Assembly (NCBI GenBank): GCA_012729635.1
Contig: JAAYCT010000009.1
Coordinates: 62,001 to 126,000 of the forward strand
Length of the DNA stretch: 64,000 nucleotides
Source: Clostridiaceae bacterium
Lineage (GTDB): Bacteria; Bacillota; Clostridia; Saccharofermentanales; Saccharofermentanaceae
Direction of reading: 5' to 3'
Shown here: positions 1 to 64,000 of the stretch, in pieces
How the letters are laid out: each line of letters begins with the position of its first letter
Position numbering within the stretch: the stretch's first letter is position 1
The notes under the pieces: model-generated
Database searches by the model: none
Seen by the model: only the letters and a program-made list of their open reading frames with translations
Told to the model about the DNA's origin: nothing
Made by a program: the position numbers and the translations under genes

Positions 1-47
1 TATTGTATTATTTATACCCGAGTGTACATGTGTGGAGGCGATCCGGA

Positions 48-1037
48 TTGAAAAAGACCGACGGGGTCTTTATTCGACTGAATAATAAGATTCGTGTATC
101 CGTAGCGATAGCGATGGCTATCTGTGTTTTGTTGCCCTGTTTTATCCTTTCGTCATGCTCCGTGCCATTTTCATTTCCTTCCATTTCCGTTAATGAGGAC
201 TTACTCGGTCGTTTGCCGTCAAACGGTGTCGGCATGGGTAACCTTCAGCCTCCGGAAGGACAAAAACAATATGAGATCGGAAGCAGCGAGGACTTATTTT
301 ATTCCGTTCAGGATTCTCTTTACTCGTTTTCTTCGGAAATATATATTCGCATTGATGATTATTCGATTTTTTCCCGATACTGGGAAGAGTTGACGGTCGC
401 GGGTGCATTACATTCCGCGTTTCAGCAGGGACAGGTACAAATTGAATACGAAAATCGAACGCCATGCAATATCAGGGTCAATCTGAATTTCAACGAATGC
501 GGATTGTTTCTAAAGCAGTACCTGTCTTCGGATAAACCCTCGTATGAAACCAACGAGCAAATTATGCTGGATCAATTGATCCGGGAAATCCGTGAAAACA
601 TCATCCGTGAAGATATGAATGACTTTCAAAAGGTTGTGGCTGTCCATGATTATATTGTTGTAAACACCGAGTATATCGAGTCGGAGAATTCTGATTATTT
701 AGCGACAGCCATTTCCGTTTTGAAGGACGGGAAGGGACAGTGTCAGGGCTATTCCGAGGCATTTGCCGCAATTATGATTGTACTGGGAGTGGAAACGAGA
801 GTGATTTCCGGGAAGGCTTTCGATTCGCAAATGCGATTTGTCCCTCATGCTTGGAATCAGGTGAAAATCGACGGGGTATGGTATCATGTGGATGTTACAT
901 GGGACGATCCGATACCGGATACGGGCGGATCCGCTTTGCGCACCTATATGCTTCGATCCGACGAATTCTTTGAAACCGACCATATGTGGAGCGATTATTT
1001 CCCGCGTTGCGCGAAAGATAATCCGGTTCTCGGTTAA
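48..1037 (+). CDS. Transglutaminase-like lipoprotein
   Basis: Probably an envelope-anchored protein with a papain-like transglutaminase fold. The open frame extends to base 3, but a GGAGG at 34-38 sits 9 bases before a TTG at 48, which gives a clean lipoprotein signal peptide: basic N-terminus, hydrophobic stretch, lipobox LSSC with Cys37. The catalytic triad of the family is visible: Cys232 in GQCQGYSEAF, His267 in PHAWNQ, Asp282 in HVDVTWDD. The region between the lipid anchor and the C-terminal enzyme domain is unassigned. Proteins of this kind in Clostridia are usually annotated as transglutaminase-domain proteins of unknown substrate; peptidase or cross-linking activity on wall proteins is inference. 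About 329 residues. Confidence 0.8.
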   Translation: MKKTDGVFIRLNNKIRVSVAIAMAICVLLPCFILSSCSVPFSFPSISVNEDLLGRLPSNGVGMGNLQPPEGQKQYEIGSSEDLFYSVQDSLYSFSSEIYIRIDDYSIFSRYWEELTVAGALHSAFQQGQVQIEYENRTPCNIRVNLNFNECGLFLKQYLSSDKPSYETNEQIMLDQLIREIRENIIREDMNDFQKVVAVHDYIVVNTEYIESENSDYLATAISVLKDGKGQCQGYSEAFAAIMIVLGVETRVISGKAFDSQMRFVPHAWNQVKIDGVWYHVDVTWDDPIPDTGGSALRTYMLRSDEFFETDHMWSDYFPRCAKDNPVLG

Positions 1038-1058
1038 CTTCATTCATAATTTGTTTAA

Positions 1059-1087
1059 TGGACGAACTTATCAGTCAATACTATAAT
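1059..1087 (+). promoter_or_regulatory. Candidate sigma-A promoter for the PH-like / sirtuin / MutS-like genes
   Basis: TGGACG at 1059-1064 and a perfect TATAAT at 1082-1087 are separated by 17 bases, 33 bases upstream of the next start codon. It lies in the 82-base gap after the lipoprotein gene. The -35 box matches consensus at four of six bases. Confidence 0.5.
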
Positions 1088-1119
1088 GAGGTGAGGATGC
1101 GTTTCTTCGGGAGGGTGTT

Positions 1120-1572
1120 ATGGCGAAAAAAAACGAGAAATTAATGAATCTATTGGTTGAGGATGAAATTCTTTGGAAGGATCGCAAACGCTATTTGGGA
1201 CTGCCGATATCGTTTACGGTGTATAGTTTTGACGAAAATCGATTATATTTGAAAAAGGGCTTATTCAACACGACGATAGATGAACTGCTTTTATATCGTG
1301 TTCTGGATATCAAGCTGAGTCGATCTCTGATACAGAAAATATTCAGGGTTGGGACGATTACCTTGGTTACGGCTGATAAATCTCATGGATCCATTGAATT
1401 AAAGAATATCGCACGATCGGAGCAAACGAGAAAAGCATTGAGTACGATCGTTGAAAAAGAAAGAGACGAGAAGAGAATTCTCGGTAAAGAAATGTTTGGT
1501 GCATCCGGATCGGTAAGTGGGGATAGCTTGGATTTTTTTGTAAATGACATCGGCGGCGGAAACGAGGATTGA
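1120..1572 (+). CDS. Bacterial PH-like domain protein
   Basis: A 150-residue soluble protein resembling the bacterial PH domain (YdbS/YdbT, bPH_2) family. Alternating short strands run through residues about 15-110: the stretch SFTVYSFDENRLYLKKGLF, then ELLLYRVLDIKLSRSL and TITLVTADKSHGSIELKNI, which is the usual bPH_2 pattern of a strand-rich core with a conserved Y-R-V-x-D-I-x segment. There is no membrane segment, unlike YdbS/YdbT. The C-terminal 30 residues are glycine/serine rich and look disordered. GGGAGG precedes the ATG. The molecular role is unknown; the family call rests on pattern only. Confidence 0.65.
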   Translation: MAKKNEKLMNLLVEDEILWKDRKRYLGLPISFTVYSFDENRLYLKKGLFNTTIDELLLYRVLDIKLSRSLIQKIFRVGTITLVTADKSHGSIELKNIARSEQTRKALSTIVEKERDEKRILGKEMFGASGSVSGDSLDFFVNDIGGGNED

Positions 1573-1619
1573 CGATGATCGTGTCAGCAATTCGCTTGAG
1601 CGGGGGTTTGAATTAGTCC

Positions 1620-2519
1620 GTGGAAACCAGACTGGATCGATATGACGGAGCCAGAGAAAAGAAGATCGCTCTCTTGAAGCGATTGATTTCGGAGTCGGAA
1701 AAAATCGTGTTTCTCGGCGGAGCGGGCGTATCCACGGAAAGCGGTATTCCCGATTTTCGGAGTGGGCAGGGCATTTTCAATCAGGACAGCGGTCTTGAGT
1801 ATCGACCCGTCGATATCATAAGCCATTCGTTTTTCACGAAACACCCGGAGGAATTCTTTGATTTTTACAGAAGAAAGCTCTGTTACCCGAACGCAAAACC
1901 CAATAAAGCACATAAGGCATTGGTGCGATTGGAGCGACAAGGGAAGTTGTTCGCCGTGATTACCCAAAATGTTGATAATCTGCACCAAATGGCGGGAAGC
2001 AAGAAGACAATCGAACTGCACGGATCGGTAAGTCGCAACTATTGTACCTCTTGCCGCAAGAATTTTCCGCTTGCGTATGTGCTTGAATCCACTGGAATTC
2101 CCAAGTGTGACGATTGCGGAGCAATGGTCCGGCCGGATATCGTACTCTATGAAGAACATCTTGACCACACGGACATTGATCGTGCCGTTGCATCGATTGA
2201 AAAGGCAGACCTTATGATTATCGGCGGAACCTCTTTGACCGTTTATCCGGCCGCAACATTTGCGCAGTTTTTGCCGCACGATCGTGTTGTTATCATCAAT
2301 AAGAGCTCGACATATCTTGATCTTCAGGCAATGCTGACGATTCATGACAGCATCGGTGATGTTTTGGACGAAGCGATTCCGAAAAGAGCCAGAAAAGCGA
2401 AAATTCAGGAGGGAAAATCATCCGTATCACAAGAAGGACCCGGATATTCCGACCGGACGGCATCGAAAAGGAAGTCGAAACAGGATAAACAGTCCGACAA
2501 AACGGAGGGAAATCATTGA
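1620..2519 (+). CDS. Sirtuin, NAD-dependent protein deacylase
   Basis: Removes acyl groups from lysines using NAD. All sirtuin landmarks are present: the NAD loop GAGVSTESGIPDFRS (about residues 34-48), TQNVDNLHQ (115-123), catalytic His134 in ELHGS, and four zinc-binding cysteines (Cys142, Cys145, Cys163, Cys166). GTSLTVYPAA and VVIINK complete the Rossmann core. The start is GTG at 1620 with GGGGG about 13 bases upstream, a rather long spacing. The last 45 residues form a Lys/Ser-rich basic tail not part of the sirtuin fold and of unknown use. The stop codon overlaps the TTG start of the downstream MutS-like gene, so the two are probably translationally coupled. Confidence 0.92.
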   Translation: METRLDRYDGAREKKIALLKRLISESEKIVFLGGAGVSTESGIPDFRSGQGIFNQDSGLEYRPVDIISHSFFTKHPEEFFDFYRRKLCYPNAKPNKAHKALVRLERQGKLFAVITQNVDNLHQMAGSKKTIELHGSVSRNYCTSCRKNFPLAYVLESTGIPKCDDCGAMVRPDIVLYEEHLDHTDIDRAVASIEKADLMIIGGTSLTVYPAATFAQFLPHDRVVIINKSSTYLDLQAMLTIHDSIGDVLDEAIPKRARKAKIQEGKSSVSQEGPGYSDRTASKRKSKQDKQSDKTEGNH

Positions 2520-4363
2520 TATTGACCGCCGATCGTCGTAATGAACATTTCGACGAAAGATCAGCCGAATTATTGAAATCTTGTGAGAAGCTCGCCCGTG
2601 AATCGTTTCGGATGAGCACAATGCGGTTGCTTTTTTTTCTTGCATCCTTGTTGTTTCTCATTCCGTATATTGTTGCATTTCGATTTTTTGTTCTGCTGAT
2701 ACCGGGGATACTATGTTTCGTAACCTTTGTGTTCTTTGTAATAAAACACATAAGAATCAATAACAATCTTACGTATTATAAGACGCTTCAGGCCGTTCAT
2801 GACGAGTATATTGCAAGGACCGTCCATGCATTCGAATCGCTCCCGGATGACGGCGGTGATTTCGGGAGTGCGAATCACGATTATTCCGCGGATCTTGACC
2901 TGTTCGGTCACGGATCCTTATTTCATCTCTTGTGTACTGCCCAGACTTTTTTCGGCAGAAAGAAATTCTGTGATCTGCTCGTATCTTCATCGGATGGTTT
3001 ACAATCACCGAAAGACGTTATCAATCGACAGGAAGCGGCTTCCGAGTTTTCTTCCGATTTGTGGCGAATGCAGAGTTTTCAGGCGGAAGCAAGAATTCAC
3101 TGTCGGAAAATTTTGGGTCCGAAGTTATTTTTGGATCATATATCACGACCGGAATCTTTCGGATCGGGTATCGGAATCGTTCGGCTAATCGCATATGGTT
3201 GCTTGACCGCAGTGATGTGGGTTGCTTTTCTGATTTCTGTCGTATTGCAAGTGAATCTTTACCCGTTGGTTTTTGCGATATTGATCATTCAGTTGATTAT
3301 CACTGCGGTTTATTATAATCGCAATAAGCTCGTTTTTCACTCCACGGAAGGCATTCATCGAGAATTGTCCGGCTATCGGTATCTCTTTGAGAAAATCGAG
3401 AACTCGGAAGTGAAGAGTTTATTATTATCGAATATTCGGGCGCAAATGCTTGATCATGATGAAACTCGGGGCGGAAAAGCCTCCGATCAAATAAGAAAAC
3501 TGAACACCATATCATTTATGATCCAGATCAGGAATCAGCCGTTACTGTTTCTTTTGCTGAACACGTTGTTTTTGTATGACGTTTACTGTCTGTATTTTTT
3601 AAATCAATGGGCGAGACGTTCCGGTCCTGCTTTGTCCGAAAACCTGGAAAGCCTCGGTGAGTGGGAGGCATTGGGGTGTCTTACGATGATGGGTGTGATT
3701 TATCCGGAATGTGTTTTCCCGACTTTTCGCCGAGCGGAGAACATGAATCACGTCGCATATTTTTCTGCGCGTGATATGGGTCATCCTTTGATTCCGATTT
3801 ACCGACAGGTCCGTAATGATTTCGAATTGAGCAAGGGAATCGCATTGGTTACGGGATCCAACATGTCGGGGAAAACTACCCTGTTGCGAACGATCGGAAT
3901 AAATGCGGTTCTTGCGTATGCGGGCGCGGTATGTTGTGCGGAAAAACTTGAATTGGGCATGATGAGAATCGGCTCTTCAATGAGGATATCGGACAGCTTG
4001 GAGGGCGGACTGTCCTCTTTCTACGCAGAACTTCTTCGAATAGAGCGGATTATTAAACGATCGCGGGAAGAGACGCCCTTATTATTTCTGATTGACGAAA
4101 TCTTTCGAGGAACGAATTCGAAGGATCGGACCGAGGGGGCACTGCTCGTTATAAAGAATCTTATGAAGCCTTGGGTCGTCGGACTTCTGTCCACACACGA
4201 TTATCAGCTATGCGAAGCAACGCGTAATGAAAAGGATATTTCATTCTTCCATTTCTCGGAAACATATGACGAGGATGGCATACATTTTGATTATCGTCTT
4301 TCCTCCGGAGTATCTACATCATCGAACGCTCGATATTTGATGAAGATGGTTGGAATTGAGTGA
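2516..4363 (+). CDS. Membrane-associated MutS domain V ATPase
   Basis: A 615-residue protein with a MutS-type C-terminal ATPase. Residues 447-456 hold Walker A (GSNMSGKTT), followed by the MutS-style S-D-S-L-E-G-G-L-S-S-F-Y segment, Walker B at LLFLIDEIF with Asp527/Glu528, and the T-H-D switch in LLSTHDYQL. The mismatch-recognition domain of true MutS is absent. Instead there are hydrophobic membrane segments near residues 35-75 and 218-265. Such proteins are annotated as MutS-related or DNA mismatch repair ATPases, but membrane anchoring makes a repair role doubtful. A TTG at 2516 preceded by GGAGG at 2505-2509 overlaps the sirtuin stop codon; TTG at 2522 is an alternative. Confidence 0.82.
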   Translation: MILTADRRNEHFDERSAELLKSCEKLARESFRMSTMRLLFFLASLLFLIPYIVAFRFFVLLIPGILCFVTFVFFVIKHIRINNNLTYYKTLQAVHDEYIARTVHAFESLPDDGGDFGSANHDYSADLDLFGHGSLFHLLCTAQTFFGRKKFCDLLVSSSDGLQSPKDVINRQEAASEFSSDLWRMQSFQAEARIHCRKILGPKLFLDHISRPESFGSGIGIVRLIAYGCLTAVMWVAFLISVVLQVNLYPLVFAILIIQLIITAVYYNRNKLVFHSTEGIHRELSGYRYLFEKIENSEVKSLLLSNIRAQMLDHDETRGGKASDQIRKLNTISFMIQIRNQPLLFLLLNTLFLYDVYCLYFLNQWARRSGPALSENLESLGEWEALGCLTMMGVIYPECVFPTFRRAENMNHVAYFSARDMGHPLIPIYRQVRNDFELSKGIALVTGSNMSGKTTLLRTIGINAVLAYAGAVCCAEKLELGMMRIGSSMRISDSLEGGLSSFYAELLRIERIIKRSREETPLLFLIDEIFRGTNSKDRTEGALLVIKNLMKPWVVGLLSTHDYQLCEATRNEKDISFFHFSETYDEDGIHFDYRLSSGVSTSSNARYLMKMVGIE

Positions 4364-4372
4364 AAATGACTA

Positions 4373-4401
4373 TTGCATAAAAATAAATGCATGTTTAGAA
4401 T
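4373..4401 (+). promoter_or_regulatory. Candidate sigma-A promoter of lysA
   Basis: TTGCAT at 4373-4378 and TAGAAT at 4396-4401 are 17 bases apart, 57 bases before the lysA start. A short dyad GCAT/ATGC overlaps the spacer. The gap between genes is only 94 bases, too short for a lysine riboswitch. Confidence 0.5.
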
Positions 4402-4457
4402 GTATGTACGCTTTTTTTAGCGATCCGGTGCAATGAATTCCCCCCTAAGGAGTGGTT

Positions 4458-5702
4458 ATGTTTTACTTTACCGAATCCGTGCGATTTTTCGGAAATACAA
4501 ATCCCGAGAAACTGATCCAGAGATACGGATCGCCGTTGTATGTGTACAGCGAGACAATCCTCAGGGATCGAATACATGAAATGCAGAATCTTCTTCAAGA
4601 CGATACTTTTGTCGTTAACTACTCCATAAAAACCAACTCAAATCTGGAAATATTGAAAATAGCCTTAGAGGAAGGTCTCAGCGCGGACGCGATGTCACCG
4701 GGAGAAATTCATGTCTTGTTGGAAGCCGGATTTCCTGCTGATCGAATCTTTTTTGTGGCCAATAATATTTCCGAAGAAGAAATGCAGTATGCTATCGACA
4801 GAAACATATTAATCAGTCTTGACTGTGTTGCTCAAATTGAGCAATTCGGAAAAATCAATCCGGGAGGTCGTTGCGCCGTGCGGTTGAATCCCGGGATTGG
4901 TGCGGGACATCACAAAAAGGTTGTGACAGCGGGCAAGAATACGAAATTTTCGGTTTCTGAAGAGGATGTGGATGCGGCAATCCAAACGGCCGGGAAATAT
5001 AATCTTCAAATTATCGGCGTAAACCAGCACATCGGATCGCTTTTTATGGATTCGGAGCCTTATACCGAAGCGGTTAAAAACTTTCTTTCGATTGCGGAGC
5101 GGTTTGATTCTCTGGAGTTTGTTGATTTCGGAGGAGGATTCGGAATCCCTTATAAGAAACTCAGCGGAGAGAAAAGCATGAACCTTTCCGATCTTTCCGT
5201 GCAGTTATCGTCGATTGTGAACGAATGGAGAAAAGGAAAAAGAGAAAACATTTCGATTAAAACCGAGCCCGGACGTTATATCGCTGCGGAGTGCGGGGTC
5301 TTATTGGGTCAGGTCCATGCGATTAAAAACAATGCGGAAGAAAAATATATCGGCACGGATATCGGAATGAACGTTCTTGTACGCCCGTCCATGTATAATT
5401 CATGGCATGATATTGAAGTCTACAGAAAAGGTCATCCGATTTCGGACTTTGAATGTGAAGCAGTAACGGTAGTAGGAAATATTTGTGAGACCGGCGATAT
5501 TCTTGCCGCGCAAAGGATGCTTCCGATGATTCATCAAGGAGATATCATTTGCGTTTTGGATGCGGGAGCATACGGATATTCAATGGCCTCGAACTACAAT
5601 AACCGTCTTCGACCGGCCGAAGTGATGATTGATGCAAGCGGAGAACCTCACCTGATCAGAAGAAGAGAGACACTGGATGATTTGATGCTTTTGTTTCAGT
5701 AG
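4458..5702 (+). CDS. lysA: Diaminopimelate decarboxylase
   Basis: Converts meso-diaminopimelate to lysine, the last step of the DAP route. Fold type III PLP enzyme: PLP lysine Lys58 in NYSIKTNSN, the phosphate-binding glycine loop in DFGGGFGIPY, EPGRY, and the active-site Cys343-Glu344 of ICETGD. The length of 414 residues is normal. AAGGAG at 4447-4452 is 5 bases before ATG 4458; the in-frame GTG at 4452 overlaps the Shine-Dalgarno and is rejected. It is preceded by its own candidate promoter and is not obviously operonic with the signalling genes downstream. A related PLP decarboxylase (carboxynorspermidine or ornithine type) is less likely because CETGD and the glycine loop fit LysA. Confidence 0.93.
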   Translation: MFYFTESVRFFGNTNPEKLIQRYGSPLYVYSETILRDRIHEMQNLLQDDTFVVNYSIKTNSNLEILKIALEEGLSADAMSPGEIHVLLEAGFPADRIFFVANNISEEEMQYAIDRNILISLDCVAQIEQFGKINPGGRCAVRLNPGIGAGHHKKVVTAGKNTKFSVSEEDVDAAIQTAGKYNLQIIGVNQHIGSLFMDSEPYTEAVKNFLSIAERFDSLEFVDFGGGFGIPYKKLSGEKSMNLSDLSVQLSSIVNEWRKGKRENISIKTEPGRYIAAECGVLLGQVHAIKNNAEEKYIGTDIGMNVLVRPSMYNSWHDIEVYRKGHPISDFECEAVTVVGNICETGDILAAQRMLPMIHQGDIICVLDAGAYGYSMASNYNNRLRPAEVMIDASGEPHLIRRRETLDDLMLLFQ

Positions 5703-5807
5703 TCGCCAATAAAGGGTATTCACAGGCGAAAACCCCGAAATTGCTTGTTTTCCTGTCTTTCTTCGATTAACATTATAGAAAAACGGAACCATAAACAGGA
5801 TGGACGG

Positions 5808-7697
5808 ATGACAGACATTTCTGAGCAACTTGATTTATGTCATGAAAAATATCTGCTTGATTTTCCGGCCGCCATTCGGCTTTTTTCGGATGCCGGAGGC
5901 CCGGAGTTTTTTGAACTCATTTTAAAGAGTAACAAGACAATAATTATCAGCAATGCGTTTAAAAGATATAGTGAAATCGTTTATAAGCATGCCGACCCGA
6001 GGGAGCAAAACATTACGGAGAGAATCGGGATGATGCTGAATTCCTTCGAGAAGGACAATCGGCTGATCATATCGGATCATTCATCCACAATCGATTTTTT
6101 TCGGAGTTTTTCCGGCGATTCTTCCGTCTGTCTGATATTACTCGAACACTCTTTTTCGCTTGAACGAATGAGAGACGAAAAGAAGCCGATCACGCTTTCT
6201 GCAATGATTGTTACGGATGAGGACATTCTTTTCTTTGACAATATTCAAACTTATCTAAAAAACGATACCTCTTACTCGCTTCATCCCGTTTCCCGATCTA
6301 CGGATTATCTGGATGCGGATATTCACTGTAACGTCGGCGATAAGGTTTATGATGCTGAAGGAAACGCGGTTCTGCTTACCTCAAAAATCAGCACCGGAGC
6401 GGAGGGTATTGTGTTTCGTACGGAGGACCCGAAATGGGTCGCCAAGATATACCACAAGGGGGCAATCACTCCGCTTCGGTGGAGAAAGCTTATTCATATG
6501 ACCCAGAAGGAAATTTCTGCGAAGGGCATTTGCTGGCCGTCCAAACTTCTCTATACGTTTAACAAAATCCCTGTCGGATTTTTAATGCAGACCGGATTCG
6601 GACATACATTGGGAAGTGTCTTTGACGGCCCGGACGCAGTTATGTCCGTTTATCCCGAGTGGGGAAGATCCGATGTCGTTCGCGTTGTGCGACGCGTCCT
6701 TGAAAAGATCATATATATTCATCTCCATGGGGTCATTATCGGGGATATCCAAATGAAAAACATGATGATCAAAGATCAGGATCATGTGTATCTGATTGAT
6801 ATGGACAGCGTTCAAATCGAAGATATGCCGTGTCCGGTCGGAACGGAAGAATATACGTCCCCCGAATTGTGGGACTTTTCTTTTTCGGATGTTTTACGGA
6901 AACCCGTTCATGAAGATTATTCTTGTGCAATCCTTGTTTTTTGCATTTTATTTTGCGGCCAACATCCGTATTCACAAAGGTTCGGAAAAGAAACGCTTCG
7001 AGAGGAAATTATCGAAAAATCATTTCCGTATATTTCGGACCATTGCGGCGAGTCACTCATCCCGATCGGCGGCTACGATAAAATCTGGGATGCATTAACC
7101 GAAAGACTCCGGAGCATGTTTTTCGAGGCATTTCGTAACGGGGCTCGTTTTGAGACGATTGAATGGTATGATGCGATAAACGAGTACGCCGGAGAGCTGG
7201 AAAAGAAAGCGTTTTGCGATCCGGAGGCATATCGGCTTTTTCCGCATACCGATCTGACGCACCGGGAGGAAGACTCAAGTAAACCGAAAACTTATAAGAA
7301 AAGCCTGCGTGAAGCGATACTTCAAGCTTCATCCGGTCTCTCCGAGAATGAATCCGGCCGGAGTGTGTCATATCCGGATCATATGATGTACAATAATCAA
7401 AGTAAGAGTTCGGGTAACGCGGTAACGTTGAATCATTCTTCGCCCGACATTGCCGGAAAAGCATCGACGCCTTGTACACCATCTTCGTTTGCGAAAAGAG
7501 AAGATATCGGGGTCGTCTTGGACAAAGAGAATCCCGCACCTCTGAAAGATATACCGAAACAACGGTCCGGACGCGTTGCTTCCTTTTTTGCAAAACTGCG
7601 ATATTTCTTCTTCGAACATCGTAGGGTGTTATTGTTGGCATTTCTGTTGGTATTGTGTATCGTATTGATGATGGTAATTGCGCAGATTTTTAAATAA
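5808..7697 (+). CDS. Membrane-anchored Ser/Thr kinase-like protein with novel N-terminal domain
   Basis: A three-part protein of about 629 residues. Residues 1-170 form an alpha/beta domain that I cannot assign firmly (a PIN-like fold is a guess). Residues about 185-430 are a divergent protein kinase: glycine loop STGAEGIVF (195-203), Lys213 in VAKIY, catalytic loop GDIQMKN with Asp313 and Asn318, metal loop D-M-D at 331-333 replacing DFG, and SPELW in the activation region. A linker of about 130 residues follows, then one C-terminal transmembrane helix (about 607-625) with almost no tail, so the enzyme faces the cytoplasm. ATG 5808 has AGGA upstream; an in-frame start at 5745 is less likely. 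It heads a four-gene set with a VWA protein and a PP2C phosphatase. Confidence 0.8.
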   Translation: MTDISEQLDLCHEKYLLDFPAAIRLFSDAGGPEFFELILKSNKTIIISNAFKRYSEIVYKHADPREQNITERIGMMLNSFEKDNRLIISDHSSTIDFFRSFSGDSSVCLILLEHSFSLERMRDEKKPITLSAMIVTDEDILFFDNIQTYLKNDTSYSLHPVSRSTDYLDADIHCNVGDKVYDAEGNAVLLTSKISTGAEGIVFRTEDPKWVAKIYHKGAITPLRWRKLIHMTQKEISAKGICWPSKLLYTFNKIPVGFLMQTGFGHTLGSVFDGPDAVMSVYPEWGRSDVVRVVRRVLEKIIYIHLHGVIIGDIQMKNMMIKDQDHVYLIDMDSVQIEDMPCPVGTEEYTSPELWDFSFSDVLRKPVHEDYSCAILVFCILFCGQHPYSQRFGKETLREEIIEKSFPYISDHCGESLIPIGGYDKIWDALTERLRSMFFEAFRNGARFETIEWYDAINEYAGELEKKAFCDPEAYRLFPHTDLTHREEDSSKPKTYKKSLREAILQASSGLSENESGRSVSYPDHMMYNNQSKSSGNAVTLNHSSPDIAGKASTPCTPSSFAKREDIGVVLDKENPAPLKDIPKQRSGRVASFFAKLRYFFFEHRRVLLLAFLLVLCIVLMMVIAQIFK

Positions 7698-7708
7698 GGA
7701 GGCTGAAA

Positions 7709-8443
7709 ATGGCAAAAAAGGAGAAAAGGTTTGATTCTTCCGATTTCGGGAAAAGCACCCGGAGAAGACTTCCGATATGTTTTTGTCTGGATATCAGCGG
7801 ATCCATGTCGGGGAATCCGATTCGACAGTTGAATGACGGACTTCAAAGTTTTTTTGCCTCGATCAGAGAAAACGATGAAACTCGATCGGCAGCCGATATT
7901 TGTGTTGTGACTTTCGGCGGAACCGTTGACATTTTTCTTCCGTTCGGAAAACTGGAGAAGGATCATTCGATTCCCCGACTTCAGGCAACGACAAGCCTGA
8001 CCCCCATGGGTGAGGGCATCCTGACTTCTTTGGAGCTTTTGGCGGCAAGGAAAGAAGGATATAAACACCTCGGAATAAAGTATTATCAGCCATGGCTCGT
8101 AGTGATTACCGACGGAGCCCCTCAGGGTGAATCGGCGATCGAAAATATGGAAAAAGCAATCCAGGCGACCAATGAACTGGAGGAAAAGGGCCGATTGGTC
8201 GTTTTCAACATCGGCGTCGGGACCGGAGTGGATTTTACCTTGCTCAAACGCCTGTCCATAAAGAGACCGGAGCCGATTTGTATCGACTCCGCTCAGTTTT
8301 CTAAATTGTTTGAGTTTCTCGGTTCAAGCAGTTCTTCGATTGTATCGAGCAACATGAAAGAGGATGCTCTATATGATCTCGGGGAAGCTTCGAAAGGGAA
8401 ATCTGTAGCAATGGACGAGTTTTTCAAATATCTGGAGGAGTAG
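7709..8443 (+). CDS. TerY-like von Willebrand factor A domain protein
   Basis: A 244-residue cytosolic VWA protein. The metal-ion-dependent adhesion site is complete: Asp28-x-Ser30-x-Ser32 (DISGSMSG), Thr98 (SLTPMGEG) and Asp135 (VVITDGAP), so it should bind a divalent ion and a partner protein. Sequence flavour and neighbourhood match TerY, the VWA member of tellurite/stress related kinase-phosphatase triads. No zinc-ribbon tail of the TerY-C kind is seen. AAGGAGG stands 7 bases before the ATG, 11 bases after the kinase gene. It probably scaffolds or is modified by the adjacent kinase and phosphatase; that is inference from context. Confidence 0.85.
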   Translation: MAKKEKRFDSSDFGKSTRRRLPICFCLDISGSMSGNPIRQLNDGLQSFFASIRENDETRSAADICVVTFGGTVDIFLPFGKLEKDHSIPRLQATTSLTPMGEGILTSLELLAARKEGYKHLGIKYYQPWLVVITDGAPQGESAIENMEKAIQATNELEEKGRLVVFNIGVGTGVDFTLLKRLSIKRPEPICIDSAQFSKLFEFLGSSSSSIVSSNMKEDALYDLGEASKGKSVAMDEFFKYLEE

Positions 8444-8451
8444 ATTGGTTG

Positions 8452-9546
8452 ATGCCGGATAAGATAAAATTGGCATGTCTGTCTCTTCCGGGCAGAAAGC
8501 ACACAGACAAAGGCCAGCCCAATGAGGATGCATGTGTCTCCGTTTTCAGCAACGGAGTGTATGTGGTCTGTCTTTCAGATGGTGCCGGCGGAAACCGTTA
8601 TACGCACGCAGCAATTGGATCCCAATCAGTTGTCGGAACCGTTTCTGAATTACTGACGAAACATTTTGATGCATTTTATAATGATGTTCGAGAGAATGTG
8701 ATACGTAGCATACTCGTTACTGCGATTCAATCCGAACTCGCCATCCTGACGAATGAGAATCATATCGACGGAATCGAGCGGCTTTCCGCGACGATGCTGT
8801 TTTGTGCGGTAAAAGATACGCGAATGATTTGCGGCCATATCGGGGACGGCATAATCGCCAAGGTATCCTCTTCCGGAATCGTACCCATGACGCTTCCCCA
8901 GAACGGGGAAAACACGGGAAGCACTTACTTTATAACCTTTCCCGACGCGCAAGACTATATTCGGGTGGTTCGAACCACAACGGACGACGCACACGCGATT
9001 GTACTGATGACCGACGGACTTGCCGATATGGTCTATGACTCATCTACCTACCTTGTTCGTCCCGTCGTTGCCAGACTTGCCGAATTAGCGGACCTGCCGA
9101 GCGAGGAAAAGTTAGTCCAGTTAAAGGATACCATCCAAAATTTTGTGATTAACTCGTCCAATTTATCGGACGATGCCTCCATCGGAATTTTGTATTTTGC
9201 CGGATCGAAAATTCCGGACATATCCGAGTTTGTTTCGGAAAAACCACTTCCGGACGCAGACTATAAGGATGTGATGCGCAGTGTTCAACTGGAGCTTTTG
9301 CCGCGCGTTAAATTGGCACGATCCATTGTAAACAAAGACCCCGAGACGGCCGATACGGAGGGAAAAACGGTTGACGGAAGCGACTTGCAAATCCGGGACA
9401 CCGCCCTGCCATCCTCGGATGAAGCTAAGGTGTTCCGGTCTGAATCGCATCGAAAACGATCGACCGGACGAGTCGTTCTGTGGTCAATGATCGGGGTCGT
9501 TATCATCGCCGCAATTATTACACTGATCATTGTATTGAACGGATAA
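8452..9546 (+). CDS. Membrane-anchored PP2C-type protein phosphatase
   Basis: Dephosphorylates Ser/Thr residues, presumably undoing the kinase encoded two genes upstream. The PP2C metal ligands are present: Asp26 in PNEDA, Asp43-Gly44 in LSDGAGG, Asp188 in MTDGLADM and Asp240 in LSDDAS; GHIGDG is also recognisable. The catalytic domain spans about residues 1-250, followed by a linker of about 90 polar residues and a single C-terminal membrane helix (about 341-362), the same topology as the kinase. GGAGGAG at 8434-8440 fits ATG 8452 or the TTG at 8449. It lies 8 bases after the VWA gene. Confidence 0.9.
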   Translation: MPDKIKLACLSLPGRKHTDKGQPNEDACVSVFSNGVYVVCLSDGAGGNRYTHAAIGSQSVVGTVSELLTKHFDAFYNDVRENVIRSILVTAIQSELAILTNENHIDGIERLSATMLFCAVKDTRMICGHIGDGIIAKVSSSGIVPMTLPQNGENTGSTYFITFPDAQDYIRVVRTTTDDAHAIVLMTDGLADMVYDSSTYLVRPVVARLAELADLPSEEKLVQLKDTIQNFVINSSNLSDDASIGILYFAGSKIPDISEFVSEKPLPDADYKDVMRSVQLELLPRVKLARSIVNKDPETADTEGKTVDGSDLQIRDTALPSSDEAKVFRSESHRKRSTGRVVLWSMIGVVIIAAIITLIIVLNG

Positions 9547-9559
9547 GAGAGGTGAAAGT

Positions 9560-9940
9560 ATGAAAACCCCGAAACGAAAGTATGAGTTTGAAACGGAAGT
9601 CCCGGTCCCCGGTATTGAGGAAATAATGAAGATTGCATCCGATTTTTCCGAATCGTCCGAAAAGGTCGAAAAGCCCATGGAGAAAAAGGTAAAAACAAAA
9701 AATGCACCTGACGGTCCTACGTTTGATAAGACCATGTCTACAATGAGGAAAAATATGATGAAACTCGCCGAGGCGGTGGCAGAGGATGAGTCTAAGGAAC
9801 AAAAACCGGAAGAAGAAAGCACATCCGGCGAAAAAGTCGCGAAAGAGGAGATAAAGGAAGACAGCGAAAAAGAGACTGTCCAAGAGAAATCCGGTAAAAC
9901 CGAGGGAAACGATCCGGCGGTTAACGAAGACCCGAAATAA
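9560..9940 (+). CDS. Small, highly charged protein of the kinase/VWA/PP2C module
   Basis: I do not recognise a family. The 126 residues contain no Cys and no membrane segment; Glu, Lys, Asp and Ser dominate, and the C-terminal half (about residues 72-126) is almost entirely Glu/Lys/Ser/Pro/Thr, so intrinsically disordered. A short less charged part (about 45-72) contains a Met-rich possible helix. It starts 13 bases after the phosphatase gene with a plausible AGAGGTG site, so it belongs to the operon. Its many Ser/Thr residues make it a candidate substrate or tether for the kinase-phosphatase pair (inference). Its 3' end overlaps the convergent MraY-like gene by 20 bases. Confidence 0.6.
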   Translation: MKTPKRKYEFETEVPVPGIEEIMKIASDFSESSEKVEKPMEKKVKTKNAPDGPTFDKTMSTMRKNMMKLAEAVAEDESKEQKPEEESTSGEKVAKEEIKEDSEKETVQEKSGKTEGNDPAVNEDPK

Positions 9941-10925
9941 CTGCTTCCAGAAAGAGATAAAGAGAGCATATCAGAACATGAATCAGGGAAAACCGGATGG
10001 TAAGCGTCTGGTTTTTCCATTTTTTCGATGGATCTGAACCGGATGATCCGCTTTCCCTCAAATGATCATGAATCGGAGTGCGGATATTCTTTAATATGGA
10101 AATTTTCAGAAAACGCTTCAAAGAAATCTTGATGATGCCGGCACCCCCGTCCACAATGAAGACAAGACAGATGAAAAGGAACGAGATTGGGTTTTTCGTA
10201 TAAAGAGCGCTCAGTGCAAGTATTACGCCGATTCCTCTTGAGCCGGCGTCGCCCATCAGGAGGGTGCTGGGGTGAGTATTGAACCACAGATAAACGAGAA
10301 GGGATCCGATTGTGATTGCAGTGAACGAATTCCAAATTCCGTCGGTCTCCAGGAAAAAGGAAAGAGCAAGAAAGGCAAGCAGAGAGATTACGGATAGCGA
10401 CGAAGCAAGTCCGTCCACACCGTCCGTACAATTGGTGACATTGATGGAGGCCCAAACGAGCAAAGTCGCAAGGAGGACAAAAAGGAAAAAAGGGAAGGTG
10501 ACAGTAAGTCCGGTAAATGGAATATATACTTCTGTGCCAAAGTAAAATGAAAATACAAGAGCGGCAGAGAGCGAAACGAAAAGATCCAGAAGACCCTTAA
10601 TATATTCGTGCCAAGGCTTATGAGCGCGATCATCCCCATATCCGAAGAGCATCGCGGCAAGGATGATCGCATACATAAATGTTGAAGCAATAGTCAGCGG
10701 AAGGAAAAGAATCGCCGAAAAAAGAATCGAAAGAACAAAAAAGAGACCCGATCCCGTCGGTTTACCGATACTTTCGCTTGCCTGAGAAACGTATTCTCGT
10801 CCGCGATCCGTCGGCAACAATTTCTTGAATTTTGAAAGTAAGATATAGGAAAGAAGTACTGAAAATAGAACACCGATCCCCACGGCAAGCAGAGGGTTGA
10901 CGGATGAAAAAACGAGATGAATCAA
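9921..10925 (-). CDS. MraY/WecA-family phospho-sugar transferase
   Basis: A polytopic membrane enzyme (334 residues, about 10 helices) of the polyprenyl-phosphate N-acetylhexosamine-1-phosphate transferase superfamily, which starts cell-wall or glycopolymer lipid intermediates. Landmarks: Asp98-Asp99 (GYGDDR), N-x-x-N-x-x-DGxDGL (162-173), MGDAGS (224-229), and a C-terminal P-I-H-D-H-L (284-289) resembling the P-x-H-H-H-F loop of MraY but with Asp in place of the middle His. Most like MraY, yet it stands alone, far from any visible division/cell-wall cluster. TTG start with GGGGGA upstream. It is divergent from argS and convergent with the charged-protein gene. Confidence 0.8.
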   Translation of the reverse strand: MIHLVFSSVNPLLAVGIGVLFSVLLSYILLSKFKKLLPTDRGREYVSQASESIGKPTGSGLFFVLSILFSAILFLPLTIASTFMYAIILAAMLFGYGDDRAHKPWHEYIKGLLDLFVSLSAALVFSFYFGTEVYIPFTGLTVTFPFFLFVLLATLLVWASINVTNCTDGVDGLASSLSVISLLAFLALSFFLETDGIWNSFTAITIGSLLVYLWFNTHPSTLLMGDAGSRGIGVILALSALYTKNPISFLFICLVFIVDGGAGIIKISLKRFLKISILKNIRTPIHDHLRESGSSGSDPSKKWKNQTLTIRFSLIHVLICSLYLFLEAVISGLR

Positions 10926-10995
10926 AGGTAAATCCCCCAGTAAAAATTGTATGATTCGGTATTTTCGACAAAACTCAAAGACATAATATCACAAA

Positions 10996-11024
10996 TTGAC
11001 TCGATGTCGATGAAATGATACATT
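10996..11024 (+). promoter_or_regulatory. Sigma-A promoter of argS
   Basis: TTGACT at 10996-11001 and TACATT at 11019-11024, 17 bases apart, lie 57 bases before the argS start in the 155-base divergent gap. No T-box specifier or antiterminator hallmark is seen between it and the gene. Confidence 0.6.
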
Positions 11025-11080
11025 GTTGAGGATAATGAGCCCATATTTCATCGCGGAACACGACCGGGGGGAGCACACAA

Positions 11081-12814
11081 ATGGATTATCGGACAGAAAT
11101 TACCAGGAAGCTGTCCCGGGTATCGGAGCTGGATGAGTCTTTGGTCTATTCGTTGATCGAAGTGCCTCCGCAAAAGGAGATGGGAGACTACGCGTTTCCC
11201 TGTTATACGCTTTCCAAGAGTTTAAGAAAATCGCCGAATGCGATTGCGGCAGAAATTGCGGGTGATGATCGTCTTAAGGAGCCTTGGATCGATACCATTG
11301 CGGCAAACGGACCCTATGTTAATTTTTTTATTGACCGCGGACATTTTTCCCATGCGGTTCTTTCGGATATTTTGTACAAAGGATCGCATTTCGGTGACAG
11401 TGATGAAGGTGGCGGACGAACGGTTATTGTCGAGTACTCTTCTCCGAATATCGCAAAGCCGTTTCATGTAGGGCATGCTTTTACCACCGCTCTGGGACAT
11501 TCCTTATCACGAATATATGAGAAGCTTGGCTATCACGTGGTTCGAATGAACCATCTCGGGGATTACGGCACGCAGTTCGGAAAATTGATTACCGCATTCC
11601 GGTTGTGGGGAGACGAAAGCGCACTGCTTGCTTCTCCGATTAACGAGCTCTTGCGCATCTATGTTCGTTTTCATGAGGAAGAAAAATCGGATCCCGCATT
11701 GTCCGATCTCGCCAGAGAAAATTTTCGCAGGTTAGAGGAAGGCGCCAAGGAGGAAAAAATGCTCTGGGAAAAGTTTCGAGAGCTGTCACTCAAGGAATTC
11801 TCCGCAGTGTACGAAAAATTGGGCGTATCCTTTGATAATTATAACGGGGAGAGTTTTTACGGTGATCGTATCCCGGAAGTCCTGAATATGCTTAACCAGA
11901 AGAATCTCCTGACCGAAAGTGACGGTGCCCGGGTTGTCATGCTTGACGAATACAATCTCCCGCCGTGCATTATTGTTAAGTCCGACGGTACGACCATCTA
12001 TGCATCGAGGGACATCGCGGCCGCGATGTATCGATATGAAACATACCATTTCCATAAAAACATCTACGTTGTCGGTCTTCCGCAGTCCCTTCATTTCCGG
12101 CAGGTTTTTGCTGTTCTGGACAAAGCCGGGAGAGATTACGCGAAGGACTGTATCCATGTCGGATTCGGTTTGGTCAAATTCAAGAATATGAAGTTTTCCA
12201 CGCGAGAAGGAAACATTGTTGTTCTGGATGATCTTTTGAACGAGAGTATCGCGAAAACGCGTGAAATCATTCAATCAAACGCTATTATCCGGGATGCAGA
12301 TATGGATGAACAGAGAATCAATGAAATCGCTCAAAAGGTAGGTATCAGCTCTGTAATCTATACATACCTTCGTGCCGGAAGAGAGAGGGATATCGTATTT
12401 TCCTGGGAAGAGATGCTTGATTTCGAGGGGGACTCGGCACCGTATCTGATTTATACGTATGCCCGAACCCGGTCCATTTTAAGAAAGGCAGTCGAGCGGG
12501 ATATTTCCCCGGAACGGATTGCGAATGCCGATTTATCCCTGCTCGTCTCCGACGAGGAAAATGCGGTCATCAAACTGATATCGGAAATCCCGGATGCCGT
12601 ATCAAAGGCGGCCGGTGCCAATGAGCCATTTATGGTTGCCCGCCTAGTCGCGCAGATCGCCAGGGCGTTTAATCGCTTTTACAACAACAACAACATCCTG
12701 TCCGGAACGGATCTTGCCCGGCGTGATGCAAGGCTTGCTCTTTGTGAAGCAAATTGTATTGCGATTAAACTATGCACCGAGCTGTTGGGTATCGAGGTTG
12801 TGGAGCGGATGTAG
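11081..12814 (+). CDS. argS: Arginyl-tRNA synthetase
   Basis: Charges tRNA-Arg with arginine. Class I synthetase with the HIGH-type motif HVGH at 129-132, preceded by the family hallmark SSPNIAKPFHVGH, and a KMSKS-like loop M-K-F-S-T-R at 370-375 followed by EGN. The N-terminal 110 residues match the additional domain that contacts the tRNA D-loop, and the C-terminal part ends with a conserved short helix bundle (RFYNNNNIL, LCTELLGIE). At 577 residues it is of normal length. GGGGGAG precedes ATG 11081. It leads a run of genes including a peptidase, rRNA methyltransferase and rdgB. Confidence 0.96.
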   Translation: MDYRTEITRKLSRVSELDESLVYSLIEVPPQKEMGDYAFPCYTLSKSLRKSPNAIAAEIAGDDRLKEPWIDTIAANGPYVNFFIDRGHFSHAVLSDILYKGSHFGDSDEGGGRTVIVEYSSPNIAKPFHVGHAFTTALGHSLSRIYEKLGYHVVRMNHLGDYGTQFGKLITAFRLWGDESALLASPINELLRIYVRFHEEEKSDPALSDLARENFRRLEEGAKEEKMLWEKFRELSLKEFSAVYEKLGVSFDNYNGESFYGDRIPEVLNMLNQKNLLTESDGARVVMLDEYNLPPCIIVKSDGTTIYASRDIAAAMYRYETYHFHKNIYVVGLPQSLHFRQVFAVLDKAGRDYAKDCIHVGFGLVKFKNMKFSTREGNIVVLDDLLNESIAKTREIIQSNAIIRDADMDEQRINEIAQKVGISSVIYTYLRAGRERDIVFSWEEMLDFEGDSAPYLIYTYARTRSILRKAVERDISPERIANADLSLLVSDEENAVIKLISEIPDAVSKAAGANEPFMVARLVAQIARAFNRFYNNNNILSGTDLARRDARLALCEANCIAIKLCTELLGIEVVERM

Positions 12815-12831
12815 CCTGTGAGGTAAACTCT

Positions 12832-14520
12832 ATGGAAATGCCATTATATTCTGAAATCATCTATGAACGGCCCTCCGTTGATGAATTTCGCGAACTCGCC
12901 ATGAGAACTCGTCTTCGATTAATGACGTCAAAGGATATTACTTTGATTGAATCATCTCTTGCCGAATTTCAGAAGCAGCTGAGTCATTTCTACACCGCTC
13001 AATCTATTTGTCATCTTCGGCATGATCAAAACACCAATGATGCTTTTTTTTCGGATGAGTTATCATTTTTCGAGGAAAATGAGCCGATTGTCAAGGACTT
13101 GACCGCAGCCGTTTATTCGGTTCTGATCAGTTCTGAGATTGCGCCTATGCTCATGAATCGGTTCGGGAAAATGATTTTTCTTAAGGCAAAATACCAAAAA
13201 GAATCGGTATCTCCCGAGGTCATCACTGAGTTGTCCGAAGAGGCGGCGCTTGAAAACCGCTATGAGCAAATTCTGGCTGATGCGCAAATTGATTTTTCCG
13301 GGAAAAAATATAACCTTTCCATGATGAAACCATTTCTTGAGTCTTCCTATCGTGACGAAAGAAAGAGAGCGGCACAAGCCGTATCCGATTTTTTTTCTTC
13401 GATTCTTCCGGAGACCGATAAGATATTTGATGATCTCGTTCGCCTTCGAACGAGTATTGCAAGAAAACTGTCCTATTCATCTTTTGTAGAACTCGGGTAC
13501 AAGCGGATGGAGAGATTTGACTACACCGAAGCGGATGTAGAAGAATTTCGCAGGAGCATCTTGCGTTACATCGTTCCTTTGACCGTCGAGATTCGGCGAC
13601 TACAGACCAAGCGACTGGAAGTCGATGAACTCAAATACTTTGATTTGCCGGTTCTTTTTCCGCGCGGTAATCCCAGACCTGCGGTCGATATCAACGAGTA
13701 TCCTGTTTGCACCGGCGAGATGTTCCGGGCACTTTTTGAAAAGGATCCGTCATTTTTCGATGTTCTTCGTGAGCACGGTTATACGGATATCGTCTCAAGA
13801 AAAATGAAAGCCGCCGGTGCATACTGTATGACGCTGCTCGATTACGGAATCCCGTTTGTTTTCATGAATGCAAGCGGAACATCCGAAGATGTCAGCACAA
13901 TCATTCACGAATCCGGCCATGCGTATGCATCTATACGGAGTGTCGATTCATCTCCTTTCATCGAGTGCTTATTTCCGACACTGGAAGTCTGCGAGATTCA
14001 CTCAACGGCTCTTGAATTTCTTTCTTATCCGTATATTGAACTCTTTTTCAAAGCCAACGCGGAGGCTTACCGGGATCAGCACATGACCGAGGCGCTTCTT
14101 TTCCTGCCATACGGTTGTATGGTGGACGAATTTCAGCACAGAATCTATCATGAGCCCGATATGACTTACACACAAAGACATTCCGTATGGAAAGCGCTGG
14201 AGGGTAAATACCAGCCGTTTATCGATTATGACGGGAACGAGTTTTTTGAATCGGGTTCGGCATGGATCCGGCAAAGCCATATCTTTTCCGATCCGTTCTA
14301 TTACATTGACTATTGCCTGGCCCAAATCGTGTCCCTTCAGCTTTGGGATTACTCGCGGACCAAACCGGCGGATGCACTCGTCAAATATGACCATATCTGT
14401 CGCGAGGGAGGGAACAAAACGTTCTTTGAAATCCTTCGCTCCGCGGGGCTTGAATCACCCTTCTCGCCGGATGTGATTAAGCGTATCGCATATGTGACTG
14501 CGGAGTATCTGAGGCTATGA
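12832..14520 (+). CDS. M3 family oligoendopeptidase
   Basis: Zinc metallopeptidase that cleaves oligopeptides, probably in the cytosol. Residues 359-363 are the zinc motif HESGH (in TIIHESGHAYAS); glutamates at 385 and 388 (LEVCEIHS) lie where family M3 supplies its third ligand. No signal peptide. About 562 residues, the usual size for PepF-like M3 enzymes of Firmicutes. An open frame extends 20 codons upstream into argS, but GTGAGGT followed by ATG at 12832 is the likelier start, 17 bases after argS. The stop overlaps the start of the methyltransferase gene (ATGA). Confidence 0.9.
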   Translation: MEMPLYSEIIYERPSVDEFRELAMRTRLRLMTSKDITLIESSLAEFQKQLSHFYTAQSICHLRHDQNTNDAFFSDELSFFEENEPIVKDLTAAVYSVLISSEIAPMLMNRFGKMIFLKAKYQKESVSPEVITELSEEAALENRYEQILADAQIDFSGKKYNLSMMKPFLESSYRDERKRAAQAVSDFFSSILPETDKIFDDLVRLRTSIARKLSYSSFVELGYKRMERFDYTEADVEEFRRSILRYIVPLTVEIRRLQTKRLEVDELKYFDLPVLFPRGNPRPAVDINEYPVCTGEMFRALFEKDPSFFDVLREHGYTDIVSRKMKAAGAYCMTLLDYGIPFVFMNASGTSEDVSTIIHESGHAYASIRSVDSSPFIECLFPTLEVCEIHSTALEFLSYPYIELFFKANAEAYRDQHMTEALLFLPYGCMVDEFQHRIYHEPDMTYTQRHSVWKALEGKYQPFIDYDGNEFFESGSAWIRQSHIFSDPFYYIDYCLAQIVSLQLWDYSRTKPADALVKYDHICREGGNKTFFEILRSAGLESPFSPDVIKRIAYVTAEYLRL

Positions 14521-15956
14521 ATCTTCCCGAACGCTTTGTATCGAGAATGGAAGGTTATTTTTCAAAAAGACCGGAGATCTCAGCCAAAGGCTTTTTCGAC
14601 AGTTTTCGGTTGACGCCCGAGCGAGGTATTCGGATAAATCGAATAAAATCAGAAGAGAAAAGGGATTGCGAAATTCTTCGGGCACTTGGTGAAAATCCGA
14701 ATCCCGTGCCTTGGTGTACATCCGGATACTATGTCGGAGATCAAATAACCGGGAATGATCCGTATTCCCATGCCGGTGTTTTCTACCAGCAAGAACCGAG
14801 CGCGATGCTTCCTGCTGAAATGCTGGCGCCCGTTCCCGGAGACTTCATTCTTGACCTTTGCGCGGCTCCCGGGGGCAAAGCGACACGGATTGCCGAGCTG
14901 CTTAATAGAAAAGGACTTCTGATTGCCAATGACATATCCGCCGATCGATGCAGGCCGCTTCTACGGAATCTGGAGCGAACGGGGGCAGATGATGTTGTTA
15001 TTCTCAGTGAGTCGCCGAACCACCTGTCGGAGCATTTCCCCGAGCATTTTGACAAGATCCTGGTCGACGCTCCGTGCTCGGGGGAAGGGATGTTTCGTCG
15101 TGATCCGAATGCGATCAAGAGTTGGGAGCGATTTGGTGTTGAAACTACCGTTTTAATGCAACGGGATATCCTTCGGTACGCAAATACCATGCTTCGGCCG
15201 GGTGGAGTTTTGGTTTATTCGACCTGTACTTTTTCGGAGGAAGAGAATGAGAAGATGGCGGAATGGTTTCTTTCGGAGTACCCCTTCTACCGAACAACAT
15301 CGAATGCGGTTGTTCGCGGTGTATCTTTTACATCTGTTACGGGAAAAACCGGGGAGGCGATCCGTATTTGGCCGCATATCAGTCGGGGTGAGGGACACTT
15401 CTGTATTCGATTGACGAAAGGGGCGGAAGAAGAAAACAGAAGAAAGCAGTCCCGCGATTGCGAGTCGAATAGTAACGGATTGTCCGAGGTTCCCGATGCG
15501 GTAACGAATTTTATGAACGGACTGTTGACCCGGTCGGCCGCAGAGCAGTATTTGGAGCGCATTCGCAAACATGGATTCATCATTAATAATCGTCTTCATA
15601 TACACAAAAGACCGATTCAGGAATATGATTCTCTGAAGGCCGTGAAGCTTGGCGCGTATTGCGGAGATATCAAATATGTATCGGGAAATTCTATATTTAT
15701 TCCTTCCGATTCATATTCGGCAAAACTGAGTGAAAAAGACGTTCGTCCGGAAAGAAGATTGTGTCTTTGCCGCGATGATGAGAGAACGCGAAAGTATCTT
15801 AAAGGAGAAACCCTGTTTGCAAGTTCTGAGGAGCAAGATTATTTGGAGGAGCGAAATCATATCCTTGTTTTGATCGACGGATTCCCGGTCGGATTCGCAA
15901 AGTATGAAAATCGAACGATTAAGAACTTGTATCCGAAATCAAGGAGAATCCTATGA
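14517..15956 (+). CDS. RsmF/RsmB-type rRNA cytosine-C5 methyltransferase
   Basis: Methylates cytosine in 16S rRNA (or possibly tRNA) using SAM. The SAM domain shows LCAAPGGKAT, NDIS and DAPCSGEGMFRRDP with catalytic-loop Cys187, and the nucleophilic Cys237 in STCTFSEEEN. The N-terminal NOL1/NOP2/Sun-type region occupies about residues 1-90 and the C-terminal 180 residues form the RsmF-type RNA-binding extension (a PUA-like fold in the family). At 479 residues it matches RsmF of Firmicutes. ATG 14517 overlaps the peptidase stop, and its own stop overlaps the start of rdgB, so the three are translationally coupled. Confidence 0.9.
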   Translation: MNLPERFVSRMEGYFSKRPEISAKGFFDSFRLTPERGIRINRIKSEEKRDCEILRALGENPNPVPWCTSGYYVGDQITGNDPYSHAGVFYQQEPSAMLPAEMLAPVPGDFILDLCAAPGGKATRIAELLNRKGLLIANDISADRCRPLLRNLERTGADDVVILSESPNHLSEHFPEHFDKILVDAPCSGEGMFRRDPNAIKSWERFGVETTVLMQRDILRYANTMLRPGGVLVYSTCTFSEEENEKMAEWFLSEYPFYRTTSNAVVRGVSFTSVTGKTGEAIRIWPHISRGEGHFCIRLTKGAEEENRRKQSRDCESNSNGLSEVPDAVTNFMNGLLTRSAAEQYLERIRKHGFIINNRLHIHKRPIQEYDSLKAVKLGAYCGDIKYVSGNSIFIPSDSYSAKLSEKDVRPERRLCLCRDDERTRKYLKGETLFASSEEQDYLEERNHILVLIDGFPVGFAKYENRTIKNLYPKSRRIL

Positions 15957-16549
15957 ACAGAAGAAAAATAGCGATAGCAACGAATAATGAAGATAAGGTG
16001 CGTGAAATCGAGCAGGCGCTCCTGGGAATACCTAATGAAGTTATTTCGCTAAAATCGATCGGTATTGAGTTGCATGTTGATGAAAGCGGGAAAACATTTG
16101 CGGAAAACGCGATGATAAAAGCCAAGGACCTCTATGAACGTATCGGAGGTTATGTGCTTGCGGATGATTCCGGTTTATGTATTGACCGTTTGGGCGGAGC
16201 GCCGGGTATTTATTCTTCTCGGTTTTTCGGGGCACACTCTACCTATAAAGAGAAATTTTCCGAACTCAATCGGCTATTGGCGGATGTACCGTTACCTTTG
16301 CGAACGGCATCCTTTGTGTGCTCGATGGTATTGCTTCGAGATGATTCGGACGCAATAGTCGTCGAGGAAAAATTAAGCGGAATTATTTTGAACGTTGAAT
16401 TCGGTGACAACGGATTTGGATATGATCCGATCTTTTATGTGCCGGAAAAAGGTCGGACGGTCGCTCAGCTTTCCGATGCGGAGAAAAATCAAATCAGCCA
16501 TCGCGGAAAAGCAATACGAAGTGTACTTGAAAAACTAAGAGTCTCGTGA
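15953..16549 (+). CDS. rdgB: XTP/dITP diphosphatase (RdgB/HAM1 family)
   Basis: Hydrolyses non-canonical purine nucleoside triphosphates such as dITP and XTP to monophosphates, cleaning the nucleotide pool. Landmarks are ATNNEDKVREI at the N-terminus, TFAENAMIKA, the catalytic ADDSGLCID segment, GGAPGIYSSRF, FGYDPIFY and the C-terminal SHRGKA. Length 198 residues is standard. ATG 15953 overlaps the stop of the methyltransferase gene. A dyad after the stop may end the argS-to-rdgB transcript. Confidence 0.95.
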   Translation: MNRRKIAIATNNEDKVREIEQALLGIPNEVISLKSIGIELHVDESGKTFAENAMIKAKDLYERIGGYVLADDSGLCIDRLGGAPGIYSSRFFGAHSTYKEKFSELNRLLADVPLPLRTASFVCSMVLLRDDSDAIVVEEKLSGIILNVEFGDNGFGYDPIFYVPEKGRTVAQLSDAEKNQISHRGKAIRSVLEKLRVS

Positions 16550-16564
16550 TATATTCTCAATAAA

Positions 16565-16605
16565 GACAAATGTTCACCGCTTGCGGACAGTTGTCGGTTT
16601 TATTT
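16565..16605 (+). terminator. Candidate terminator after rdgB
   Basis: GACAA at 16565 pairs with TTGTC ending at 16595, with TGT/ACA and CCGC/GCGG inside the same stem, followed by GGTTTTATTTTATT. The stem is interrupted by bulges, so termination may be partial; it could equally work as a leader structure of the ACT/hom transcript. Confidence 0.45.
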
Positions 16606-16619
16606 TATTGAGGTGCGAT

Positions 16620-17063
16620 ATGTCATCGAACGACGAGTATTATCTGGTCAAATCCGATATCTTACCGGATGTTTTTGTCAAAGTAATGGCGGTAAAAAGA
16701 CTTCTGAATTCCGGCAAGGCAAATTCTGTGAACGAGGCGGTACGTAACGTCGGTCTTTCCAGAAGTGCCTATTATAAATACAAGGATTCGATCATGCCTT
16801 TTTATGAAACAAGCAAGGGGAAAATTGTTACCATGATCATTGCGGTAGAAAATTTCCCCGGGATTCTTTCCGGAATCATTCGCTGTGTTGCCAACGCGAA
16901 GGGGAACATTCTTACCATCAATCAAAACATCCCGATAAACGGTTTGGCGGATGTATCGATTTCGATGGAAACGGACAGAATGAATCGCTCGATTGATTTG
17001 CTGCTGTCCGATGTCGGGAAAATACCCGGCGTACGATCCTGTCGAATATTAGCCAGAGAATAG
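16620..17063 (+). CDS. ACT domain protein, UPF0735/PheB family
   Basis: A 147-residue putative amino-acid-sensing regulator. The N-terminal 65 residues include a helix-turn-helix-like segment (NEAVRNVGLSRSAYYKYKDS), and residues about 72-147 form an ACT domain (the VTMIIAVENFPGILSGII strand-helix start and ADVSISMETD). This arrangement matches the UPF0735 family (PheB). GAGGTG is properly placed before ATG 16620; an upstream in-frame start at 16581 lies inside the putative terminator stem and is rejected. It is 17 bases before homoserine dehydrogenase, so a role in sensing threonine/methionine pathway products is a reasonable inference. Confidence 0.85.
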   Translation: MSSNDEYYLVKSDILPDVFVKVMAVKRLLNSGKANSVNEAVRNVGLSRSAYYKYKDSIMPFYETSKGKIVTMIIAVENFPGILSGIIRCVANAKGNILTINQNIPINGLADVSISMETDRMNRSIDLLLSDVGKIPGVRSCRILARE

Positions 17064-17080
17064 CATACGGAGGGTAAGGA

Positions 17081-18325
17081 ATGATTTATGTCGGAATTAT
17101 CGGATTCGGAGTAGTCGGCTCCGGCGTTGCCGAAGTAATCGCCATGAACGCGCAAAAGATCGAAAGGCACTTAGGCCAGGAGCTGAGCGTCAAAAGGATA
17201 TTGGATATCCGTAAATTTGATAATCATCCTTTTTCGGATCGGATGACCGTTGATCCCGACGTGTTTTTCGGAGACGAAGATATTTCCATTGTTGTTGAAG
17301 CGGTCGGCGGAGTCGGAATTGCTTACGATTACACGGTGCGCGCGCTTTCTTCGGGCAGAACGGTTGTTACGTCCAATAAAGAACTCGTTTCCACCCACGG
17401 AGTCGAATTGATGCAATTATCCGTTCGATGCGGATGCTCGTACCTTTTCGAAGCGTCGGTTGGAGGAGGAATTCCGATTATTCGTCCGTTACATCGATGT
17501 TTGGCCGCGAACAGGATTATGACGATTACCGGCATTTTGAACGGCACAACCAATTACATCCTGTCCCGAATGGCGGAATCAGAAATTGATTTTGATCATG
17601 CACTGCTCCGGGCAAAAGAAAAGGGATACGCAGAGCAGGATCCTTCGACAGACATCGAAGGGGTTGATACGCAAAGAAAAATTGCAATCCTTTCCTCCAT
17701 CGCCATGAACGGAGCGTACGTTGATCCCAAAGAGATACATACGGAGGGCATATCCTCGATCGGTGTAATCGATATCGAGTATGCAAGGGCTCTCGGACAT
17801 AAAATTAAGCTCCTTGCAATATTTGAAAATCCTAATGACCGCGAAGCCCGAATTCTCGTAGCCCCTCATCTCGTATCATCCGATGACCCGCTCGCTGTCG
17901 CGGACGGTGTATACAACGCGATTTTTGTGTACGGAAACGCTCTGGGCGGTGCAATGTTTTACGGCAAGGGTGCAGGGAAATACGCAACGGCTTCTGCCGT
18001 GGTGGGAGATATTCTGGACGGTGCTCTCCACAGAGGCAGAAATGCACATATTACACCTTGGTATTACGCAGAAACCCGTGTGGTTTCACCGTTTGAAGAT
18101 AAGCAGGTTAAGGCGTTGATCCGCGTTTCGGGAAGACCCGACATTGAAACAATCGCTCGCTATTTTCCCGGCACAACCGTAGACGCAGTGCCTTTCATAA
18201 ACGAAAAGGAATCTGCGTTCATTGTCGGGAAAGAAGGAGTCCTTACGGAACGTGAACTCCAAAAAGCAGTCTCCAACCTCTCCGGGTTTATTTCCAAAAT
18301 CCGGATCTATACTTCGGAGCGATAA
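17081..18325 (+). CDS. hom: Homoserine dehydrogenase
   Basis: Reduces aspartate semialdehyde to homoserine, the branch step to threonine and methionine. NAD(P)-binding GFGVVGSGVAEV at the N-terminus, the TSNKELVS segment, GGGIPIIRPL, LNGTTNYIL, and GYAEQDPSTDIEGVDTQRK with the catalytic lysine are all present. The C-terminal 75 residues form an ACT domain for feedback inhibition. At 414 residues it has the usual length of the ACT-containing form. GGAGGGTAAGG precedes the ATG. It is convergent with the glutamine synthetase gene with a gap of only 6 bases. Confidence 0.95.
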   Translation: MIYVGIIGFGVVGSGVAEVIAMNAQKIERHLGQELSVKRILDIRKFDNHPFSDRMTVDPDVFFGDEDISIVVEAVGGVGIAYDYTVRALSSGRTVVTSNKELVSTHGVELMQLSVRCGCSYLFEASVGGGIPIIRPLHRCLAANRIMTITGILNGTTNYILSRMAESEIDFDHALLRAKEKGYAEQDPSTDIEGVDTQRKIAILSSIAMNGAYVDPKEIHTEGISSIGVIDIEYARALGHKIKLLAIFENPNDREARILVAPHLVSSDDPLAVADGVYNAIFVYGNALGGAMFYGKGAGKYATASAVVGDILDGALHRGRNAHITPWYYAETRVVSPFEDKQVKALIRVSGRPDIETIARYFPGTTVDAVPFINEKESAFIVGKEGVLTERELQKAVSNLSGFISKIRIYTSER

Positions 18326-18331
18326 TCGGGT

Positions 18332-20242
18332 TTATATCTGATTCTGACAATATTCTGAGTAGAGCGTCAACAATTCGTTTTGTAACGAACTCATCAGCTG
18401 CTGGAGTCTTGATAATTCGCGCAGATTTTTTGCGTCTATGGCCAAACGTATTTCCTTAAAAATCGATACATACTCAGCGGTGTCTTTGGCCAAACGATTT
18501 CGAAGCTTGTCGATTTCTTTCCAAAGCGATTCGTCGTAAGTATTACTCGAATTATGCATAGATACAATTTTTCGAATCATTTCGAGATTATCGGGGATAA
18601 TGCGCTCCGACAGCTCTGTTTGCCAACGATTCAGCATGGCATGGGTATAGGAAGCAATCAGCCCGTCACTGAAAACGTCTCCGGCACAAAGAACGGGAAT
18701 CAGATAATCATCCTTTAACAGACTTCGGAGGGAGTCATATACGGTAGACGGAGGCACCCCGAACAATTTATCCCGCTCATCCGCGGAGTAACGAACAAAA
18801 ATATCTTCCTCCGATCGGTACAGTCGATCCTTTTCGAGATACTCGCCTTCAGCACCGTAGGGTTTGCAAAACTCGGACTCCAGATCCTGAGCGGATCTTC
18901 CGGATCGAACCGCATATTCAATGCCTTCCAGCATGGATTGATAGGTTGCGGCAAGGCACAGATACGTGTTTGTGTGCGGATTGGGGGAACGAATTTCAAA
19001 ACGGGTCTGAATCATCGAATCGGAGTTTCGGATTAAGCCGACCAAGACCGTTCGGTTTCTGGAAGGCGTATCAATGTCCTTGCCCAGTGATACCACAGGG
19101 TGCGTCGGTGCCTCGAATCCGGGTTGTAAACGATTAAAGGCATCTGTAGTCACGGAAATAAAAGGATTGATCAGCGGATAATGCTTCATGAAGCCCATCA
19201 ACGCACCCCAGCCGATGATTCCCAGGAAATCTTTTCGTGCATCGGAGGGATTGAAAAGATTCGCTTTTCGCCCATCCTTCAGGTACGCAACCGCATTGAC
19301 ATGCGTATGCTCTCCGCTTCCGGCCACGCCGTGCAAGGGCTTGGCGGAAAAGCTTACATCCAGTCCGTGCAGTCGAAATATTTCTTTAATGAAAATTCGT
19401 GCCATCAATTCATAATCGCCTGACTGTAAAGCGTTTGCGTAATGCCAGTCGACCTCAAGCTGTTCCATGATATTATGGAATTCACCCTTCCCCGTAAGAT
19501 GGGCTTTAACGCCGCCCACCTCCTTGTGCGCCATTTCCGGCTCAAAGCCGTACAGTTCAAGAAGCATGACCACCTGTTCCAGAGCGGTACGCACCACACC
19601 CTTGGTTCGTTTCCAATACTGTTCCTTGAGGCTCTCAGAAATCGTCAGCAACTGTGTGTTGATCTGCTCGTCGGGTGAGCTGACCCAGAATTCGAGTTCG
19701 GTAGCAACAATCATTTCAATACGTGCGATTTCATCAAAACTTATGCCTAAATCGTCGCAAAGACGGGGATAATCATGAAGAATACTCATCAGAGAGGAAG
19801 AAAAACGATCCGCACATCGCTTCAAAATGGATCGGGAGCACACCTTCTCACCGTTATGAACCAGAAAAGAAGGAACGCGAAGCGTTCCGACCGGCTTGCC
19901 GCTCGAAGGATCAGGGTGCTCATAATTATAATCGACAAACCAAACGACATCCTTATCCGGCTCGAAGTCAACCCGGCCGTCATTTAACGTTGCGATCCCG
20001 GGAAGGACGACGGATGAGCCGTCGGTCTGAACAACATGTCCGTTCAGATAACCATGCAAATTATCGAGAAATTCGGATATGGGAATTTTCTCATCCGTAT
20101 CGTTTCCTGCAAGATCGATACCGACGAACGAAACAAATCGTATCTCGGGATGACAAGCCATAATGTCCGTCAGGTCTTTTGTATTGTGGGTATTTACCGG
20201 AAGCAAATACAACAAATCGGGGTAAATGCGAAACTGCATCAT
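18332..20242 (-). CDS. Atypical long glutamine synthetase-family protein
   Basis: A 636-residue glutamine synthetase fold protein. The N-terminal beta-grasp part (RFVSFVGIDLAGNDTDEKIPI) and catalytic motifs are recognisable: ATELEFWV for the first glutamates, then KPLHGVAGSGEHTHV and RFEIRSPNPHTNTYL. Classical GSI has about 440-470 residues; here there is an extra C-terminal region of about 130 residues rich in helical heptads, and the usual HEVxxGQ ligand segment is expanded (HKEVGGVKAHLTG plus about 10 residues). It is therefore a divergent form, either a variant ammonia-assimilating GS or a gamma-glutamyl ligase for another amine. ATG 20242 has AGGCAGG upstream. The gene stands alone with its own candidate promoter. 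Confidence 0.8.
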   Translation of the reverse strand: MMQFRIYPDLLYLLPVNTHNTKDLTDIMACHPEIRFVSFVGIDLAGNDTDEKIPISEFLDNLHGYLNGHVVQTDGSSVVLPGIATLNDGRVDFEPDKDVVWFVDYNYEHPDPSSGKPVGTLRVPSFLVHNGEKVCSRSILKRCADRFSSSLMSILHDYPRLCDDLGISFDEIARIEMIVATELEFWVSSPDEQINTQLLTISESLKEQYWKRTKGVVRTALEQVVMLLELYGFEPEMAHKEVGGVKAHLTGKGEFHNIMEQLEVDWHYANALQSGDYELMARIFIKEIFRLHGLDVSFSAKPLHGVAGSGEHTHVNAVAYLKDGRKANLFNPSDARKDFLGIIGWGALMGFMKHYPLINPFISVTTDAFNRLQPGFEAPTHPVVSLGKDIDTPSRNRTVLVGLIRNSDSMIQTRFEIRSPNPHTNTYLCLAATYQSMLEGIEYAVRSGRSAQDLESEFCKPYGAEGEYLEKDRLYRSEEDIFVRYSADERDKLFGVPPSTVYDSLRSLLKDDYLIPVLCAGDVFSDGLIASYTHAMLNRWQTELSERIIPDNLEMIRKIVSMHNSSNTYDESLWKEIDKLRNRLAKDTAEYVSIFKEIRLAIDAKNLRELSRLQQLMSSLQNELLTLYSEYCQNQI

Positions 20243-20274
20243 AATGAAGCCTGCCTTTCGATAAAATCATGATT

Positions 20275-20302
20275 ATTATATCATTTATTGGTTGTCGGTG
20301 AA
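20275..20302 (-). promoter_or_regulatory. Candidate promoter of the glutamine synthetase-like gene
   Basis: On the minus strand TTCACC (20302-20297) and a perfect TATAAT (20280-20275) are 16 bases apart, 33 bases from the start codon. The rest of the 235-base divergent gap also holds a TATAAT at 20405-20410 on the plus strand, a candidate -10 box for the membrane-protein gene, without a good -35 box. Confidence 0.45.
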
Positions 20303-20477
20303 TGATCGAATTCATGTCTGTTTCATATGGGCAAATTCTCTTTTTGATCGATTTCACGGTATCTATCGCATATGAATTCAATGGTACTTATGGAACGAAA
20401 ATGATATAATCAGTCGATGAGAAATGCAAATGCATGATGAGTCATAAGCATTGAGCAGGTAAAGGGAAGATCTATTT

Positions 20478-21248
20478 ATGGACGAGACAAAAAGAAGAAT
20501 ACCGTTTGTAGAATCACTGAAAATCGATTCGCTTCAAGGTAAATGGTTTGCCAGAGTTCTTTTTGTTTTCGTTGTCGCAATTTATTCCGTGACGCAATTA
20601 TTCCCAATCGGGGATACAGACTTTTCGGCATATCTTCGCTGGTACAATCAGGTGGCCGAGGCAAAGCCCTCTGATTTAGCTTCCGTCGGCTTTCCCGTGA
20701 TAACGGTAGGGAACATCATATTTTTGGCTACACAGCTTTCATTTATGTTTACCTATGTTTTTCTTTCGTTCCTTTATCTTTCTGTTTATTTGTCGGAGCG
20801 TTCTCAGCTCTCGGCATGGAAAGGGATGCTCAAATTCATCAAAAGACTGCCGACTCTCATCTTGTTTGTAATGATTATTACGGTTCCTTTTGCTTTACCC
20901 CTGCTTTCGTTTCCTCCGATTCTCATTTTCATTGTTCCGCATGTTTTTCTTGCTCCGGCTCTGATTATCGCAGAAAAGAAAGGTCCCGTTGAAGGGGTGT
21001 TGTTGAGCATGAGAGACACATACGGGATCAAGCTATCGATTGTTTCCCGTGTTCTGATTTTAAGTGTTTCTCTATTGCTGATACTGCTTATCTTTGCAAT
21101 TTTTATCGATCCTTATGTGAAATTATTCCGAATGATTGAGGGTTTTTTCGTTGCCTTTTACGTGTTATCCTTCGGCCGTATGATGGGTGTAACATATAAC
21201 TATGTAATCTCGGAAAAAAATCGGCCGGGCCCGGAGGGTCGAATCTGA
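20478..21248 (+). CDS. Polytopic membrane protein of unknown function
   Basis: A 256-residue protein with about six hydrophobic helices (near residues 25-43, 75-105, 120-140, 143-162, 190-215 and 222-240). Charged loops are short and there are no catalytic motifs. The overall look is that of small Firmicutes integral membrane proteins related to the DUF975 or glycerophosphodiesterase membrane-domain type, but I cannot assign it. AAAGGGAAGA precedes the ATG. It is oriented toward the malic enzyme gene, 114 bases upstream of that start. Confidence 0.7.
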   Translation: MDETKRRIPFVESLKIDSLQGKWFARVLFVFVVAIYSVTQLFPIGDTDFSAYLRWYNQVAEAKPSDLASVGFPVITVGNIIFLATQLSFMFTYVFLSFLYLSVYLSERSQLSAWKGMLKFIKRLPTLILFVMIITVPFALPLLSFPPILIFIVPHVFLAPALIIAEKKGPVEGVLLSMRDTYGIKLSIVSRVLILSVSLLLILLIFAIFIDPYVKLFRMIEGFFVAFYVLSFGRMMGVTYNYVISEKNRPGPEGRI

Positions 21249-21362
21249 CTCCTCACCGTACGAGTGATTAGACAATCTCTTTATTCATGTTGTCGGATTG
21301 TGTTTACGCACAATCTCGATTATTATTATGAGCGTGCCGATAAAAAAGGGGAGGATAATCAA

Positions 21363-22535
21363 ATGGACGTAAAGCAGGAAGCGATTCAAAAGCATATCGA
21401 ATGGAAGGGTAAAATCGAGGTGATAACTCGAGCTCCCGTCGGCTCAAGAAAAGATCTTTCGATCGCATATACACCCGGAGTCGCGGAGCCTTGCCTGGAA
21501 ATCCAGAAGGATATCGATCTTTCTTATATTTATACCCGACGACATAATTTAGTAGCCGTCATAACGGACGGCACGGCGGTTTTGGGTCTGGGCGATATCG
21601 GACCCGAAGCGGGAATGCCGGTCATGGAAGGGAAGTGTGCACTTTTTAAGGCTTTTGGCGACGTAGATGCGTTTCCTTTGTGTATCCGGTCAAAGGATGT
21701 GGATGATATCGTCAACACCGTTGCGCTTATTGCCGGCTCATTCGGAGGGATCAACCTGGAGGACATCTCGGCACCGCGGTGCTTTGAAATCGAAAGAAGA
21801 CTCAAGCAAATATGCGATATCCCCATTTTTCATGATGACCAGCACGGAACCGCGGTGGTTACACTCGCCGGTCTTGTCAATGCTTTGCGTGTAGTCAACA
21901 AGTCAATCAAGGATGTAAAAATGGTCGTTAACGGAGCGGGAGCGGCAGCAACTTCGGTTACCAAACTTCTTTTGTCCTGCGGCCTTCACGAAGTGATTGT
22001 GTGCGATCGATCCGGAGCTGTTTATAATGGGCGAGAGGGATTGACAGATGCGAAAAAGGAACTTGCCTCCCTTACGAATCCCAACCATGAAAAAGGTTCT
22101 CTTTCGGATGTAATTCGCGGAGCGGATGTGTTTATCGGCGTATCCGGTCCCGATGTTGTGACGGAAGAAATGGTTCGCTCCATGAATGACGGAGCCATTG
22201 TATTTGCTTGCGCGAACCCGACACCGGAGATTCATCCGGACTTAGCCAAACGCGGAGGTGCGAGCGTAATTGCAACCGGAAGATCTGACTTTCCCAACCA
22301 AATCAACAATGTTTTAGCTTTCCCCGGGATTTTTCGCGGGGCACTGGATGTTCGGGCTTCCGATATCAATGATGAAATGAAGTTGGCTGCTGCCTATGCG
22401 ATTGCCGACCTGATTCCTCCCGAGGAGCTTACGGCGGATCACATTATTCCCGACGCTTTTGACTCGCGTGTCGGCAAGGCGGTTGCCGCTGCGGTTTCCG
22501 AAGCCGCACGTAGATCCAATGTTGCCAGAATCTAG
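21363..22535 (+). CDS. NAD(P)-dependent malic enzyme
   Basis: Oxidatively decarboxylates malate to pyruvate. The 390-residue short prokaryotic form: TPGVAEPCLEI, the metal/malate segment TDGTAVLGLGDIGPEAGMPV with MEGKCALFKAF, FHDDQHGTAVV, and the dinucleotide-binding NGAGAAATSV. No phosphotransacetylase tail. GGGGAGGAT immediately precedes ATG 21363; the open frame extends 33 codons further upstream but lacks a ribosome-binding site. Cofactor preference cannot be read reliably. Confidence 0.93.
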   Translation: MDVKQEAIQKHIEWKGKIEVITRAPVGSRKDLSIAYTPGVAEPCLEIQKDIDLSYIYTRRHNLVAVITDGTAVLGLGDIGPEAGMPVMEGKCALFKAFGDVDAFPLCIRSKDVDDIVNTVALIAGSFGGINLEDISAPRCFEIERRLKQICDIPIFHDDQHGTAVVTLAGLVNALRVVNKSIKDVKMVVNGAGAAATSVTKLLLSCGLHEVIVCDRSGAVYNGREGLTDAKKELASLTNPNHEKGSLSDVIRGADVFIGVSGPDVVTEEMVRSMNDGAIVFACANPTPEIHPDLAKRGGASVIATGRSDFPNQINNVLAFPGIFRGALDVRASDINDEMKLAAAYAIADLIPPEELTADHIIPDAFDSRVGKAVAAAVSEAARRSNVARI

Positions 22536-22604
22536 CGTTGTGTATCGAAATATACCGTTGTTGTGTTACAATACTCAGAAATACGTTTTGTCGGGAGGTG
22601 AATC

Positions 22605-23093
22605 ATGATGAATCGTCAAGAGCTACTCCAGTTGATTGAGCGGAATGCCAGAGTTCCCGCTTCTGAGCTGGCCGTGATGATCGGCGCAGACGAGAAAACG
22701 GTTTCCGACGAATTATCCAAGCTTTGCGAAGAGAACATAATACTCGGATATGCAGCGATTATTAATTGGGATAAAACAGAAAGAGAATCTGTCACCGCAA
22801 TGATCGAAATTCGGATTACCCCGCAGCGAAATAAGGGATTTGATCAGATTGCCCGACAATTATTCCGTTATCCTCAGGTTACCTCCTGTTATCTGATGTC
22901 CGGCGGATTTGATCTGATGCTGATCATCGAGGATTCAACCCTTCGCGAAGTGGCTTCATTTATCGCCGAAAAGGTGGCGCCCATTGACGGTGTTATATCT
23001 ACGTCAACTCATTTTATTTTGAAAAAGTACAAGAGCAACGGCATCGTCTTTGACGTGAAATCATCGGACGACCGGGAAACCGTCGTGCTGTAG
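22605..23093 (+). CDS. Lrp/AsnC family transcriptional regulator
   Basis: A 162-residue feast/famine regulator: N-terminal winged helix (ELLQLIERNARVPASELAVM to about residue 55) and a C-terminal RAM/ACT-like effector domain (SVTAMIEIRITP; YLMSGGFDLMLIIED). GGGAGGTG precedes the start (ATG 22605 or 22608). It is directly upstream of a class I aminotransferase with a gap of 57 bases, the same pairing as the alaR-alaT pair of Bacillus, so it probably controls that gene in response to an amino acid. Confidence 0.92.
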   Translation: MMNRQELLQLIERNARVPASELAVMIGADEKTVSDELSKLCEENIILGYAAIINWDKTERESVTAMIEIRITPQRNKGFDQIARQLFRYPQVTSCYLMSGGFDLMLIIEDSTLREVASFIAEKVAPIDGVISTSTHFILKKYKSNGIVFDVKSSDDRETVVL

Positions 23094-23150
23094 TGTAGCT
23101 TCGAAACAGTCTGTCTTGATAGTATACGGTCGAAGGCGGGAGAGGTATCT

Positions 23151-24338
23151 ATGTCTTTATCTTTTGATAAAAAAATATCCGAGGTGGTTCAGTCCATTCC
23201 TCCGTCAGCGATTCGCCGTTTCTTTGATTTAGCGAATGAGATGAGAGGCGAAGTCATTTCGCTTTCAATCGGTGAACCGGATTTCGTGACCCCCTGGAGG
23301 GTTCGGGAAGCGGGAATTTATTCATTGGATCAAGGGAACACCCACTATTCTCCGAATCAGGGATATATTGAGACAAGGTCAGCTATTGCTCAGTACATGA
23401 AGCGTCGTTTTCATCTGACGTATGATCCTGTGTCCGAAATTCTGGTTTCGGTCGGAGGAAGCGAAGCTCTTGATCTTGCCGCCAGAGCACTGATTAATCC
23501 CGGCGACGAAGTCATCATCGTAGAACCGTGTTTTGTTTCATACAAAGCGACGGTTTTGATGGCGCACGGGGTTCCGGTTATCATTGAAACAAAACAAGAA
23601 GATGAGTTTAAGCTTCGTCCGGAAGACCTGGAAAAAGCGATTTCTAAAAAGACCAAATATTTGATTTTGGGGTATCCCTGTAATCCGACCGGAGCGACGA
23701 TGACTCGATCGGATTTGGAACGGATTGTTCGTGTTATCGAGAGACACCCCGACCTGATTGTGCTTTCCGATGAATTGTATGCCGAGTTGACGTATGGTGA
23801 TGACCCGTTTGTTTCTATCGCCACTTTCCCTTCGATGCGGGATCGTACAATCATTGTAAACGGTTTTTCGAAATCGTTCGCAATGACCGGATGGCGGATT
23901 GGATATGCCACCGGGCCGTCACAGCTTATTCAAGCGATGAACAAGGTTCATCAGTATTGCATCATGTCTTCTCCGACTACCGCACAATATGCGGTCATAG
24001 AGGCGTCCTTGCACGGCGATAAAGAAGTCAAAGAAATGCGGGATGAGTATAATCGGCGCAGAAGAGTGATTTTTGACGGATTAAATAAAGCAGGGTTAAC
24101 CTGCTTTGAGCCGTCCGGAGCCTTTTACGCATTTCCGTCGGTACATGAGTGCGACATGACTTCTGAGGAATTTTGTGAGCGATTGCTGAAAGAGAAAAAA
24201 GTGGCCATAGTTCCGGGAAATGCATTCGGAGCCTGCGGAGAAGGGTATGTTCGCATCAGTTACGCTTCCTCAATGGAAAACATCAGGGAAGCCATGAAGC
24301 GCATCAAGGACTTTGTCGCCGATGTTAGGAGTGAATAA
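23151..24338 (+). CDS. Class I/II aminotransferase, alanine/aspartate type
   Basis: Fold type I PLP aminotransferase, 395 residues. Substrate-binding N-terminus (LSIGEPDF), VSVGGSEALDLAA, GYPCNPTGA, SDELYAELTY, and the PLP lysine in NGFSKSFAMTGWRIGY. The C-terminal arm contains the conserved arginine in YVRISYAS. Association with the upstream Lrp regulator suggests alanine transamination as in the AlaT group, but aspartate or aromatic substrates cannot be excluded. It is followed closely by prfB (8-base gap). Confidence 0.92.
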   Translation: MSLSFDKKISEVVQSIPPSAIRRFFDLANEMRGEVISLSIGEPDFVTPWRVREAGIYSLDQGNTHYSPNQGYIETRSAIAQYMKRRFHLTYDPVSEILVSVGGSEALDLAARALINPGDEVIIVEPCFVSYKATVLMAHGVPVIIETKQEDEFKLRPEDLEKAISKKTKYLILGYPCNPTGATMTRSDLERIVRVIERHPDLIVLSDELYAELTYGDDPFVSIATFPSMRDRTIIVNGFSKSFAMTGWRIGYATGPSQLIQAMNKVHQYCIMSSPTTAQYAVIEASLHGDKEVKEMRDEYNRRRRVIFDGLNKAGLTCFEPSGAFYAFPSVHECDMTSEEFCERLLKEKKVAIVPGNAFGACGEGYVRISYASSMENIREAMKRIKDFVADVRSE

Positions 24339-24346
24339 ATAGTATT

Positions 24347-25456
24347 ATGATGGATTTCGAAACCATTCGCCTCCGACTGGAGTCGATGGAGGAGCCGCTT
24401 CGCTTGCTTTCCGAGGCTCTTAATATAGAAGCCTTGGGTGATCAGATATCGGAATTGGAGGCGAGAGCACAAGAACCGGATTTCTGGAACGATGTAGAAA
24501 ACGCCCAAAGGGTTCAGACGAAAATAAGCCGTCTTCAGAAAAGAGTCACAAATTATAAAAATCTGGTCTCGGAGAGGGAAGACCTTCTGGTTCTTTGTGA
24601 GCTCGGATCGGAAGCCGAGGACGAGGAGGTTTATCAAGAACTTTCCGAATCTTTTTCCGAGCTGGAACAAAATTTTGAAAGCACTCGATTGGAAACACTT
24701 CTTACCGGAGAATACGACCGCAATAACGCAATCTTAACTTTGCATGCGGGTGCAGGAGGAACCGAGGCTCAGGACTGGGTGGAAATGCTTTTTCGGATGT
24801 ATGGAAAATGGGCCGAGGCGCATGATTTTGAGGTCAAAGAACTAGACTATTTGGATGGAGATGAAGCGGGAATTAAGAGTGTCTCCGTGATGATAAGCGG
24901 TGAAAACGCTTACGGATTTCTCCGTTCCGAGTCCGGAGTTCATCGTCTGGTACGAATTTCTCCGTTTGACGCATCGGGAAGACGACACACATCTTTTGCT
25001 TCATGCGAGGTGATTCCCGAGTTGGATTCATCGATTCAAATTGAGATCAACCCTTCCGACCTTCGGGTGGATACGTACCGCTCTTCCGGAAAAGGCGGCC
25101 AACATGTCAATAAAACCGATTCCGCCGTTCGGCTTACGCATATTCCCACCGGTTGTGTTGCCGCTTGCCAGGCGGAGCGATCACAATTACAAAACAAAGA
25201 AACGGCTATGAACATGCTTAAGGCAAAACTGTTTGCTTTGGCTCAGGCCGCCCATATGGAAAAAGTCGAGGATCTTAAGGGAAACCAGATGGATATCGCA
25301 TGGGGAAGTCAAATCCGCTCGTATGTTTTTTGCCCCTATACCATGGTCAAGGATCACCGGACCGGTTATGAGGAAGCGGATGTTCAGGCCGTTATGGACG
25401 GGCGGCTTGACGGTTTTATCAATGCATACCTGTCCGGCGCACAGATCGAGAAATAA
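24347..25456 (+). CDS. prfB: Peptide chain release factor 2
   Basis: Terminates translation at UGA and UAA. The stop-codon recognition tripeptide SPF is visible in RISPFDASGRRH, and the catalytic GGQ in SGKGGQHVNKTDS. At 369 residues it is complete. The reading frame runs without interruption from ATG 24347 (or 24350): the in-frame UGA and frameshift signal found near codon 26 of many bacterial prfB genes is absent, so autoregulatory frameshifting is not used here. AGGAG lies 15 bases upstream, a long spacing, and the gene follows the aminotransferase by 8 bases. Confidence 0.96.
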   Translation: MMDFETIRLRLESMEEPLRLLSEALNIEALGDQISELEARAQEPDFWNDVENAQRVQTKISRLQKRVTNYKNLVSEREDLLVLCELGSEAEDEEVYQELSESFSELEQNFESTRLETLLTGEYDRNNAILTLHAGAGGTEAQDWVEMLFRMYGKWAEAHDFEVKELDYLDGDEAGIKSVSVMISGENAYGFLRSESGVHRLVRISPFDASGRRHTSFASCEVIPELDSSIQIEINPSDLRVDTYRSSGKGGQHVNKTDSAVRLTHIPTGCVAACQAERSQLQNKETAMNMLKAKLFALAQAAHMEKVEDLKGNQMDIAWGSQIRSYVFCPYTMVKDHRTGYEEADVQAVMDGRLDGFINAYLSGAQIEK

Positions 25457-25485
25457 AGCGGCTTTATCGATTACTGCTTCCCAAA

Positions 25486-25515
25486 AAGGCTGTGCCGATT
25501 TTTCGACACAGCCTT
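25486..25515 (-). terminator. Rho-independent terminator between convergent prfB and stalk-protein genes
   Basis: AAGGCTGTG (25486-25494) pairs with CACAGCCTT (25507-25515) around a loop of 12 bases in which CGA and TCG also pair. On the minus strand the stem is followed by TTTTT, so it primarily ends the stalk-protein gene, though the stem itself is also downstream of prfB. Confidence 0.8.
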
Positions 25516-25540
25516 CATTGAATCATTTCCTTCGCCGTTA

Positions 25541-28027
25541 TCAGCGGTATGTTACTTGATACTTGATTTTGAAACTCGCTACGTCCTCTCCGGCGGTGCT
25601 TGCTGAAATATCCGCAAGGATGGACTCGCCCTTTTTGATTTTATCCATTGAAATGGGTGTTCCGATAAATACGTTTTTCGCTCCCTCTTTTTTTACGAAA
25701 ACAAAGCAGCTACTCTCAACTTTTTCGATGGTTGAAGATGTTGTATAGGAGATCGTTATCTTTTCAATCGAATCATACAGGGAGGATTCTTGGGTTCCCG
25801 TATTTCTGAACTTCAAATCAAAATATGCGACAGGACCGGTCCTTGAACCGTTCAGAATTTCATAATCGAAACGCGTCGCAACTCCAGGGGTAGGCGACGG
25901 AACCGGGGTAGGACTGGGTGAGGGAGTAGGGGTCGGACTGGGCGTCGGTGATGGGGTAGGTGTAGCAGTCGGGGCAACGGTCGGGGTCGGAATCACGGAA
26001 GACGAAGTGTCCGTATCCGTCGGTTCACTGATTGTTTCCGAGGATGCATCGGTTATGGGCGGCTCAAAAGATGATACGGCGGATTGATTTCCGGTGTTGC
26101 CGAAAAGATCGGAAAACACAACACCTAAATGAAACTGATTCCAGAGCCAGTAAAATAGGATGGATAAAACGATTAAAACAAGGATAATAATTAAAGGCAG
26201 ATACTCCGCCGCTTTTTTTCGGGACATGCGATATTGCTGTTTTTGCGGAGAAGTCGTACCCATTTGTTGAGCGGCTGTATACTTTGACCCCGGACGATCC
26301 AGATTGGTCAGCGGCTGAACCCCTTTAACCGGAGCAATTTTTGGGGGCTTTTCGTTCTTGCTGTCCGAATACTGACGGCCGGGACGCTCCTTGATTTCGA
26401 CGCGCTGACGGGGAGGCGGAGTGGATTCGGATTTGGGTTTTTCCGGGGATGCATTTTTTGAAAACACATTAATGCCGTCATCTCTTAATACGGAAGCAAC
26501 AGAATCATCTCTGGTTTTTAGTCCTTCCGATCGTTCGGGTGCGGCGGCTTTTCCGGATTCGGGCACCCTTGATTCACGAAGCGTATCTATAACGGGTGCT
26601 TCGTCAGATGGGTTATCCGAATCATCGAAATCATCAAAGAATTTTTTCCCGGAATTACCTCTCGAAAGCGAGGGTCTTTCTTCGGGTATTTCTGTCGGAT
26701 TGGATTCCGGTTCCGGATCAATCTTGAAAATCGGCTCCGGGTTCGGCTCGGCTTCAAGAATCGGTTCCGGATCCGCAACGGGCTCATGTTCGGATAATGG
26801 AGCATTTTCTTCTTCGGGAACCGATTCCGTCTCGACATCCGTTATCGGCTCCGATACGAGATCCATATCGGAATCGGGTTCGAAGGAAGGAATGTTTTCT
26901 GTTTCGGGCACCGATTCCGGTTCGACATCCGTTATCGGCTCCGATACGAGATCCATATCGGAATCGGGTTCGAAGGAAGGAATGTTTTCTGTTTCGGGCA
27001 CCGATTCCGGTTCGACATCCGTTATCGGCTCCGACACGAGATCCATAACGGGATCGGGTTCGAAGGAAGGAACGTTTTCTGTTTCGGGCACCGATTCCGG
27101 TTCGACATCCGTTATCGGCTCCGACACGAGATCCATAACGGGATCGGTCTCCGGGTTAACATCGGATCCAACCGTGGTTTCTTGACCGAGTTCGGATTCC
27201 TCGGAAGGAATGAATTCGATCCCCTGCTCCAAATCCGTAAAATTATCCCGAATTTCTCCAACGGTTATGTTGTCAACAGATTGACTGCTTGAATCTGGAG
27301 TTTTTGATTCATCTTTTTCATGCGAAACATCATCAAAAACCTCCGGAATATCATAAGAACCACCGGATTGTGGTTGTATGGGCTTAAACAAAGGGACATT
27401 CAGGTCTTCAAGCTCAATATCAAAAGGATCGTCCGAAATCTGCGCAAATTCATCGACTGAAATGGGGTCGTTATCCGAACGGGAAGAAGTGTTTATTTCG
27501 TCCGGTACGGAAGAATCAACAAATTCCCGGGTAAGCTCCGCTTCCCCATGATTCTCTTGGTTATCAAAGTCGTCATCGGGTAAGGTATCGTCTTGATTAT
27601 GTTTCGTATCATTTGAAATATCGTCGGAAGATGATGTTCGGGTCGCCCGATCCCTTAATGCTTCGGATACTGTTTTAGCGGAATCGCTTGCTTTGAAGGA
27701 GAGAAAAATCGGGAACGATGCGTCAGCGATATCATGAAGCTCATCCTCGTCCTTCGTATACATTACCGGCGAGTATTCCGGATCAATCGAATCGGGAGAA
27801 GCATCCTCATTTGCGGGCGCAACGTTTTCCGAATCATTCTCGGATTCGTCCTTTGAAAAGAGAACGGTCTCTTTTTCATCGTCACTGGAAGCCATGGACT
27901 TATAATAAGTTCCGAAAACGGAAGACGAGTCATCCTGCGGATCGTTTTCCGTGTCTTCCGGCTGATAATGGATTAATCTTTCGGGAATTCGTGACTCATC
28001 TTCACCGGGCTGTTTCCCTCTTAACAT
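25541..28027 (-). CDS. Large repeat-containing single-pass membrane protein
   Basis: Function not recognised. Start ATG 28027 with GGAGGTG at the proper distance (the in-frame GTG at 28036 overlaps the Shine-Dalgarno). Of 828 residues, about 600 N-terminal ones are Asp/Glu/Ser/Pro-rich and disordered, containing four 30-residue repeats (E-P-I-T-D-V-E-P-E-S-V-P type). Then come a basic segment, one transmembrane helix (LPLIIILVLIVLSILFYWLW), a Thr/Pro/Ser spacer of TPTPSP type and a C-terminal beta-rich domain of about 115 residues (FDYEILNGSRTGPVAYFDL). The topology implies an acidic cytoplasmic arm and a surface domain on a Pro-rich stalk. Gene expression probably starts in the gap upstream of tRNA-Leu. 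Confidence 0.75.
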   Translation of the reverse strand: MLRGKQPGEDESRIPERLIHYQPEDTENDPQDDSSSVFGTYYKSMASSDDEKETVLFSKDESENDSENVAPANEDASPDSIDPEYSPVMYTKDEDELHDIADASFPIFLSFKASDSAKTVSEALRDRATRTSSSDDISNDTKHNQDDTLPDDDFDNQENHGEAELTREFVDSSVPDEINTSSRSDNDPISVDEFAQISDDPFDIELEDLNVPLFKPIQPQSGGSYDIPEVFDDVSHEKDESKTPDSSSQSVDNITVGEIRDNFTDLEQGIEFIPSEESELGQETTVGSDVNPETDPVMDLVSEPITDVEPESVPETENVPSFEPDPVMDLVSEPITDVEPESVPETENIPSFEPDSDMDLVSEPITDVEPESVPETENIPSFEPDSDMDLVSEPITDVETESVPEEENAPLSEHEPVADPEPILEAEPNPEPIFKIDPEPESNPTEIPEERPSLSRGNSGKKFFDDFDDSDNPSDEAPVIDTLRESRVPESGKAAAPERSEGLKTRDDSVASVLRDDGINVFSKNASPEKPKSESTPPPRQRVEIKERPGRQYSDSKNEKPPKIAPVKGVQPLTNLDRPGSKYTAAQQMGTTSPQKQQYRMSRKKAAEYLPLIIILVLIVLSILFYWLWNQFHLGVVFSDLFGNTGNQSAVSSFEPPITDASSETISEPTDTDTSSSVIPTPTVAPTATPTPSPTPSPTPTPSPSPTPVPSPTPGVATRFDYEILNGSRTGPVAYFDLKFRNTGTQESSLYDSIEKITISYTTSSTIEKVESSCFVFVKKEGAKNVFIGTPISMDKIKKGESILADISASTAGEDVASFKIKYQVTYR
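26821..27146 (-). repeat. 90-bp tandem repeat inside the stalk-protein gene
   Basis: Units begin at 26821, 26911, 27001 and 27091; the fourth is partial. Units are exactly 90 bases (30 codons) and differ at only a few positions, so the reading frame is always kept. Degraded copies are visible around 26700-26820. Confidence 0.9.
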
Positions 28028-28153
28028 GATCAACACCTCCGAGACATTACCGAATTATAGAAATACAATATCACAAAACGACGTTTCTACCAACGATAAC
28101 GCAAATTGAATGATTATCTTTCTGCACGGATAATGATAAAGTCAATTTATGGT

Positions 28154-28182
28154 TTGACACGAATGCCCTTCAATGCTACAAT
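28154..28182 (+). promoter_or_regulatory. Strong sigma-A promoter of the tRNA operon
   Basis: Perfect TTGACA at 28154-28159 and TACAAT at 28177-28182, spaced by 17 bases, 25 bases upstream of tRNA-Leu. Confidence 0.85.
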
Positions 28183-28206
28183 TGCTTCGCACTAGACAAA
28201 AGAGAC

Positions 28207-28293
28207 GCTCGTGTGGCGGAATCGGCAGACGCAACGGACTTAAAATCCGTCGGGATAGAACCCGTACCGGTTCAAGTCCGGTCACGAGCACCA
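28207..28293 (+). tRNA. tRNA-Leu (anticodon TAA)
   Basis: Acceptor arms GCTCGTG and CACGAGC pair perfectly; discriminator A and encoded CCA at 28290-28293. The anticodon stem ACGGA/TCCGT encloses loop CTTAAAA with anticodon TAA. A long variable arm and the T-loop sequence GTTCAAGTCC fit a class II leucine tRNA. Confidence 0.95.
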
Positions 28294-28318
28294 ACTTTCG
28301 TTTTTTTGCACAAAATAC

Positions 28319-28395
28319 CGCGGAGTGGAGCAGTTGGTAGCTTGTCGGGCTCATAACCCGAAGGTCGCGAGGTTCGAGTCCCGCCTCCGCAACCA
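28319..28395 (+). tRNA. Initiator tRNA-fMet (anticodon CAT)
   Basis: CGCGGAG and CTCCGCA leave the first pair unpaired (C1 against A72), the hallmark of initiator tRNA. The anticodon stem has three consecutive G:C pairs (GGG/CCC) around CTCATAA with anticodon CAT, and the D-stem has an A11:T24 pair. CCA is encoded. 26 bases after tRNA-Leu, clearly the same transcript. Confidence 0.95.
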
Positions 28396-28396
28396 A

Positions 28397-28540
28397 GGGG
28401 CTGTCTCAAAAGACTTGTAACAAAGTCAAATGAGGCAGCTTTTTCTGTCTACACAGAATTGACGGACCGCCCTTTCGCGCCGGTGCGAAAAGTCCTACTA
28501 AACCCGCCGGCGCATGGGTATTCTTCGTTTTGAGACAGTC
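28397..28540. repeat. MITE-like intergenic repeat with terminal inverted repeats
   Basis: CTGTCTCAAAA (28401-28411) and its exact complement TTTTGAGACAG (28528-28538) bound about 140 bases that contain a second dyad, GCGCCGG (28477-28483) and CCGGCGC (28507-28513). No coding frame and no transposase inside. The shape is that of a small non-autonomous element or insertion-sequence relic. Between 28545 and 28642 nothing further is seen. Confidence 0.6.
28399..28444 (+). terminator. Terminator of the tRNA operon
   Basis: GCTGTCTC (28400-28407) pairs with GAGGCAGC (28432-28439, one G:U pair) and is followed by TTTTT at 28440-28444. An inner GACTT/AAGTC dyad lies in the loop. The left arm is also the left inverted repeat of the MITE-like element. 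Confidence 0.7.
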
Positions 28541-28642
28541 TCTTCTTCTTGTCTTAGAAAAATTATCCATAATCACTCTGCATAAGTTTTCCGTATGAAA
28601 TGGGTTCATTTTTGTTCAAACGCGAGTTTGTCATGTTCTTTA

Positions 28643-28671
28643 TTGAATTATTGATCATTTCGCGTTATTAT
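28643..28671 (+). promoter_or_regulatory. Candidate promoter of the Asp/Glu-tract lipoprotein
   Basis: TTGAAT at 28643-28648 and TATTAT at 28666-28671, spacer 17, 64 bases upstream of the lipoprotein start. Confidence 0.5.
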
Positions 28672-28734
28672 CACTACATAAGGTCACGCCGGTGTCTTTG
28701 TGATGTCGTGCGATAAGAGGAGGAGGGTTTCCCT

Positions 28735-29364
28735 ATGAAAAAGCTGTTGAAGATTCTTATTGCTTTGTTGATTGCGCTGTCCATGGCGTTTTCTGTTTGT
28801 GCTTGCGATTTTGATTTCCTGGGTGGTCGCGATAATGAACGGGATGAAGATGACGAAGACGAAGATGATGAGGACGACGAAGACGACGAGGATGACGAAG
28901 ACGACGAGGACGAGGACGACGACGACGATGAGGACGACGAAGACGACGAGGATGATGAAGACGACGAAGATGACGAAGACGATGAGGATGATGAAGACGA
29001 CGAAGATGATGAGGATGATGAAGATGATGAAGATGATACGGGAATTACTCTTTCCGGTGCAAAAGATTTGGGCTGGCCGGAGCAATTAGTCGGTATCGTT
29101 CCTGATCCCAAGGAAATCGTTACTTGGATATCTTCTGGTGATTTCGGTACTTCTCTTTCCATCGAGGGAATGACCGAGGATGAAGCCTACGAGTATGCCG
29201 ATGTTTTGAAGGCCGCCGGATTTTCTAAGGATGCGTATACCGGTACTACGGGAGATAGCTTCACATTTGGAGGCTCTGACGAGAGCTCGGCCTATGTTTC
29301 TCTTTCCTGGTATGACGACGGAACGGCTTATATCGCCTATTATGTACCTTACGATCAGGAATAA
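28735..29364 (+). CDS. Lipoprotein with a 65-residue Asp/Glu tract
   Basis: Signal peptide of residues 1-23 (MKKLLKILIALL...) with lipobox VCAC and lipidated Cys24. After about 12 residues comes a run of Asp and Glu only, residues 37-101 (period-three DED/EDD pattern). The C-terminal 105 residues form a compact unassigned domain with D-x-F-x-x-S-L-S-I, AGFSKDAYTG and YVSLSWYDDGTAYIAYY, a pattern of small beta-alpha domains seen in Firmicutes lipoproteins. Function unknown; the tract probably acts as an extended polyanionic spacer or divalent-cation binder on the outer membrane surface (inference). AGGAGGG precedes the ATG. A perfect 12-bp terminator follows. Confidence 0.85.
   Translation: MKKLLKILIALLIALSMAFSVCACDFDFLGGRDNERDEDDEDEDDEDDEDDEDDEDDEDEDDDDDEDDEDDEDDEDDEDDEDDEDDEDDEDDEDDEDDEDDTGITLSGAKDLGWPEQLVGIVPDPKEIVTWISSGDFGTSLSIEGMTEDEAYEYADVLKAAGFSKDAYTGTTGDSFTFGGSDESSAYVSLSWYDDGTAYIAYYVPYDQE
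28843..29037 (+). repeat. Codon-level microsatellite (GAN)65
   Basis: 65 consecutive GAN codons encoding only Asp and Glu. Because all units are whole codons, length changes by slippage would keep the frame. It also makes spurious Met/Thr/Lys and poly-Ser frames in the other phases and strand. Confidence 0.95.
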
Positions 29365-29392
29365 TGTTGCGCGTTTATTGACCCGCTAGGAT

Positions 29393-29427
29393 CGGGAGTG
29401 TCGGGTTCCGACACTCCCGTTATATTT
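29393..29427 (+). terminator. Rho-independent terminator after the lipoprotein
   Basis: CGGGAGTGTCGG (29393-29404) and CCGACACTCCCG (29408-29419) form a perfect 12-bp stem with a three-base loop, followed by TTATATTT. Confidence 0.85.
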
Positions 29428-29438
29428 CAGGATGCGAT

Positions 29439-30323
29439 ATGACGGATAGAGAAAAGAAAGCGAATGAAAGAAACAGAAAAGGGAAGCGAGCCGCAGCAAT
29501 CGGGATTGTGGCAAATGCTTTGATGTTTGCCGCGAAATTGGCGGTAGGTGTCGTTTCTTCTAGTGGCGCTGTGCTTGCGGATTCCGTAAACAGTTTATCG
29601 GACTCGTTAACCGGAATCGTGAATTTCTTTGGGTTTTATTTGTCGGACAAGCCGGCGGACAGAGATCATCCTTTCGGGCACGGGCGGATTGAATACATTA
29701 GCTCTTTGCTTATTTCGTGTGTGATTATTTTGGCCGGATACGAATTTCTGGTACGCTCGATCAAGGGAATTCTCCGGCCCGTATCGATTGTATTTGAGCC
29801 TTTCATGGCTTTTGTTTTGTCGGTTACGATTCTTATGAAGATTGGGATGTTCATATACTATCGGAGGGTTTCAAAACGAATCAAATCCGAGTCCATTCGG
29901 GGGGCATCGTTGGATAGTATTTCCGATGTCGCGATTACTTCCGTCGCTCTTGCCGGATTGATCGTGTCTTCGAAAACCGATTGGATGATTGACAGTTATA
30001 TCGGAGTGGTTGTGTCACTTGTCGTTATGATTTCCGGGTTTTCCTCCGCAAAATCCTCCGTTTCATATATCATCGGAAAAGAAGCGGATCCGGAAATTGT
30101 TAGAAGTTTGACCGAAGTGATCACAAAACATGTGAAAATTGAGGGGGTACATGACGTTGCGGTTCATGATTACGGGCCCGGAAGACAGGTAGCTTCCGCT
30201 CATGTTGAGATATCCTCCGATATGTCCCTCAAGGAGGCTCATCAAGTCGTCAGTGACATTGAAGAACGAGTCTTTTGTGATTTGAATATTCCGATTACAA
30301 TTCACGTTGATCTACGTTCATAA
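29439..30323 (+). CDS. Cation diffusion facilitator metal transporter
   Basis: Exports divalent metal ions by proton antiport. 294 residues: six membrane helices in the first 205, then the cytoplasmic dimerisation domain (GVHDVAVHDYGPG; PITIHVDL). Metal-site pattern: N-x-x-x-D in helix 2 (ADSVNSLSD), the HPFGHGRIEY loop, and D-x-x-x-D in helix 5 (LDSISD). Lack of His in both membrane motifs disfavours the zinc type and points to manganese or iron-like specificity (inference from known CDF subgroups). AGGA is 7 bases before the ATG. It starts right after a strong terminator, so it needs its own promoter, not clearly seen. Confidence 0.9.
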   Translation: MTDREKKANERNRKGKRAAAIGIVANALMFAAKLAVGVVSSSGAVLADSVNSLSDSLTGIVNFFGFYLSDKPADRDHPFGHGRIEYISSLLISCVIILAGYEFLVRSIKGILRPVSIVFEPFMAFVLSVTILMKIGMFIYYRRVSKRIKSESIRGASLDSISDVAITSVALAGLIVSSKTDWMIDSYIGVVVSLVVMISGFSSAKSSVSYIIGKEADPEIVRSLTEVITKHVKIEGVHDVAVHDYGPGRQVASAHVEISSDMSLKEAHQVVSDIEERVFCDLNIPITIHVDLRS

Positions 30324-30385
30324 AACTGCGAATGTGTATGTTCTGTCCCGGTCGATAATTAAAAAATTTCGTGTAAATACATAGA

Positions 30386-32917
30386 ATGAAGAGGATTTCG
30401 TTTTTGAACGGTCGGAAAGAAAATATATACAAAAGGTTATCGGTTATTGTAGAGTCGATCAAAAAAGCAGATTCGTTTTTAGAAAAAAACAAAATCTACG
30501 CAATCCTTTGTATTGCAATTATTTGCGTTGTTTCGGTATTACTCTGGAACAGTTTTTATCAAACGAAAACATTTTCTAATTATGCGAACAGTGTGTCCTC
30601 GAGTATTCATATGGTTGAGGGGCAGAGTGTGCGTTTTTCTTTTGACGCGCAGAGGAGCCGTCTGTCATCAATAATCCTTGAAAAGGATGCGTCAAAATCC
30701 AGATTAAATGAAACGGATACTATTGATTTTACCATATATGATTCAGCAGGAAATCAAGTCGCTTGGAAAGAAGTTTTTTTGTATCATCCGCACAGAAATT
30801 ATATATCCGTGATGCTTACCGGAATGGCGTTGACCCGCGGAGAGCGGTACACTGCTGAAATGACTGTTTCCAATCTGACGGCGACATCGGTTTTATATAT
30901 GAAAATGCATTCGGTAAGTGTGTTTGAAACGGAACTGAACGAATCGGTTACTTTTGATACTCCCTTAGGGTTCAGATATGTACCCAATGTTTCTTATAAT
31001 TACAGTGTTCTGTCTATGTTGAGCATGGCGGTTCATGTTTCATTTTTTGTACTGTCTGCCGCCGTCCTTTTCTTCGATCGTATTCGGAAAACAGTCCTGT
31101 TTTGTGACGCGTATCGATCCACCATCATAATTCTTTTTCTTTATGTTTTCACGGAAATGTTGAATGTTGCCCGAGATGACGCTCTTCAGTTCCTGTTTCC
31201 GTTCGGGAACAAGACGATTATCCTCATAGCATCCGCCATCGTGATCATTACAATAATTTATCTGGTTTTGTACTTTGTCAGTGCACGAGGGTCTCTGGCT
31301 ATGTTTATAACGGCTTCCCTGGTCATCACACTCGGGTATATCAATCACTCGAAAATTGTTATGCGCGGGGATCCGTTTATGCCTTGGGATATTTATGCAG
31401 CCGGTGTTGCTGCGAAATGCTCATCGCAATATGATTTTCGAATCACCGTTCAATTTGTTGCTTCTTTCTTCATGGTTGCGGCGATCATTCTGATGATCCG
31501 TCTTTCGCACCGATCCAGAATAAAATCGGTGAAAATTCGAATGATCGGACTTATTGCCACCTTGGTGGCAGGGACGGCTTTTTCGTGTGGGTTTCTTTTT
31601 CAATCGGATCTTCACAAGAAACTGGATATATCTTATTCACTTTATCCACCGCTGGAAAGCTATAACGAGAACGGAACCATTTTGTCATTTTTCCTTCATT
31701 TAAACAACATAAAACCCAAGGGTGTCATCGATAATACGCCGGAGCAGGCGGCGGATATCATCCGTAAGTATGATCAAATCAAAGATGATCTCGGTCTGGA
31801 CCGACAAATCTTTACTCAAAAGGAAAAACCGAATGTAATCTGCGTAATGAGCGAGTCATTTGCGGATCTCAGACTGATTCGTGATTTCCGGACTTCCGAG
31901 CCGGTCTTGCCTTTTTATGACTCGATTTTAGATGATACATTACACGGGGAGCTACAGGTGTCCATTTTTGCCGGAGGAACATGCAATACCGAATTTGAGT
32001 TTCTTACCGGATATTCCGTTGCCGGCCTTTTACCCGGATCTTCCGTGTATACCTTTTATATTAAGGAGCCGATGCGGGCGATGCCGACACTATTTAGGGA
32101 AAATGGATACAGAACCCTAGCAATACATCCCTTTGATCCTCAGTGGTGGGATCGTGACCGAGCATATCCAATGCTCGGGTTTGACGAATATATCAGTCAA
32201 GGGGATTTTGAAGAACCCAAAATCGTTCGGAGATTTATCAGCGATGAATCCGCTTTTTATCGCATCATTGAGGAGTACGAGAAGACACCGATCGACACTC
32301 CGTTTTTTACGTTTTGCATTACCATGCAAAACCATGCGGATTACTCTGTTCGATGGGAAAACCAAAAATATGACATAAAAATCGAAAGCTTTTCGGGAAG
32401 CAGTTTTCCGTATGCTGAGAATTATCTTTCCCTGCTCAGGGAATCCGACGACGCTCTTCGAATTTTGATCGAGTACTTTCAATCGGTCGACGAACCGACA
32501 CTCATCGTATTTTTCGGAGATCATTTGGCAACCTTGGATCACGGTTTTTACGACATGTTATTGGATACCAACATTAATCAAATCTCAGCGGAAGAGTCTC
32601 TTCCCTTATATTCTACTCCGTACCTTATATGGTCCAATTATGATTTGCCGACGGGATATATGGGATTGACCAGTCCGAATTTTTTAGGGCAGGCAATCCT
32701 TGATTATGCGGGCATCCGTTCGCCCGCACAACGTTCATGCCTTCGCGTTTTGGGGGAGCATGTATCAGCGATTAGTGCGCTTGCTGTTTTTGATAAAAAT
32801 GGGTATCCATGGCTTAACCGAGAAAATCTGCCGGAGGAAGTTATCGAGATAATCATGGATTATGAGCGTATTCAATACGGAGATATCTTTTTCCCCGAGG
32901 CGGAAGGTATAGAATGA
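30386..32917 (+). CDS. LTA synthase family sulfatase-fold membrane protein
   Basis: Probably transfers a phosphoglycerol-type group onto an extracellular polymer or glycolipid. Of 843 residues: helix near 40-56; a beta-rich extracytoplasmic domain (about 60-210) not present in standard LtaS; further helices about 215-410; then the alkaline-phosphatase superfamily domain from about 480. Active-site features: MSESFAD (metal-binding Glu), catalytic Thr532 in AGGTCNTEFEFLTG, and FFGDHLATLDHG (Asp, His). No clear Shine-Dalgarno precedes ATG 30386, so the start could lie slightly downstream. Length and the inserted N-terminal domain set it apart from classical LtaS of about 650 residues. Confidence 0.85.
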   Translation: MKRISFLNGRKENIYKRLSVIVESIKKADSFLEKNKIYAILCIAIICVVSVLLWNSFYQTKTFSNYANSVSSSIHMVEGQSVRFSFDAQRSRLSSIILEKDASKSRLNETDTIDFTIYDSAGNQVAWKEVFLYHPHRNYISVMLTGMALTRGERYTAEMTVSNLTATSVLYMKMHSVSVFETELNESVTFDTPLGFRYVPNVSYNYSVLSMLSMAVHVSFFVLSAAVLFFDRIRKTVLFCDAYRSTIIILFLYVFTEMLNVARDDALQFLFPFGNKTIILIASAIVIITIIYLVLYFVSARGSLAMFITASLVITLGYINHSKIVMRGDPFMPWDIYAAGVAAKCSSQYDFRITVQFVASFFMVAAIILMIRLSHRSRIKSVKIRMIGLIATLVAGTAFSCGFLFQSDLHKKLDISYSLYPPLESYNENGTILSFFLHLNNIKPKGVIDNTPEQAADIIRKYDQIKDDLGLDRQIFTQKEKPNVICVMSESFADLRLIRDFRTSEPVLPFYDSILDDTLHGELQVSIFAGGTCNTEFEFLTGYSVAGLLPGSSVYTFYIKEPMRAMPTLFRENGYRTLAIHPFDPQWWDRDRAYPMLGFDEYISQGDFEEPKIVRRFISDESAFYRIIEEYEKTPIDTPFFTFCITMQNHADYSVRWENQKYDIKIESFSGSSFPYAENYLSLLRESDDALRILIEYFQSVDEPTLIVFFGDHLATLDHGFYDMLLDTNINQISAEESLPLYSTPYLIWSNYDLPTGYMGLTSPNFLGQAILDYAGIRSPAQRSCLRVLGEHVSAISALAVFDKNGYPWLNRENLPEEVIEIIMDYERIQYGDIFFPEAEGIE

Positions 32918-32952
32918 CGGACAAGCATAAACCGTAAGGTTTTATTTGTCCG
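32918..32952 (+). other. Inverted repeat after the LTA-synthase-like gene
   Basis: CGGACAA (32918-32924) and TTGTCCG (32946-32952) with AACC/GGTT inside; there is no T-run afterwards. It could aid termination or overlap the next promoter, whose TATAAT is at 32964-32969. Confidence 0.45.
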
Positions 32953-32969
32953 CGAAAATAGAGTATAAT
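32941..32969 (+). promoter_or_regulatory. Weak candidate promoter of the sensor/MFS/sigma-like block
   Basis: TTTATT and a perfect TATAAT at 32964-32969 are 17 bases apart, 29 bases before the next start codon. The -35 box is poor, which could mean an activator. Confidence 0.4.
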
Positions 32970-32997
32970 CCAAATCAGACTTTATGAGGGGACTTTC

Positions 32998-33684
32998 ATG
33001 TCACGAGACGAGAATCATTCGGTTCCGGAAGATCATACGCTGAGCTCGGCGGTTCGCGCCCTGATACTCGGCTTTTTTGCGATCGTTTTGGCGGTGGTAT
33101 CGGTTTCGTTTGCCATTCACCACATGCGGGAAGGATTTGAATCCGAATACAGGAAGCAATTCAATCTCCAACTCAAGGCTCTTGCGACCAATGCAATGCT
33201 TGTGATTGACGGGGATGAAATAGAGGCGGATCCGGTTGCCGCCGGTATGAAGTATCCCGCGATCATTAATCTGATGCTTCCGAGCCCTTCCGAAAATTCC
33301 TTTTCACAAATTGATTATGGTATTTTTGCCTGTTACGGACAAGGAACATTGGCAATTCTCCACATCAGCGATGACCAGAATCTGGTCTATATCGAAACGG
33401 CAATCAACAAATGGAACAACAGCAATCCCGAGCCGTATGAGATTGAAACCAAAGAAAAAAATAGCCTCCTAATCCCGATTTTGAACAGTCAGGGAGTGAT
33501 CGTCGGTCTGTTTGAAATAACGGGAAGCCACTCGTCACTACGACAATACGGGGACGTTTTGGAAGGGAAGTTGCTATTGGCTGTTATTGTATCTGCGTTA
33601 TTGGGCTTGCTTTTGTTTTCCGTTCAGTATTTCGTTCCGAAAGTACTGACACTTCTCCGGAAAAGAGAGGTGAACGAGGAATGA
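32998..33684 (+). CDS. Two-helix membrane protein with an extracytoplasmic sensor-like domain
   Basis: Not a recognised family. Of 228 residues: helix about 22-42, a loop domain of about 150 residues outside the membrane, helix about 192-214, short basic tail. The loop has CACHE/PAS-like features: a strand pair around GVIVGLFEI close to the second helix, and the motif KYPAIINLMLP. It shows weak similarity to the N-terminal domain of the next gene product (KPYIVNIYLS; SSGIIEVMMP), so the two may be related by duplication. It overlaps the next gene by 4 bases (ATGA). No enzyme or signalling output domain is present in this protein itself. Confidence 0.6.
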   Translation: MSRDENHSVPEDHTLSSAVRALILGFFAIVLAVVSVSFAIHHMREGFESEYRKQFNLQLKALATNAMLVIDGDEIEADPVAAGMKYPAIINLMLPSPSENSFSQIDYGIFACYGQGTLAILHISDDQNLVYIETAINKWNNSNPEPYEIETKEKNSLLIPILNSQGVIVGLFEITGSHSSLRQYGDVLEGKLLLAVIVSALLGLLLFSVQYFVPKVLTLLRKREVNEE

Positions 33685-35774
33685 GTATACTTCCGATTCT
33701 CGGGCTCTCTACTCCGCCTCAAGGGAAAAAATCATTAGCGACCCAGTTATCCTACACCTTCGTTGTCACATTGATTATTCTTTTTGTCGTTTCGTCAATC
33801 ATTACCACGGCGTATGTTGCCGTTCTTGAAAAGGAGCGAGCGGAATCGATGCAGGCCGTTGCATTATCCTGCGGACTTAATCTTTCGGGAACAACCATCG
33901 GTGAAGGAATGAACTATCCGCTCCCGTCGTATGAGTACGCGAATGACAAACCATATATCGTAAATATATATTTAAGTGCCGGTAATACTTTCGTTCGCGT
34001 CTATTCCTCAGAATTCGAGAATAAATCGGACGGGGAGGACCAGAGCCTTTTTATTCTCGATAATGTCGGATCCGAATACAAAAAAGCGTTTGATCAGATG
34101 ACCGTCGAGTTGTCCTCCAGATCGGAGTCCGATATTTCATATCAAACAGCCGTTGCTCCGATCGTTGGTTCAGCGGGTGCCTCATCGGGAATCATTGAGG
34201 TGATGATGCCTGAAAAGGATTTTCACGGAACGGTTAACGGGTTCTCGTTATCATGGGTCTTTACGATCTTTTCCATTTCATTGTCAATAACGATTGTGTA
34301 TTACCAAATGCATAAAATGCTCAGAACCGTGTTTTCGAAACCCGATATGGATTTACCGAAGGTGATTCGATACGGGCTTTCCGCTTGTGAATCGATTGCA
34401 TTCTTTTCCGCGATGGCACTTGTTATTCCTCCGCTGATTATTCCTCGTTTTCTGATCGGTTCCGGTTTTTTTGCGGAATATCCCGAGTTTGTGGTGCAAA
34501 TCATGATTGCATCGTCCCTTGTCCTGTTTTCCGTAGGGTTTTTCGGGTTTCGTTCCATACGCGTTCGTTTGTTTAATCGACTTACGGCCCGAGTGACATT
34601 GGTTCTTTCTGTGGTTGTATCCTTTGTCCTTCTATTGATCAACGGAATTTTTTCCAACCCGGTGGTGTTTGTCCTCCTGCAGATGCCGATTGCTTTCGGG
34701 CTTGGCATGATGTTTTATTTTCAAAGAGAGTACCGGATGTACGCCGGAAGATTGGGACATAAAGGATTCGATATCAAAACGATTCATAGTAAACAGTTTA
34801 CAAACCTGCTTCTCGGCAGTGCTGTCGGAGCGGTGATGGCGGGAATGATTTACGATCGATTCGGATTATTGGCGGTGCTACTGATCTGCGGTGCCGCACT
34901 TTTTATCGTAGCGATTATTACGTTGCTTTTCGTTCAACACTGCCCGTCGTCCAACGAACCCGCGATTCATTTTTCGACGTTCCTTTACGCCCTCTCGAAT
35001 CGAAAATCCGGTGCTTTTCTTTGGAGCACGGTTGTTTCTGCCGGTATGATGCTTTCCTTTTTTATCGGCTTTTTACCGAACTATCTGGGCTCGGTCGGAA
35101 TATCTCTTGCTACTGTATCGTTCTACTATATGCTTTTTGCTCTTTTTTGCTGTGTTATCATTCGAATTATTCTTACACTCGCGAACATTCGACTGCGCGT
35201 CGTTTCCACGGTGTGGGTTTCATCCTTACTTCAGCTTATCGGGTACTTGCTTTTCGCTTTACTCCCGACGGCAAAGGTCCTCGTTATCGCCGTCGCTCTG
35301 TTTGGCATGGCAATGGGTCTCCATGAATTCAAATTTCTGGACTATTACACAACCCTGATCCGTGAAGAGAAGCGCTCCATTGCGGGGATTATATTTGAGC
35401 GATCCTTTGCGAACGGCGTCGCTGTGGCTGTGATTCCGCTCAGTATATCCTTGATGTTTTCTTCGGCTCGCATCCCGCTTCTGATATATTGCCTGATTTG
35501 TGCAGCGGTGGTTCTCGCATATCCCGTAATGAATCTGATTCATGTTCCCTCGGCAGATGTAGATCGTCCGATGATCGGAGATCCGTTTGTTGAAGCAACG
35601 CCCGATTGGGAAAGTGAGAATGAATATGACGAGACGGAGGAATATTACGGTCCGTTTCTGCACGATCGAAACCATGAATCTCCATGGGAGGATGAAAACG
35701 ATGTGCTGCCGTATTATCCGGATGAAAGCGATTCTTTTGATTCGGATCAATACGAAGGAGGAAAATGGGTATGA
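33681..35774 (+). CDS. Sensor-domain / MFS-like transporter fusion
   Basis: A 697-residue protein. Residues about 24-50 are a membrane helix, followed by an extracytoplasmic domain of about 135 residues like that of the preceding protein, then a helix at about 190-210 and 12 further hydrophobic helices with MFS character: the inter-helix LGSAVGAVMAGMIYDRFG motif resembles the G-x-x-x-D-R/K-x-G signature. The C-terminal 75 residues are acidic, Tyr/Pro/Asp rich and presumably cytoplasmic. Fusion of a periplasmic-type sensor to an MFS-type core is unusual. It is coupled by 4-base overlaps to genes on both sides. The transported or sensed molecule is unknown. Confidence 0.65.
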   Translation: MSILPILGLSTPPQGKKSLATQLSYTFVVTLIILFVVSSIITTAYVAVLEKERAESMQAVALSCGLNLSGTTIGEGMNYPLPSYEYANDKPYIVNIYLSAGNTFVRVYSSEFENKSDGEDQSLFILDNVGSEYKKAFDQMTVELSSRSESDISYQTAVAPIVGSAGASSGIIEVMMPEKDFHGTVNGFSLSWVFTIFSISLSITIVYYQMHKMLRTVFSKPDMDLPKVIRYGLSACESIAFFSAMALVIPPLIIPRFLIGSGFFAEYPEFVVQIMIASSLVLFSVGFFGFRSIRVRLFNRLTARVTLVLSVVVSFVLLLINGIFSNPVVFVLLQMPIAFGLGMMFYFQREYRMYAGRLGHKGFDIKTIHSKQFTNLLLGSAVGAVMAGMIYDRFGLLAVLLICGAALFIVAIITLLFVQHCPSSNEPAIHFSTFLYALSNRKSGAFLWSTVVSAGMMLSFFIGFLPNYLGSVGISLATVSFYYMLFALFCCVIIRIILTLANIRLRVVSTVWVSSLLQLIGYLLFALLPTAKVLVIAVALFGMAMGLHEFKFLDYYTTLIREEKRSIAGIIFERSFANGVAVAVIPLSISLMFSSARIPLLIYCLICAAVVLAYPVMNLIHVPSADVDRPMIGDPFVEATPDWESENEYDETEEYYGPFLHDRNHESPWEDENDVLPYYPDESDSFDSDQYEGGKWV

Positions 35775-36523
35775 ATTCATGGAATGAACGCTTAACGCGC
35801 GAAAACATCACCGATTTTTTTAATGAATATGCTCCTCCCGCTTACAAGTCTGTTTATCGGATGCTTGGGGACACTGCCCGAACCGAGAATGTATTGCTTT
35901 ATTCTTTTGTCGAAGTGTATCGTCAACGTAATTCCGGTGATTCGGAGGATCCGGTTACACTTTTCGGACAAATTTTGCAAAAACGAGCGGCACTGATCGC
36001 CGTAAAGTATCCTTTGCCGGAAAACTATCGATTTTCAGTCCGAAGCTTGGATGAATTCACGCAAAACACTTTATTGTCTGACATCATTCATAAAATTGAC
36101 TCCTTTTCATTTCGTGCGGTTGATGTCATTTCCGCATCATCTGCCCGAAAGCTGACCGGGGGCGCATCGCTACCGCGATTCGGAGCCGGTGTCGGTGAAT
36201 CGGGATTATCGATTCAACTGATTATTCAACTGCTGATCGTCGGCCTGATTATCGCGGGTGTAACTTATTTCGGTGCAATGAGCGGATTTGATGTTCGCGA
36301 CTCGATTCCGGATTACCGGATTACGTCCGAACAGAATACCGATGAGAAATTAGTTGCCGCGCTTCAATATTTACCTCTTCGCCTCAATGCAAACAACGTT
36401 TTCAAGGAAGTATTGCCTGCCATACCTTCACCGAATCAGATTGACGAGTCATCAGAAACATCCGAAAACACGACGGATGTCACGATTGATGGAGAAACCG
36501 AGATTTCTGCGACACGCGGATGA
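35771..36523 (+). CDS. Membrane protein with a degenerate sigma-factor region 2-like N-terminus
   Basis: Start: AAGGAGG at 35755-35761 is 9 bases before ATG 35771, which overlaps the upstream stop; the ATG at 35765 is too close. Residues about 1-80 resemble ECF sigma region 2 (FFNEYAPPAYKSVYRMLGDT, then NVLLYSFVEVYRQ), but region 4, which would recognise -35, is absent. A single membrane helix follows at about 148-170, then an acidic Ser/Thr/Glu-rich extracytoplasmic tail. It may be a membrane-bound remnant or an anti-sigma/adaptor-like protein; the similarity is by eye only. 250 residues. It is convergent with the histidine kinase gene. Confidence 0.55.
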   Translation: MNSWNERLTRENITDFFNEYAPPAYKSVYRMLGDTARTENVLLYSFVEVYRQRNSGDSEDPVTLFGQILQKRAALIAVKYPLPENYRFSVRSLDEFTQNTLLSDIIHKIDSFSFRAVDVISASSARKLTGGASLPRFGAGVGESGLSIQLIIQLLIVGLIIAGVTYFGAMSGFDVRDSIPDYRITSEQNTDEKLVAALQYLPLRLNANNVFKEVLPAIPSPNQIDESSETSENTTDVTIDGETEISATRG

Positions 36524-36551
36524 ATTTATTCTAAGGTCATACGATGTTTTT

Positions 36552-37997
36552 CTAAATGCGAGACAAAGGGATTTTCAACGTGAATTCGGCTCCTTTTTGA
36601 CCTTCCGAGCGATTACTTGCGAATATGCATCCTTTGTGATCTTCGGCGACGGCTTTTACCAAGGCAAGTCCGATACCGTGCTTGCCTTTTTCTCCGCGAA
36701 CAAAACGATTAAAAAGTATTGGTAAAAGGTCCTCAGGGATTCCGTCACCGTCGTCTGTAACCGTAATCGTCGCGAACATATCGTCGGTTTTCAGTTCGAT
36801 GTCAATTCGACTCTGTGCATGTCGTATTGCATTAGAAAGAAGATTTTCTATTGCACGAAATAAATCGCTTTCGTTACCAAGGACTGTAACCGCTCCTTCC
36901 GGAAAAGAAAAATTCAAATTCTTCTTGGCCAAAATTACCGATCCGCGAATATTTTCGATAACGGAATCCAGAGTTTCCCTTAAATCGATCAAGCTCTTTT
37001 TCCCGGAGTGTGATCCGGACGAGGATAAATCCAAGCGAGACAAGGTCAAGAGGTTTTCAACCATGTCGGAAAGACGTTTCGATTCCGATATAATAATGTC
37101 CGTTGCTTCGTCGGGATTCTCAAACACGCCGTATTTTATGCCTTCCGCATAACCTTGAATAGACATGAGCGGAGTTCTTAATTCGTGTGAAGCGTTTTGG
37201 AAAAACGTTTTTTGATCCGTGTCCGCCTTAGATAACCGATAGGCCATCAGGTTCATGTCCGATGCCAATGAATCCAGCTCAATATCGGTAAATTTACACT
37301 CCAGCGGCTTAAAGTCTCCGGCACCGATTCGGCTTGCGAATGTGGTTAATTTGTGCAAGGAACGAATAATGTTGTTGGAAACAAGCATGGATGTAATGAT
37401 GGATAAAAATAGAGCGGACAACAATATGATGTACAGAGTCTGATCCAAACTTTGTGCGAATCGTGTATAGGGAGAACTGTCCAAGTAGAAAAGAAGGTAT
37501 GAGTCGGGGGAACGATCGTCTTCTAAAAAAGTCATCCGGTTAAAAGGGACGAGCAATATATACAAAACGGATGATTTGATTTCCAGAACATGCTCGCTTC
37601 GGATGTTCAAGTCGACTTTTTGTTTTTCCAAAACGGATTTGATCGAATTCACACGAACCCGCTCGGGGAATGAATCGGTTGATTTCGGATAGTTCACATA
37701 CAGGTATTCGTCGAGCATGGCGATTTTTACATCAGAACTGCCCGAAACCGACTGGATCAACTCAATAACGGTGGCTTTCTTTTCTGCGGGCGTTTTAAAC
37801 AAGGCCAAAATGCTCATATTATTCGCAAGTTGAAGCGTATGAGCGGAGGTTGTAAGCAGTTTTTCCTTGGAATCCGATTGTATATAGCTTTGGATTACCA
37901 TGCGGAAAGCAATCGAAACCGTAGAAAACGTAATGAGAAACACTAAAAAAAACGCGGCGAAAATGTGTAGTCGTAAACTGATTTTTTTCCCAAACAT
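36552..37997 (-). CDS. Sensor histidine kinase
   Basis: Autophosphorylates and passes phosphate to the adjacent response regulator. Two membrane helices (about 10-32 and 188-207) enclose a periplasmic-type loop, then a HAMP domain (about 208-260), the dimerisation helix with His271 in NASHELRTP, and a HATPase domain with N box ENLLSNAIRHA, G1 DDGDGIPED and G2 GKHGIGLALVKAV. No Cys or His cluster gives away the signal. Start ATG 37997 with AGAGGTG upstream, the GTG at 38003 overlapping the Shine-Dalgarno. It follows its regulator by 38 bases. Confidence 0.94.
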   Translation of the reverse strand: MFGKKISLRLHIFAAFFLVFLITFSTVSIAFRMVIQSYIQSDSKEKLLTTSAHTLQLANNMSILALFKTPAEKKATVIELIQSVSGSSDVKIAMLDEYLYVNYPKSTDSFPERVRVNSIKSVLEKQKVDLNIRSEHVLEIKSSVLYILLVPFNRMTFLEDDRSPDSYLLFYLDSSPYTRFAQSLDQTLYIILLSALFLSIITSMLVSNNIIRSLHKLTTFASRIGAGDFKPLECKFTDIELDSLASDMNLMAYRLSKADTDQKTFFQNASHELRTPLMSIQGYAEGIKYGVFENPDEATDIIISESKRLSDMVENLLTLSRLDLSSSGSHSGKKSLIDLRETLDSVIENIRGSVILAKKNLNFSFPEGAVTVLGNESDLFRAIENLLSNAIRHAQSRIDIELKTDDMFATITVTDDGDGIPEDLLPILFNRFVRGEKGKHGIGLALVKAVAEDHKGCIFASNRSEGQKGAEFTLKIPLSRI

Positions 37998-38035
37998 CGA
38001 CACCTCTTACGCTGATATTCGAAATGCGTTATTAA

Positions 38036-38731
38036 TCAGACTTTATTCTCCTTGGGACTTAATCGAAACCCGTATCCCCATACGGTTTTGATTTCCACAT
38101 TCGTTTTCGCGAGTTTTTTCCGAAGGCGTTTTACCGTATCATCGGCGACTCTTGTTTCTACCTCAGTTTCATAGCCCCATAGTCGATCCAGAAGTTCGGT
38201 GCGCGGAATTGCCCGGTCCTTATTCAGAATCAAATAGGATAGAAGAGCAAACTCGTTGGGTGTGAGCTGAAGATCTGTTCCTTCCGCGAAAGCGGTTTTG
38301 GATTTTGAGTCAATCCGGATATCCTCGTATGAGCTGACTCCGTACAAGGGTTTGTCCGACAAGTCCGTATCGATTCTTCGAAAAATGGCTTTGACCTTGC
38401 TGACTAATTTCATCGGGCTGAAGGGTTTGGTAAAATAATCGTCACTTCCGAGCGAAAGACCGGATATATAATCCGCATCGCTGTCCCTTGCCGTAAGCAT
38501 GATGATCGGAACCCCGCTGATTTTTCGAATATCCTTACAAATCAGGAAACCGTCTCGTCCCGGCATCATAATATCCAGTATGACCAGATCGGAAGGGACG
38601 ACAGAGAAATGCCTCAGAAGTGACTCTCCGTCTTCAAAAGAACGAACAACATAGCCTTCGCGCTCCAAAAAGGTTCGTACGAGATTTCGGATGTTGGATT
38701 CGTCATCCGCGATATAAATAGTCTTCGTCAT
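38036..38731 (-). CDS. OmpR/PhoB-family response regulator
   Basis: 231 residues. Receiver domain with acidic pocket DDE (9-11), phospho-acceptor Asp53, Thr80 and Lys102 (DYFTKPF), and a C-terminal winged helix from about 132 (LTPNEFALLSYL, TVKRLRKKL, TVWGYGFRL). Likely controls the flanking genes, perhaps itself and the family 1 glycosidase 82 bases upstream in the same direction; that is inference. First gene of the two-component pair on the minus strand. Confidence 0.95.
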   Translation of the reverse strand: MTKTIYIADDESNIRNLVRTFLEREGYVVRSFEDGESLLRHFSVVPSDLVILDIMMPGRDGFLICKDIRKISGVPIIMLTARDSDADYISGLSLGSDDYFTKPFSPMKLVSKVKAIFRRIDTDLSDKPLYGVSSYEDIRIDSKSKTAFAEGTDLQLTPNEFALLSYLILNKDRAIPRTELLDRLWGYETEVETRVADDTVKRLRKKLAKTNVEIKTVWGYGFRLSPKENKV

Positions 38732-38813
38732 GAGAGCTCCCGGATCATTTTAAGTACGCGTTCAGTATAAATGAATTACCTTTTTATGAAAAGGGAGTAA
38801 TCTTCCGTACAGA

Positions 38814-40160
38814 TCAGCACACATGATTCGCCGAAATTATTTTACTATAAAGAATCCCCGAGTCCTTGATCGTGCGTTCGCCGGTGAGAAAGTCTACATA
38901 TACCAATCCAAAACGCTCAAAATATCCTCGCGCCCATTCAAAATTATCTAAAAGCGACCAATGAAAATAACCGCGGATATCAATCCCGTCCTCAATGGCT
39001 TGTTGAAGGAACGAAAGATACAGACGAATATGGTCGATTCTGTCGTGATCGTGAACCTTACCATCCGAATGGATCCAATCATTTCCGCTCATTCCGTTTT
39101 CGGTGACCAATATAGGCATGCCGTATCGCTCATAGCAGAATCGATTTGCCCAATACATACATTCGGGCCGGACCGGCCAGCCGTTTGCGGTTTTTGCATG
39201 ACCGGGGACACGATCATGAACAAGAATCCCCCCATCCGGACTCTCCGATACGAAATCACCGGAATACAAATTGATACCGAGATAATCGATCGGTTGGCTT
39301 ATTATCTTCATGTCGTCCGAACCCATTTTGGGCAAAATGGATTCGAAACGCAAAAGGTATTCCTCCGGATAATGCCCCTTGAAAATCGGGTCTGTGTAAA
39401 TCACTCCGGATGAAGCAAAAGCGTCGGGAAGACTAAACTGTCTTCGTCTGGCTGCATCAATATCCTTGTCTGAAGAAGGGATAGAGCTCATCGGAGTGGA
39501 CTGAGTGAAGGTGATTCTCGGGGTCTTTTTGGCATGCTGACGGATTGTACGTGCAATTTTTCCGTGAGCGAGTAAAGCGTTGTGAACGGCCAACGCCATT
39601 TCTCTGTCACTTGAGGTATGTCCGGGCGCATGCTGTCCCGTCTTATAACCTTCATTGATAAAACATTGAGGTTCGTTCAGCGTAATCCATTGGGTGACCC
39701 GATCCGAGAACGAGTCCATGAGTATTTTTGTGTATTCTTCAATCCAATCCGAGACGGATGGATTCGTCCATCCACCCCGAACATGTAAAGCGTAAGGAAG
39801 ATCCCAATGAAAGACGGTAATGTACGGTTCAATACTATGAGAGAGGAGCAAATGAATTAATCGATCGTAAAAATCAATCCCTTTGGTGTTGATTCTACCG
39901 GTTCCATCCATGAGAATTCGTGGCCATGAAATGGAAAATCGATAAGCCTTGACCCCTAAATCGGCCATGATTTTTACATCCTCATCCAAACGATGATAAT
40001 GATCTGCCGAGATACGCGCGTGGTGTGATCCGAAAACCTTTCCCGGTGTTTCACAAAAAGAATCCCATACGGATAAGCCGCGATCCGAAGAGTCGGATCC
40101 TCCTTCCACCTGGAAGGAAGCAGTGGATACACCCCAAATAAAATCAGTCGGGAAACCCAT
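38814..40160 (-). CDS. Family 1 glycoside hydrolase (beta-glucosidase type)
   Basis: Hydrolyses beta-glycosides such as cellobiose, with retention. 448 residues, no signal peptide, so cytosolic. N-terminal WGVSTASFQVEG, acid/base Glu163 in TLNEPQ, nucleophile Glu354 in VTENGMSG, and the substrate tryptophans in FHWSLLDNFEWARGY. A 6-phospho-beta-glucosidase typically has a Ser/Lys/Tyr phosphate pocket near the C-terminus; I see FEWARGYFERFGL and cannot call it reliably, so plain beta-glucosidase is favoured. Divergent from galE; the 171-base gap between them has a TATAAT at 40280-40285 for galE but no clear -35 box. Confidence 0.93.
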   Translation of the reverse strand: MGFPTDFIWGVSTASFQVEGGSDSSDRGLSVWDSFCETPGKVFGSHHARISADHYHRLDEDVKIMADLGVKAYRFSISWPRILMDGTGRINTKGIDFYDRLIHLLLSHSIEPYITVFHWDLPYALHVRGGWTNPSVSDWIEEYTKILMDSFSDRVTQWITLNEPQCFINEGYKTGQHAPGHTSSDREMALAVHNALLAHGKIARTIRQHAKKTPRITFTQSTPMSSIPSSDKDIDAARRRQFSLPDAFASSGVIYTDPIFKGHYPEEYLLRFESILPKMGSDDMKIISQPIDYLGINLYSGDFVSESPDGGILVHDRVPGHAKTANGWPVRPECMYWANRFCYERYGMPILVTENGMSGNDWIHSDGKVHDHDRIDHIRLYLSFLQQAIEDGIDIRGYFHWSLLDNFEWARGYFERFGLVYVDFLTGERTIKDSGILYSKIISANHVC

Positions 40161-40331
40161 CGATCATTCTCTCCTATTCTTCATTATGCTCATATTATAT
40201 CTACCGCGAGTGAATATTTATATTTCGATTATGCCGAAAGAGAACAAAGTCTGTTATTTTTTTGCCGGTAAGTGTATATTATAATAATCATAAAGACATA
40301 ATTCGGAGTTGATCCACAAGGAGCGGGAAGA

Positions 40332-41348
40332 GTGTTTGATATTTTAGTCACGGGGGGAGCCGGATATATCGGATCACATACGTGCGTGGCACTTCTGGAG
40401 GCGGGATTTTCGGTCGTAATTGCCGATGATTTGTCAAACAGTAAATTCGAAGCGGTTTCCAGAATTCGCTCTATTACGGGAAATAAGGTTACTTTTTATC
40501 CCTACGATATTACCGATGAAATTGAACTGGAAAGAATATTTACCCGACATGCCATTCGCTGTGTCGTTCATTTTGCAGGAAAGAAGGCAGTCGGCGAGTC
40601 CGTGGAGATGCCGCTGGAGTATTACCGCACCAACTTACTATCAACCATTTCTTTGTCCAGAGTAATGAAGCGGCACGGAGTTAAAAACATCGTTTTCAGT
40701 TCATCGGCTACCGTTTACGGAAATTCAAAGAAGGTTCCGTATTCCGAAAAATCTCCGACGGGAAATTGTACCAATCCCTATGCATGGACAAAATGGATGA
40801 ACGAACAAATCCTTTCGGATGTAGTCCGATCCGATCCGGATTGGTCGGTTGTAATTCTTAGATACTTCAATCCGGTAGGTGCCCACACCTCCGGAAAAAT
40901 CGGTGAAGATCCTCTCGGACTACCCAATAATCTTTTCCCGTATCTGACGCAGGTCGCGGTCGGAAAACTCGAGCAATTGCCGATATACGGATCCGATTAT
41001 CCGACCAAGGACGGGACCGGAATTCGCGACTATATTCATGTTATGGATCTTGCGGAAGGACACGTATCGGCGGTTCGAAAATGCCTCCGCGATTTTGGAG
41101 TGCAGATCTATAATCTTGGTTCCGGAAAGGGGCATTCCGTTTTCGAGGTGATTCACGCTTTCGAAGAAGCAACCGCGAGGAAGATTCCGTATGTAATCTG
41201 TCCGAGAAGAGAAGGAGACGTTTCCGCTTCGTATGCTTCAACGAAAAAGGCTGCAGAAGAACTACACTGGAAATCGAGACGGACCCTTGCGGACATGTGT
41301 ACGGATGCATGGAGATGGCAGGAGTCCAATCCGCAAGGCTATTGTTGA
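40332..41348 (+). CDS. galE: UDP-glucose 4-epimerase
   Basis: Interconverts UDP-glucose and UDP-galactose, feeding galactose use or cell-surface glycan. Short-chain dehydrogenase fold: VTGGAGYIGSH at the N-terminus, VHFAGKKAVGES, SSSATVYG, catalytic Y-A-W-T-K, and RYFNPVGAH. 338 residues. The start is GTG at 40332 with AAGGAG 8 bases upstream. Substrate choice (Glc/Gal or GlcNAc/GalNAc) cannot be told. Confidence 0.95.
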   Translation: MFDILVTGGAGYIGSHTCVALLEAGFSVVIADDLSNSKFEAVSRIRSITGNKVTFYPYDITDEIELERIFTRHAIRCVVHFAGKKAVGESVEMPLEYYRTNLLSTISLSRVMKRHGVKNIVFSSSATVYGNSKKVPYSEKSPTGNCTNPYAWTKWMNEQILSDVVRSDPDWSVVILRYFNPVGAHTSGKIGEDPLGLPNNLFPYLTQVAVGKLEQLPIYGSDYPTKDGTGIRDYIHVMDLAEGHVSAVRKCLRDFGVQIYNLGSGKGHSVFEVIHAFEEATARKIPYVICPRREGDVSASYASTKKAAEELHWKSRRTLADMCTDAWRWQESNPQGYC

Positions 41349-41387
41349 TTAACGGGAAGGGAATAAGTGCGGGTTGCTCCGCCTTAA

Positions 41388-42554
41388 ATGATCATGCAAT
41401 CAAACAGACATTCGGAAATCGGATATCGGGAATCAAGTTCTTCCGCAAAGGGGAAAGCATTGCTCGGGCTTTATATCGGTATGCTTGTGGTCATTTGCGT
41501 TATTTCTTTTACCTTCGGAGCTTCTTTTGCGTATAAGGATTATTTGCTTGGACTTCCGTCATATGTTCCTCAGGGAACCGATGCGACTATGGTAAACGAG
41601 GATGGATCTTTCGTAAATATTTCGGAAATAATCGCATCGGAAACAACTCAAATTGCAATTCCCGAATTCGAACATATCCACAATATCCTGCTGATCGGAA
41701 TCGATAGTCGATCCAAATCCTATTCCAAGGACGGTTCGGGCAGCAGAGCCGACATCATTATGATTCTCACCGTGAATGAGAAGGATGGAACCATCAAGCT
41801 TCTTTCAATCGCCAGAGATTCATACGCATATATTCCCGGGTTCAGCGATCCTCAGAAGATCAACGGTGCCATGACATACGGAGGACCGGAACTGCTGATG
41901 GCCACAATCGAAAATTCATTGAGAATCGAATTGAATGATTATGCATTTGTCAATTTCTACCATATGGAAAAGGTGATTGACTCCGTGGGCGGTGTTTACG
42001 CATATGTTTCCGAGGCGGAAAGAATAAATGAGGGCGGCTTAAATTCTCTTTTAGCCGGTGATAATATTGAAAAAGGCCTGGAGCCTGAAACCAATCTTCT
42101 GCAAACATCCGGTACTCAGTTGTTAAACGGTAGACAGGCCGTAATGTATTCCCGGATTCGCAAAGTCGGCGGGGGGGATTACGAGCGATCCAAGAGACAG
42201 GTGGAGGTTTTGGAAAGTTTGCTGAAACGCTTTATGAACCGTTCGCTGAGTGGACAGGCATCTGCACTTGAAAAAATGCTTCCGCACGTTTCAACCAATA
42301 TTCCGCGTGACAGGATCGAATGGTATGCCACGACATTCCTTTCCCAATTGAAGTCGCCCGAATTTGTTTATGAAAAATTGCCGCTCAACGGATATTCCAA
42401 TCAGGGCATATACAGTGACTTTTACGCGCGTCAGTGGAGTATTCGACCGGACTGGAACGGAATGATTCCGTTCGTTCAAGAATATATCTTCGGTGAGAAC
42501 TTTCCGGTTGACCCGGTACGTACCATTCCTAATGCGCCGAATTCCGGCGAGTAA
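41388..42554 (+). CDS. LytR-CpsA-Psr family envelope polymer ligase
   Basis: Attaches teichoic acids or capsular polymers to peptidoglycan (family function). 388 residues: cytoplasmic N-terminus of about 22, one membrane helix (about 26-48), a spacer, then the LCP domain from about residue 97: ILLIGIDSRS, SRADIIMILTV, LSIARDSYAYI, KINGAMTYGG, and ELLNGRQ-like QLLNGRQAVMYSRIR. Key arginines and aspartates that bind the phospholipid pyrophosphate are present. The start is poorly supported: no good ribosome-binding site precedes ATG 41388 or 41394. It follows galE by 39 bases, which suggests joint glycopolymer function. Confidence 0.88.
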   Translation: MIMQSNRHSEIGYRESSSSAKGKALLGLYIGMLVVICVISFTFGASFAYKDYLLGLPSYVPQGTDATMVNEDGSFVNISEIIASETTQIAIPEFEHIHNILLIGIDSRSKSYSKDGSGSRADIIMILTVNEKDGTIKLLSIARDSYAYIPGFSDPQKINGAMTYGGPELLMATIENSLRIELNDYAFVNFYHMEKVIDSVGGVYAYVSEAERINEGGLNSLLAGDNIEKGLEPETNLLQTSGTQLLNGRQAVMYSRIRKVGGGDYERSKRQVEVLESLLKRFMNRSLSGQASALEKMLPHVSTNIPRDRIEWYATTFLSQLKSPEFVYEKLPLNGYSNQGIYSDFYARQWSIRPDWNGMIPFVQEYIFGENFPVDPVRTIPNAPNSGE

Positions 42555-42607
42555 TCGCGGATGAGGATCGACCGGGTCGCGCATTCAAATGTTTCGAGGT
42601 ATGATTT

Positions 42608-42629
42608 GGGATAACCCATCCCCTTTTTT
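42608..42629 (+). terminator. Weak terminator upstream of the groES promoter
   Basis: GGGAT (42608-42612) and ATCCC (42618-42622) form a short stem followed by C and TTTTTT at 42624-42629. It would close the galE/LCP transcript before the groES promoter. Confidence 0.5.
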
Positions 42630-42652
42630 CCGGATATTCTCTGTATTACGTC

Positions 42653-42681
42653 TTGACACAAGATGGGATTCGGCTTATATT
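42653..42681 (+). promoter_or_regulatory. Sigma-A promoter of groESL
   Basis: Perfect TTGACA at 42653-42658 and TATATT at 42676-42681, spacer exactly 17, 68 bases before the groES start. Confidence 0.9.
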
Positions 42682-42691
42682 TAGTATTGCT

Positions 42692-42718
42692 TTAGCACTC
42701 TTTGGTTGTGAGTGCTAA
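42692..42718 (+). promoter_or_regulatory. CIRCE operator (HrcA-binding site)
   Basis: TTAGCACTC, nine bases, GAGTGCTAA: both arms match the CIRCE consensus perfectly. It sits just downstream of the -10 box, covering the start of transcription and the leader of groESL, so HrcA repression relieved by heat is expected. hrcA itself is not in the window. Confidence 0.97.
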
Positions 42719-43033
<315 letters not shown>

Positions 43034-43051
43034 ATCGAAAAACGGAGGTAA

Positions 43052-44674
<1,623 letters not shown>

Positions 44675-44690
44675 TCCGAAATGAAATATA

Positions 44691-44726
44691 ACAGCCGGTG
44701 CGGAATGTCCGTGCCGGCTGTTTTAT
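44691..44726 (+). terminator. Rho-independent terminator of groESL
   Basis: ACAGCCGG (44691-44698) and CCGGCTGT (44714-44721) with inner GGA/TCC pairing, followed by TTTTATT. Confidence 0.85.
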
Positions 44727-44801
44727 TATGATTCCCGACGTTTCATTTCTATGAAAAATAAGATATGATTATTAGCATAATGCGAATATCGGAGGGATTA
44801 G

Positions 44802-45323
44802 GTGAAAGACGTTTTTCTTGAAAAAATTGTTACTCATCGCAAGAGTCCGTTTGAGTTGTTTTTAAAATTCATGATTGTGCTTACAACGATTACGGTCATT
44901 TTGGTAGTCAATTTAAATGTTATGTTTTATATACCTCAACTCATGCCCTTGGCTTTGATGCTTTCGTTCGGACTTGTATATTTGGGCTATCGACTTTTTA
45001 CTTCCATCAATGTGGAGTACGAATACTCTTTGACCAATGACGACCTTACAATCGAGAGGATTTCCGCCAAGCGAAAGAGGAAGGTTGTTTTTTCCGCCAG
45101 CTGTAAAAGTTTTGAACGTGTCGCCCCGATATCGGATCCGGAATATCTGAATAGACTTAAATCTTCTGCGGCATTTATTGATTTTTCATCGTCCGACAGA
45201 GAAATAACATGGTACATTTTCTTAACTCGCGGAGGAAGAAAAACAACGATTCTATTTGATTATGATGAGCGGTTTATCTCTGTTTTTCAGCGTTACAATC
45301 CGAGGAATGTAGTTTTGACCTGA
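44802..45323 (+). CDS. Small membrane protein with a PH-like cytoplasmic domain
   Basis: Function unknown. 173 residues: two hydrophobic helices at about 20-38 and 45-68, then a soluble domain with strands EYEYSLTNDDLTIERI and RKVVFSASCKSFERV, and TWYIFLTRGGRKTTILFDY near the end. The layout (two helices then a beta sandwich reading N-D-D-L-x-I) recalls bacterial PH-like membrane proteins. GTG start, with GGAGGG 7 bases upstream. It lies 18 bases before the UMF1 transporter, so probably one transcript. Confidence 0.7.
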   Translation: MKDVFLEKIVTHRKSPFELFLKFMIVLTTITVILVVNLNVMFYIPQLMPLALMLSFGLVYLGYRLFTSINVEYEYSLTNDDLTIERISAKRKRKVVFSASCKSFERVAPISDPEYLNRLKSSAAFIDFSSSDREITWYIFLTRGGRKTTILFDYDERFISVFQRYNPRNVVLT

Positions 45324-45347
45324 GATAACGATTGGGAGGAAATGATC

Positions 45348-46694
45348 ATGACAAGAGCCCTCAAATCCGAAAAAGCATTAACAAGAGCGGAAAAATCATG
45401 GATCGGTTACGATTGGGCGAATTCCGTATATGCAACAATCATTATGGCCGCATTATTTCCGATTTATTTCGGTTGGGTCGGAGTGGCTTCCGGATTTGAG
45501 GCAACTGAGGCGTCATCGATGTGGGCTTTCGGGACTTCGATCGCGACTGCGGTAGTAGCGATCCTTGCGCCGGTACTCGGCGCATTTGCTGATTTTGCCG
45601 GAATGAAGAAAAAGCTCCTTATTTCGTTTATTCTGATCGGAACAACATTTACTTTTTTGATGGCCATTACAGATCATGTGTGGTTGATGTTGGTTGGGTA
45701 CGTTCTTTCCTATATCGGATTTACGGGAGCAAACCTTTTCTATGATTCATTTTTGACGGATGTTACAACCAAGGATCGAATGGATAAGATATCATCTCTT
45801 GGATTTTCGATGGGGTATGTCGGAGGAAGCACGATCGCTTTTTTGATTGCCCTCGCAATTATTTATGTTCTTGGGTTTGAGAATTGGCTCGGTTATAAAA
45901 TTGCCGCAGTGATTACTTCGGTTTGGTGGATGGTGTTCAGTATCCCGATGATTATGAATGTAAAACAGATCCATTACATCGAAAAACCTCCGAGAATAGG
46001 GGAACAAGTCAAACTCACGTTCAAGAACATTTTCAAAACGTTTATGACTATTGTAAAAATTCGCGGACTTTTGTTTTTCATAATCGCTTATTTTTTCTAT
46101 ATTGACGGCGTTAATTCCGTAATTCATTTGGCCACATCATACGGAACAACTTTGGAATTGGACCCCCTGCTAATGGTTGCAGCACTTTTGGTTACTCAAA
46201 TCGTTGCGATTCCCTTCACGATTCTTTTCGGATATTTTGCAAGAAAAGTGGGGTCTCTTAATATGATTCTGATTGCCGTATGCATTTACGCATTGATTTG
46301 CGGCGTCGGATTTTATATGGGATATATGATTGAAATTGCACCCGAAATCGGTCCCGAAAGAGAAGCCGCCGTTTCTTTCGCTCAAATCCTATTCTTTGTC
46401 ATGGCCACCCTGGTTGGCACGGTTCAGGGTGGGATACAGGCTTTGTCCCGATCATTTTTCGGACGGATGATTCCCGCGAACCGATCGAATGAATTTTTCG
46501 GCTTTTTCGATATTTTCGGAAAATTCGCGGCAGTGATGGGTCCTGCGATTTATGGTGCCGTAACCCTAATAACCGGCAGTTCCGCAACGGGTATCGTTGC
46601 AATCGGAGCATTGTTCATTACGGCGTTTATCATCCTGGTCATCAACAAAAAAACGATCGGGGAGACCGAGAAGACAGGAATACAAGCACTCTGA
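45348..46694 (+). CDS. UMF1-family MFS transporter (Atg22-like)
   Basis: A 12-helix transporter of about 449 residues. The N-terminal WIGYDWANSVYATIIMAALFPIYF segment, ANLFYDSFLTDVTTKDRMDKISSLGFSMGYVGG, and the late GTVQGGIQALSRSFFGRMIP are diagnostic for the UMF1 (unknown major facilitator) group related to yeast Atg22 vacuolar amino-acid effluxers. The substrate in bacteria is unknown. GGGAGGA at 45335-45341 fits ATG 45348, not the ATG at 45342. Confidence 0.9.
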   Translation: MTRALKSEKALTRAEKSWIGYDWANSVYATIIMAALFPIYFGWVGVASGFEATEASSMWAFGTSIATAVVAILAPVLGAFADFAGMKKKLLISFILIGTTFTFLMAITDHVWLMLVGYVLSYIGFTGANLFYDSFLTDVTTKDRMDKISSLGFSMGYVGGSTIAFLIALAIIYVLGFENWLGYKIAAVITSVWWMVFSIPMIMNVKQIHYIEKPPRIGEQVKLTFKNIFKTFMTIVKIRGLLFFIIAYFFYIDGVNSVIHLATSYGTTLELDPLLMVAALLVTQIVAIPFTILFGYFARKVGSLNMILIAVCIYALICGVGFYMGYMIEIAPEIGPEREAAVSFAQILFFVMATLVGTVQGGIQALSRSFFGRMIPANRSNEFFGFFDIFGKFAAVMGPAIYGAVTLITGSSATGIVAIGALFITAFIILVINKKTIGETEKTGIQAL

Positions 46695-46762
46695 TCAGCG
46701 TAACGAAATCAGTGAATCGGGAGGATGATAACGCTTCGGCCTTGGCCGAAACGAGAAGTGGT

Positions 46763-47530
46763 ATGAATCGATATTCGTTCCGAATTATGACTGCGGACGT
46801 TGACTTCCGTGAACATCTCCATATGCATGCACTTTTCGGAATGCTTCAGGAAGCGGCCGCGAGAAATGCAGAGGAACTGGGATGGGGTCCTGTCGCGATG
46901 GATGACATGAACGCATCCTGGATCATTCTTCGGATGTCGGTTCGTTTGGAAAAAAAGCCTGTCTTAAGTGAGCGTATCTTTATCGAAACCTGGTCCAGAG
47001 GTTACGAGCGGTTACTCTTTATCCGCGATTTTCTGATTTATGACAGCAAAGATTCGATTATCGGCAGAGCGACATCCAGTTGGATCCCGATCGACAAGAG
47101 TTCCGGGAAGCCGATTCGCCCCCAATTTTTTGATCAAATCAGCGAGCGTGCTTATAATGAACGAAAGGCTTTATTTGACCATGCCGTTCGCCTCAAGCCT
47201 TTTGTTTCCGACATGGAGTATGCGAAGGATCATATCGAGTACATTAAGAAGTACGCAGATTACAGTGATATCGATAAAAATCTACATGTGAATAATACCC
47301 GATATATCGCGTGGAGTATGGATGCCGCAAATTTCGCCAATCTAACTCAATATGATATGCTGTCTGCGGACATCAATTATATGTGCGAAATAAAGCACAG
47401 GGAAAAAGTCTATCTTTTCTTTGCGTCAAGCGACGACGAGATTCGTGTTGACGGAATAGTCGAAGGAACAGGGAAAATCGCGTTCTGTTGCCGTCTTCAT
47501 TCGGAAGGATCAATCGGAGGAAGCAAATGA
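46763..47530 (+). CDS. Acyl-ACP thioesterase
   Basis: Releases fatty acids from acyl carrier protein. Double hot-dog protein of the FatA/FatB-like bacterial family: DVDFREHLHMHALFGMLQEAA and WIILRMSVRLEKKP in the first half, then SWIPIDKSSGKPIRP and DIDKNLHVNNTRYIAW with catalytic Asn/His/Asp-type residues. The open frame begins with GTG at 46712, but the conserved part starts at ATG 46763; a GGGAGG lies between them at 46719, so the true start is uncertain. About 255 residues. The stop overlaps the ABC ATPase start (ATGA). Confidence 0.85.
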   Translation: MNRYSFRIMTADVDFREHLHMHALFGMLQEAAARNAEELGWGPVAMDDMNASWIILRMSVRLEKKPVLSERIFIETWSRGYERLLFIRDFLIYDSKDSIIGRATSSWIPIDKSSGKPIRPQFFDQISERAYNERKALFDHAVRLKPFVSDMEYAKDHIEYIKKYADYSDIDKNLHVNNTRYIAWSMDAANFANLTQYDMLSADINYMCEIKHREKVYLFFASSDDEIRVDGIVEGTGKIAFCCRLHSEGSIGGSK

Positions 47531-48480
47531 TTGAAATAAAAAATGTTTCGAAGTATTACGGTGATAAACTCGCGTTGAATAATGTTTCCTTCGAAGTTCG
47601 TGACGGTGAGTTGCTCGGTCTGCTCGGTCCGAACGGTGCGGGAAAAACGACATTAATGAACATTCTTACCGGTTTTTTATCGTCTACATCCGGTACGGTA
47701 TCAATCGACGGACACGACATTTTGGAAGAGCCGGCCGAAGCCAAGAGAAACATAGGATATTTACCTGAAAATCCGCCGCTTTATCCCGATATGACGGTTC
47801 GTGAATACCTTCGATTTGTCTGTGAACTCAAGAAAATTCCGAAGGTTTCCCGCGAAAAGGCAATTGCCGAAGCGCTTTCCCTCGTGAAAATATTTGAAGT
47901 ATCCGGGAGGGTGATCCGAAATCTGTCCAAGGGCTATAAACAAAGGGTCGGATTGGCTCAGGCCATTATATCAAAACCCAAAATCCTGATTCTTGATGAA
48001 CCAACAATCGGATTAGATCCGCGTCAGATTATTGAGATCAGGAATTTAATAATGTCCCTTAAAGGGAAACATACGATTATCTTCAGTTCTCATGTTCTTA
48101 CTGAAATTCAATCTGTCTGCGATCGGGTCGTGATTATTTTTGACGGGAAAAGAGTTGCGATTGATACTCCTTTGGACTTGGCGAGCAGGATGATCGGTCC
48201 CAAACGCCTTTCTCTGACCGTTGCGAGTGAATCGGAATATATTGGCGATGCACTTCGCTCGATAGAAGGAATCAAAAGGGTCACTGTCGTCAGGTCCGAG
48301 GATGGGAATGTTCAGTATGAATTGTTATTGGAGCCCAGTGCGGATGTGCGGCGGGATATATTTTTTTCAATGGCTTCCAATTCATGGCCGATCGTAGAAA
48401 TGCGCTCCAATGAGCCTTCGCTTGAAGATGTTTATCTCGGAGTTACTTCGCTTGCGGAGCGGAAAGGCGGATCAAAATGA
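47527..48480 (+). CDS. ABC exporter ATP-binding subunit (GldA-like)
   Basis: Powers an ABC-2 type exporter. 317 residues: Walker A GPNGAGKTT (34-42), Q-loop region YLPENPPLYPDMTV, signature LSKGYKQR (133-140), Walker B LILDEPT (154-160), H-switch SSHVLTEIQ. A C-terminal extension of about 90 residues follows, as in drug/gliding-type ABC-2 ATPases. ATG 47527, GGAGGAAGC upstream. With its permease, GldG-like and DUF4340 neighbours it forms a Gld-type export complex; similar clusters occur in non-gliding Firmicutes, so gliding is not implied. Confidence 0.93.
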   Translation: MIEIKNVSKYYGDKLALNNVSFEVRDGELLGLLGPNGAGKTTLMNILTGFLSSTSGTVSIDGHDILEEPAEAKRNIGYLPENPPLYPDMTVREYLRFVCELKKIPKVSREKAIAEALSLVKIFEVSGRVIRNLSKGYKQRVGLAQAIISKPKILILDEPTIGLDPRQIIEIRNLIMSLKGKHTIIFSSHVLTEIQSVCDRVVIIFDGKRVAIDTPLDLASRMIGPKRLSLTVASESEYIGDALRSIEGIKRVTVVRSEDGNVQYELLLEPSADVRRDIFFSMASNSWPIVEMRSNEPSLEDVYLGVTSLAERKGGSK

Positions 48481-49256
48481 TTGCATATTATAAGCGAGAA
48501 CTGTTGTCCTACTTCCGTTCTCCGACCGGTTGGGTTGCAATGGCGCTCTACGCGATAATCAGCGGGTTTTTCTTCTCCTCCTGGATCCCGTCCGGCGGGT
48601 TTGATTTGTCCGGAGAATTCGTTTTTGTTTCGGGTATTCTGTTTATCGTCGTTCCGATTATTACAATGCGTTTGTTTTCGGAGGAAAAAAAGACCGGTAC
48701 CGATGTCTTGATGTATACAGCTTCATCAAGTTTATCGGGAATCGTTGTTGCAAAGTATCTTGCCGCACTTACGTTATTTCTTTTAATGAATATCACGTTG
48801 TTGATCCATATGCTGATCCTTCTGATCTTTGGCGGAGAAATCAATGCCGTTACCGTCGGATCATTATTCGGACTTTTGTTGTTGGGCGCGGTTTTTATCG
48901 CGATCGGCACATTCGCGTCCGCCACGACCGAAAACCAAATCATTGCGGCACTTCTCAGCTTTACCGTGATACTACTCTCCCGTTTCGTGTTTATCTTTTC
49001 GGAACAGTTTCGTTCCATTACCGTTGGAATTTTATCGGCACTTAACGTTTTTGGTATCAGCTCGGAACGAATCGCTTCCGCAGGGAACGGAGTACGAGAC
49101 GCGATGAACTGGCTTGACCCTTATGCAAAGGTAGATGATTATTTTATCGGAGTATTTCGAATTCAGCCGATTATTTTCTGTGTTTCCGTCATCGTATTTT
49201 TTCTTTTCTTGACATACCGATTGATGGAGAAACGCAGATGGAGTCAAAACGGATAA
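48477..49256 (+). CDS. ABC-2 type permease subunit
   Basis: 259 residues, six membrane helices (first near residues 18-35, last about 232-252), with the conserved RELLSYFRSPTGWVAMALYA N-terminal amphipathic region and SEEKKTGTDVLMYTAS segment between helices 2 and 3. Starts at ATG 48477, overlapping the ATPase stop. Partner of the upstream ATPase; substrate unknown. Confidence 0.9.
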   Translation: MIAYYKRELLSYFRSPTGWVAMALYAIISGFFFSSWIPSGGFDLSGEFVFVSGILFIVVPIITMRLFSEEKKTGTDVLMYTASSSLSGIVVAKYLAALTLFLLMNITLLIHMLILLIFGGEINAVTVGSLFGLLLLGAVFIAIGTFASATTENQIIAALLSFTVILLSRFVFIFSEQFRSITVGILSALNVFGISSERIASAGNGVRDAMNWLDPYAKVDDYFIGVFRIQPIIFCVSVIVFFLFLTYRLMEKRRWSQNG

Positions 49257-49277
49257 TATGCCGAATGGAGGGCAAGA

Positions 49278-50771
49278 ATGAATTTGCTTAGAAAAATCAG
49301 CGAATTCCTGACTTTAAGGAAAAAGAAACGCTTCATTAAAGATCAACGATCACGATCAATGCACAAGTATTCGATTCTTTCCATCGTCGTTCTTTTTGTT
49401 ATCCTCATCATTATGAATGTGTTGGTTGATTTATTGGCGGAAAATCGCTTTGTTGATTTGACTGCACAGAAAATGAACTCAGTATCGGAAGAGACCCGGA
49501 AGGTTTTAACCGATCTTCCGGCAGAAGTTCAAATCATTGGTCTGTTTGAAAGACCCGATAACCTGGAATCCTCCATATATCAACTATTTGTTCCGCTTCT
49601 TGACAAATATGAGGAGTTATCAAAAGGCAAGATGAGCGTTTCGTATTATGATCCGGACGCTTACCCCTCTATAGTTTTTGGGCTCGATCCGACCGGGTCG
49701 ACTTCTTTTTCAAAGGATACGTACGTTGTGAAATCCGGTGATCGTTTTGTCATCATTGATCCAATGGATTGCTTGATTTTTGATTCGTATGAGTATTCGG
49801 TCAATAATCGCACGGTAATCGTTGGAAACAGCGTGGAGACGGTTTTCACGGGATCCATTTCATATTTGGTCTCCGGTGATTTAAGACGTGCGTATTTCAC
49901 AAACGGACACTCGGAATCCGGGAGCAGTACGATCCGTGATCTGCTCCGGTATGACGGTTACGAGTGTAAGGATTTATATTTGGAACAACAAGGGGGCATC
50001 CCCGATGACTGTGAAGTGATCATAATCAATCTTCCCAAAAGTGATTTTACGGAGAATGAAGCGGGCCTTCTTTCTGATTTCTTATCCGATGGAGGGAAAA
50101 TAATAATGGTCAGCGACTTTTCCTCGTATCCGACAGAGATGACGAATTTATTCGCGCTCGCCGAGAAAATGAGGATTTCAATCACCTCCGACATTATTCG
50201 CGAGAATTCGCCTGAGTTCATGCTGGTTGCTGATAACAACTACTACTCGAAGGGAATCGTATCGGATGCGTATTCCTCGCTTTTCGGCATTGAGTTTGTA
50301 ACCGTCGGTGAAAGCAGGAGCATTCAATTGGGTGATTATTCGGAATCGGATGCGACCGTGCGACCGATCCTTGCTTCCTCTTCGAATGCGGTTGCTCATT
50401 ATGTCGAATCAAACCCGACAGAAAATCTTGTTGAGGGAACGAAATATTTTGCACTCCATTCTGCAATTGACGGCAGGACGGGACGCGGTGAAATGATTGT
50501 GTTGGGAACGGGGTTTATTTCTGCGGATGAGTATATTTCTTCCCTAGGCACAAACGATGACGGCATTCGTTTTTTCAGATACCTGATTCACAGCCTTACC
50601 GGTAAAACCGTTCAAACTCCGATTCCCGCGAAATTCCTGCCCAGCTATGATTTTACGAATATGCCCTCGGTTTCAGAGCAAACGATATGGACGGTTATGC
50701 TGATTGCGATCATTCCTTTCGTATTCATCTCGGCAGGTATCATCGTATACTATCGAAGAAAGCACAAGTAA
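49278..50771 (+). CDS. GldG-like ABC-associated membrane protein
   Basis: 497 residues. N-terminal basic cytoplasmic part, helix (about 34-52), large extracytoplasmic domain and a C-terminal helix (about 467-489). Begins outside with FVDLTAQKMNSVSEETRKVL, the characteristic start of GldG/ABC_transp_aux proteins, and contains a carbohydrate-binding-like Rossmann part (RRAYFTNGHSESGSSTIRDLL; DGGKIIMVSDFSS). Directly follows the permease; 21-base gap. Confidence 0.88.
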   Translation: MNLLRKISEFLTLRKKKRFIKDQRSRSMHKYSILSIVVLFVILIIMNVLVDLLAENRFVDLTAQKMNSVSEETRKVLTDLPAEVQIIGLFERPDNLESSIYQLFVPLLDKYEELSKGKMSVSYYDPDAYPSIVFGLDPTGSTSFSKDTYVVKSGDRFVIIDPMDCLIFDSYEYSVNNRTVIVGNSVETVFTGSISYLVSGDLRRAYFTNGHSESGSSTIRDLLRYDGYECKDLYLEQQGGIPDDCEVIIINLPKSDFTENEAGLLSDFLSDGGKIIMVSDFSSYPTEMTNLFALAEKMRISITSDIIRENSPEFMLVADNNYYSKGIVSDAYSSLFGIEFVTVGESRSIQLGDYSESDATVRPILASSSNAVAHYVESNPTENLVEGTKYFALHSAIDGRTGRGEMIVLGTGFISADEYISSLGTNDDGIRFFRYLIHSLTGKTVQTPIPAKFLPSYDFTNMPSVSEQTIWTVMLIAIIPFVFISAGIIVYYRRKHK

Positions 50772-50772
50772 C

Positions 50773-52278
50773 ATGCCAAGCGGAATAAAATCGATACGAA
50801 ATTTGTGGATTCCCGGTATCATTCTGTTGGTTTTGATTGCTTTGTTGATTGCGGTTGTTTTCATAGGCCGGGATTCAAATACATTGCCCTCAGAAACCGA
50901 TTCGTCCGCTCCTTATACCCGGTTATCGCCCGAAGTGAAGGACATCCGATCTTTAAGTGTCATGAAGGAAAATCAACCGCTGTTCTCGATTATACGTAAT
51001 CCGTTATCGGGGGACGCATTTCGTTTTTCATTCGCGAATTCTGAATTAAACAATGATGAGAGATATTTCTCCGATTCTGAGATCAGTGAATTGGTGACGC
51101 ATTTATCCGAAGTCCGTTCCAACCGATCCGTCTCGTCCGAAGGGCGTGAGTTATCTGAGTTTGGGTTGAGTTCACCCTTGTTTACGGTTTCATTTGAATC
51201 AAAAACGGGGGAAATCGTCTGTATAAATATCGGCAATAAATCTCCGGATAAAGAATCCGTTTATGTACATGTAAACAACACGGGTCCCGTATATTTGATT
51301 TCCGCCGAGTATATCGATCTTATGGATATAAAAGCAACGGATCTTTTCGATCATGAGGGCCTTGTGATATCGGCTACGGAAATTTCACGGATTCGTTTTC
51401 ATCGAAAAGCGGATAATTTTTACATCACAGCCGTTCCTGACGACTTGTTACGTGAAACCGGTTATGACGGAGGCTTCAAGATCATTGAGCCCATTGAATA
51501 TACCGGCGGGGATGCTTTCAATCGATTGGCGTTTAACCTGCTCTCGATAACCATTGATGGTTATATTGGAGAAGGAATGGAAAAATTTTCCGATTATGGA
51601 TTAGATGATCCTCAATATGAGTACACGATTGAAAAATCCGACGGATCATCGGTCACCGTATATTTCTCGGAGGAAAGATCAGGCAATTATTTCGGGTACT
51701 CGGATTTCTTGCCGGGAATATTTTATATTGAGTCGAACAGAATTTCCGGAAACGGTATGAAAGTAGCATTGATTGATTGCTATTACCCGTATCCTTTACA
51801 GCTGAATATTTCGGATATCAAGAGAATCATCTCGAAATTTCCGGAAGGAGACTTTACGATCGACATCGATATTTCATCCGACTCGAATTTTTCCGATTCA
51901 GAAACAGAGATTGTTCTTAACGGCCGTGATGCGAAGGTGCGGGACGGGAAGGGTCAATACTATTTTTCATTGCTTTATTACGCAATCACGGAAATGAGAT
52001 TTTCAAGAATTGATCCAAATCAAAAAATGATTCGCGAGCCTGATATTTCTATTCAGATCGTATATAGAAATGACGAAATTACGCTTCTCGAGTTTTCGGA
52101 GCTGACTTCGGGTGAATATATGGTAATTATTGACCATGAGTACTCGGGCTTTATCATTTCTTCCGTTGAAATGTATGACGGAACAGATGAGAACCCCGGT
52201 GTTTGGTATTCCTATCGTCTATTGAGCAAAGCGCTTGACGGTCAAATCAACGGAACGTATGATATTTCTGTGCCGTAG
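50773..52278 (+). CDS. DUF4340 domain extracytoplasmic protein
   Basis: About 501 residues: helix near 14-32, then a beta-rich secreted domain. The repeated pattern SEFGLSSPLFTVSFES / SDYGLDDPQYEYTIEKSDG (about residues 130-150 and 273-293) is the hallmark of DUF4340, with two copies. Such proteins travel with Gld-type ABC exporters. It starts one base after the GldG-like stop; an open frame begins at 50704 but lies inside the previous gene. Role unknown, probably binding the exported material. Confidence 0.85.
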   Translation: MPSGIKSIRNLWIPGIILLVLIALLIAVVFIGRDSNTLPSETDSSAPYTRLSPEVKDIRSLSVMKENQPLFSIIRNPLSGDAFRFSFANSELNNDERYFSDSEISELVTHLSEVRSNRSVSSEGRELSEFGLSSPLFTVSFESKTGEIVCINIGNKSPDKESVYVHVNNTGPVYLISAEYIDLMDIKATDLFDHEGLVISATEISRIRFHRKADNFYITAVPDDLLRETGYDGGFKIIEPIEYTGGDAFNRLAFNLLSITIDGYIGEGMEKFSDYGLDDPQYEYTIEKSDGSSVTVYFSEERSGNYFGYSDFLPGIFYIESNRISGNGMKVALIDCYYPYPLQLNISDIKRIISKFPEGDFTIDIDISSDSNFSDSETEIVLNGRDAKVRDGKGQYYFSLLYYAITEMRFSRIDPNQKMIREPDISIQIVYRNDEITLLEFSELTSGEYMVIIDHEYSGFIISSVEMYDGTDENPGVWYSYRLLSKALDGQINGTYDISVP

Positions 52279-52295
52279 CACACAGAGGGGAACAG

Positions 52296-53474
52296 ATGAC
52301 AATAAAGAAAGAATCGGAAGATAAAAAAAGGGCGCAAGGCCGAAAGACAACCAATCGGATTTTGCCGTGGCTGATTTTTGTCAGCTTGTTGCTCGTAATC
52401 GCCGTCGGAATCCTTGTTTTTCTTGTGAAAAACCATGCGGAAGCCGGAAAGGGATCTGATTTACCCATCGGTGCGTACGCGATCTCCGGATTTGATTGTG
52501 ACTTCTCGGAAGCACAGCGGATTCATCCGTTTGCCGATGGATTACTTAAGGTGACCGCCACACGAGTCGTTTTTCTTTCGCTAAGCGGAAACGAAATTTA
52601 TAGCTATGACATGAGTATGGAAGATCCGATTTGCGTGATTTCGGGCGGAACCGCTTTTGTGGCGGATCAGGCCGGTTTTTCATATGCGAGTTTTGGAGCG
52701 CACGGTAAGATCTTTTCGGGATCTGCGCCGGGGAATATCAGTTTTTCAACGCTTTCGGAATCCGGATACGCGGCACTGATCATCGAAGAAAAAAACGCGA
52801 ACGGTGCGGTTATGATCATCGACCCTTCCGGCACAGTAATTGCAAAATGGCAATCTGTTGAGTCCGGTTATCCCGTCTCCCTTGCCTTTTCGCCGAACGG
52901 AAGCCTTTTAAGCGTTTCTCTTGTCAATACGGATGGTTCCCATATGCAGCCGAATTTGAAACAGTTGTTTATCCCGGACTCTTCTTTGGGAGAAAGACCG
53001 CGTGACCATGCTTTTGTGACGCCGGAATACTCCGGAATATTACCGAGCATTTCCTATAAAGATGAAGACCGATTGCTTTGGTCCGGTATTTCTGATGTGT
53101 TTTTTCTTTCTCAAGGGGTTCTTACTCGTATAGATGCGTCTTTTCCCAATATTATCTCGGTGGTTCCCGCAGGAGGGAATACGGGTATTCTGTATTCGGA
53201 CGGAATCGGAAAACAAATAAAAATCGGGATTGTCGATAATTCTCTCAATGTTCTCGAACCGGTGGTTCTGGGCAATCAAATCAAGTCTTTCTCGGTTTTC
53301 GAAAAATGGATTATCGTTGCTGTTGATGACCGGCTTTTACTAATTGATACAAATTCGTGTACAATCGAAAAAGAACGAGCGGTTGATGAAGATATTATCC
53401 GATTACGGTTGTCATCCAAGGATAGAGCCGTGATCGTAACGTCATCGGGAGTGAGAGAAATCCGCTTATCGTGA
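52296..53474 (+). CDS. DUF5711-type beta-propeller-like membrane protein
   Basis: 392 residues: basic N-terminus, helix about 24-44, then an all-beta repeat domain (VVFLSLSGNEIYSYDMS, VSLAFSPNGSLLSVS) resembling WD-like propellers and DUF5711 family proteins of Clostridia. No catalytic residues seen. GAGGGG before the ATG, 17 bases after the DUF4340 gene. Part of the export operon; function unknown. Confidence 0.75.
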   Translation: MTIKKESEDKKRAQGRKTTNRILPWLIFVSLLLVIAVGILVFLVKNHAEAGKGSDLPIGAYAISGFDCDFSEAQRIHPFADGLLKVTATRVVFLSLSGNEIYSYDMSMEDPICVISGGTAFVADQAGFSYASFGAHGKIFSGSAPGNISFSTLSESGYAALIIEEKNANGAVMIIDPSGTVIAKWQSVESGYPVSLAFSPNGSLLSVSLVNTDGSHMQPNLKQLFIPDSSLGERPRDHAFVTPEYSGILPSISYKDEDRLLWSGISDVFFLSQGVLTRIDASFPNIISVVPAGGNTGILYSDGIGKQIKIGIVDNSLNVLEPVVLGNQIKSFSVFEKWIIVAVDDRLLLIDTNSCTIEKERAVDEDIIRLRLSSKDRAVIVTSSGVREIRLS

Positions 53475-53493
53475 TAGGAAGGTGGGGATCGGC

Positions 53494-54144
53494 TTGGAAA
53501 CGGAACTGAAGCTTGCGTATCAAGCCCTACAAGAGCTTCTTTCGGTACCGGAGAAGAAGTGGTTTCGCAAATATCTCCTGCCGGATCCACCGGTTGAGCA
53601 AAAACTCAAGAGCTCCTATCTGGACACAGAAGACTTGTTGTTTCGCAATAACGGAGCGGTGGTTCGCGTTCGCGATGTAAACGGTGACGAGTATATTCAT
53701 ACCGTCAAGGTTTCATCCGGAGGAAATGACGGACTGCATCAAAGATTTGAATGGAATTATAAAACGTCGGATGATCGTTTTGATGTTCGTCTGTTTCTTG
53801 ATCAGGCTCGGTCCGATGACGATCCTTATGAAGTGCTCAGAAGCATCTTGGAGCAGGCTGCAGACATGGATTTGTCATGCGTTCTGCGCACACGTTTTGA
53901 TCGCAGGACGCACCTGTGCGGGTTCGGTGACAGCATTTTAGAGGTGTCTCTGGATTATGGTGAAATCATTGCCGGGGATAAAAAGGAAAATATATGTGAA
54001 ATGGAAATCGAGCTTTTAGAAGGCGATGTCCGGGATCTTTTGTCCTTCGGTGAAATTGTTATGTTGAAAAGTAACTGCACGCCCGAAAGTGTAAGTAAAT
54101 ACGGGCGAGGTGTTCGATTGCTCGGTATCGGCGACCCGACATGA
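53494..54144 (+). CDS. CYTH domain protein (inorganic triphosphatase-like)
   Basis: About 216 residues with the defining E-T-E-L-K (ExExK) at the very N-terminus, R-V-R-D, KVSSGG, and tail SLDYGEI plus E-M-E-I-E-L. CYTH enzymes hydrolyse triphosphates such as tripolyphosphate or thiamine triphosphate. TTG at 53494 with AGGAAGG upstream puts ExExK at residue 2, fitting the family; the GTG at 53482 overlaps the Shine-Dalgarno. Stop overlaps the flavoprotein start. Confidence 0.88.
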   Translation: METELKLAYQALQELLSVPEKKWFRKYLLPDPPVEQKLKSSYLDTEDLLFRNNGAVVRVRDVNGDEYIHTVKVSSGGNDGLHQRFEWNYKTSDDRFDVRLFLDQARSDDDPYEVLRSILEQAADMDLSCVLRTRFDRRTHLCGFGDSILEVSLDYGEIIAGDKKENICEMEIELLEGDVRDLLSFGEIVMLKSNCTPESVSKYGRGVRLLGIGDPT

Positions 54145-55481
54145 AGGAAGTGTTAAGAGAAGAAACGAGCAAATATGACTTTGTTATTATCGGGGGCGGA
54201 TCTTCCGGGATGGCATGTGCCATTATGTTATCGGATCTGGTAAAAGAAAAATCGCCAACTCCAATATCAATTGCTATCTTTGAGCAAAATAAGAGACTCG
54301 GCAAAAAGCTTCTGTTGACGGGAAACGGAAGGTGCAACCTTACAAACCGCACACTTTCCCCCAATCGATATCACGGGCATAACAAAGGTTTTTCGGATTT
54401 CGCGATTGAAAGCTTCGATAACAAAGCCACCCTTCGGTTTTTCAGCAGCATCGGCCTTACCACCATTGATGATGAGTCGGGTAAGACCTTTCCGTTTTCC
54501 ATGCATTCCTCATCCGTCCTGGACAGCATGAGATTTGCAATCGAGGATCGACTTATTACAGTTTTTGCAGAAACAAAAATCGTTTCTTTGGAAAAACGGG
54601 CGGACGGGTTTCGCCTTGTCGACTCAACGCGTCGATGTTATCGTTCGGATCACGTCGTTATTGCATGCGGCGGCGCAGCTTCTCCTTTTACGGGATCGGA
54701 CGGTAACGGATATGATTTGTTGCGAAAAGCAGGACATCGAATCATATCTCCGATTCCGGGAATTGTCCAAATCAAAACAGAAACCGAATTTGTAAAAGCG
54801 GTGTCCGGCGTAAAAGTCTACGCAAAAGTTCATTTTTTTCATGACGGATCGGAAATCCGATCGGAGGAGGGTGAACTTCTATTTACGGATTACGGAATAT
54901 CGGGTCCGCCGGTTTTGCAATTGTCCGGAGATGTTTCCCGAATATTGTCCCGCGAGGGAAATATTTCCGACAGGACCTTACCAGAGGTTCGGATCGACTT
55001 TTTCCCCGGACAATCCGCGGAACAAGTTCTTAACCAATTGAAAGTGCGACGAAACGCTTTTCCGAACCGAAGAATCGAACAGTTTTTAGTCGGATTGGTC
55101 CATAACCGACTGGCTGTTCGATTGACTAAGGAAACCATTCATAAGCCGTTAAGTCTTCCGGTATCGACAATCTCCGACGAAGAATTGACCGGATTTTCTC
55201 AAAACATGAAACAGAAGAGAATAATAGTGACCGGGACCATGCCGCTTCAGAATGCACAAATAACAATCGGCGGAGCAGACACGAATGAATTTGATCCGAA
55301 TACGATGCAATCTCGGATTTGTCCGGGCTTGTACGCGTGCGGCGAGGTTCTGGATGTGGATGGAGATTGCGGGGGATACAATCTTCAATGGGCGTGGTCA
55401 TCGGCATTTCTTGTCGCGACAGATATTGCTAAGAGGGTATCGAAAAATGAATCTTCGGAACGGGAGGAGAAAAGAAAATGA
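54141..55481 (+). CDS. FAD-dependent oxidoreductase, HI0933/YhiN/BaiN family
   Basis: 446 residues. Flavin-binding FVIIGGGSSGMACAI, N-K-R-L-G-K-K-L-L-L-T-G-N-G-R-C-N-L-T-N (the family signature), ACGGAASPFTGSDGNGYDL, and the C-terminal CGEVLDVDGDCGGYNLQWAWSSA. This family includes reductases of unknown or bile-acid-like substrates. ATGA overlaps on both sides. A normal-length member. Confidence 0.92.
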   Translation: MKEVLREETSKYDFVIIGGGSSGMACAIMLSDLVKEKSPTPISIAIFEQNKRLGKKLLLTGNGRCNLTNRTLSPNRYHGHNKGFSDFAIESFDNKATLRFFSSIGLTTIDDESGKTFPFSMHSSSVLDSMRFAIEDRLITVFAETKIVSLEKRADGFRLVDSTRRCYRSDHVVIACGGAASPFTGSDGNGYDLLRKAGHRIISPIPGIVQIKTETEFVKAVSGVKVYAKVHFFHDGSEIRSEEGELLFTDYGISGPPVLQLSGDVSRILSREGNISDRTLPEVRIDFFPGQSAEQVLNQLKVRRNAFPNRRIEQFLVGLVHNRLAVRLTKETIHKPLSLPVSTISDEELTGFSQNMKQKRIIVTGTMPLQNAQITIGGADTNEFDPNTMQSRICPGLYACGEVLDVDGDCGGYNLQWAWSSAFLVATDIAKRVSKNESSEREEKRK

Positions 55482-56215
55482 ATGTGAGAATATTGGGATA
55501 TTCCGGTGGATACCCAGGAGCGGGTATACCGACATCCGGATATTTGCTCTCCTTTAATCGGACAAACATACTGATCGATTGCGGCAGTGGTGTGTTATGC
55601 GAGCTTATAAAGTATATTCCTTTTGAATGCCTGGATGCGGTTATCGTTACTCATTTGCATCATGATCACACAAGCGATCTTCGTGTCCTTCGTTACGCGT
55701 TGGATATGAAAAGCAAAAACGGTCAGGCGATTCGCCCGATTCCGCTTTATGTTCCGCATAATCCCGCATCACTTTTTGCGGAATATGATGAGAATGCATT
55801 GCTTCCCGTATCCGTAATCGATGAACGATTGGTGCTTAGCATAGCGGGCGCAACGATTTCTTTTCATCCATCCGTCCACTCCGTGGAATGCTACGGTATT
55901 CGCGTTGAATATAACACAAGCATTTTTACTTATTCATCCGACAGTTCCTTAGATATTCAGTCTTTTTCATACCTAAGAGATGCCGATTTAGCGATTCTTG
56001 ATTGCGGAGGACTTGAAAAAAACGAAAAAACCGATAAAAAACACATGTCTCCCGGAGATTGTTTTAGGCTGTTTAGCGAATTCGGGATCAAACGGGTTGT
56101 GCTTTCTCATTTGATTCCGTATCATGATGTTTCGGATACAATCGCAGAGGCGTCCTCCTTCGGAGACTGGCCTTATGAAGTAGCGGAAATGGGACGAAAC
56201 TATATTATGGAGTGA
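55478..56215 (+). CDS. Metallo-beta-lactamase fold hydrolase
   Basis: 245 residues with the zinc motif VTHLHHDHTSDL, an N-terminal S-G-G-Y-P-G-A-G-I-P-T-S-G-Y segment, and YSSDSS and SHLIPYHD near the end. The pattern is close to ribonuclease Z-like/MBL hydrolases of unknown substrate. Last gene of the tightly overlapped export operon. Confidence 0.88.
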   Translation: MNVRILGYSGGYPGAGIPTSGYLLSFNRTNILIDCGSGVLCELIKYIPFECLDAVIVTHLHHDHTSDLRVLRYALDMKSKNGQAIRPIPLYVPHNPASLFAEYDENALLPVSVIDERLVLSIAGATISFHPSVHSVECYGIRVEYNTSIFTYSSDSSLDIQSFSYLRDADLAILDCGGLEKNEKTDKKHMSPGDCFRLFSEFGIKRVVLSHLIPYHDVSDTIAEASSFGDWPYEVAEMGRNYIME

Positions 56216-56248
56216 TCGGTCCGGAATCATTCGGTTTGGAGGTCTACG

Positions 56249-56536
56249 ATGAACACAAAAGAACAAAAAACAGCCGTAATGACGGTGGTCGGAAATGATG
56301 CGGTCGGTATTATTGCGAGGATCAGCGGTTTATTATTTCAGCACAATGTAAATATTAAGGATATTACGCAGACCATCCTTGAGGATACGTTCACGATGAT
56401 CATGATGGTGGATCTTTCATCGGCGGATATCGACATTAAGGATTTATCGGAAGAATTGAATCGGCTGGGCAGCGAAATTCATCTTTCGATCAGTATTTGG
56501 CACACCGATCTCTTTCATGCGATGCATAGAATTTAA
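56249..56536 (+). CDS. ACT domain protein, UPF0237 family
   Basis: 95 residues, a single ACT domain ([27 protein letters not shown]). GGTTTGGAGG precedes the ATG, 12 bases from the PFL family gene with which it is characteristically paired. Likely amino-acid binding; the ligand is unknown. Confidence 0.92.
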
Positions 56537-56550
56537 TTAAGGAGAGTAAA

Positions 56551-57909
56551 GTGATAACCGATTTTGAGGTTCTGGAAACCATAAAAATGTTTCAGGAGCA
56601 ACATCTGGACGTCCGTACGGTTACGATGGGAATCAGTCTTACCGATTGTGCGGACTCGAACCCTTCCATAGCATGCGGAAAAATTTATGACAAAGTTACT
56701 CGATACGCGATGGAATTGGTTCGCGTGTGTGAGGATATCAGCAGAGAATATCGGATTCCCATTATTAACAAACGTATCTCGGTCACACCGATTTCAATAG
56801 TCGCGGCTACCTCCGACGCTTCGGATTACATCGGCTTCGCACAAGCACTCGATCGTGCGGCCATGACGTGTGGTGTTGATTTTATCGGAGGATTTTCCGC
56901 TTTGGTCCACAAGGGGTATTCGGAAAGTGACCGAAAACTGATCGAATCAATCCCGGAAAGTCTTGCTGCGACTTCCCTTGTTTGTTCGAGTGTTAATCTG
57001 GCTTCGACCCGAACGGGTATCAATATGAATGCGGTCTCCCAAATGGGGCAAATCATTTCGAAAACGGCTCAGCGAACTGCGGACCAAGATGCAATCGGGT
57101 GCGCTAAGTTGGTTGTATTCGCCAATGCGCCCGAGGATAATCCTTTTATGGCGGGTGCTTTTCACGGGGTAGGAGAGGCAGAATGCGTCATCAATGTCGG
57201 GATTTCCGGTCCCGGAGTCATAAAGACGGCTCTGGAATCGGTTCGCGGTGAGGATCTCGGAGTCGTCGCGGAAACTATTAAGCGTTCCGCATTCAAGATT
57301 ACGAGAGTCGGAGAGTTGGTTGCCCAAATTGCGTCAAAAAGATTATGTGTTCCTTTTGGAATCATTGATTTATCCCTTGCACCCACACCTTCCGTCGGAG
57401 ATTCGGTCGCCAGAATATTAGAGGAGATTGGACTTCAAAACTGTGGTGCGTGGGGAACGACGGCGGCCCTTGCGATGTTGAATGATGCCGTAAAAAAAGG
57501 AGGGACGATGGCGTCATCCTTTGTCGGCGGCTTATCCGGTGCCTTCATCCCAGTATCCGAAGATGAGGGAATGATAGAGGCTGCCGCAAACGGAAGCATT
57601 ACCATTGAGAAGCTGGAGGCAATGACCTGTGTTTGCTCCGTTGGTCTGGATATGATTGCCATCCCGGGTGACACGCCCCCTGAAATCATTTCGGGAATGA
57701 TTGCGGATGAGATGGCAATCGGAACATTTAACAATAAAACCACAGCGGTCCGAATTATCCCGGTGCCCGGGAAGGGAGTCGGAGACGTCGTTGAATACGG
57801 CGGTCTGCTCGGACATGCTCCGATTATGAGAGTGAATACTTCATCTTGCGATGCGTTTATTCGCCGAGGAGGAAGGATACCCGCTCCTATCCATAGCATG
57901 AGAAACTGA
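56551..57909 (+). CDS. PFL family protein (DUF711 / UPF0210)
   Basis: 452 residues, a glycyl-radical-enzyme-like alpha/beta barrel without the radical glycine. Conserved features: [10 protein letters not shown] near the N-terminus, [35 protein letters not shown], and the C-terminal [21 protein letters not shown] start with AAGGAGAG. Catalytic activity is not established for the family. Conserved partner of the UPF0237 ACT protein, which probably senses the metabolite involved (inference). Confidence 0.92.
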
Positions 57910-57923
57910 CGAAGAGGTTTATA

Positions 57924-59765
57924 GTGAAAAACGAACTTTTGGAAAAAATTGCATATGAATACAATTATGACTCGATGGTATTCGATAACATGGAAAAGGA
58001 AAGTTATCCGGAGATGCTGGTCGAAACACCGTATTACGGATTTTATCTCGTTGCGAAAAGAGCCGGCGAATTGATTTCACAGGATTCATTTTTATCGGAT
58101 GTTCATGAGATTCGACAGACGTCGGAAATCGATTCAATACTCGTTGCGTTTAGAATGGATGACGCGAAAATAAGAACCGACATTTCCGATATTTCAGATC
58201 GGAGTTTACCGTTGACATTGCGTCTGATGCTTCTTCTGAATCGTTTTGTGACCGAAAGCGAAACGGAAGCTTTGGCGGATACGGAGGAAAAGTGGCTGAA
58301 TAGCATCAATCGGATGGTTCGGGGGATGGAGTCGGGACGACTTCCGAAAGACCCGTTTCGTAGATTGGATCGGATTCTTGCCCGAAAATGGTGTCGGGTT
58401 CTTCGTCTGTTTATTATCCTGCAAATGCCCTCATTTTCAAAAGAGCATCAGACAATCGTCTATCGGGATCTTCGCGTTTCAAAGACACGCGGAATTGCCC
58501 CGGGATATTTGAGGAGAATTGAATATCGAGCGCGTTTTAACAAACTGGCGGACCATAAGATGACAGGGAAAATCATTCTGCTCGCCGAGGAGTGGGAAAC
58601 CCGATGTGTTTCCGGTGAAATCATCGGAAATCCTTTTATGTATGAATTAATCGGTTTGGCATATCTGGATACGGACGAGAATTACAAAACCGGCTATGAG
58701 TGGCTTTCGCTTTTGATCGGACGCCACCCCGACAATATTGATTTTCTCAAGTGGAAAGCAAGATATCTCCGAAGAGAAGAGAAATATGATCAAGCGCACG
58801 AAGTATGTGCTCAGATTCTTGAGAAGAACCCGATCGACTACGAAACACATTGCTTTGAGTCTAACCTTTACTACATTCAGGAAAAATATAAGGAGGCGCA
58901 GAAATCGGCCTTGATCGCAACCTCTTGCGATGAACATGCACCGATGGGATACATTGCTCTTGCTTTTTCGTATTTGAACGATCAGCAATACGACGAGGCG
59001 GTATCCGCGTTCAACCGTGCTTTGGATTTGGAATCCGACAATACAGATGCACTCCGAGGGAAAAGCAAGGCACTGGTCATGATCGGTGAGGGATATGACG
59101 CAATGAACTGTCTCGTACGTGCGGCACGATTTTCGCCGGACAATGCGGAATTGTTCCGCGAATTGGCGGATGTCTATTTTATGTCCGGATATGTGGACGA
59201 ATGCAGGAGGTACTGTAGAAAATGTCTTTCTCTGGATCCGTACTCGGCACCTGCCTTTGTGTTGCTCGGGATGTTGGAAATTCGTGAAAACCATATCACT
59301 GATGCGGTTAAGTGGCTTCGGCATTCGCTTACGATCGAACCGAAAAACCCGATCGCTTTAAACGAGCTTGCATATATCGAGCACATGAACGGAAATGATG
59401 ATGAATGTCTCAGACTGCTGGAACAAGCCTTGAATATTGCTCCTGACTTTGCCGATGTGATTTGCAGTATGGGCGTTGTTTATTACTTTAAGGGGGATTA
59501 CGATTCATCCAATGCGCTTTTGGACAGAGCGTTGGAGCTGGATCCCTTTCATGTGGGAGCGATGGTGACAAAAGGAAACGCGCTACTCACGCAATCCTTG
59601 CCCGATGAAGCGTTAAACTGGTATGAGCGCGCCTTGGAAATCGAAGAGGATTATCCAGATGCGATTCGCGGAAAATTTGATGCTCTGCGCGCAATGGGCC
59701 TCGAAGAAGAAGCCGCAGAATGGATAAGAAAAGAAGGCGATTCATTCGATGAAAACGATCGTTAG
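57924..59765 (+). CDS. TPR-repeat protein
   Basis: 613 residues, soluble, without signal peptide. The first 220 residues are helical and unassigned; residues about 220-605 carry tandem tetratricopeptide repeats with the usual W/L/G/Y/A/F/A/P spacing, e.g. APMGYIALAFSYLNDQQYDEAVSAFNRAL and YDSSNALLDRALELDPFHVGA-type units. It likely scaffolds a protein complex. It follows the PFL gene by 14 bases and may be cotranscribed; no partner is evident. Convergent with argH. Confidence 0.85.
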   Translation: MKNELLEKIAYEYNYDSMVFDNMEKESYPEMLVETPYYGFYLVAKRAGELISQDSFLSDVHEIRQTSEIDSILVAFRMDDAKIRTDISDISDRSLPLTLRLMLLLNRFVTESETEALADTEEKWLNSINRMVRGMESGRLPKDPFRRLDRILARKWCRVLRLFIILQMPSFSKEHQTIVYRDLRVSKTRGIAPGYLRRIEYRARFNKLADHKMTGKIILLAEEWETRCVSGEIIGNPFMYELIGLAYLDTDENYKTGYEWLSLLIGRHPDNIDFLKWKARYLRREEKYDQAHEVCAQILEKNPIDYETHCFESNLYYIQEKYKEAQKSALIATSCDEHAPMGYIALAFSYLNDQQYDEAVSAFNRALDLESDNTDALRGKSKALVMIGEGYDAMNCLVRAARFSPDNAELFRELADVYFMSGYVDECRRYCRKCLSLDPYSAPAFVLLGMLEIRENHITDAVKWLRHSLTIEPKNPIALNELAYIEHMNGNDDECLRLLEQALNIAPDFADVICSMGVVYYFKGDYDSSNALLDRALELDPFHVGAMVTKGNALLTQSLPDEALNWYERALEIEEDYPDAIRGKFDALRAMGLEEEAAEWIRKEGDSFDENDR

Positions 59766-59801
59766 TTGCCTTTAAATGTGTTCCTTCCCGATGCGTGATT
59801 C

Positions 59802-61175
59802 CTACCTGAATTTCTCCGCTTGTTGCAGCTCGTGCTCAACAGCCTCGGGAGACGGTCCGCCGATAATTTTACGGTTTTGGACGCAGTTTTCGATCGTAAG
59901 CGCTTCATAAATATCCGAATCGATACGGTCCGAAAAAGATTGAAATTTTTCGAGTTTCAAATCTTCTAAAGCGACGGAGTTTTCGATGCAATAGCGGACC
60001 AATTTACCGGACACCTCATGCGCGTCTCGGAAAGGGATCCCTTTCCGCACCAGATAATCCGCCAGATCGGTAGCATTTGAGAAACCGCCCCTCGCCGCTT
60101 CAAGCATACGATCCGTATGTACTTTCATTGTTCGAAGCATTCCGGTAAACGGGGGTAAAACCGATTTGAGCGTATCGATTGCATCAAACAGGGCTTCCTG
60201 TATCTCTTGAAGGTCTTTGTTATAGGTCATCGGAAGACCCTTCATTACAACGAGGAGCGCGATAAGGTCCCCGAAAACCCTACCCGACTTGCCGCGGGTC
60301 AATTCGGCGACATCCGGGTTTTTCTTCTGAGGCATGATGGACGATCCTGTGGAATAGGCATCGTCGAGTTCGATAAAACCGAATTCCTGACTGGCCCACA
60401 AAATCAAATCTTCCGAAAAACGCGATAGGTGCATCATTACAAGCGAAAGCGCACTTACGAATTCAATCGCGAAATCACGATCGGAGACTCCATCCATGCT
60501 GTTTCGTGTTACTCCGGACAGATCAAGTTCCATCGCAACATATTCCCGATCCAGCGGATAGGTGGTGCCTGCCAGCGAACAGGAGCCCAACGGTGATACG
60601 CTCATCCTCCGGACGGCATCGTCGATTCGTCCGATGTCGCGCTCGAGCATCCCTATATATGCGGTAAGGTGATGCGCGAGCGTAATCGGCTGAGCACGTT
60701 GAAGATGCGTATAGCCGGGCATATAAGTGCAAAGGTTCTCCTTGGCGCGAGATATGAGGGTTGAATGGAGATTCATTATCATTTGACGAATCAAAGCCGA
60801 CTGATGAATTATATACAGCCGTTGGTCCAAAGCGACCTGATCGTTCCTGCTGCGGGCGGTATGCAATCGTTTACCCGCATCTCCGATTTTTCGGGTCAAT
60901 TCTTCTTCGATAAACATATGAATGTCTTCCGATTCTGAATCAAAACGCAGAGTCTTCGACTCTATGTCACGCAATATCTCCTTAAGACCCTCTTCAATCG
61001 ATTTTGCGTCTGCATCGGATAGCAAGCCCTGTTTATGAAGCATGTGACAGTGTGCAATGCTACCGGATATATCTTCCGAGTACATCCTGCAGTCGAACGG
61101 AAGAGAAGAGTTAAAGTCGTTTACCGTCGGATCGACAGACTTTTTAAAGCGACCCGTCCACATAAATTTCGCCAC
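59802..61175 (-). CDS. argH: Argininosuccinate lyase
   Basis: Splits argininosuccinate into arginine and fumarate. Fumarase/aspartase superfamily: N-terminal MWTGRFKKSVDP, EDIHMFIEEEL, TARSRNDQVALDQRL, and the signature GSSIMPQKKNPD carrying the catalytic Ser loop. 457 residues. Second gene of a minus-strand argGH operon, 12 bases after argG. Confidence 0.97.
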   Translation of the reverse strand: MAKFMWTGRFKKSVDPTVNDFNSSLPFDCRMYSEDISGSIAHCHMLHKQGLLSDADAKSIEEGLKEILRDIESKTLRFDSESEDIHMFIEEELTRKIGDAGKRLHTARSRNDQVALDQRLYIIHQSALIRQMIMNLHSTLISRAKENLCTYMPGYTHLQRAQPITLAHHLTAYIGMLERDIGRIDDAVRRMSVSPLGSCSLAGTTYPLDREYVAMELDLSGVTRNSMDGVSDRDFAIEFVSALSLVMMHLSRFSEDLILWASQEFGFIELDDAYSTGSSIMPQKKNPDVAELTRGKSGRVFGDLIALLVVMKGLPMTYNKDLQEIQEALFDAIDTLKSVLPPFTGMLRTMKVHTDRMLEAARGGFSNATDLADYLVRKGIPFRDAHEVSGKLVRYCIENSVALEDLKLEKFQSFSDRIDSDIYEALTIENCVQNRKIIGGPSPEAVEHELQQAEKFR

Positions 61176-61187
61176 GATCTCACCTCA

Positions 61188-62405
61188 TCATTCCAGTAAT
61201 CCGTTATTCTTTTTCATTTGAGCAACGATTTTCATCGGGAGGCCGAAGCAGTTGATAAAACCGGTTGCGTCGTTCTGATTATATACCTCATCGGACGAGA
61301 ACGTTGCGATCGCTTCATCATAAAGAGAAAACGGCGAAACAGTGCCGGCGGGCATAAGATTCCCTTTGTATAGCTTCATGCGAACATCGCCCGTTACGGT
61401 CTGTTGCGTATAATCGACAAAAGCGGAGAGGGCTTCACGCAAGGGATGGAACCACTGTCCGAAATACACCAGTTCAGCAAAACGTAAAGCGACGAGATCC
61501 TTATAATGCAGAGTATCCCGATCCAGAGTCAACAGCTCAAGCTCCCGGTGCGCCGCATAAAGAAGCGTTCCTCCCGGAGTTTCATAAACGCCCCGTGATT
61601 TCATTCCGACTAATCGATTTTCGACAATATCAGCAATGCCGACGCCGTTCCGCGCGGCGATCGCGTTCAGTGTTTTTAAAAGATCCACGGGATTGTACTC
61701 TTTTCCGTCCACCTTGGTTGGAATTCCTTTTTCAAAGGAAACGGTAACATAGGTCGGTTGATCCGGAGCTTCTTCCGGCGATTTCATCAATTTTAGAATT
61801 TTTTGGTAATCCGGCTCGTTCGCAGGATCCTCAAGATCCATTCCCTCATGAGAAAGGTGCCAGAGGTTTTCGTCCATGGAGTAATTGGACTCCTTGGTAA
61901 CCGGGACCGGAATATTTCGGGCTGCCGCGTAGTCAATTTCTTCATCCCTTGACTTAATGTCCCATATCCTCCAAGGGGCAATAATCTTCATCTCCGGGGC
62001 AAGAGCCTTGATTGTGAGTTCAAATCGAACCTGATCGTTGCCTTTTCCCGTGCAACCGTGCGCAATCGTCGAACAACCTTCACGTTTTGCGATTTCAACC
62101 ATTCGCTTTGCGATAACGGGTCTTGCGAAGGAGGTACCCAAGAGATACTTTCCTTCATAAATCGCCCCGGCTTTCAATGTGGGGTACACAAAATCCGTAA
62201 TAAACTCATGACTGATGTCTTCGACGAAGCATTTCGAGGCGCCGCAATTCAGCGCTTTCCGGATCAAAACATCACGGTCGATCCCGATTCCGACGTCTCC
62301 TGCCATCGCAATGACTTCACAATCATAGTTTTCTAACAGCCAAGGAATAATGATGGATGTATCCAGACCTCCGGAATAAGCCAGCAAAATTTTCTCTTTT
62401 GACAT
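61188..62405 (-). CDS. argG: Argininosuccinate synthase
   Basis: Condenses citrulline and aspartate using ATP. PP-loop ATPase motif [15 protein letters not shown] at the N-terminus, [29 protein letters not shown]. 405 residues. ATG 62405 with GGAGG upstream. Own promoter with a possible arginine operator downstream of it. Confidence 0.97.
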
Positions 62406-62416
62406 AATGACCTCCG

Positions 62417-62449
62417 ATGTATAAATATAAAATACGGCGTATAATTATA
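62417..62449 (-). promoter_or_regulatory. Candidate arginine-repressor operator in the argGH leader
   Basis: The AT-rich stretch between promoter and start holds TGTATAAATAT and CGTATAATTATA-like half-sites in tandem, loosely matching the AT-rich palindromic ARG box of Firmicutes. Position over the transcription start fits repression, but the match is imperfect. Confidence 0.35.
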
Positions 62450-62452
62450 AGG

Positions 62453-62481
62453 ATTGTAGCAGATGATTCCCTCCGGGTCAA
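62453..62481 (-). promoter_or_regulatory. Promoter of argGH
   Basis: Minus strand TTGACC (62481-62476) and TACAAT (62458-62453), 17-base spacer, 48 bases before the argG start. Confidence 0.75.
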
Positions 62482-62565
62482 CAACATTATTCTATTATCA
62501 TGAGAGCGACAACACAAGAGAATAATACGGTATGCATATTTGTTCATGTCGATACCCGGAATTGC

Positions 62566-62594
62566 TTTACGCTTTGAGTCTCGTAGGGTAAAAT
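62566..62594 (+). promoter_or_regulatory. Candidate promoter of the class IV aminotransferase gene
   Basis: TTTACG at 62566-62571 and TAAAAT at 62589-62594, 17 bases apart, 61 bases before the start. The rest of the 249-base divergent gap to argG contains only the argGH promoter/leader. Confidence 0.45.
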
Positions 62595-62654
62595 CATTAC
62601 GTGTCGAGAATTTCTTTTAGCTGACAAATCCATTTATATCCGTAAGGAGTAATC

Positions 62655-63554
62655 ATGTCTTTTCCGATTGTTGAGAACCCGAGAGGGGAATACTGTTATT
62701 GTAACGGCGAGAAGTTATCTTTTGCTTCCGACCGCGGGGCAGCCCTGTTTTCCCCTGTGGACCAGACGATATATTATGAATCGATTCGTTTTAAGAATGG
62801 AGTATTGATTTTTTTCGAGGATCATATGCTTCGATTGTATCGGTCGGTTATGGCCAAGGAAGCGTTTGATTTCGATTCGGAATTCCTTTATGAGGAATCG
62901 ATGAAGCTGATCCGTGAGATTGCGGGATCCGATTCGGACGGAAATCTTCGAATCGTATTAACGAAGGAACAGTCGGTCGTTCATTTATCCGATGCAAAAT
63001 ACCCGGAGCCCTCTATGTTTGAACAGGGTATTATAACATCGACGCTTCGTTGGGAGCGCATCGAGCCTCAGGTTAAGGTTTTCCGCGGCGACTATAAAAA
63101 AGCGGTTGCGCAATGTATGGGCCGTCCCAATTCTTTTGGAATTCCTTATGAAGTTCTTCTTTGTGATTCGCAAGGTAAAATTACGGAAGGAAGCCGGTCG
63201 AACTTCTTTGTTCTTGTGGAGGATACGGTCTATTCTCCTCCGGAGTCGCAGATACTGATCGGAATCACACGAAAATATGTGATTGCGGCCCTTCATAACG
63301 CGGGGCTTTCATACCGCGAGCACAGCTATTCGATTGCCGATCTTAAAAAAATGATGCAAGAATCGGAGGGAAAAGCAGACCCGGCCGTATTTGTTACCAG
63401 TTCTCCCTTTGACGTTCTTCCCATCCGGTCGATTGACGATATTTCCTTTCGGTCTTCCGATCATCCGATGATCAAAAAATTGTCGAATGAGTACATGTCG
63501 ATTGTTAACAAATATATCGCAACAAGAAATATGCCCGATGAGTCGGGACAATAA
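62655..63554 (+). CDS. Class IV (branched-chain type) aminotransferase
   Basis: 299 residues, PLP fold type IV. SFASDRGAALFSPVDQTIYYESIR at the start, the PLP lysine in FRGDYKKAV, ITEGSRSNFFVL, and GITRKYVIAAL. This core is shared by branched-chain aminotransferase, D-amino-acid transaminase and aminodeoxychorismate lyase; divergence from classical IlvE leaves the substrate open. AAGGAG 9 bases before ATG. Followed by htpG with a 24-base gap. Confidence 0.88.
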   Translation: MSFPIVENPRGEYCYCNGEKLSFASDRGAALFSPVDQTIYYESIRFKNGVLIFFEDHMLRLYRSVMAKEAFDFDSEFLYEESMKLIREIAGSDSDGNLRIVLTKEQSVVHLSDAKYPEPSMFEQGIITSTLRWERIEPQVKVFRGDYKKAVAQCMGRPNSFGIPYEVLLCDSQGKITEGSRSNFFVLVEDTVYSPPESQILIGITRKYVIAALHNAGLSYREHSYSIADLKKMMQESEGKADPAVFVTSSPFDVLPIRSIDDISFRSSDHPMIKKLSNEYMSIVNKYIATRNMPDESGQ

Positions 63555-63578
63555 ATATTCAATATGGAGGTTGATATC

Positions 63579-64000
63579 ATGACTGCCCGATCTGGAAAAG
63601 TAACCGTAACCACAGAAAACATCTTTCCCATCATTCGAAAATGGCTTTACACGGACCATGACATTTTTATTCGGGAGTTGGTATCCAACTCGGCGGATGC
63701 CATTGCGAAAATGAAACGGATTATTGATTTGGGGGAGGCCGATTCCTTATCGGAGGACTCTTTTGAAATTACGGTAGAGTACTCCAAAGACGAGTCTACC
63801 GTTTCCTTTCATGATAACGGTATCGGAATGACCGCGGATGAAATCAATCGATATATCAACCAGATTGCCTTTTCGGGTGCCATGGATTTTGTTGAAAAGT
63901 ATAAAGAGCAAGGCGCGGATGACAGTGGGATTATCGGTCATTTCGGACTCGGATTTTATTCTGCGTTTATGGTGGCGGATAAGGTAACGATTGAGACAAA
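63579..64000 (+). CDS. htpG: Chaperone HtpG (Hsp90), 5' part
   Basis: Runs off the window; the first 140 residues are present. GHKL ATPase domain: Glu33 and Asn37 in FIRELVSNSADAI, DNGIGM, and GHFGLGFYSAF, all of Hsp90 type. TATGGAGG stands 8 bases before ATG 63579. Confidence 0.95.
   Translation, partial: MTARSGKVTVTTENIFPIIRKWLYTDHDIFIRELVSNSADAIAKMKRIIDLGEADSLSEDSFEITVEYSKDESTVSFHDNGIGMTADEINRYINQIAFSGAMDFVEKYKEQGADDSGIIGHFGLGFYSAFMVADKVTIET

Follow-up and report, generated by a model that had tools for sequence, protein, structure and literature searches.

A conserved three-gene cassette of the Saccharofermentanaceae that appears to encode a previously undescribed membrane signalling device

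Gene organization and conservation

What is the function of a cassette that encodes a sensor-like membrane protein, a second sensor joined to a transporter fold and a membrane protein with a sigma-like N-terminus? Such a cassette is found on the + strand of the window analysed here (64,000 nucleotides of a Clostridiaceae bacterium contig). The first gene, g1 (32998..33684; 228 aa), encodes a TM helix, a CACHE-like outer domain (~residues 41-190) and a second TM helix. The second, g2 (33681..35774; 697 aa), encodes a TM helix, an outer domain, a TM helix, a 12-TM MFS core and an acidic cytoplasmic tail. The third, g3 (35771..36523; 250 aa), encodes a sigma2-like domain, a two-helix segment, a TM helix, an acidic outer linker and an SATRG C-terminus. 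A previous sequence-only reading had described three genes with 4-base overlaps, and this layout was confirmed, with the open reading frames at the positions that it gave. The g1/g2 overlap is ATGA (33681-33684), and a 4-base overlap is seen again in 31 of the 34 loci with separate genes. The g2/g3 overlap is also 4 bases given a g3 start at 35771 (MNSWNER), which is backed by an alignment of 41 orthologs; an alternative start at the in-frame ATG at 35765 (overlap of 10 bases) was ruled out because the orthologs start at the 35771 Met. Across loci the g2/g3 spacing is variable (-26 to +11). The likely -10 element of the operon is TATAAT at 32964..32969 (+ strand), which is kept upstream of g1 in related loci. 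In 33 of the 35 loci inspected this exact hexamer precedes g1 or the fusion gene described below, usually 34-49 bases from the start; a clear -35 element was not found upstream in these 35 loci.

The cassette is single copy with its order kept in 53 of the 58 Saccharofermentanaceae genomes searched, which bears out the conserved gene order that the sequence-only reading had proposed as a check. Taken singly, g2 is found in 53/58 of these genomes, g1 in 54/58 and g3 in 55/58. None of the three genes was found in the 40 sister-family genomes searched, and the g2 profile has no full-length match outside the Saccharofermentanaceae. By this comparison the three genes belong together as a conserved unit. 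That dozens of species keep the entire set excludes chance. At 15 loci g1 and g2 are joined in one protein. These fused proteins are monophyletic (support 1.0), and on this phylogeny the fusion is one event in one clade. Their fusion in this clade means that g1 and g2 would act as one unit, and they almost certainly function together. G3 is never fused to either.

The genes around the cassette are far less constant. A histidine kinase/response regulator pair (36552-38731) is convergent to the cassette in the window; it adjoins the cassette in only 5 of 41 loci and was therefore ruled out as part of the system. An LtaS-like gene is treated as a lead, not a part, because it is directly upstream in only 8/41 loci. 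Since the flanking genes differ between genera, they indicate no single pathway. No kinase or receiver is fused to the cassette or conserved beside it, and no transcriptional target is visible. A mobile-element or phage origin was ruled out, as g3 has 0 matches on plasmids and 0 in viral contigs.

Outer domains of g1 and g2

The structure model is that of a fused ortholog that is ~30-35% identical to the window proteins (pLDDT 87.3, pTM 0.82). It contains two CACHE-like outer domains plus a 12-helix MFS core. Both outer domains consist of a long N-terminal helix followed by a CACHE/PAS-like alpha/beta domain, and both lie between two TM helices. This agrees with the earlier description of g1 as a two-helix membrane protein with a CACHE-like outer domain, and with the claim that the outer domain of g2 is similar, in that the folds are alike in the model and the sequence likeness is weak (hhalign P ~1e-4 over 52 columns, the TM helix included among them). 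As modelled, the two domains are of the same sensor-type fold. Profile matches are weak as well: sCache_3_3 is found in 2/25 g2 members (best E-value: 0.007), and relatives of g1 match Cache_WalK at 0.001-0.003 and sCache_3_3 at 0.021. No CACHE match was found in a sequence search of the PDB with the outer domains. The g1 profile has off-family matches, also weak, to histidine kinases, SpoIIE phosphatases and one cyclase, in each case in the outer domain. The TM - outer domain - TM module of CACHE sensor kinases and SpoIIE phosphatases (WalK-like) is related to g1; unlike these proteins, g1 lacks both a HAMP and a catalytic domain, and its output must go via g2/g3.

The outer domain of g2 (33822..34229, + strand; ~residues 48-183) has invariant Y92, N102 and R147 and near-invariant R106. 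It is followed by a stalk and the second sensor TM helix (34230..34325, + strand; residues 184-215; TVNGxSLSW), the best-conserved stretch of the protein. Mean column identity here is 0.71 versus 0.47-0.67 in the remaining non-tail segments, and conservation of the stalk exceeds that of every MFS segment.

The MFS core

The core of g2 (34359..35510, + strand; ~residues 227-610) matches Pfam MFS_1 (E-value: 2.4e-9), as do 25/25 members, and in a fold search with the fused-ortholog model VMAT2 was matched with a Z score of 31.7 over 384 residues. Both results agree with the earlier account of a 697-residue protein joining an outer domain to an MFS-like 12-helix core; by profile and model, the core is real and has the full 12-TM fold. 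The canonical MFS motif A (GxxxDRxGRR) was found in 0/25 g2 members, and within the core conservation is lowest in TM1-2 and TM11-12.

These features bear on a serious rival to the reading favoured below, namely that the cassette encodes a regulated transporter. In that case the MFS core would move a solute, the outer domains would gate it allosterically, and g3 would be a subunit with an accessory or assembly role, its sigma-like fold being an evolutionary relic without regulatory output. A complete 12-TM fold near working transporters, with MFS_1 in every member, is what such a protein would have, although the lack of motif A and the poor conservation of TM1-2 and TM11-12 are not. The missing motif is only suggestive evidence against transport, and the core could still transport. 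On balance this explanation is possible and not the favoured one.

Secondary-transporter-like proteins do take part in signalling elsewhere, a role that the g2 core may share. UhpC has been described as a UhpB-activating receptor, and CbrA has an SLC5 core fused to a kinase (PMC8871633). In contrast to UhpC-UhpB and CbrA/CrbS, the MFS core of the cassette is fused to a CACHE-like outer domain rather than to a kinase, and the unit has no conserved kinase or receiver; its partner, g3, carries a sigma2-like domain.

The sigma2-like domain of g3

The N-terminus of g3 (35771..36046, + strand; residues 1-92) is assigned to sigma region 2 by fold and by remote sequence matches. Sigma2 domains are its best structural matches (AlgU Z 9.5, SigK 9.4, CnrH 9.4 and SigW 9.3, over 79-84 residues); PhyR also matches (Z 5.3). 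A single g3 protein matches sigma models weakly (best E-value: 0.013). A search with sigma profiles, which the sequence-only reading had suggested, was more productive across the family: 40/62 orthologs match TIGR02983 at E <= 1, and the best E-value over all sigma models is 2.4e-5. Outside the family, the g3 profile matches mainly ECF sigma factors, over residues 9-63. The resemblance to sigma region 2 that had been noted in this membrane protein therefore holds in both profile and fold, and the N-terminus is, as modelled and matched, a true sigma region 2 fold. The sigma2 fold is clearly constrained (E39, F65, L69 and D94 are invariant), and for this the regulated-transporter explanation would require some other reason.

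The contacts of a working sigma factor are mostly gone. Among the region 2.2 core-RNAP contacts (E-D..Q-E type), only E39 is kept in the 62 orthologs. Judged against an alignment with real ECFs, none of the 62 has an acidic residue at position 40 or Gln at position 43, and 38/62 have Lys at position 44. The stretch past region 2.3 is mostly net negative, not basic, and most core-RNAP-binding and basic promoter-side residues of sigma region 2 have been lost. Where region 4 would be expected there is a conserved two-helix segment (36047..36157, + strand; residues 93-129; motif LDEYT...IDS), and in the model these two short helices lead directly into a hydrophobic predicted TM helix (36212..36286, + strand; residues 148-172). 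Region 4 was not found in the 62 members with Pfam or NCBIfam, nor were a receiver domain or a sigma4-like half, and the operon contains no sigma4-only gene. The loss of most core and promoter residues, the missing region 4 and the membrane anchor set g3 apart from ordinary sigma factors.

Could g3 nonetheless be an active sigma2 protein held at the membrane, either freed by regulated proteolysis (like IutY and ECF48/52/53) or working with a sigma4-only partner (like SigO-RsoA)? Tethered ECFs such as IutY/ECF243, ECF48, ECF52 and ECF53 have a sigma domain inside the cell, a TM helix and an extracytoplasmic tail (PMC8999054), a topology that g3 shares. There is also precedent for a sigma2-only protein in RsoA of Bacillus subtilis (PMC8103513), which like g3 is a stand-alone sigma2 domain. 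However, the tethered ECFs are complete sigma factors joined to a TM/anti-sigma part, with both sigma2 and sigma4, whereas g3 has no sigma4, degenerate contacts and an invariant C-terminal peptide. RsoA starts transcription with the sigma4 protein SigO, whereas g3 is membrane-bound and degenerate. The residues at positions 40 and 43 and the net negative stretch also argue against activity, and this explanation is very improbable.

Mimicry of the PhyR type is less remote, though still unlikely. An active receptor would cause the sigma2-like domain of g3 to titrate an anti-sigma factor, thereby freeing a true alternative sigma factor. The sigma-like domain of PhyR has lost its core-RNAP and promoter residues (PMC8103513), as has that of g3, and PhyR is among the structural matches. 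Potential beneficiaries exist: at least 3 sigma70 region 2 proteins are found in each tested family genome of at least 90% completeness. However, PhyR (which acts with NepR/EcfG) is soluble and has sigma2, sigma4 and a receiver, and thus imitates both sigma halves, whereas g3 is membrane-bound with sigma2 alone. Furthermore, the g1-g2-g3 operon has no anti-sigma gene, and a zinc-type (zf-HC2) anti-sigma factor was found in 3 of the 8 cassette genomes tested and is missing in 5/8, several of them complete genomes.

The outer tail of g3

Beyond the TM helix is an outer linker (36287..36505, + strand) that is acidic (mean net charge ~-10 in the 62 orthologs), largely unconserved and modelled with low confidence. 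It ends in the pentapeptide S-A-T-R-G (36506..36520, + strand; family consensus SATxG-COOH), in which A, T and G are each conserved in 62/62 orthologs and S in 58/62. By the predicted topology, this C-terminus lies outside the cell. A constraint on the DNA itself, from overlap with a downstream gene or a terminator, was ruled out as the cause of this conservation, as both synonymous codons and the sequence downstream are free to vary; a genome-wide C-terminal tag was also ruled out, as no further plausible gene in the genome ends in ATxG. Judged from the alignments, the SATxG end is selected at the protein level. Neither this invariant C-terminus nor the g1+g2 fusion in sister genomes had been described in the earlier reading.

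Phr-type pentapeptides are secreted peptide signals that are cut from a precursor by a protease. An invariant C-terminal pentapeptide past a disordered linker could likewise mean that g3 is a precursor, with a protease releasing SATxG to be read by the outer domains of g1 and g2. However, the peptide hardly differs between species, no conserved cleavage site was found in g3, and a conserved cytoplasmic domain would be superfluous in such a precursor. Of the explanations considered, this one is the least probable.

Proposed model

The best reading, given a probability of about 0.5, is a receptor complex with g3 as a tethered-peptide output or adaptor subunit. G1, g2 and g3 would assemble into a single membrane complex for sensing something extracellular; g3, which is linked to the others by gene order, is a presumed member. 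A ligand, possibly an anion or carboxylate as suggested by the invariant Arg and Asn of the g2 domain, would bind the paired g1/g2 outer domains and shift the MFS core into another conformation; the core would act more as a receptor or gate than as a plain pump. As the output or adaptor subunit, g3 may dock its free SATxG peptide onto a partner on the outer side of the membrane, for which the outer domain of g1 or g2 is the simplest candidate, and the docked tail would be a tethered ligand or latch. Its sigma2-like domain, unfit for RNA polymerase or promoter DNA, would be a protein-binding module with a cytoplasmic target, its availability controlled by the receptor.

The components seen by the sequence-only reading are all in place: the outer domains are related in fold, the MFS core is present and g3 scores with sigma profiles. 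Its further proposal was that a sigma-like partner couples a transporter to transcription. That the sigma-like part itself drives transcription is not supported, given the loss of most contact residues, the lack of region 4 and of a visible transcriptional target, and the complete cassette genomes without zinc-type anti-sigma factors. From the sequences, a coupling to transcription is no more than plausible.

A search of the open-licence literature found no paper that deals with a CACHE-MFS fusion, an MFS-SpoIIE architecture or the sigma factors of the Saccharofermentanaceae. The cassette, a family-wide core operon of common rumen, gut and digester bacteria, appears to encode a membrane signalling device that has not been described before. 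If the favoured reading is right, it would be an example of an outer sensor domain coupled to a secondary-transporter fold and of a sigma fold diverted from promoter recognition to serve as a membrane-bound signalling part. It is tentatively suggested, as a doubtful extension, that the cassette represents a new class: a two-domain receptor of the CACHE-MFS type would signal through a membrane-tied, transcription-incompetent sigma2 domain, with the outer SATxG-COOH as tethered ligand or latch. An outside signal would then alter what the sigma-like domain of g3 holds inside the cell.

Organization and distribution of the cassette

Three genes are arranged head to tail on the plus strand with 4-base overlaps: g1 (32998-33684, 228 aa, a membrane protein with a CACHE-like outer domain), g2 (33681-35774, 697 aa, an outer domain joined to an MFS core) and g3 (35771-36523, 250 aa, a sigma region 2-like membrane protein). 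A perfect TATAAT hexamer (plus strand, 32964-32969) precedes g1. Of 35 loci inspected across the family, 33 have such a hexamer 5' of the cassette, with no recognizable -35 box.

The search set comprised 98 genomes, 58 from Saccharofermentanaceae and 40 from sister families of the same order. Within the family, g1, g2 and g3 were found in 54, 53 and 55 genomes, respectively; all three are absent from the 40 sister-family genomes searched. Related loci carry names including Saccharofermentans, Mageeibacillus and Clostridiales and come from rumen, gut and digester samples; they place the window's own genome in Saccharofermentanaceae. The g1-g2-g3 order is kept in 40/40 fetched loci, and the exact g1/g2 overlap in 31 of the 34 loci with separate genes. 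Another 15 named loci carry g1 and g2 as a single open frame (865-1035 aa). These loci form one clade (support 1.0), so a single fusion event is most likely. The fusion strongly supports a joint function of g1 and g2.

Several other genes lie nearby. An LtaS-like sulfatase domain is found in an 843-aa membrane protein (30386-32917, plus strand) encoded 80 bases 5' of g1; such a gene is immediately 5' of g1 in 8/41 loci from several genera. An 831-aa protein (25541-28036, minus strand), which has no Pfam match, comprises an extended cytoplasmic region that is acidic and disordered, a single TM helix, a PT-rich stalk and, at the C-terminus, an outer domain of approximately 110 residues. Relatives with the same layout are encoded in divergent orientation just 5' of the cassette in other genera (clusters c4, 16/41 loci, and c14, 9/41). 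An apparent lipoprotein (28735-29364, plus strand) has a long acidic EDD repeat run immediately past its signal peptide. A histidine kinase and response regulator (36552-38731, minus strand) are convergent with g3 and adjoin the cassette in only 5/41 loci.

Outer domains and MFS core

A model of a fused ortholog, L143 (888 aa; pLDDT 87.3, pTM 0.82), contains two modules, each with a long membrane-exiting helix, an alpha/beta domain (two strands, a helical stretch, three further strands) and a return helix. Both are modelled with the CACHE layout. The g1 and g2 outer domains are similar in fold with a weak sequence link. Among 341 genomes of the class, a g1 profile gave weak matches to outer domains in HAMP-histidine kinases, SpoIIE phosphatases and one cyclase; for some of these proteins, the matched region also has a weak Cache_WalK or sCache_3_3 score. 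In the g2 outer domain, Y92, N102 and R147 never vary and R106 is nearly invariant; this domain may contain an anionic-ligand pocket.

Residues 227-610 of g2 form a 12-helix MFS fold (VMAT2, Z 31.7; Pfam MFS E-value: 2.4e-9). Canonical motif A occurs in 0/25 members. A full g2 profile had no match at an E-value of 1e-12 beyond the family in 398 genomes of the phylum, and a sensor-half profile had one weak, partial off-family match in 341 genomes of the class. Conservation in g2 peaks in the stalk that links the outer domain to the membrane (residues 184-215), and the least conserved core segments are TM1-2 and TM11-12. This pattern, together with the missing motif A, favours a receptor or gated role over plain transport, although transport is still compatible with it, and a regulated transporter is a less probable but serious alternative reading of the cassette.

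Sigma-like domain and C-terminal tail of g3

The top PDB match of a g3 profile is SigK (E-value: 0.14, residues 12-56). In a class-wide scan, off-family matches over residues 9-63 were mostly ECF-like in length and sequence, and one NCBIfam sigma model is matched by 40/62 members at E ≤ 1. The AlphaFold model (confidence >90 across most of residues 11-110) matches AlgU, SigK, CnrH, SigW and sigmaE at Z 9.1-9.5; the top 24 structural matches are sigma factors or sigma-containing complexes, and unrelated folds start at Z 4.2. A Z of 9 is insufficient alone for a helical bundle, and the assignment is accepted because sequence and fold agree: the N-terminal 92 residues have a sigma region 2 fold. 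The search for sigma70 region 2 proteins yields only four in the window's own genome (2.15 Mb), compared with 6-21 in relatives of genus g4.

Compared with true ECFs, g3 has lost the core-binding set of region 2.2 except for E39; no member has an acidic residue at position 40 or Gln at position 43. The stretch past region 2.3 is net negative in most members, whereas it is basic in true ECFs. Region 4 is absent from g3; in its stead the model has two conserved helices (LDEYT...IDS), followed by a TM helix (148-172). That g3 is an active, tethered sigma factor is very unlikely. Anti-sigma titration specifically as in PhyR is improbable: every near-complete family genome encodes three or more proteins with sigma region 2, but a zf-HC2 anti-sigma factor is absent from 5/8 cassette genomes tested.

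The part of g3 after the TM helix (65-125 residues to the protein end) is acidic and mostly unconserved, and ends in a pentapeptide with the consensus SATxG. Among 62 members, the endings are SATRG (31), SATSG (12), SATPG, SATQG and SATVG (5 each), TATKG (2), TATRG (1) and KATRG (1); the A, T and terminal G are unchanged in 62/62. Because the codons vary freely and the DNA 3' of g3 is unrelated between loci, selection acts on the peptide and its free C-terminal position. Such an ending occurs in no other plausible gene of the window's genome. A conserved free C-terminus after a disordered linker looks like a docking peptide, and DegS is a known example in which recognition of C-terminal residues takes place outside the membrane (PMC8103513). 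The tail may dock on g1/g2; that it is instead a released peptide is the least probable reading.

Proposed model

The model drawn from these established features (parts, linkage, fold, sigma degeneration and tail) is as follows. An external ligand would bind the paired g1/g2 outer domains, and the g2 stalk would relay the resulting change to the MFS core. Held by its tail, g3 would then alter the partner binding of its sigma-like domain inside the cell. A signalling complex of this sort is given a probability of about 0.5.

One feature each is common to the cassette and to the transporter-like sensors UhpC and CbrA (PMC8871633), PhyR (sigma mimicry), the membrane-tethered ECFs IutY and ECF48/52/53 (PMC8999054) and the sigma2-only RsoA (PMC8103513), but the cassette lacks the tested defining feature of UhpC/CbrA, of PhyR and of the membrane-tethered ECFs. 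The full g1-g2-g3 feature set is in none of these compared systems, as covered by the open-licence literature, and may have been described earlier elsewhere. At the upper reading, the cassette would be a categorically new signalling scheme.
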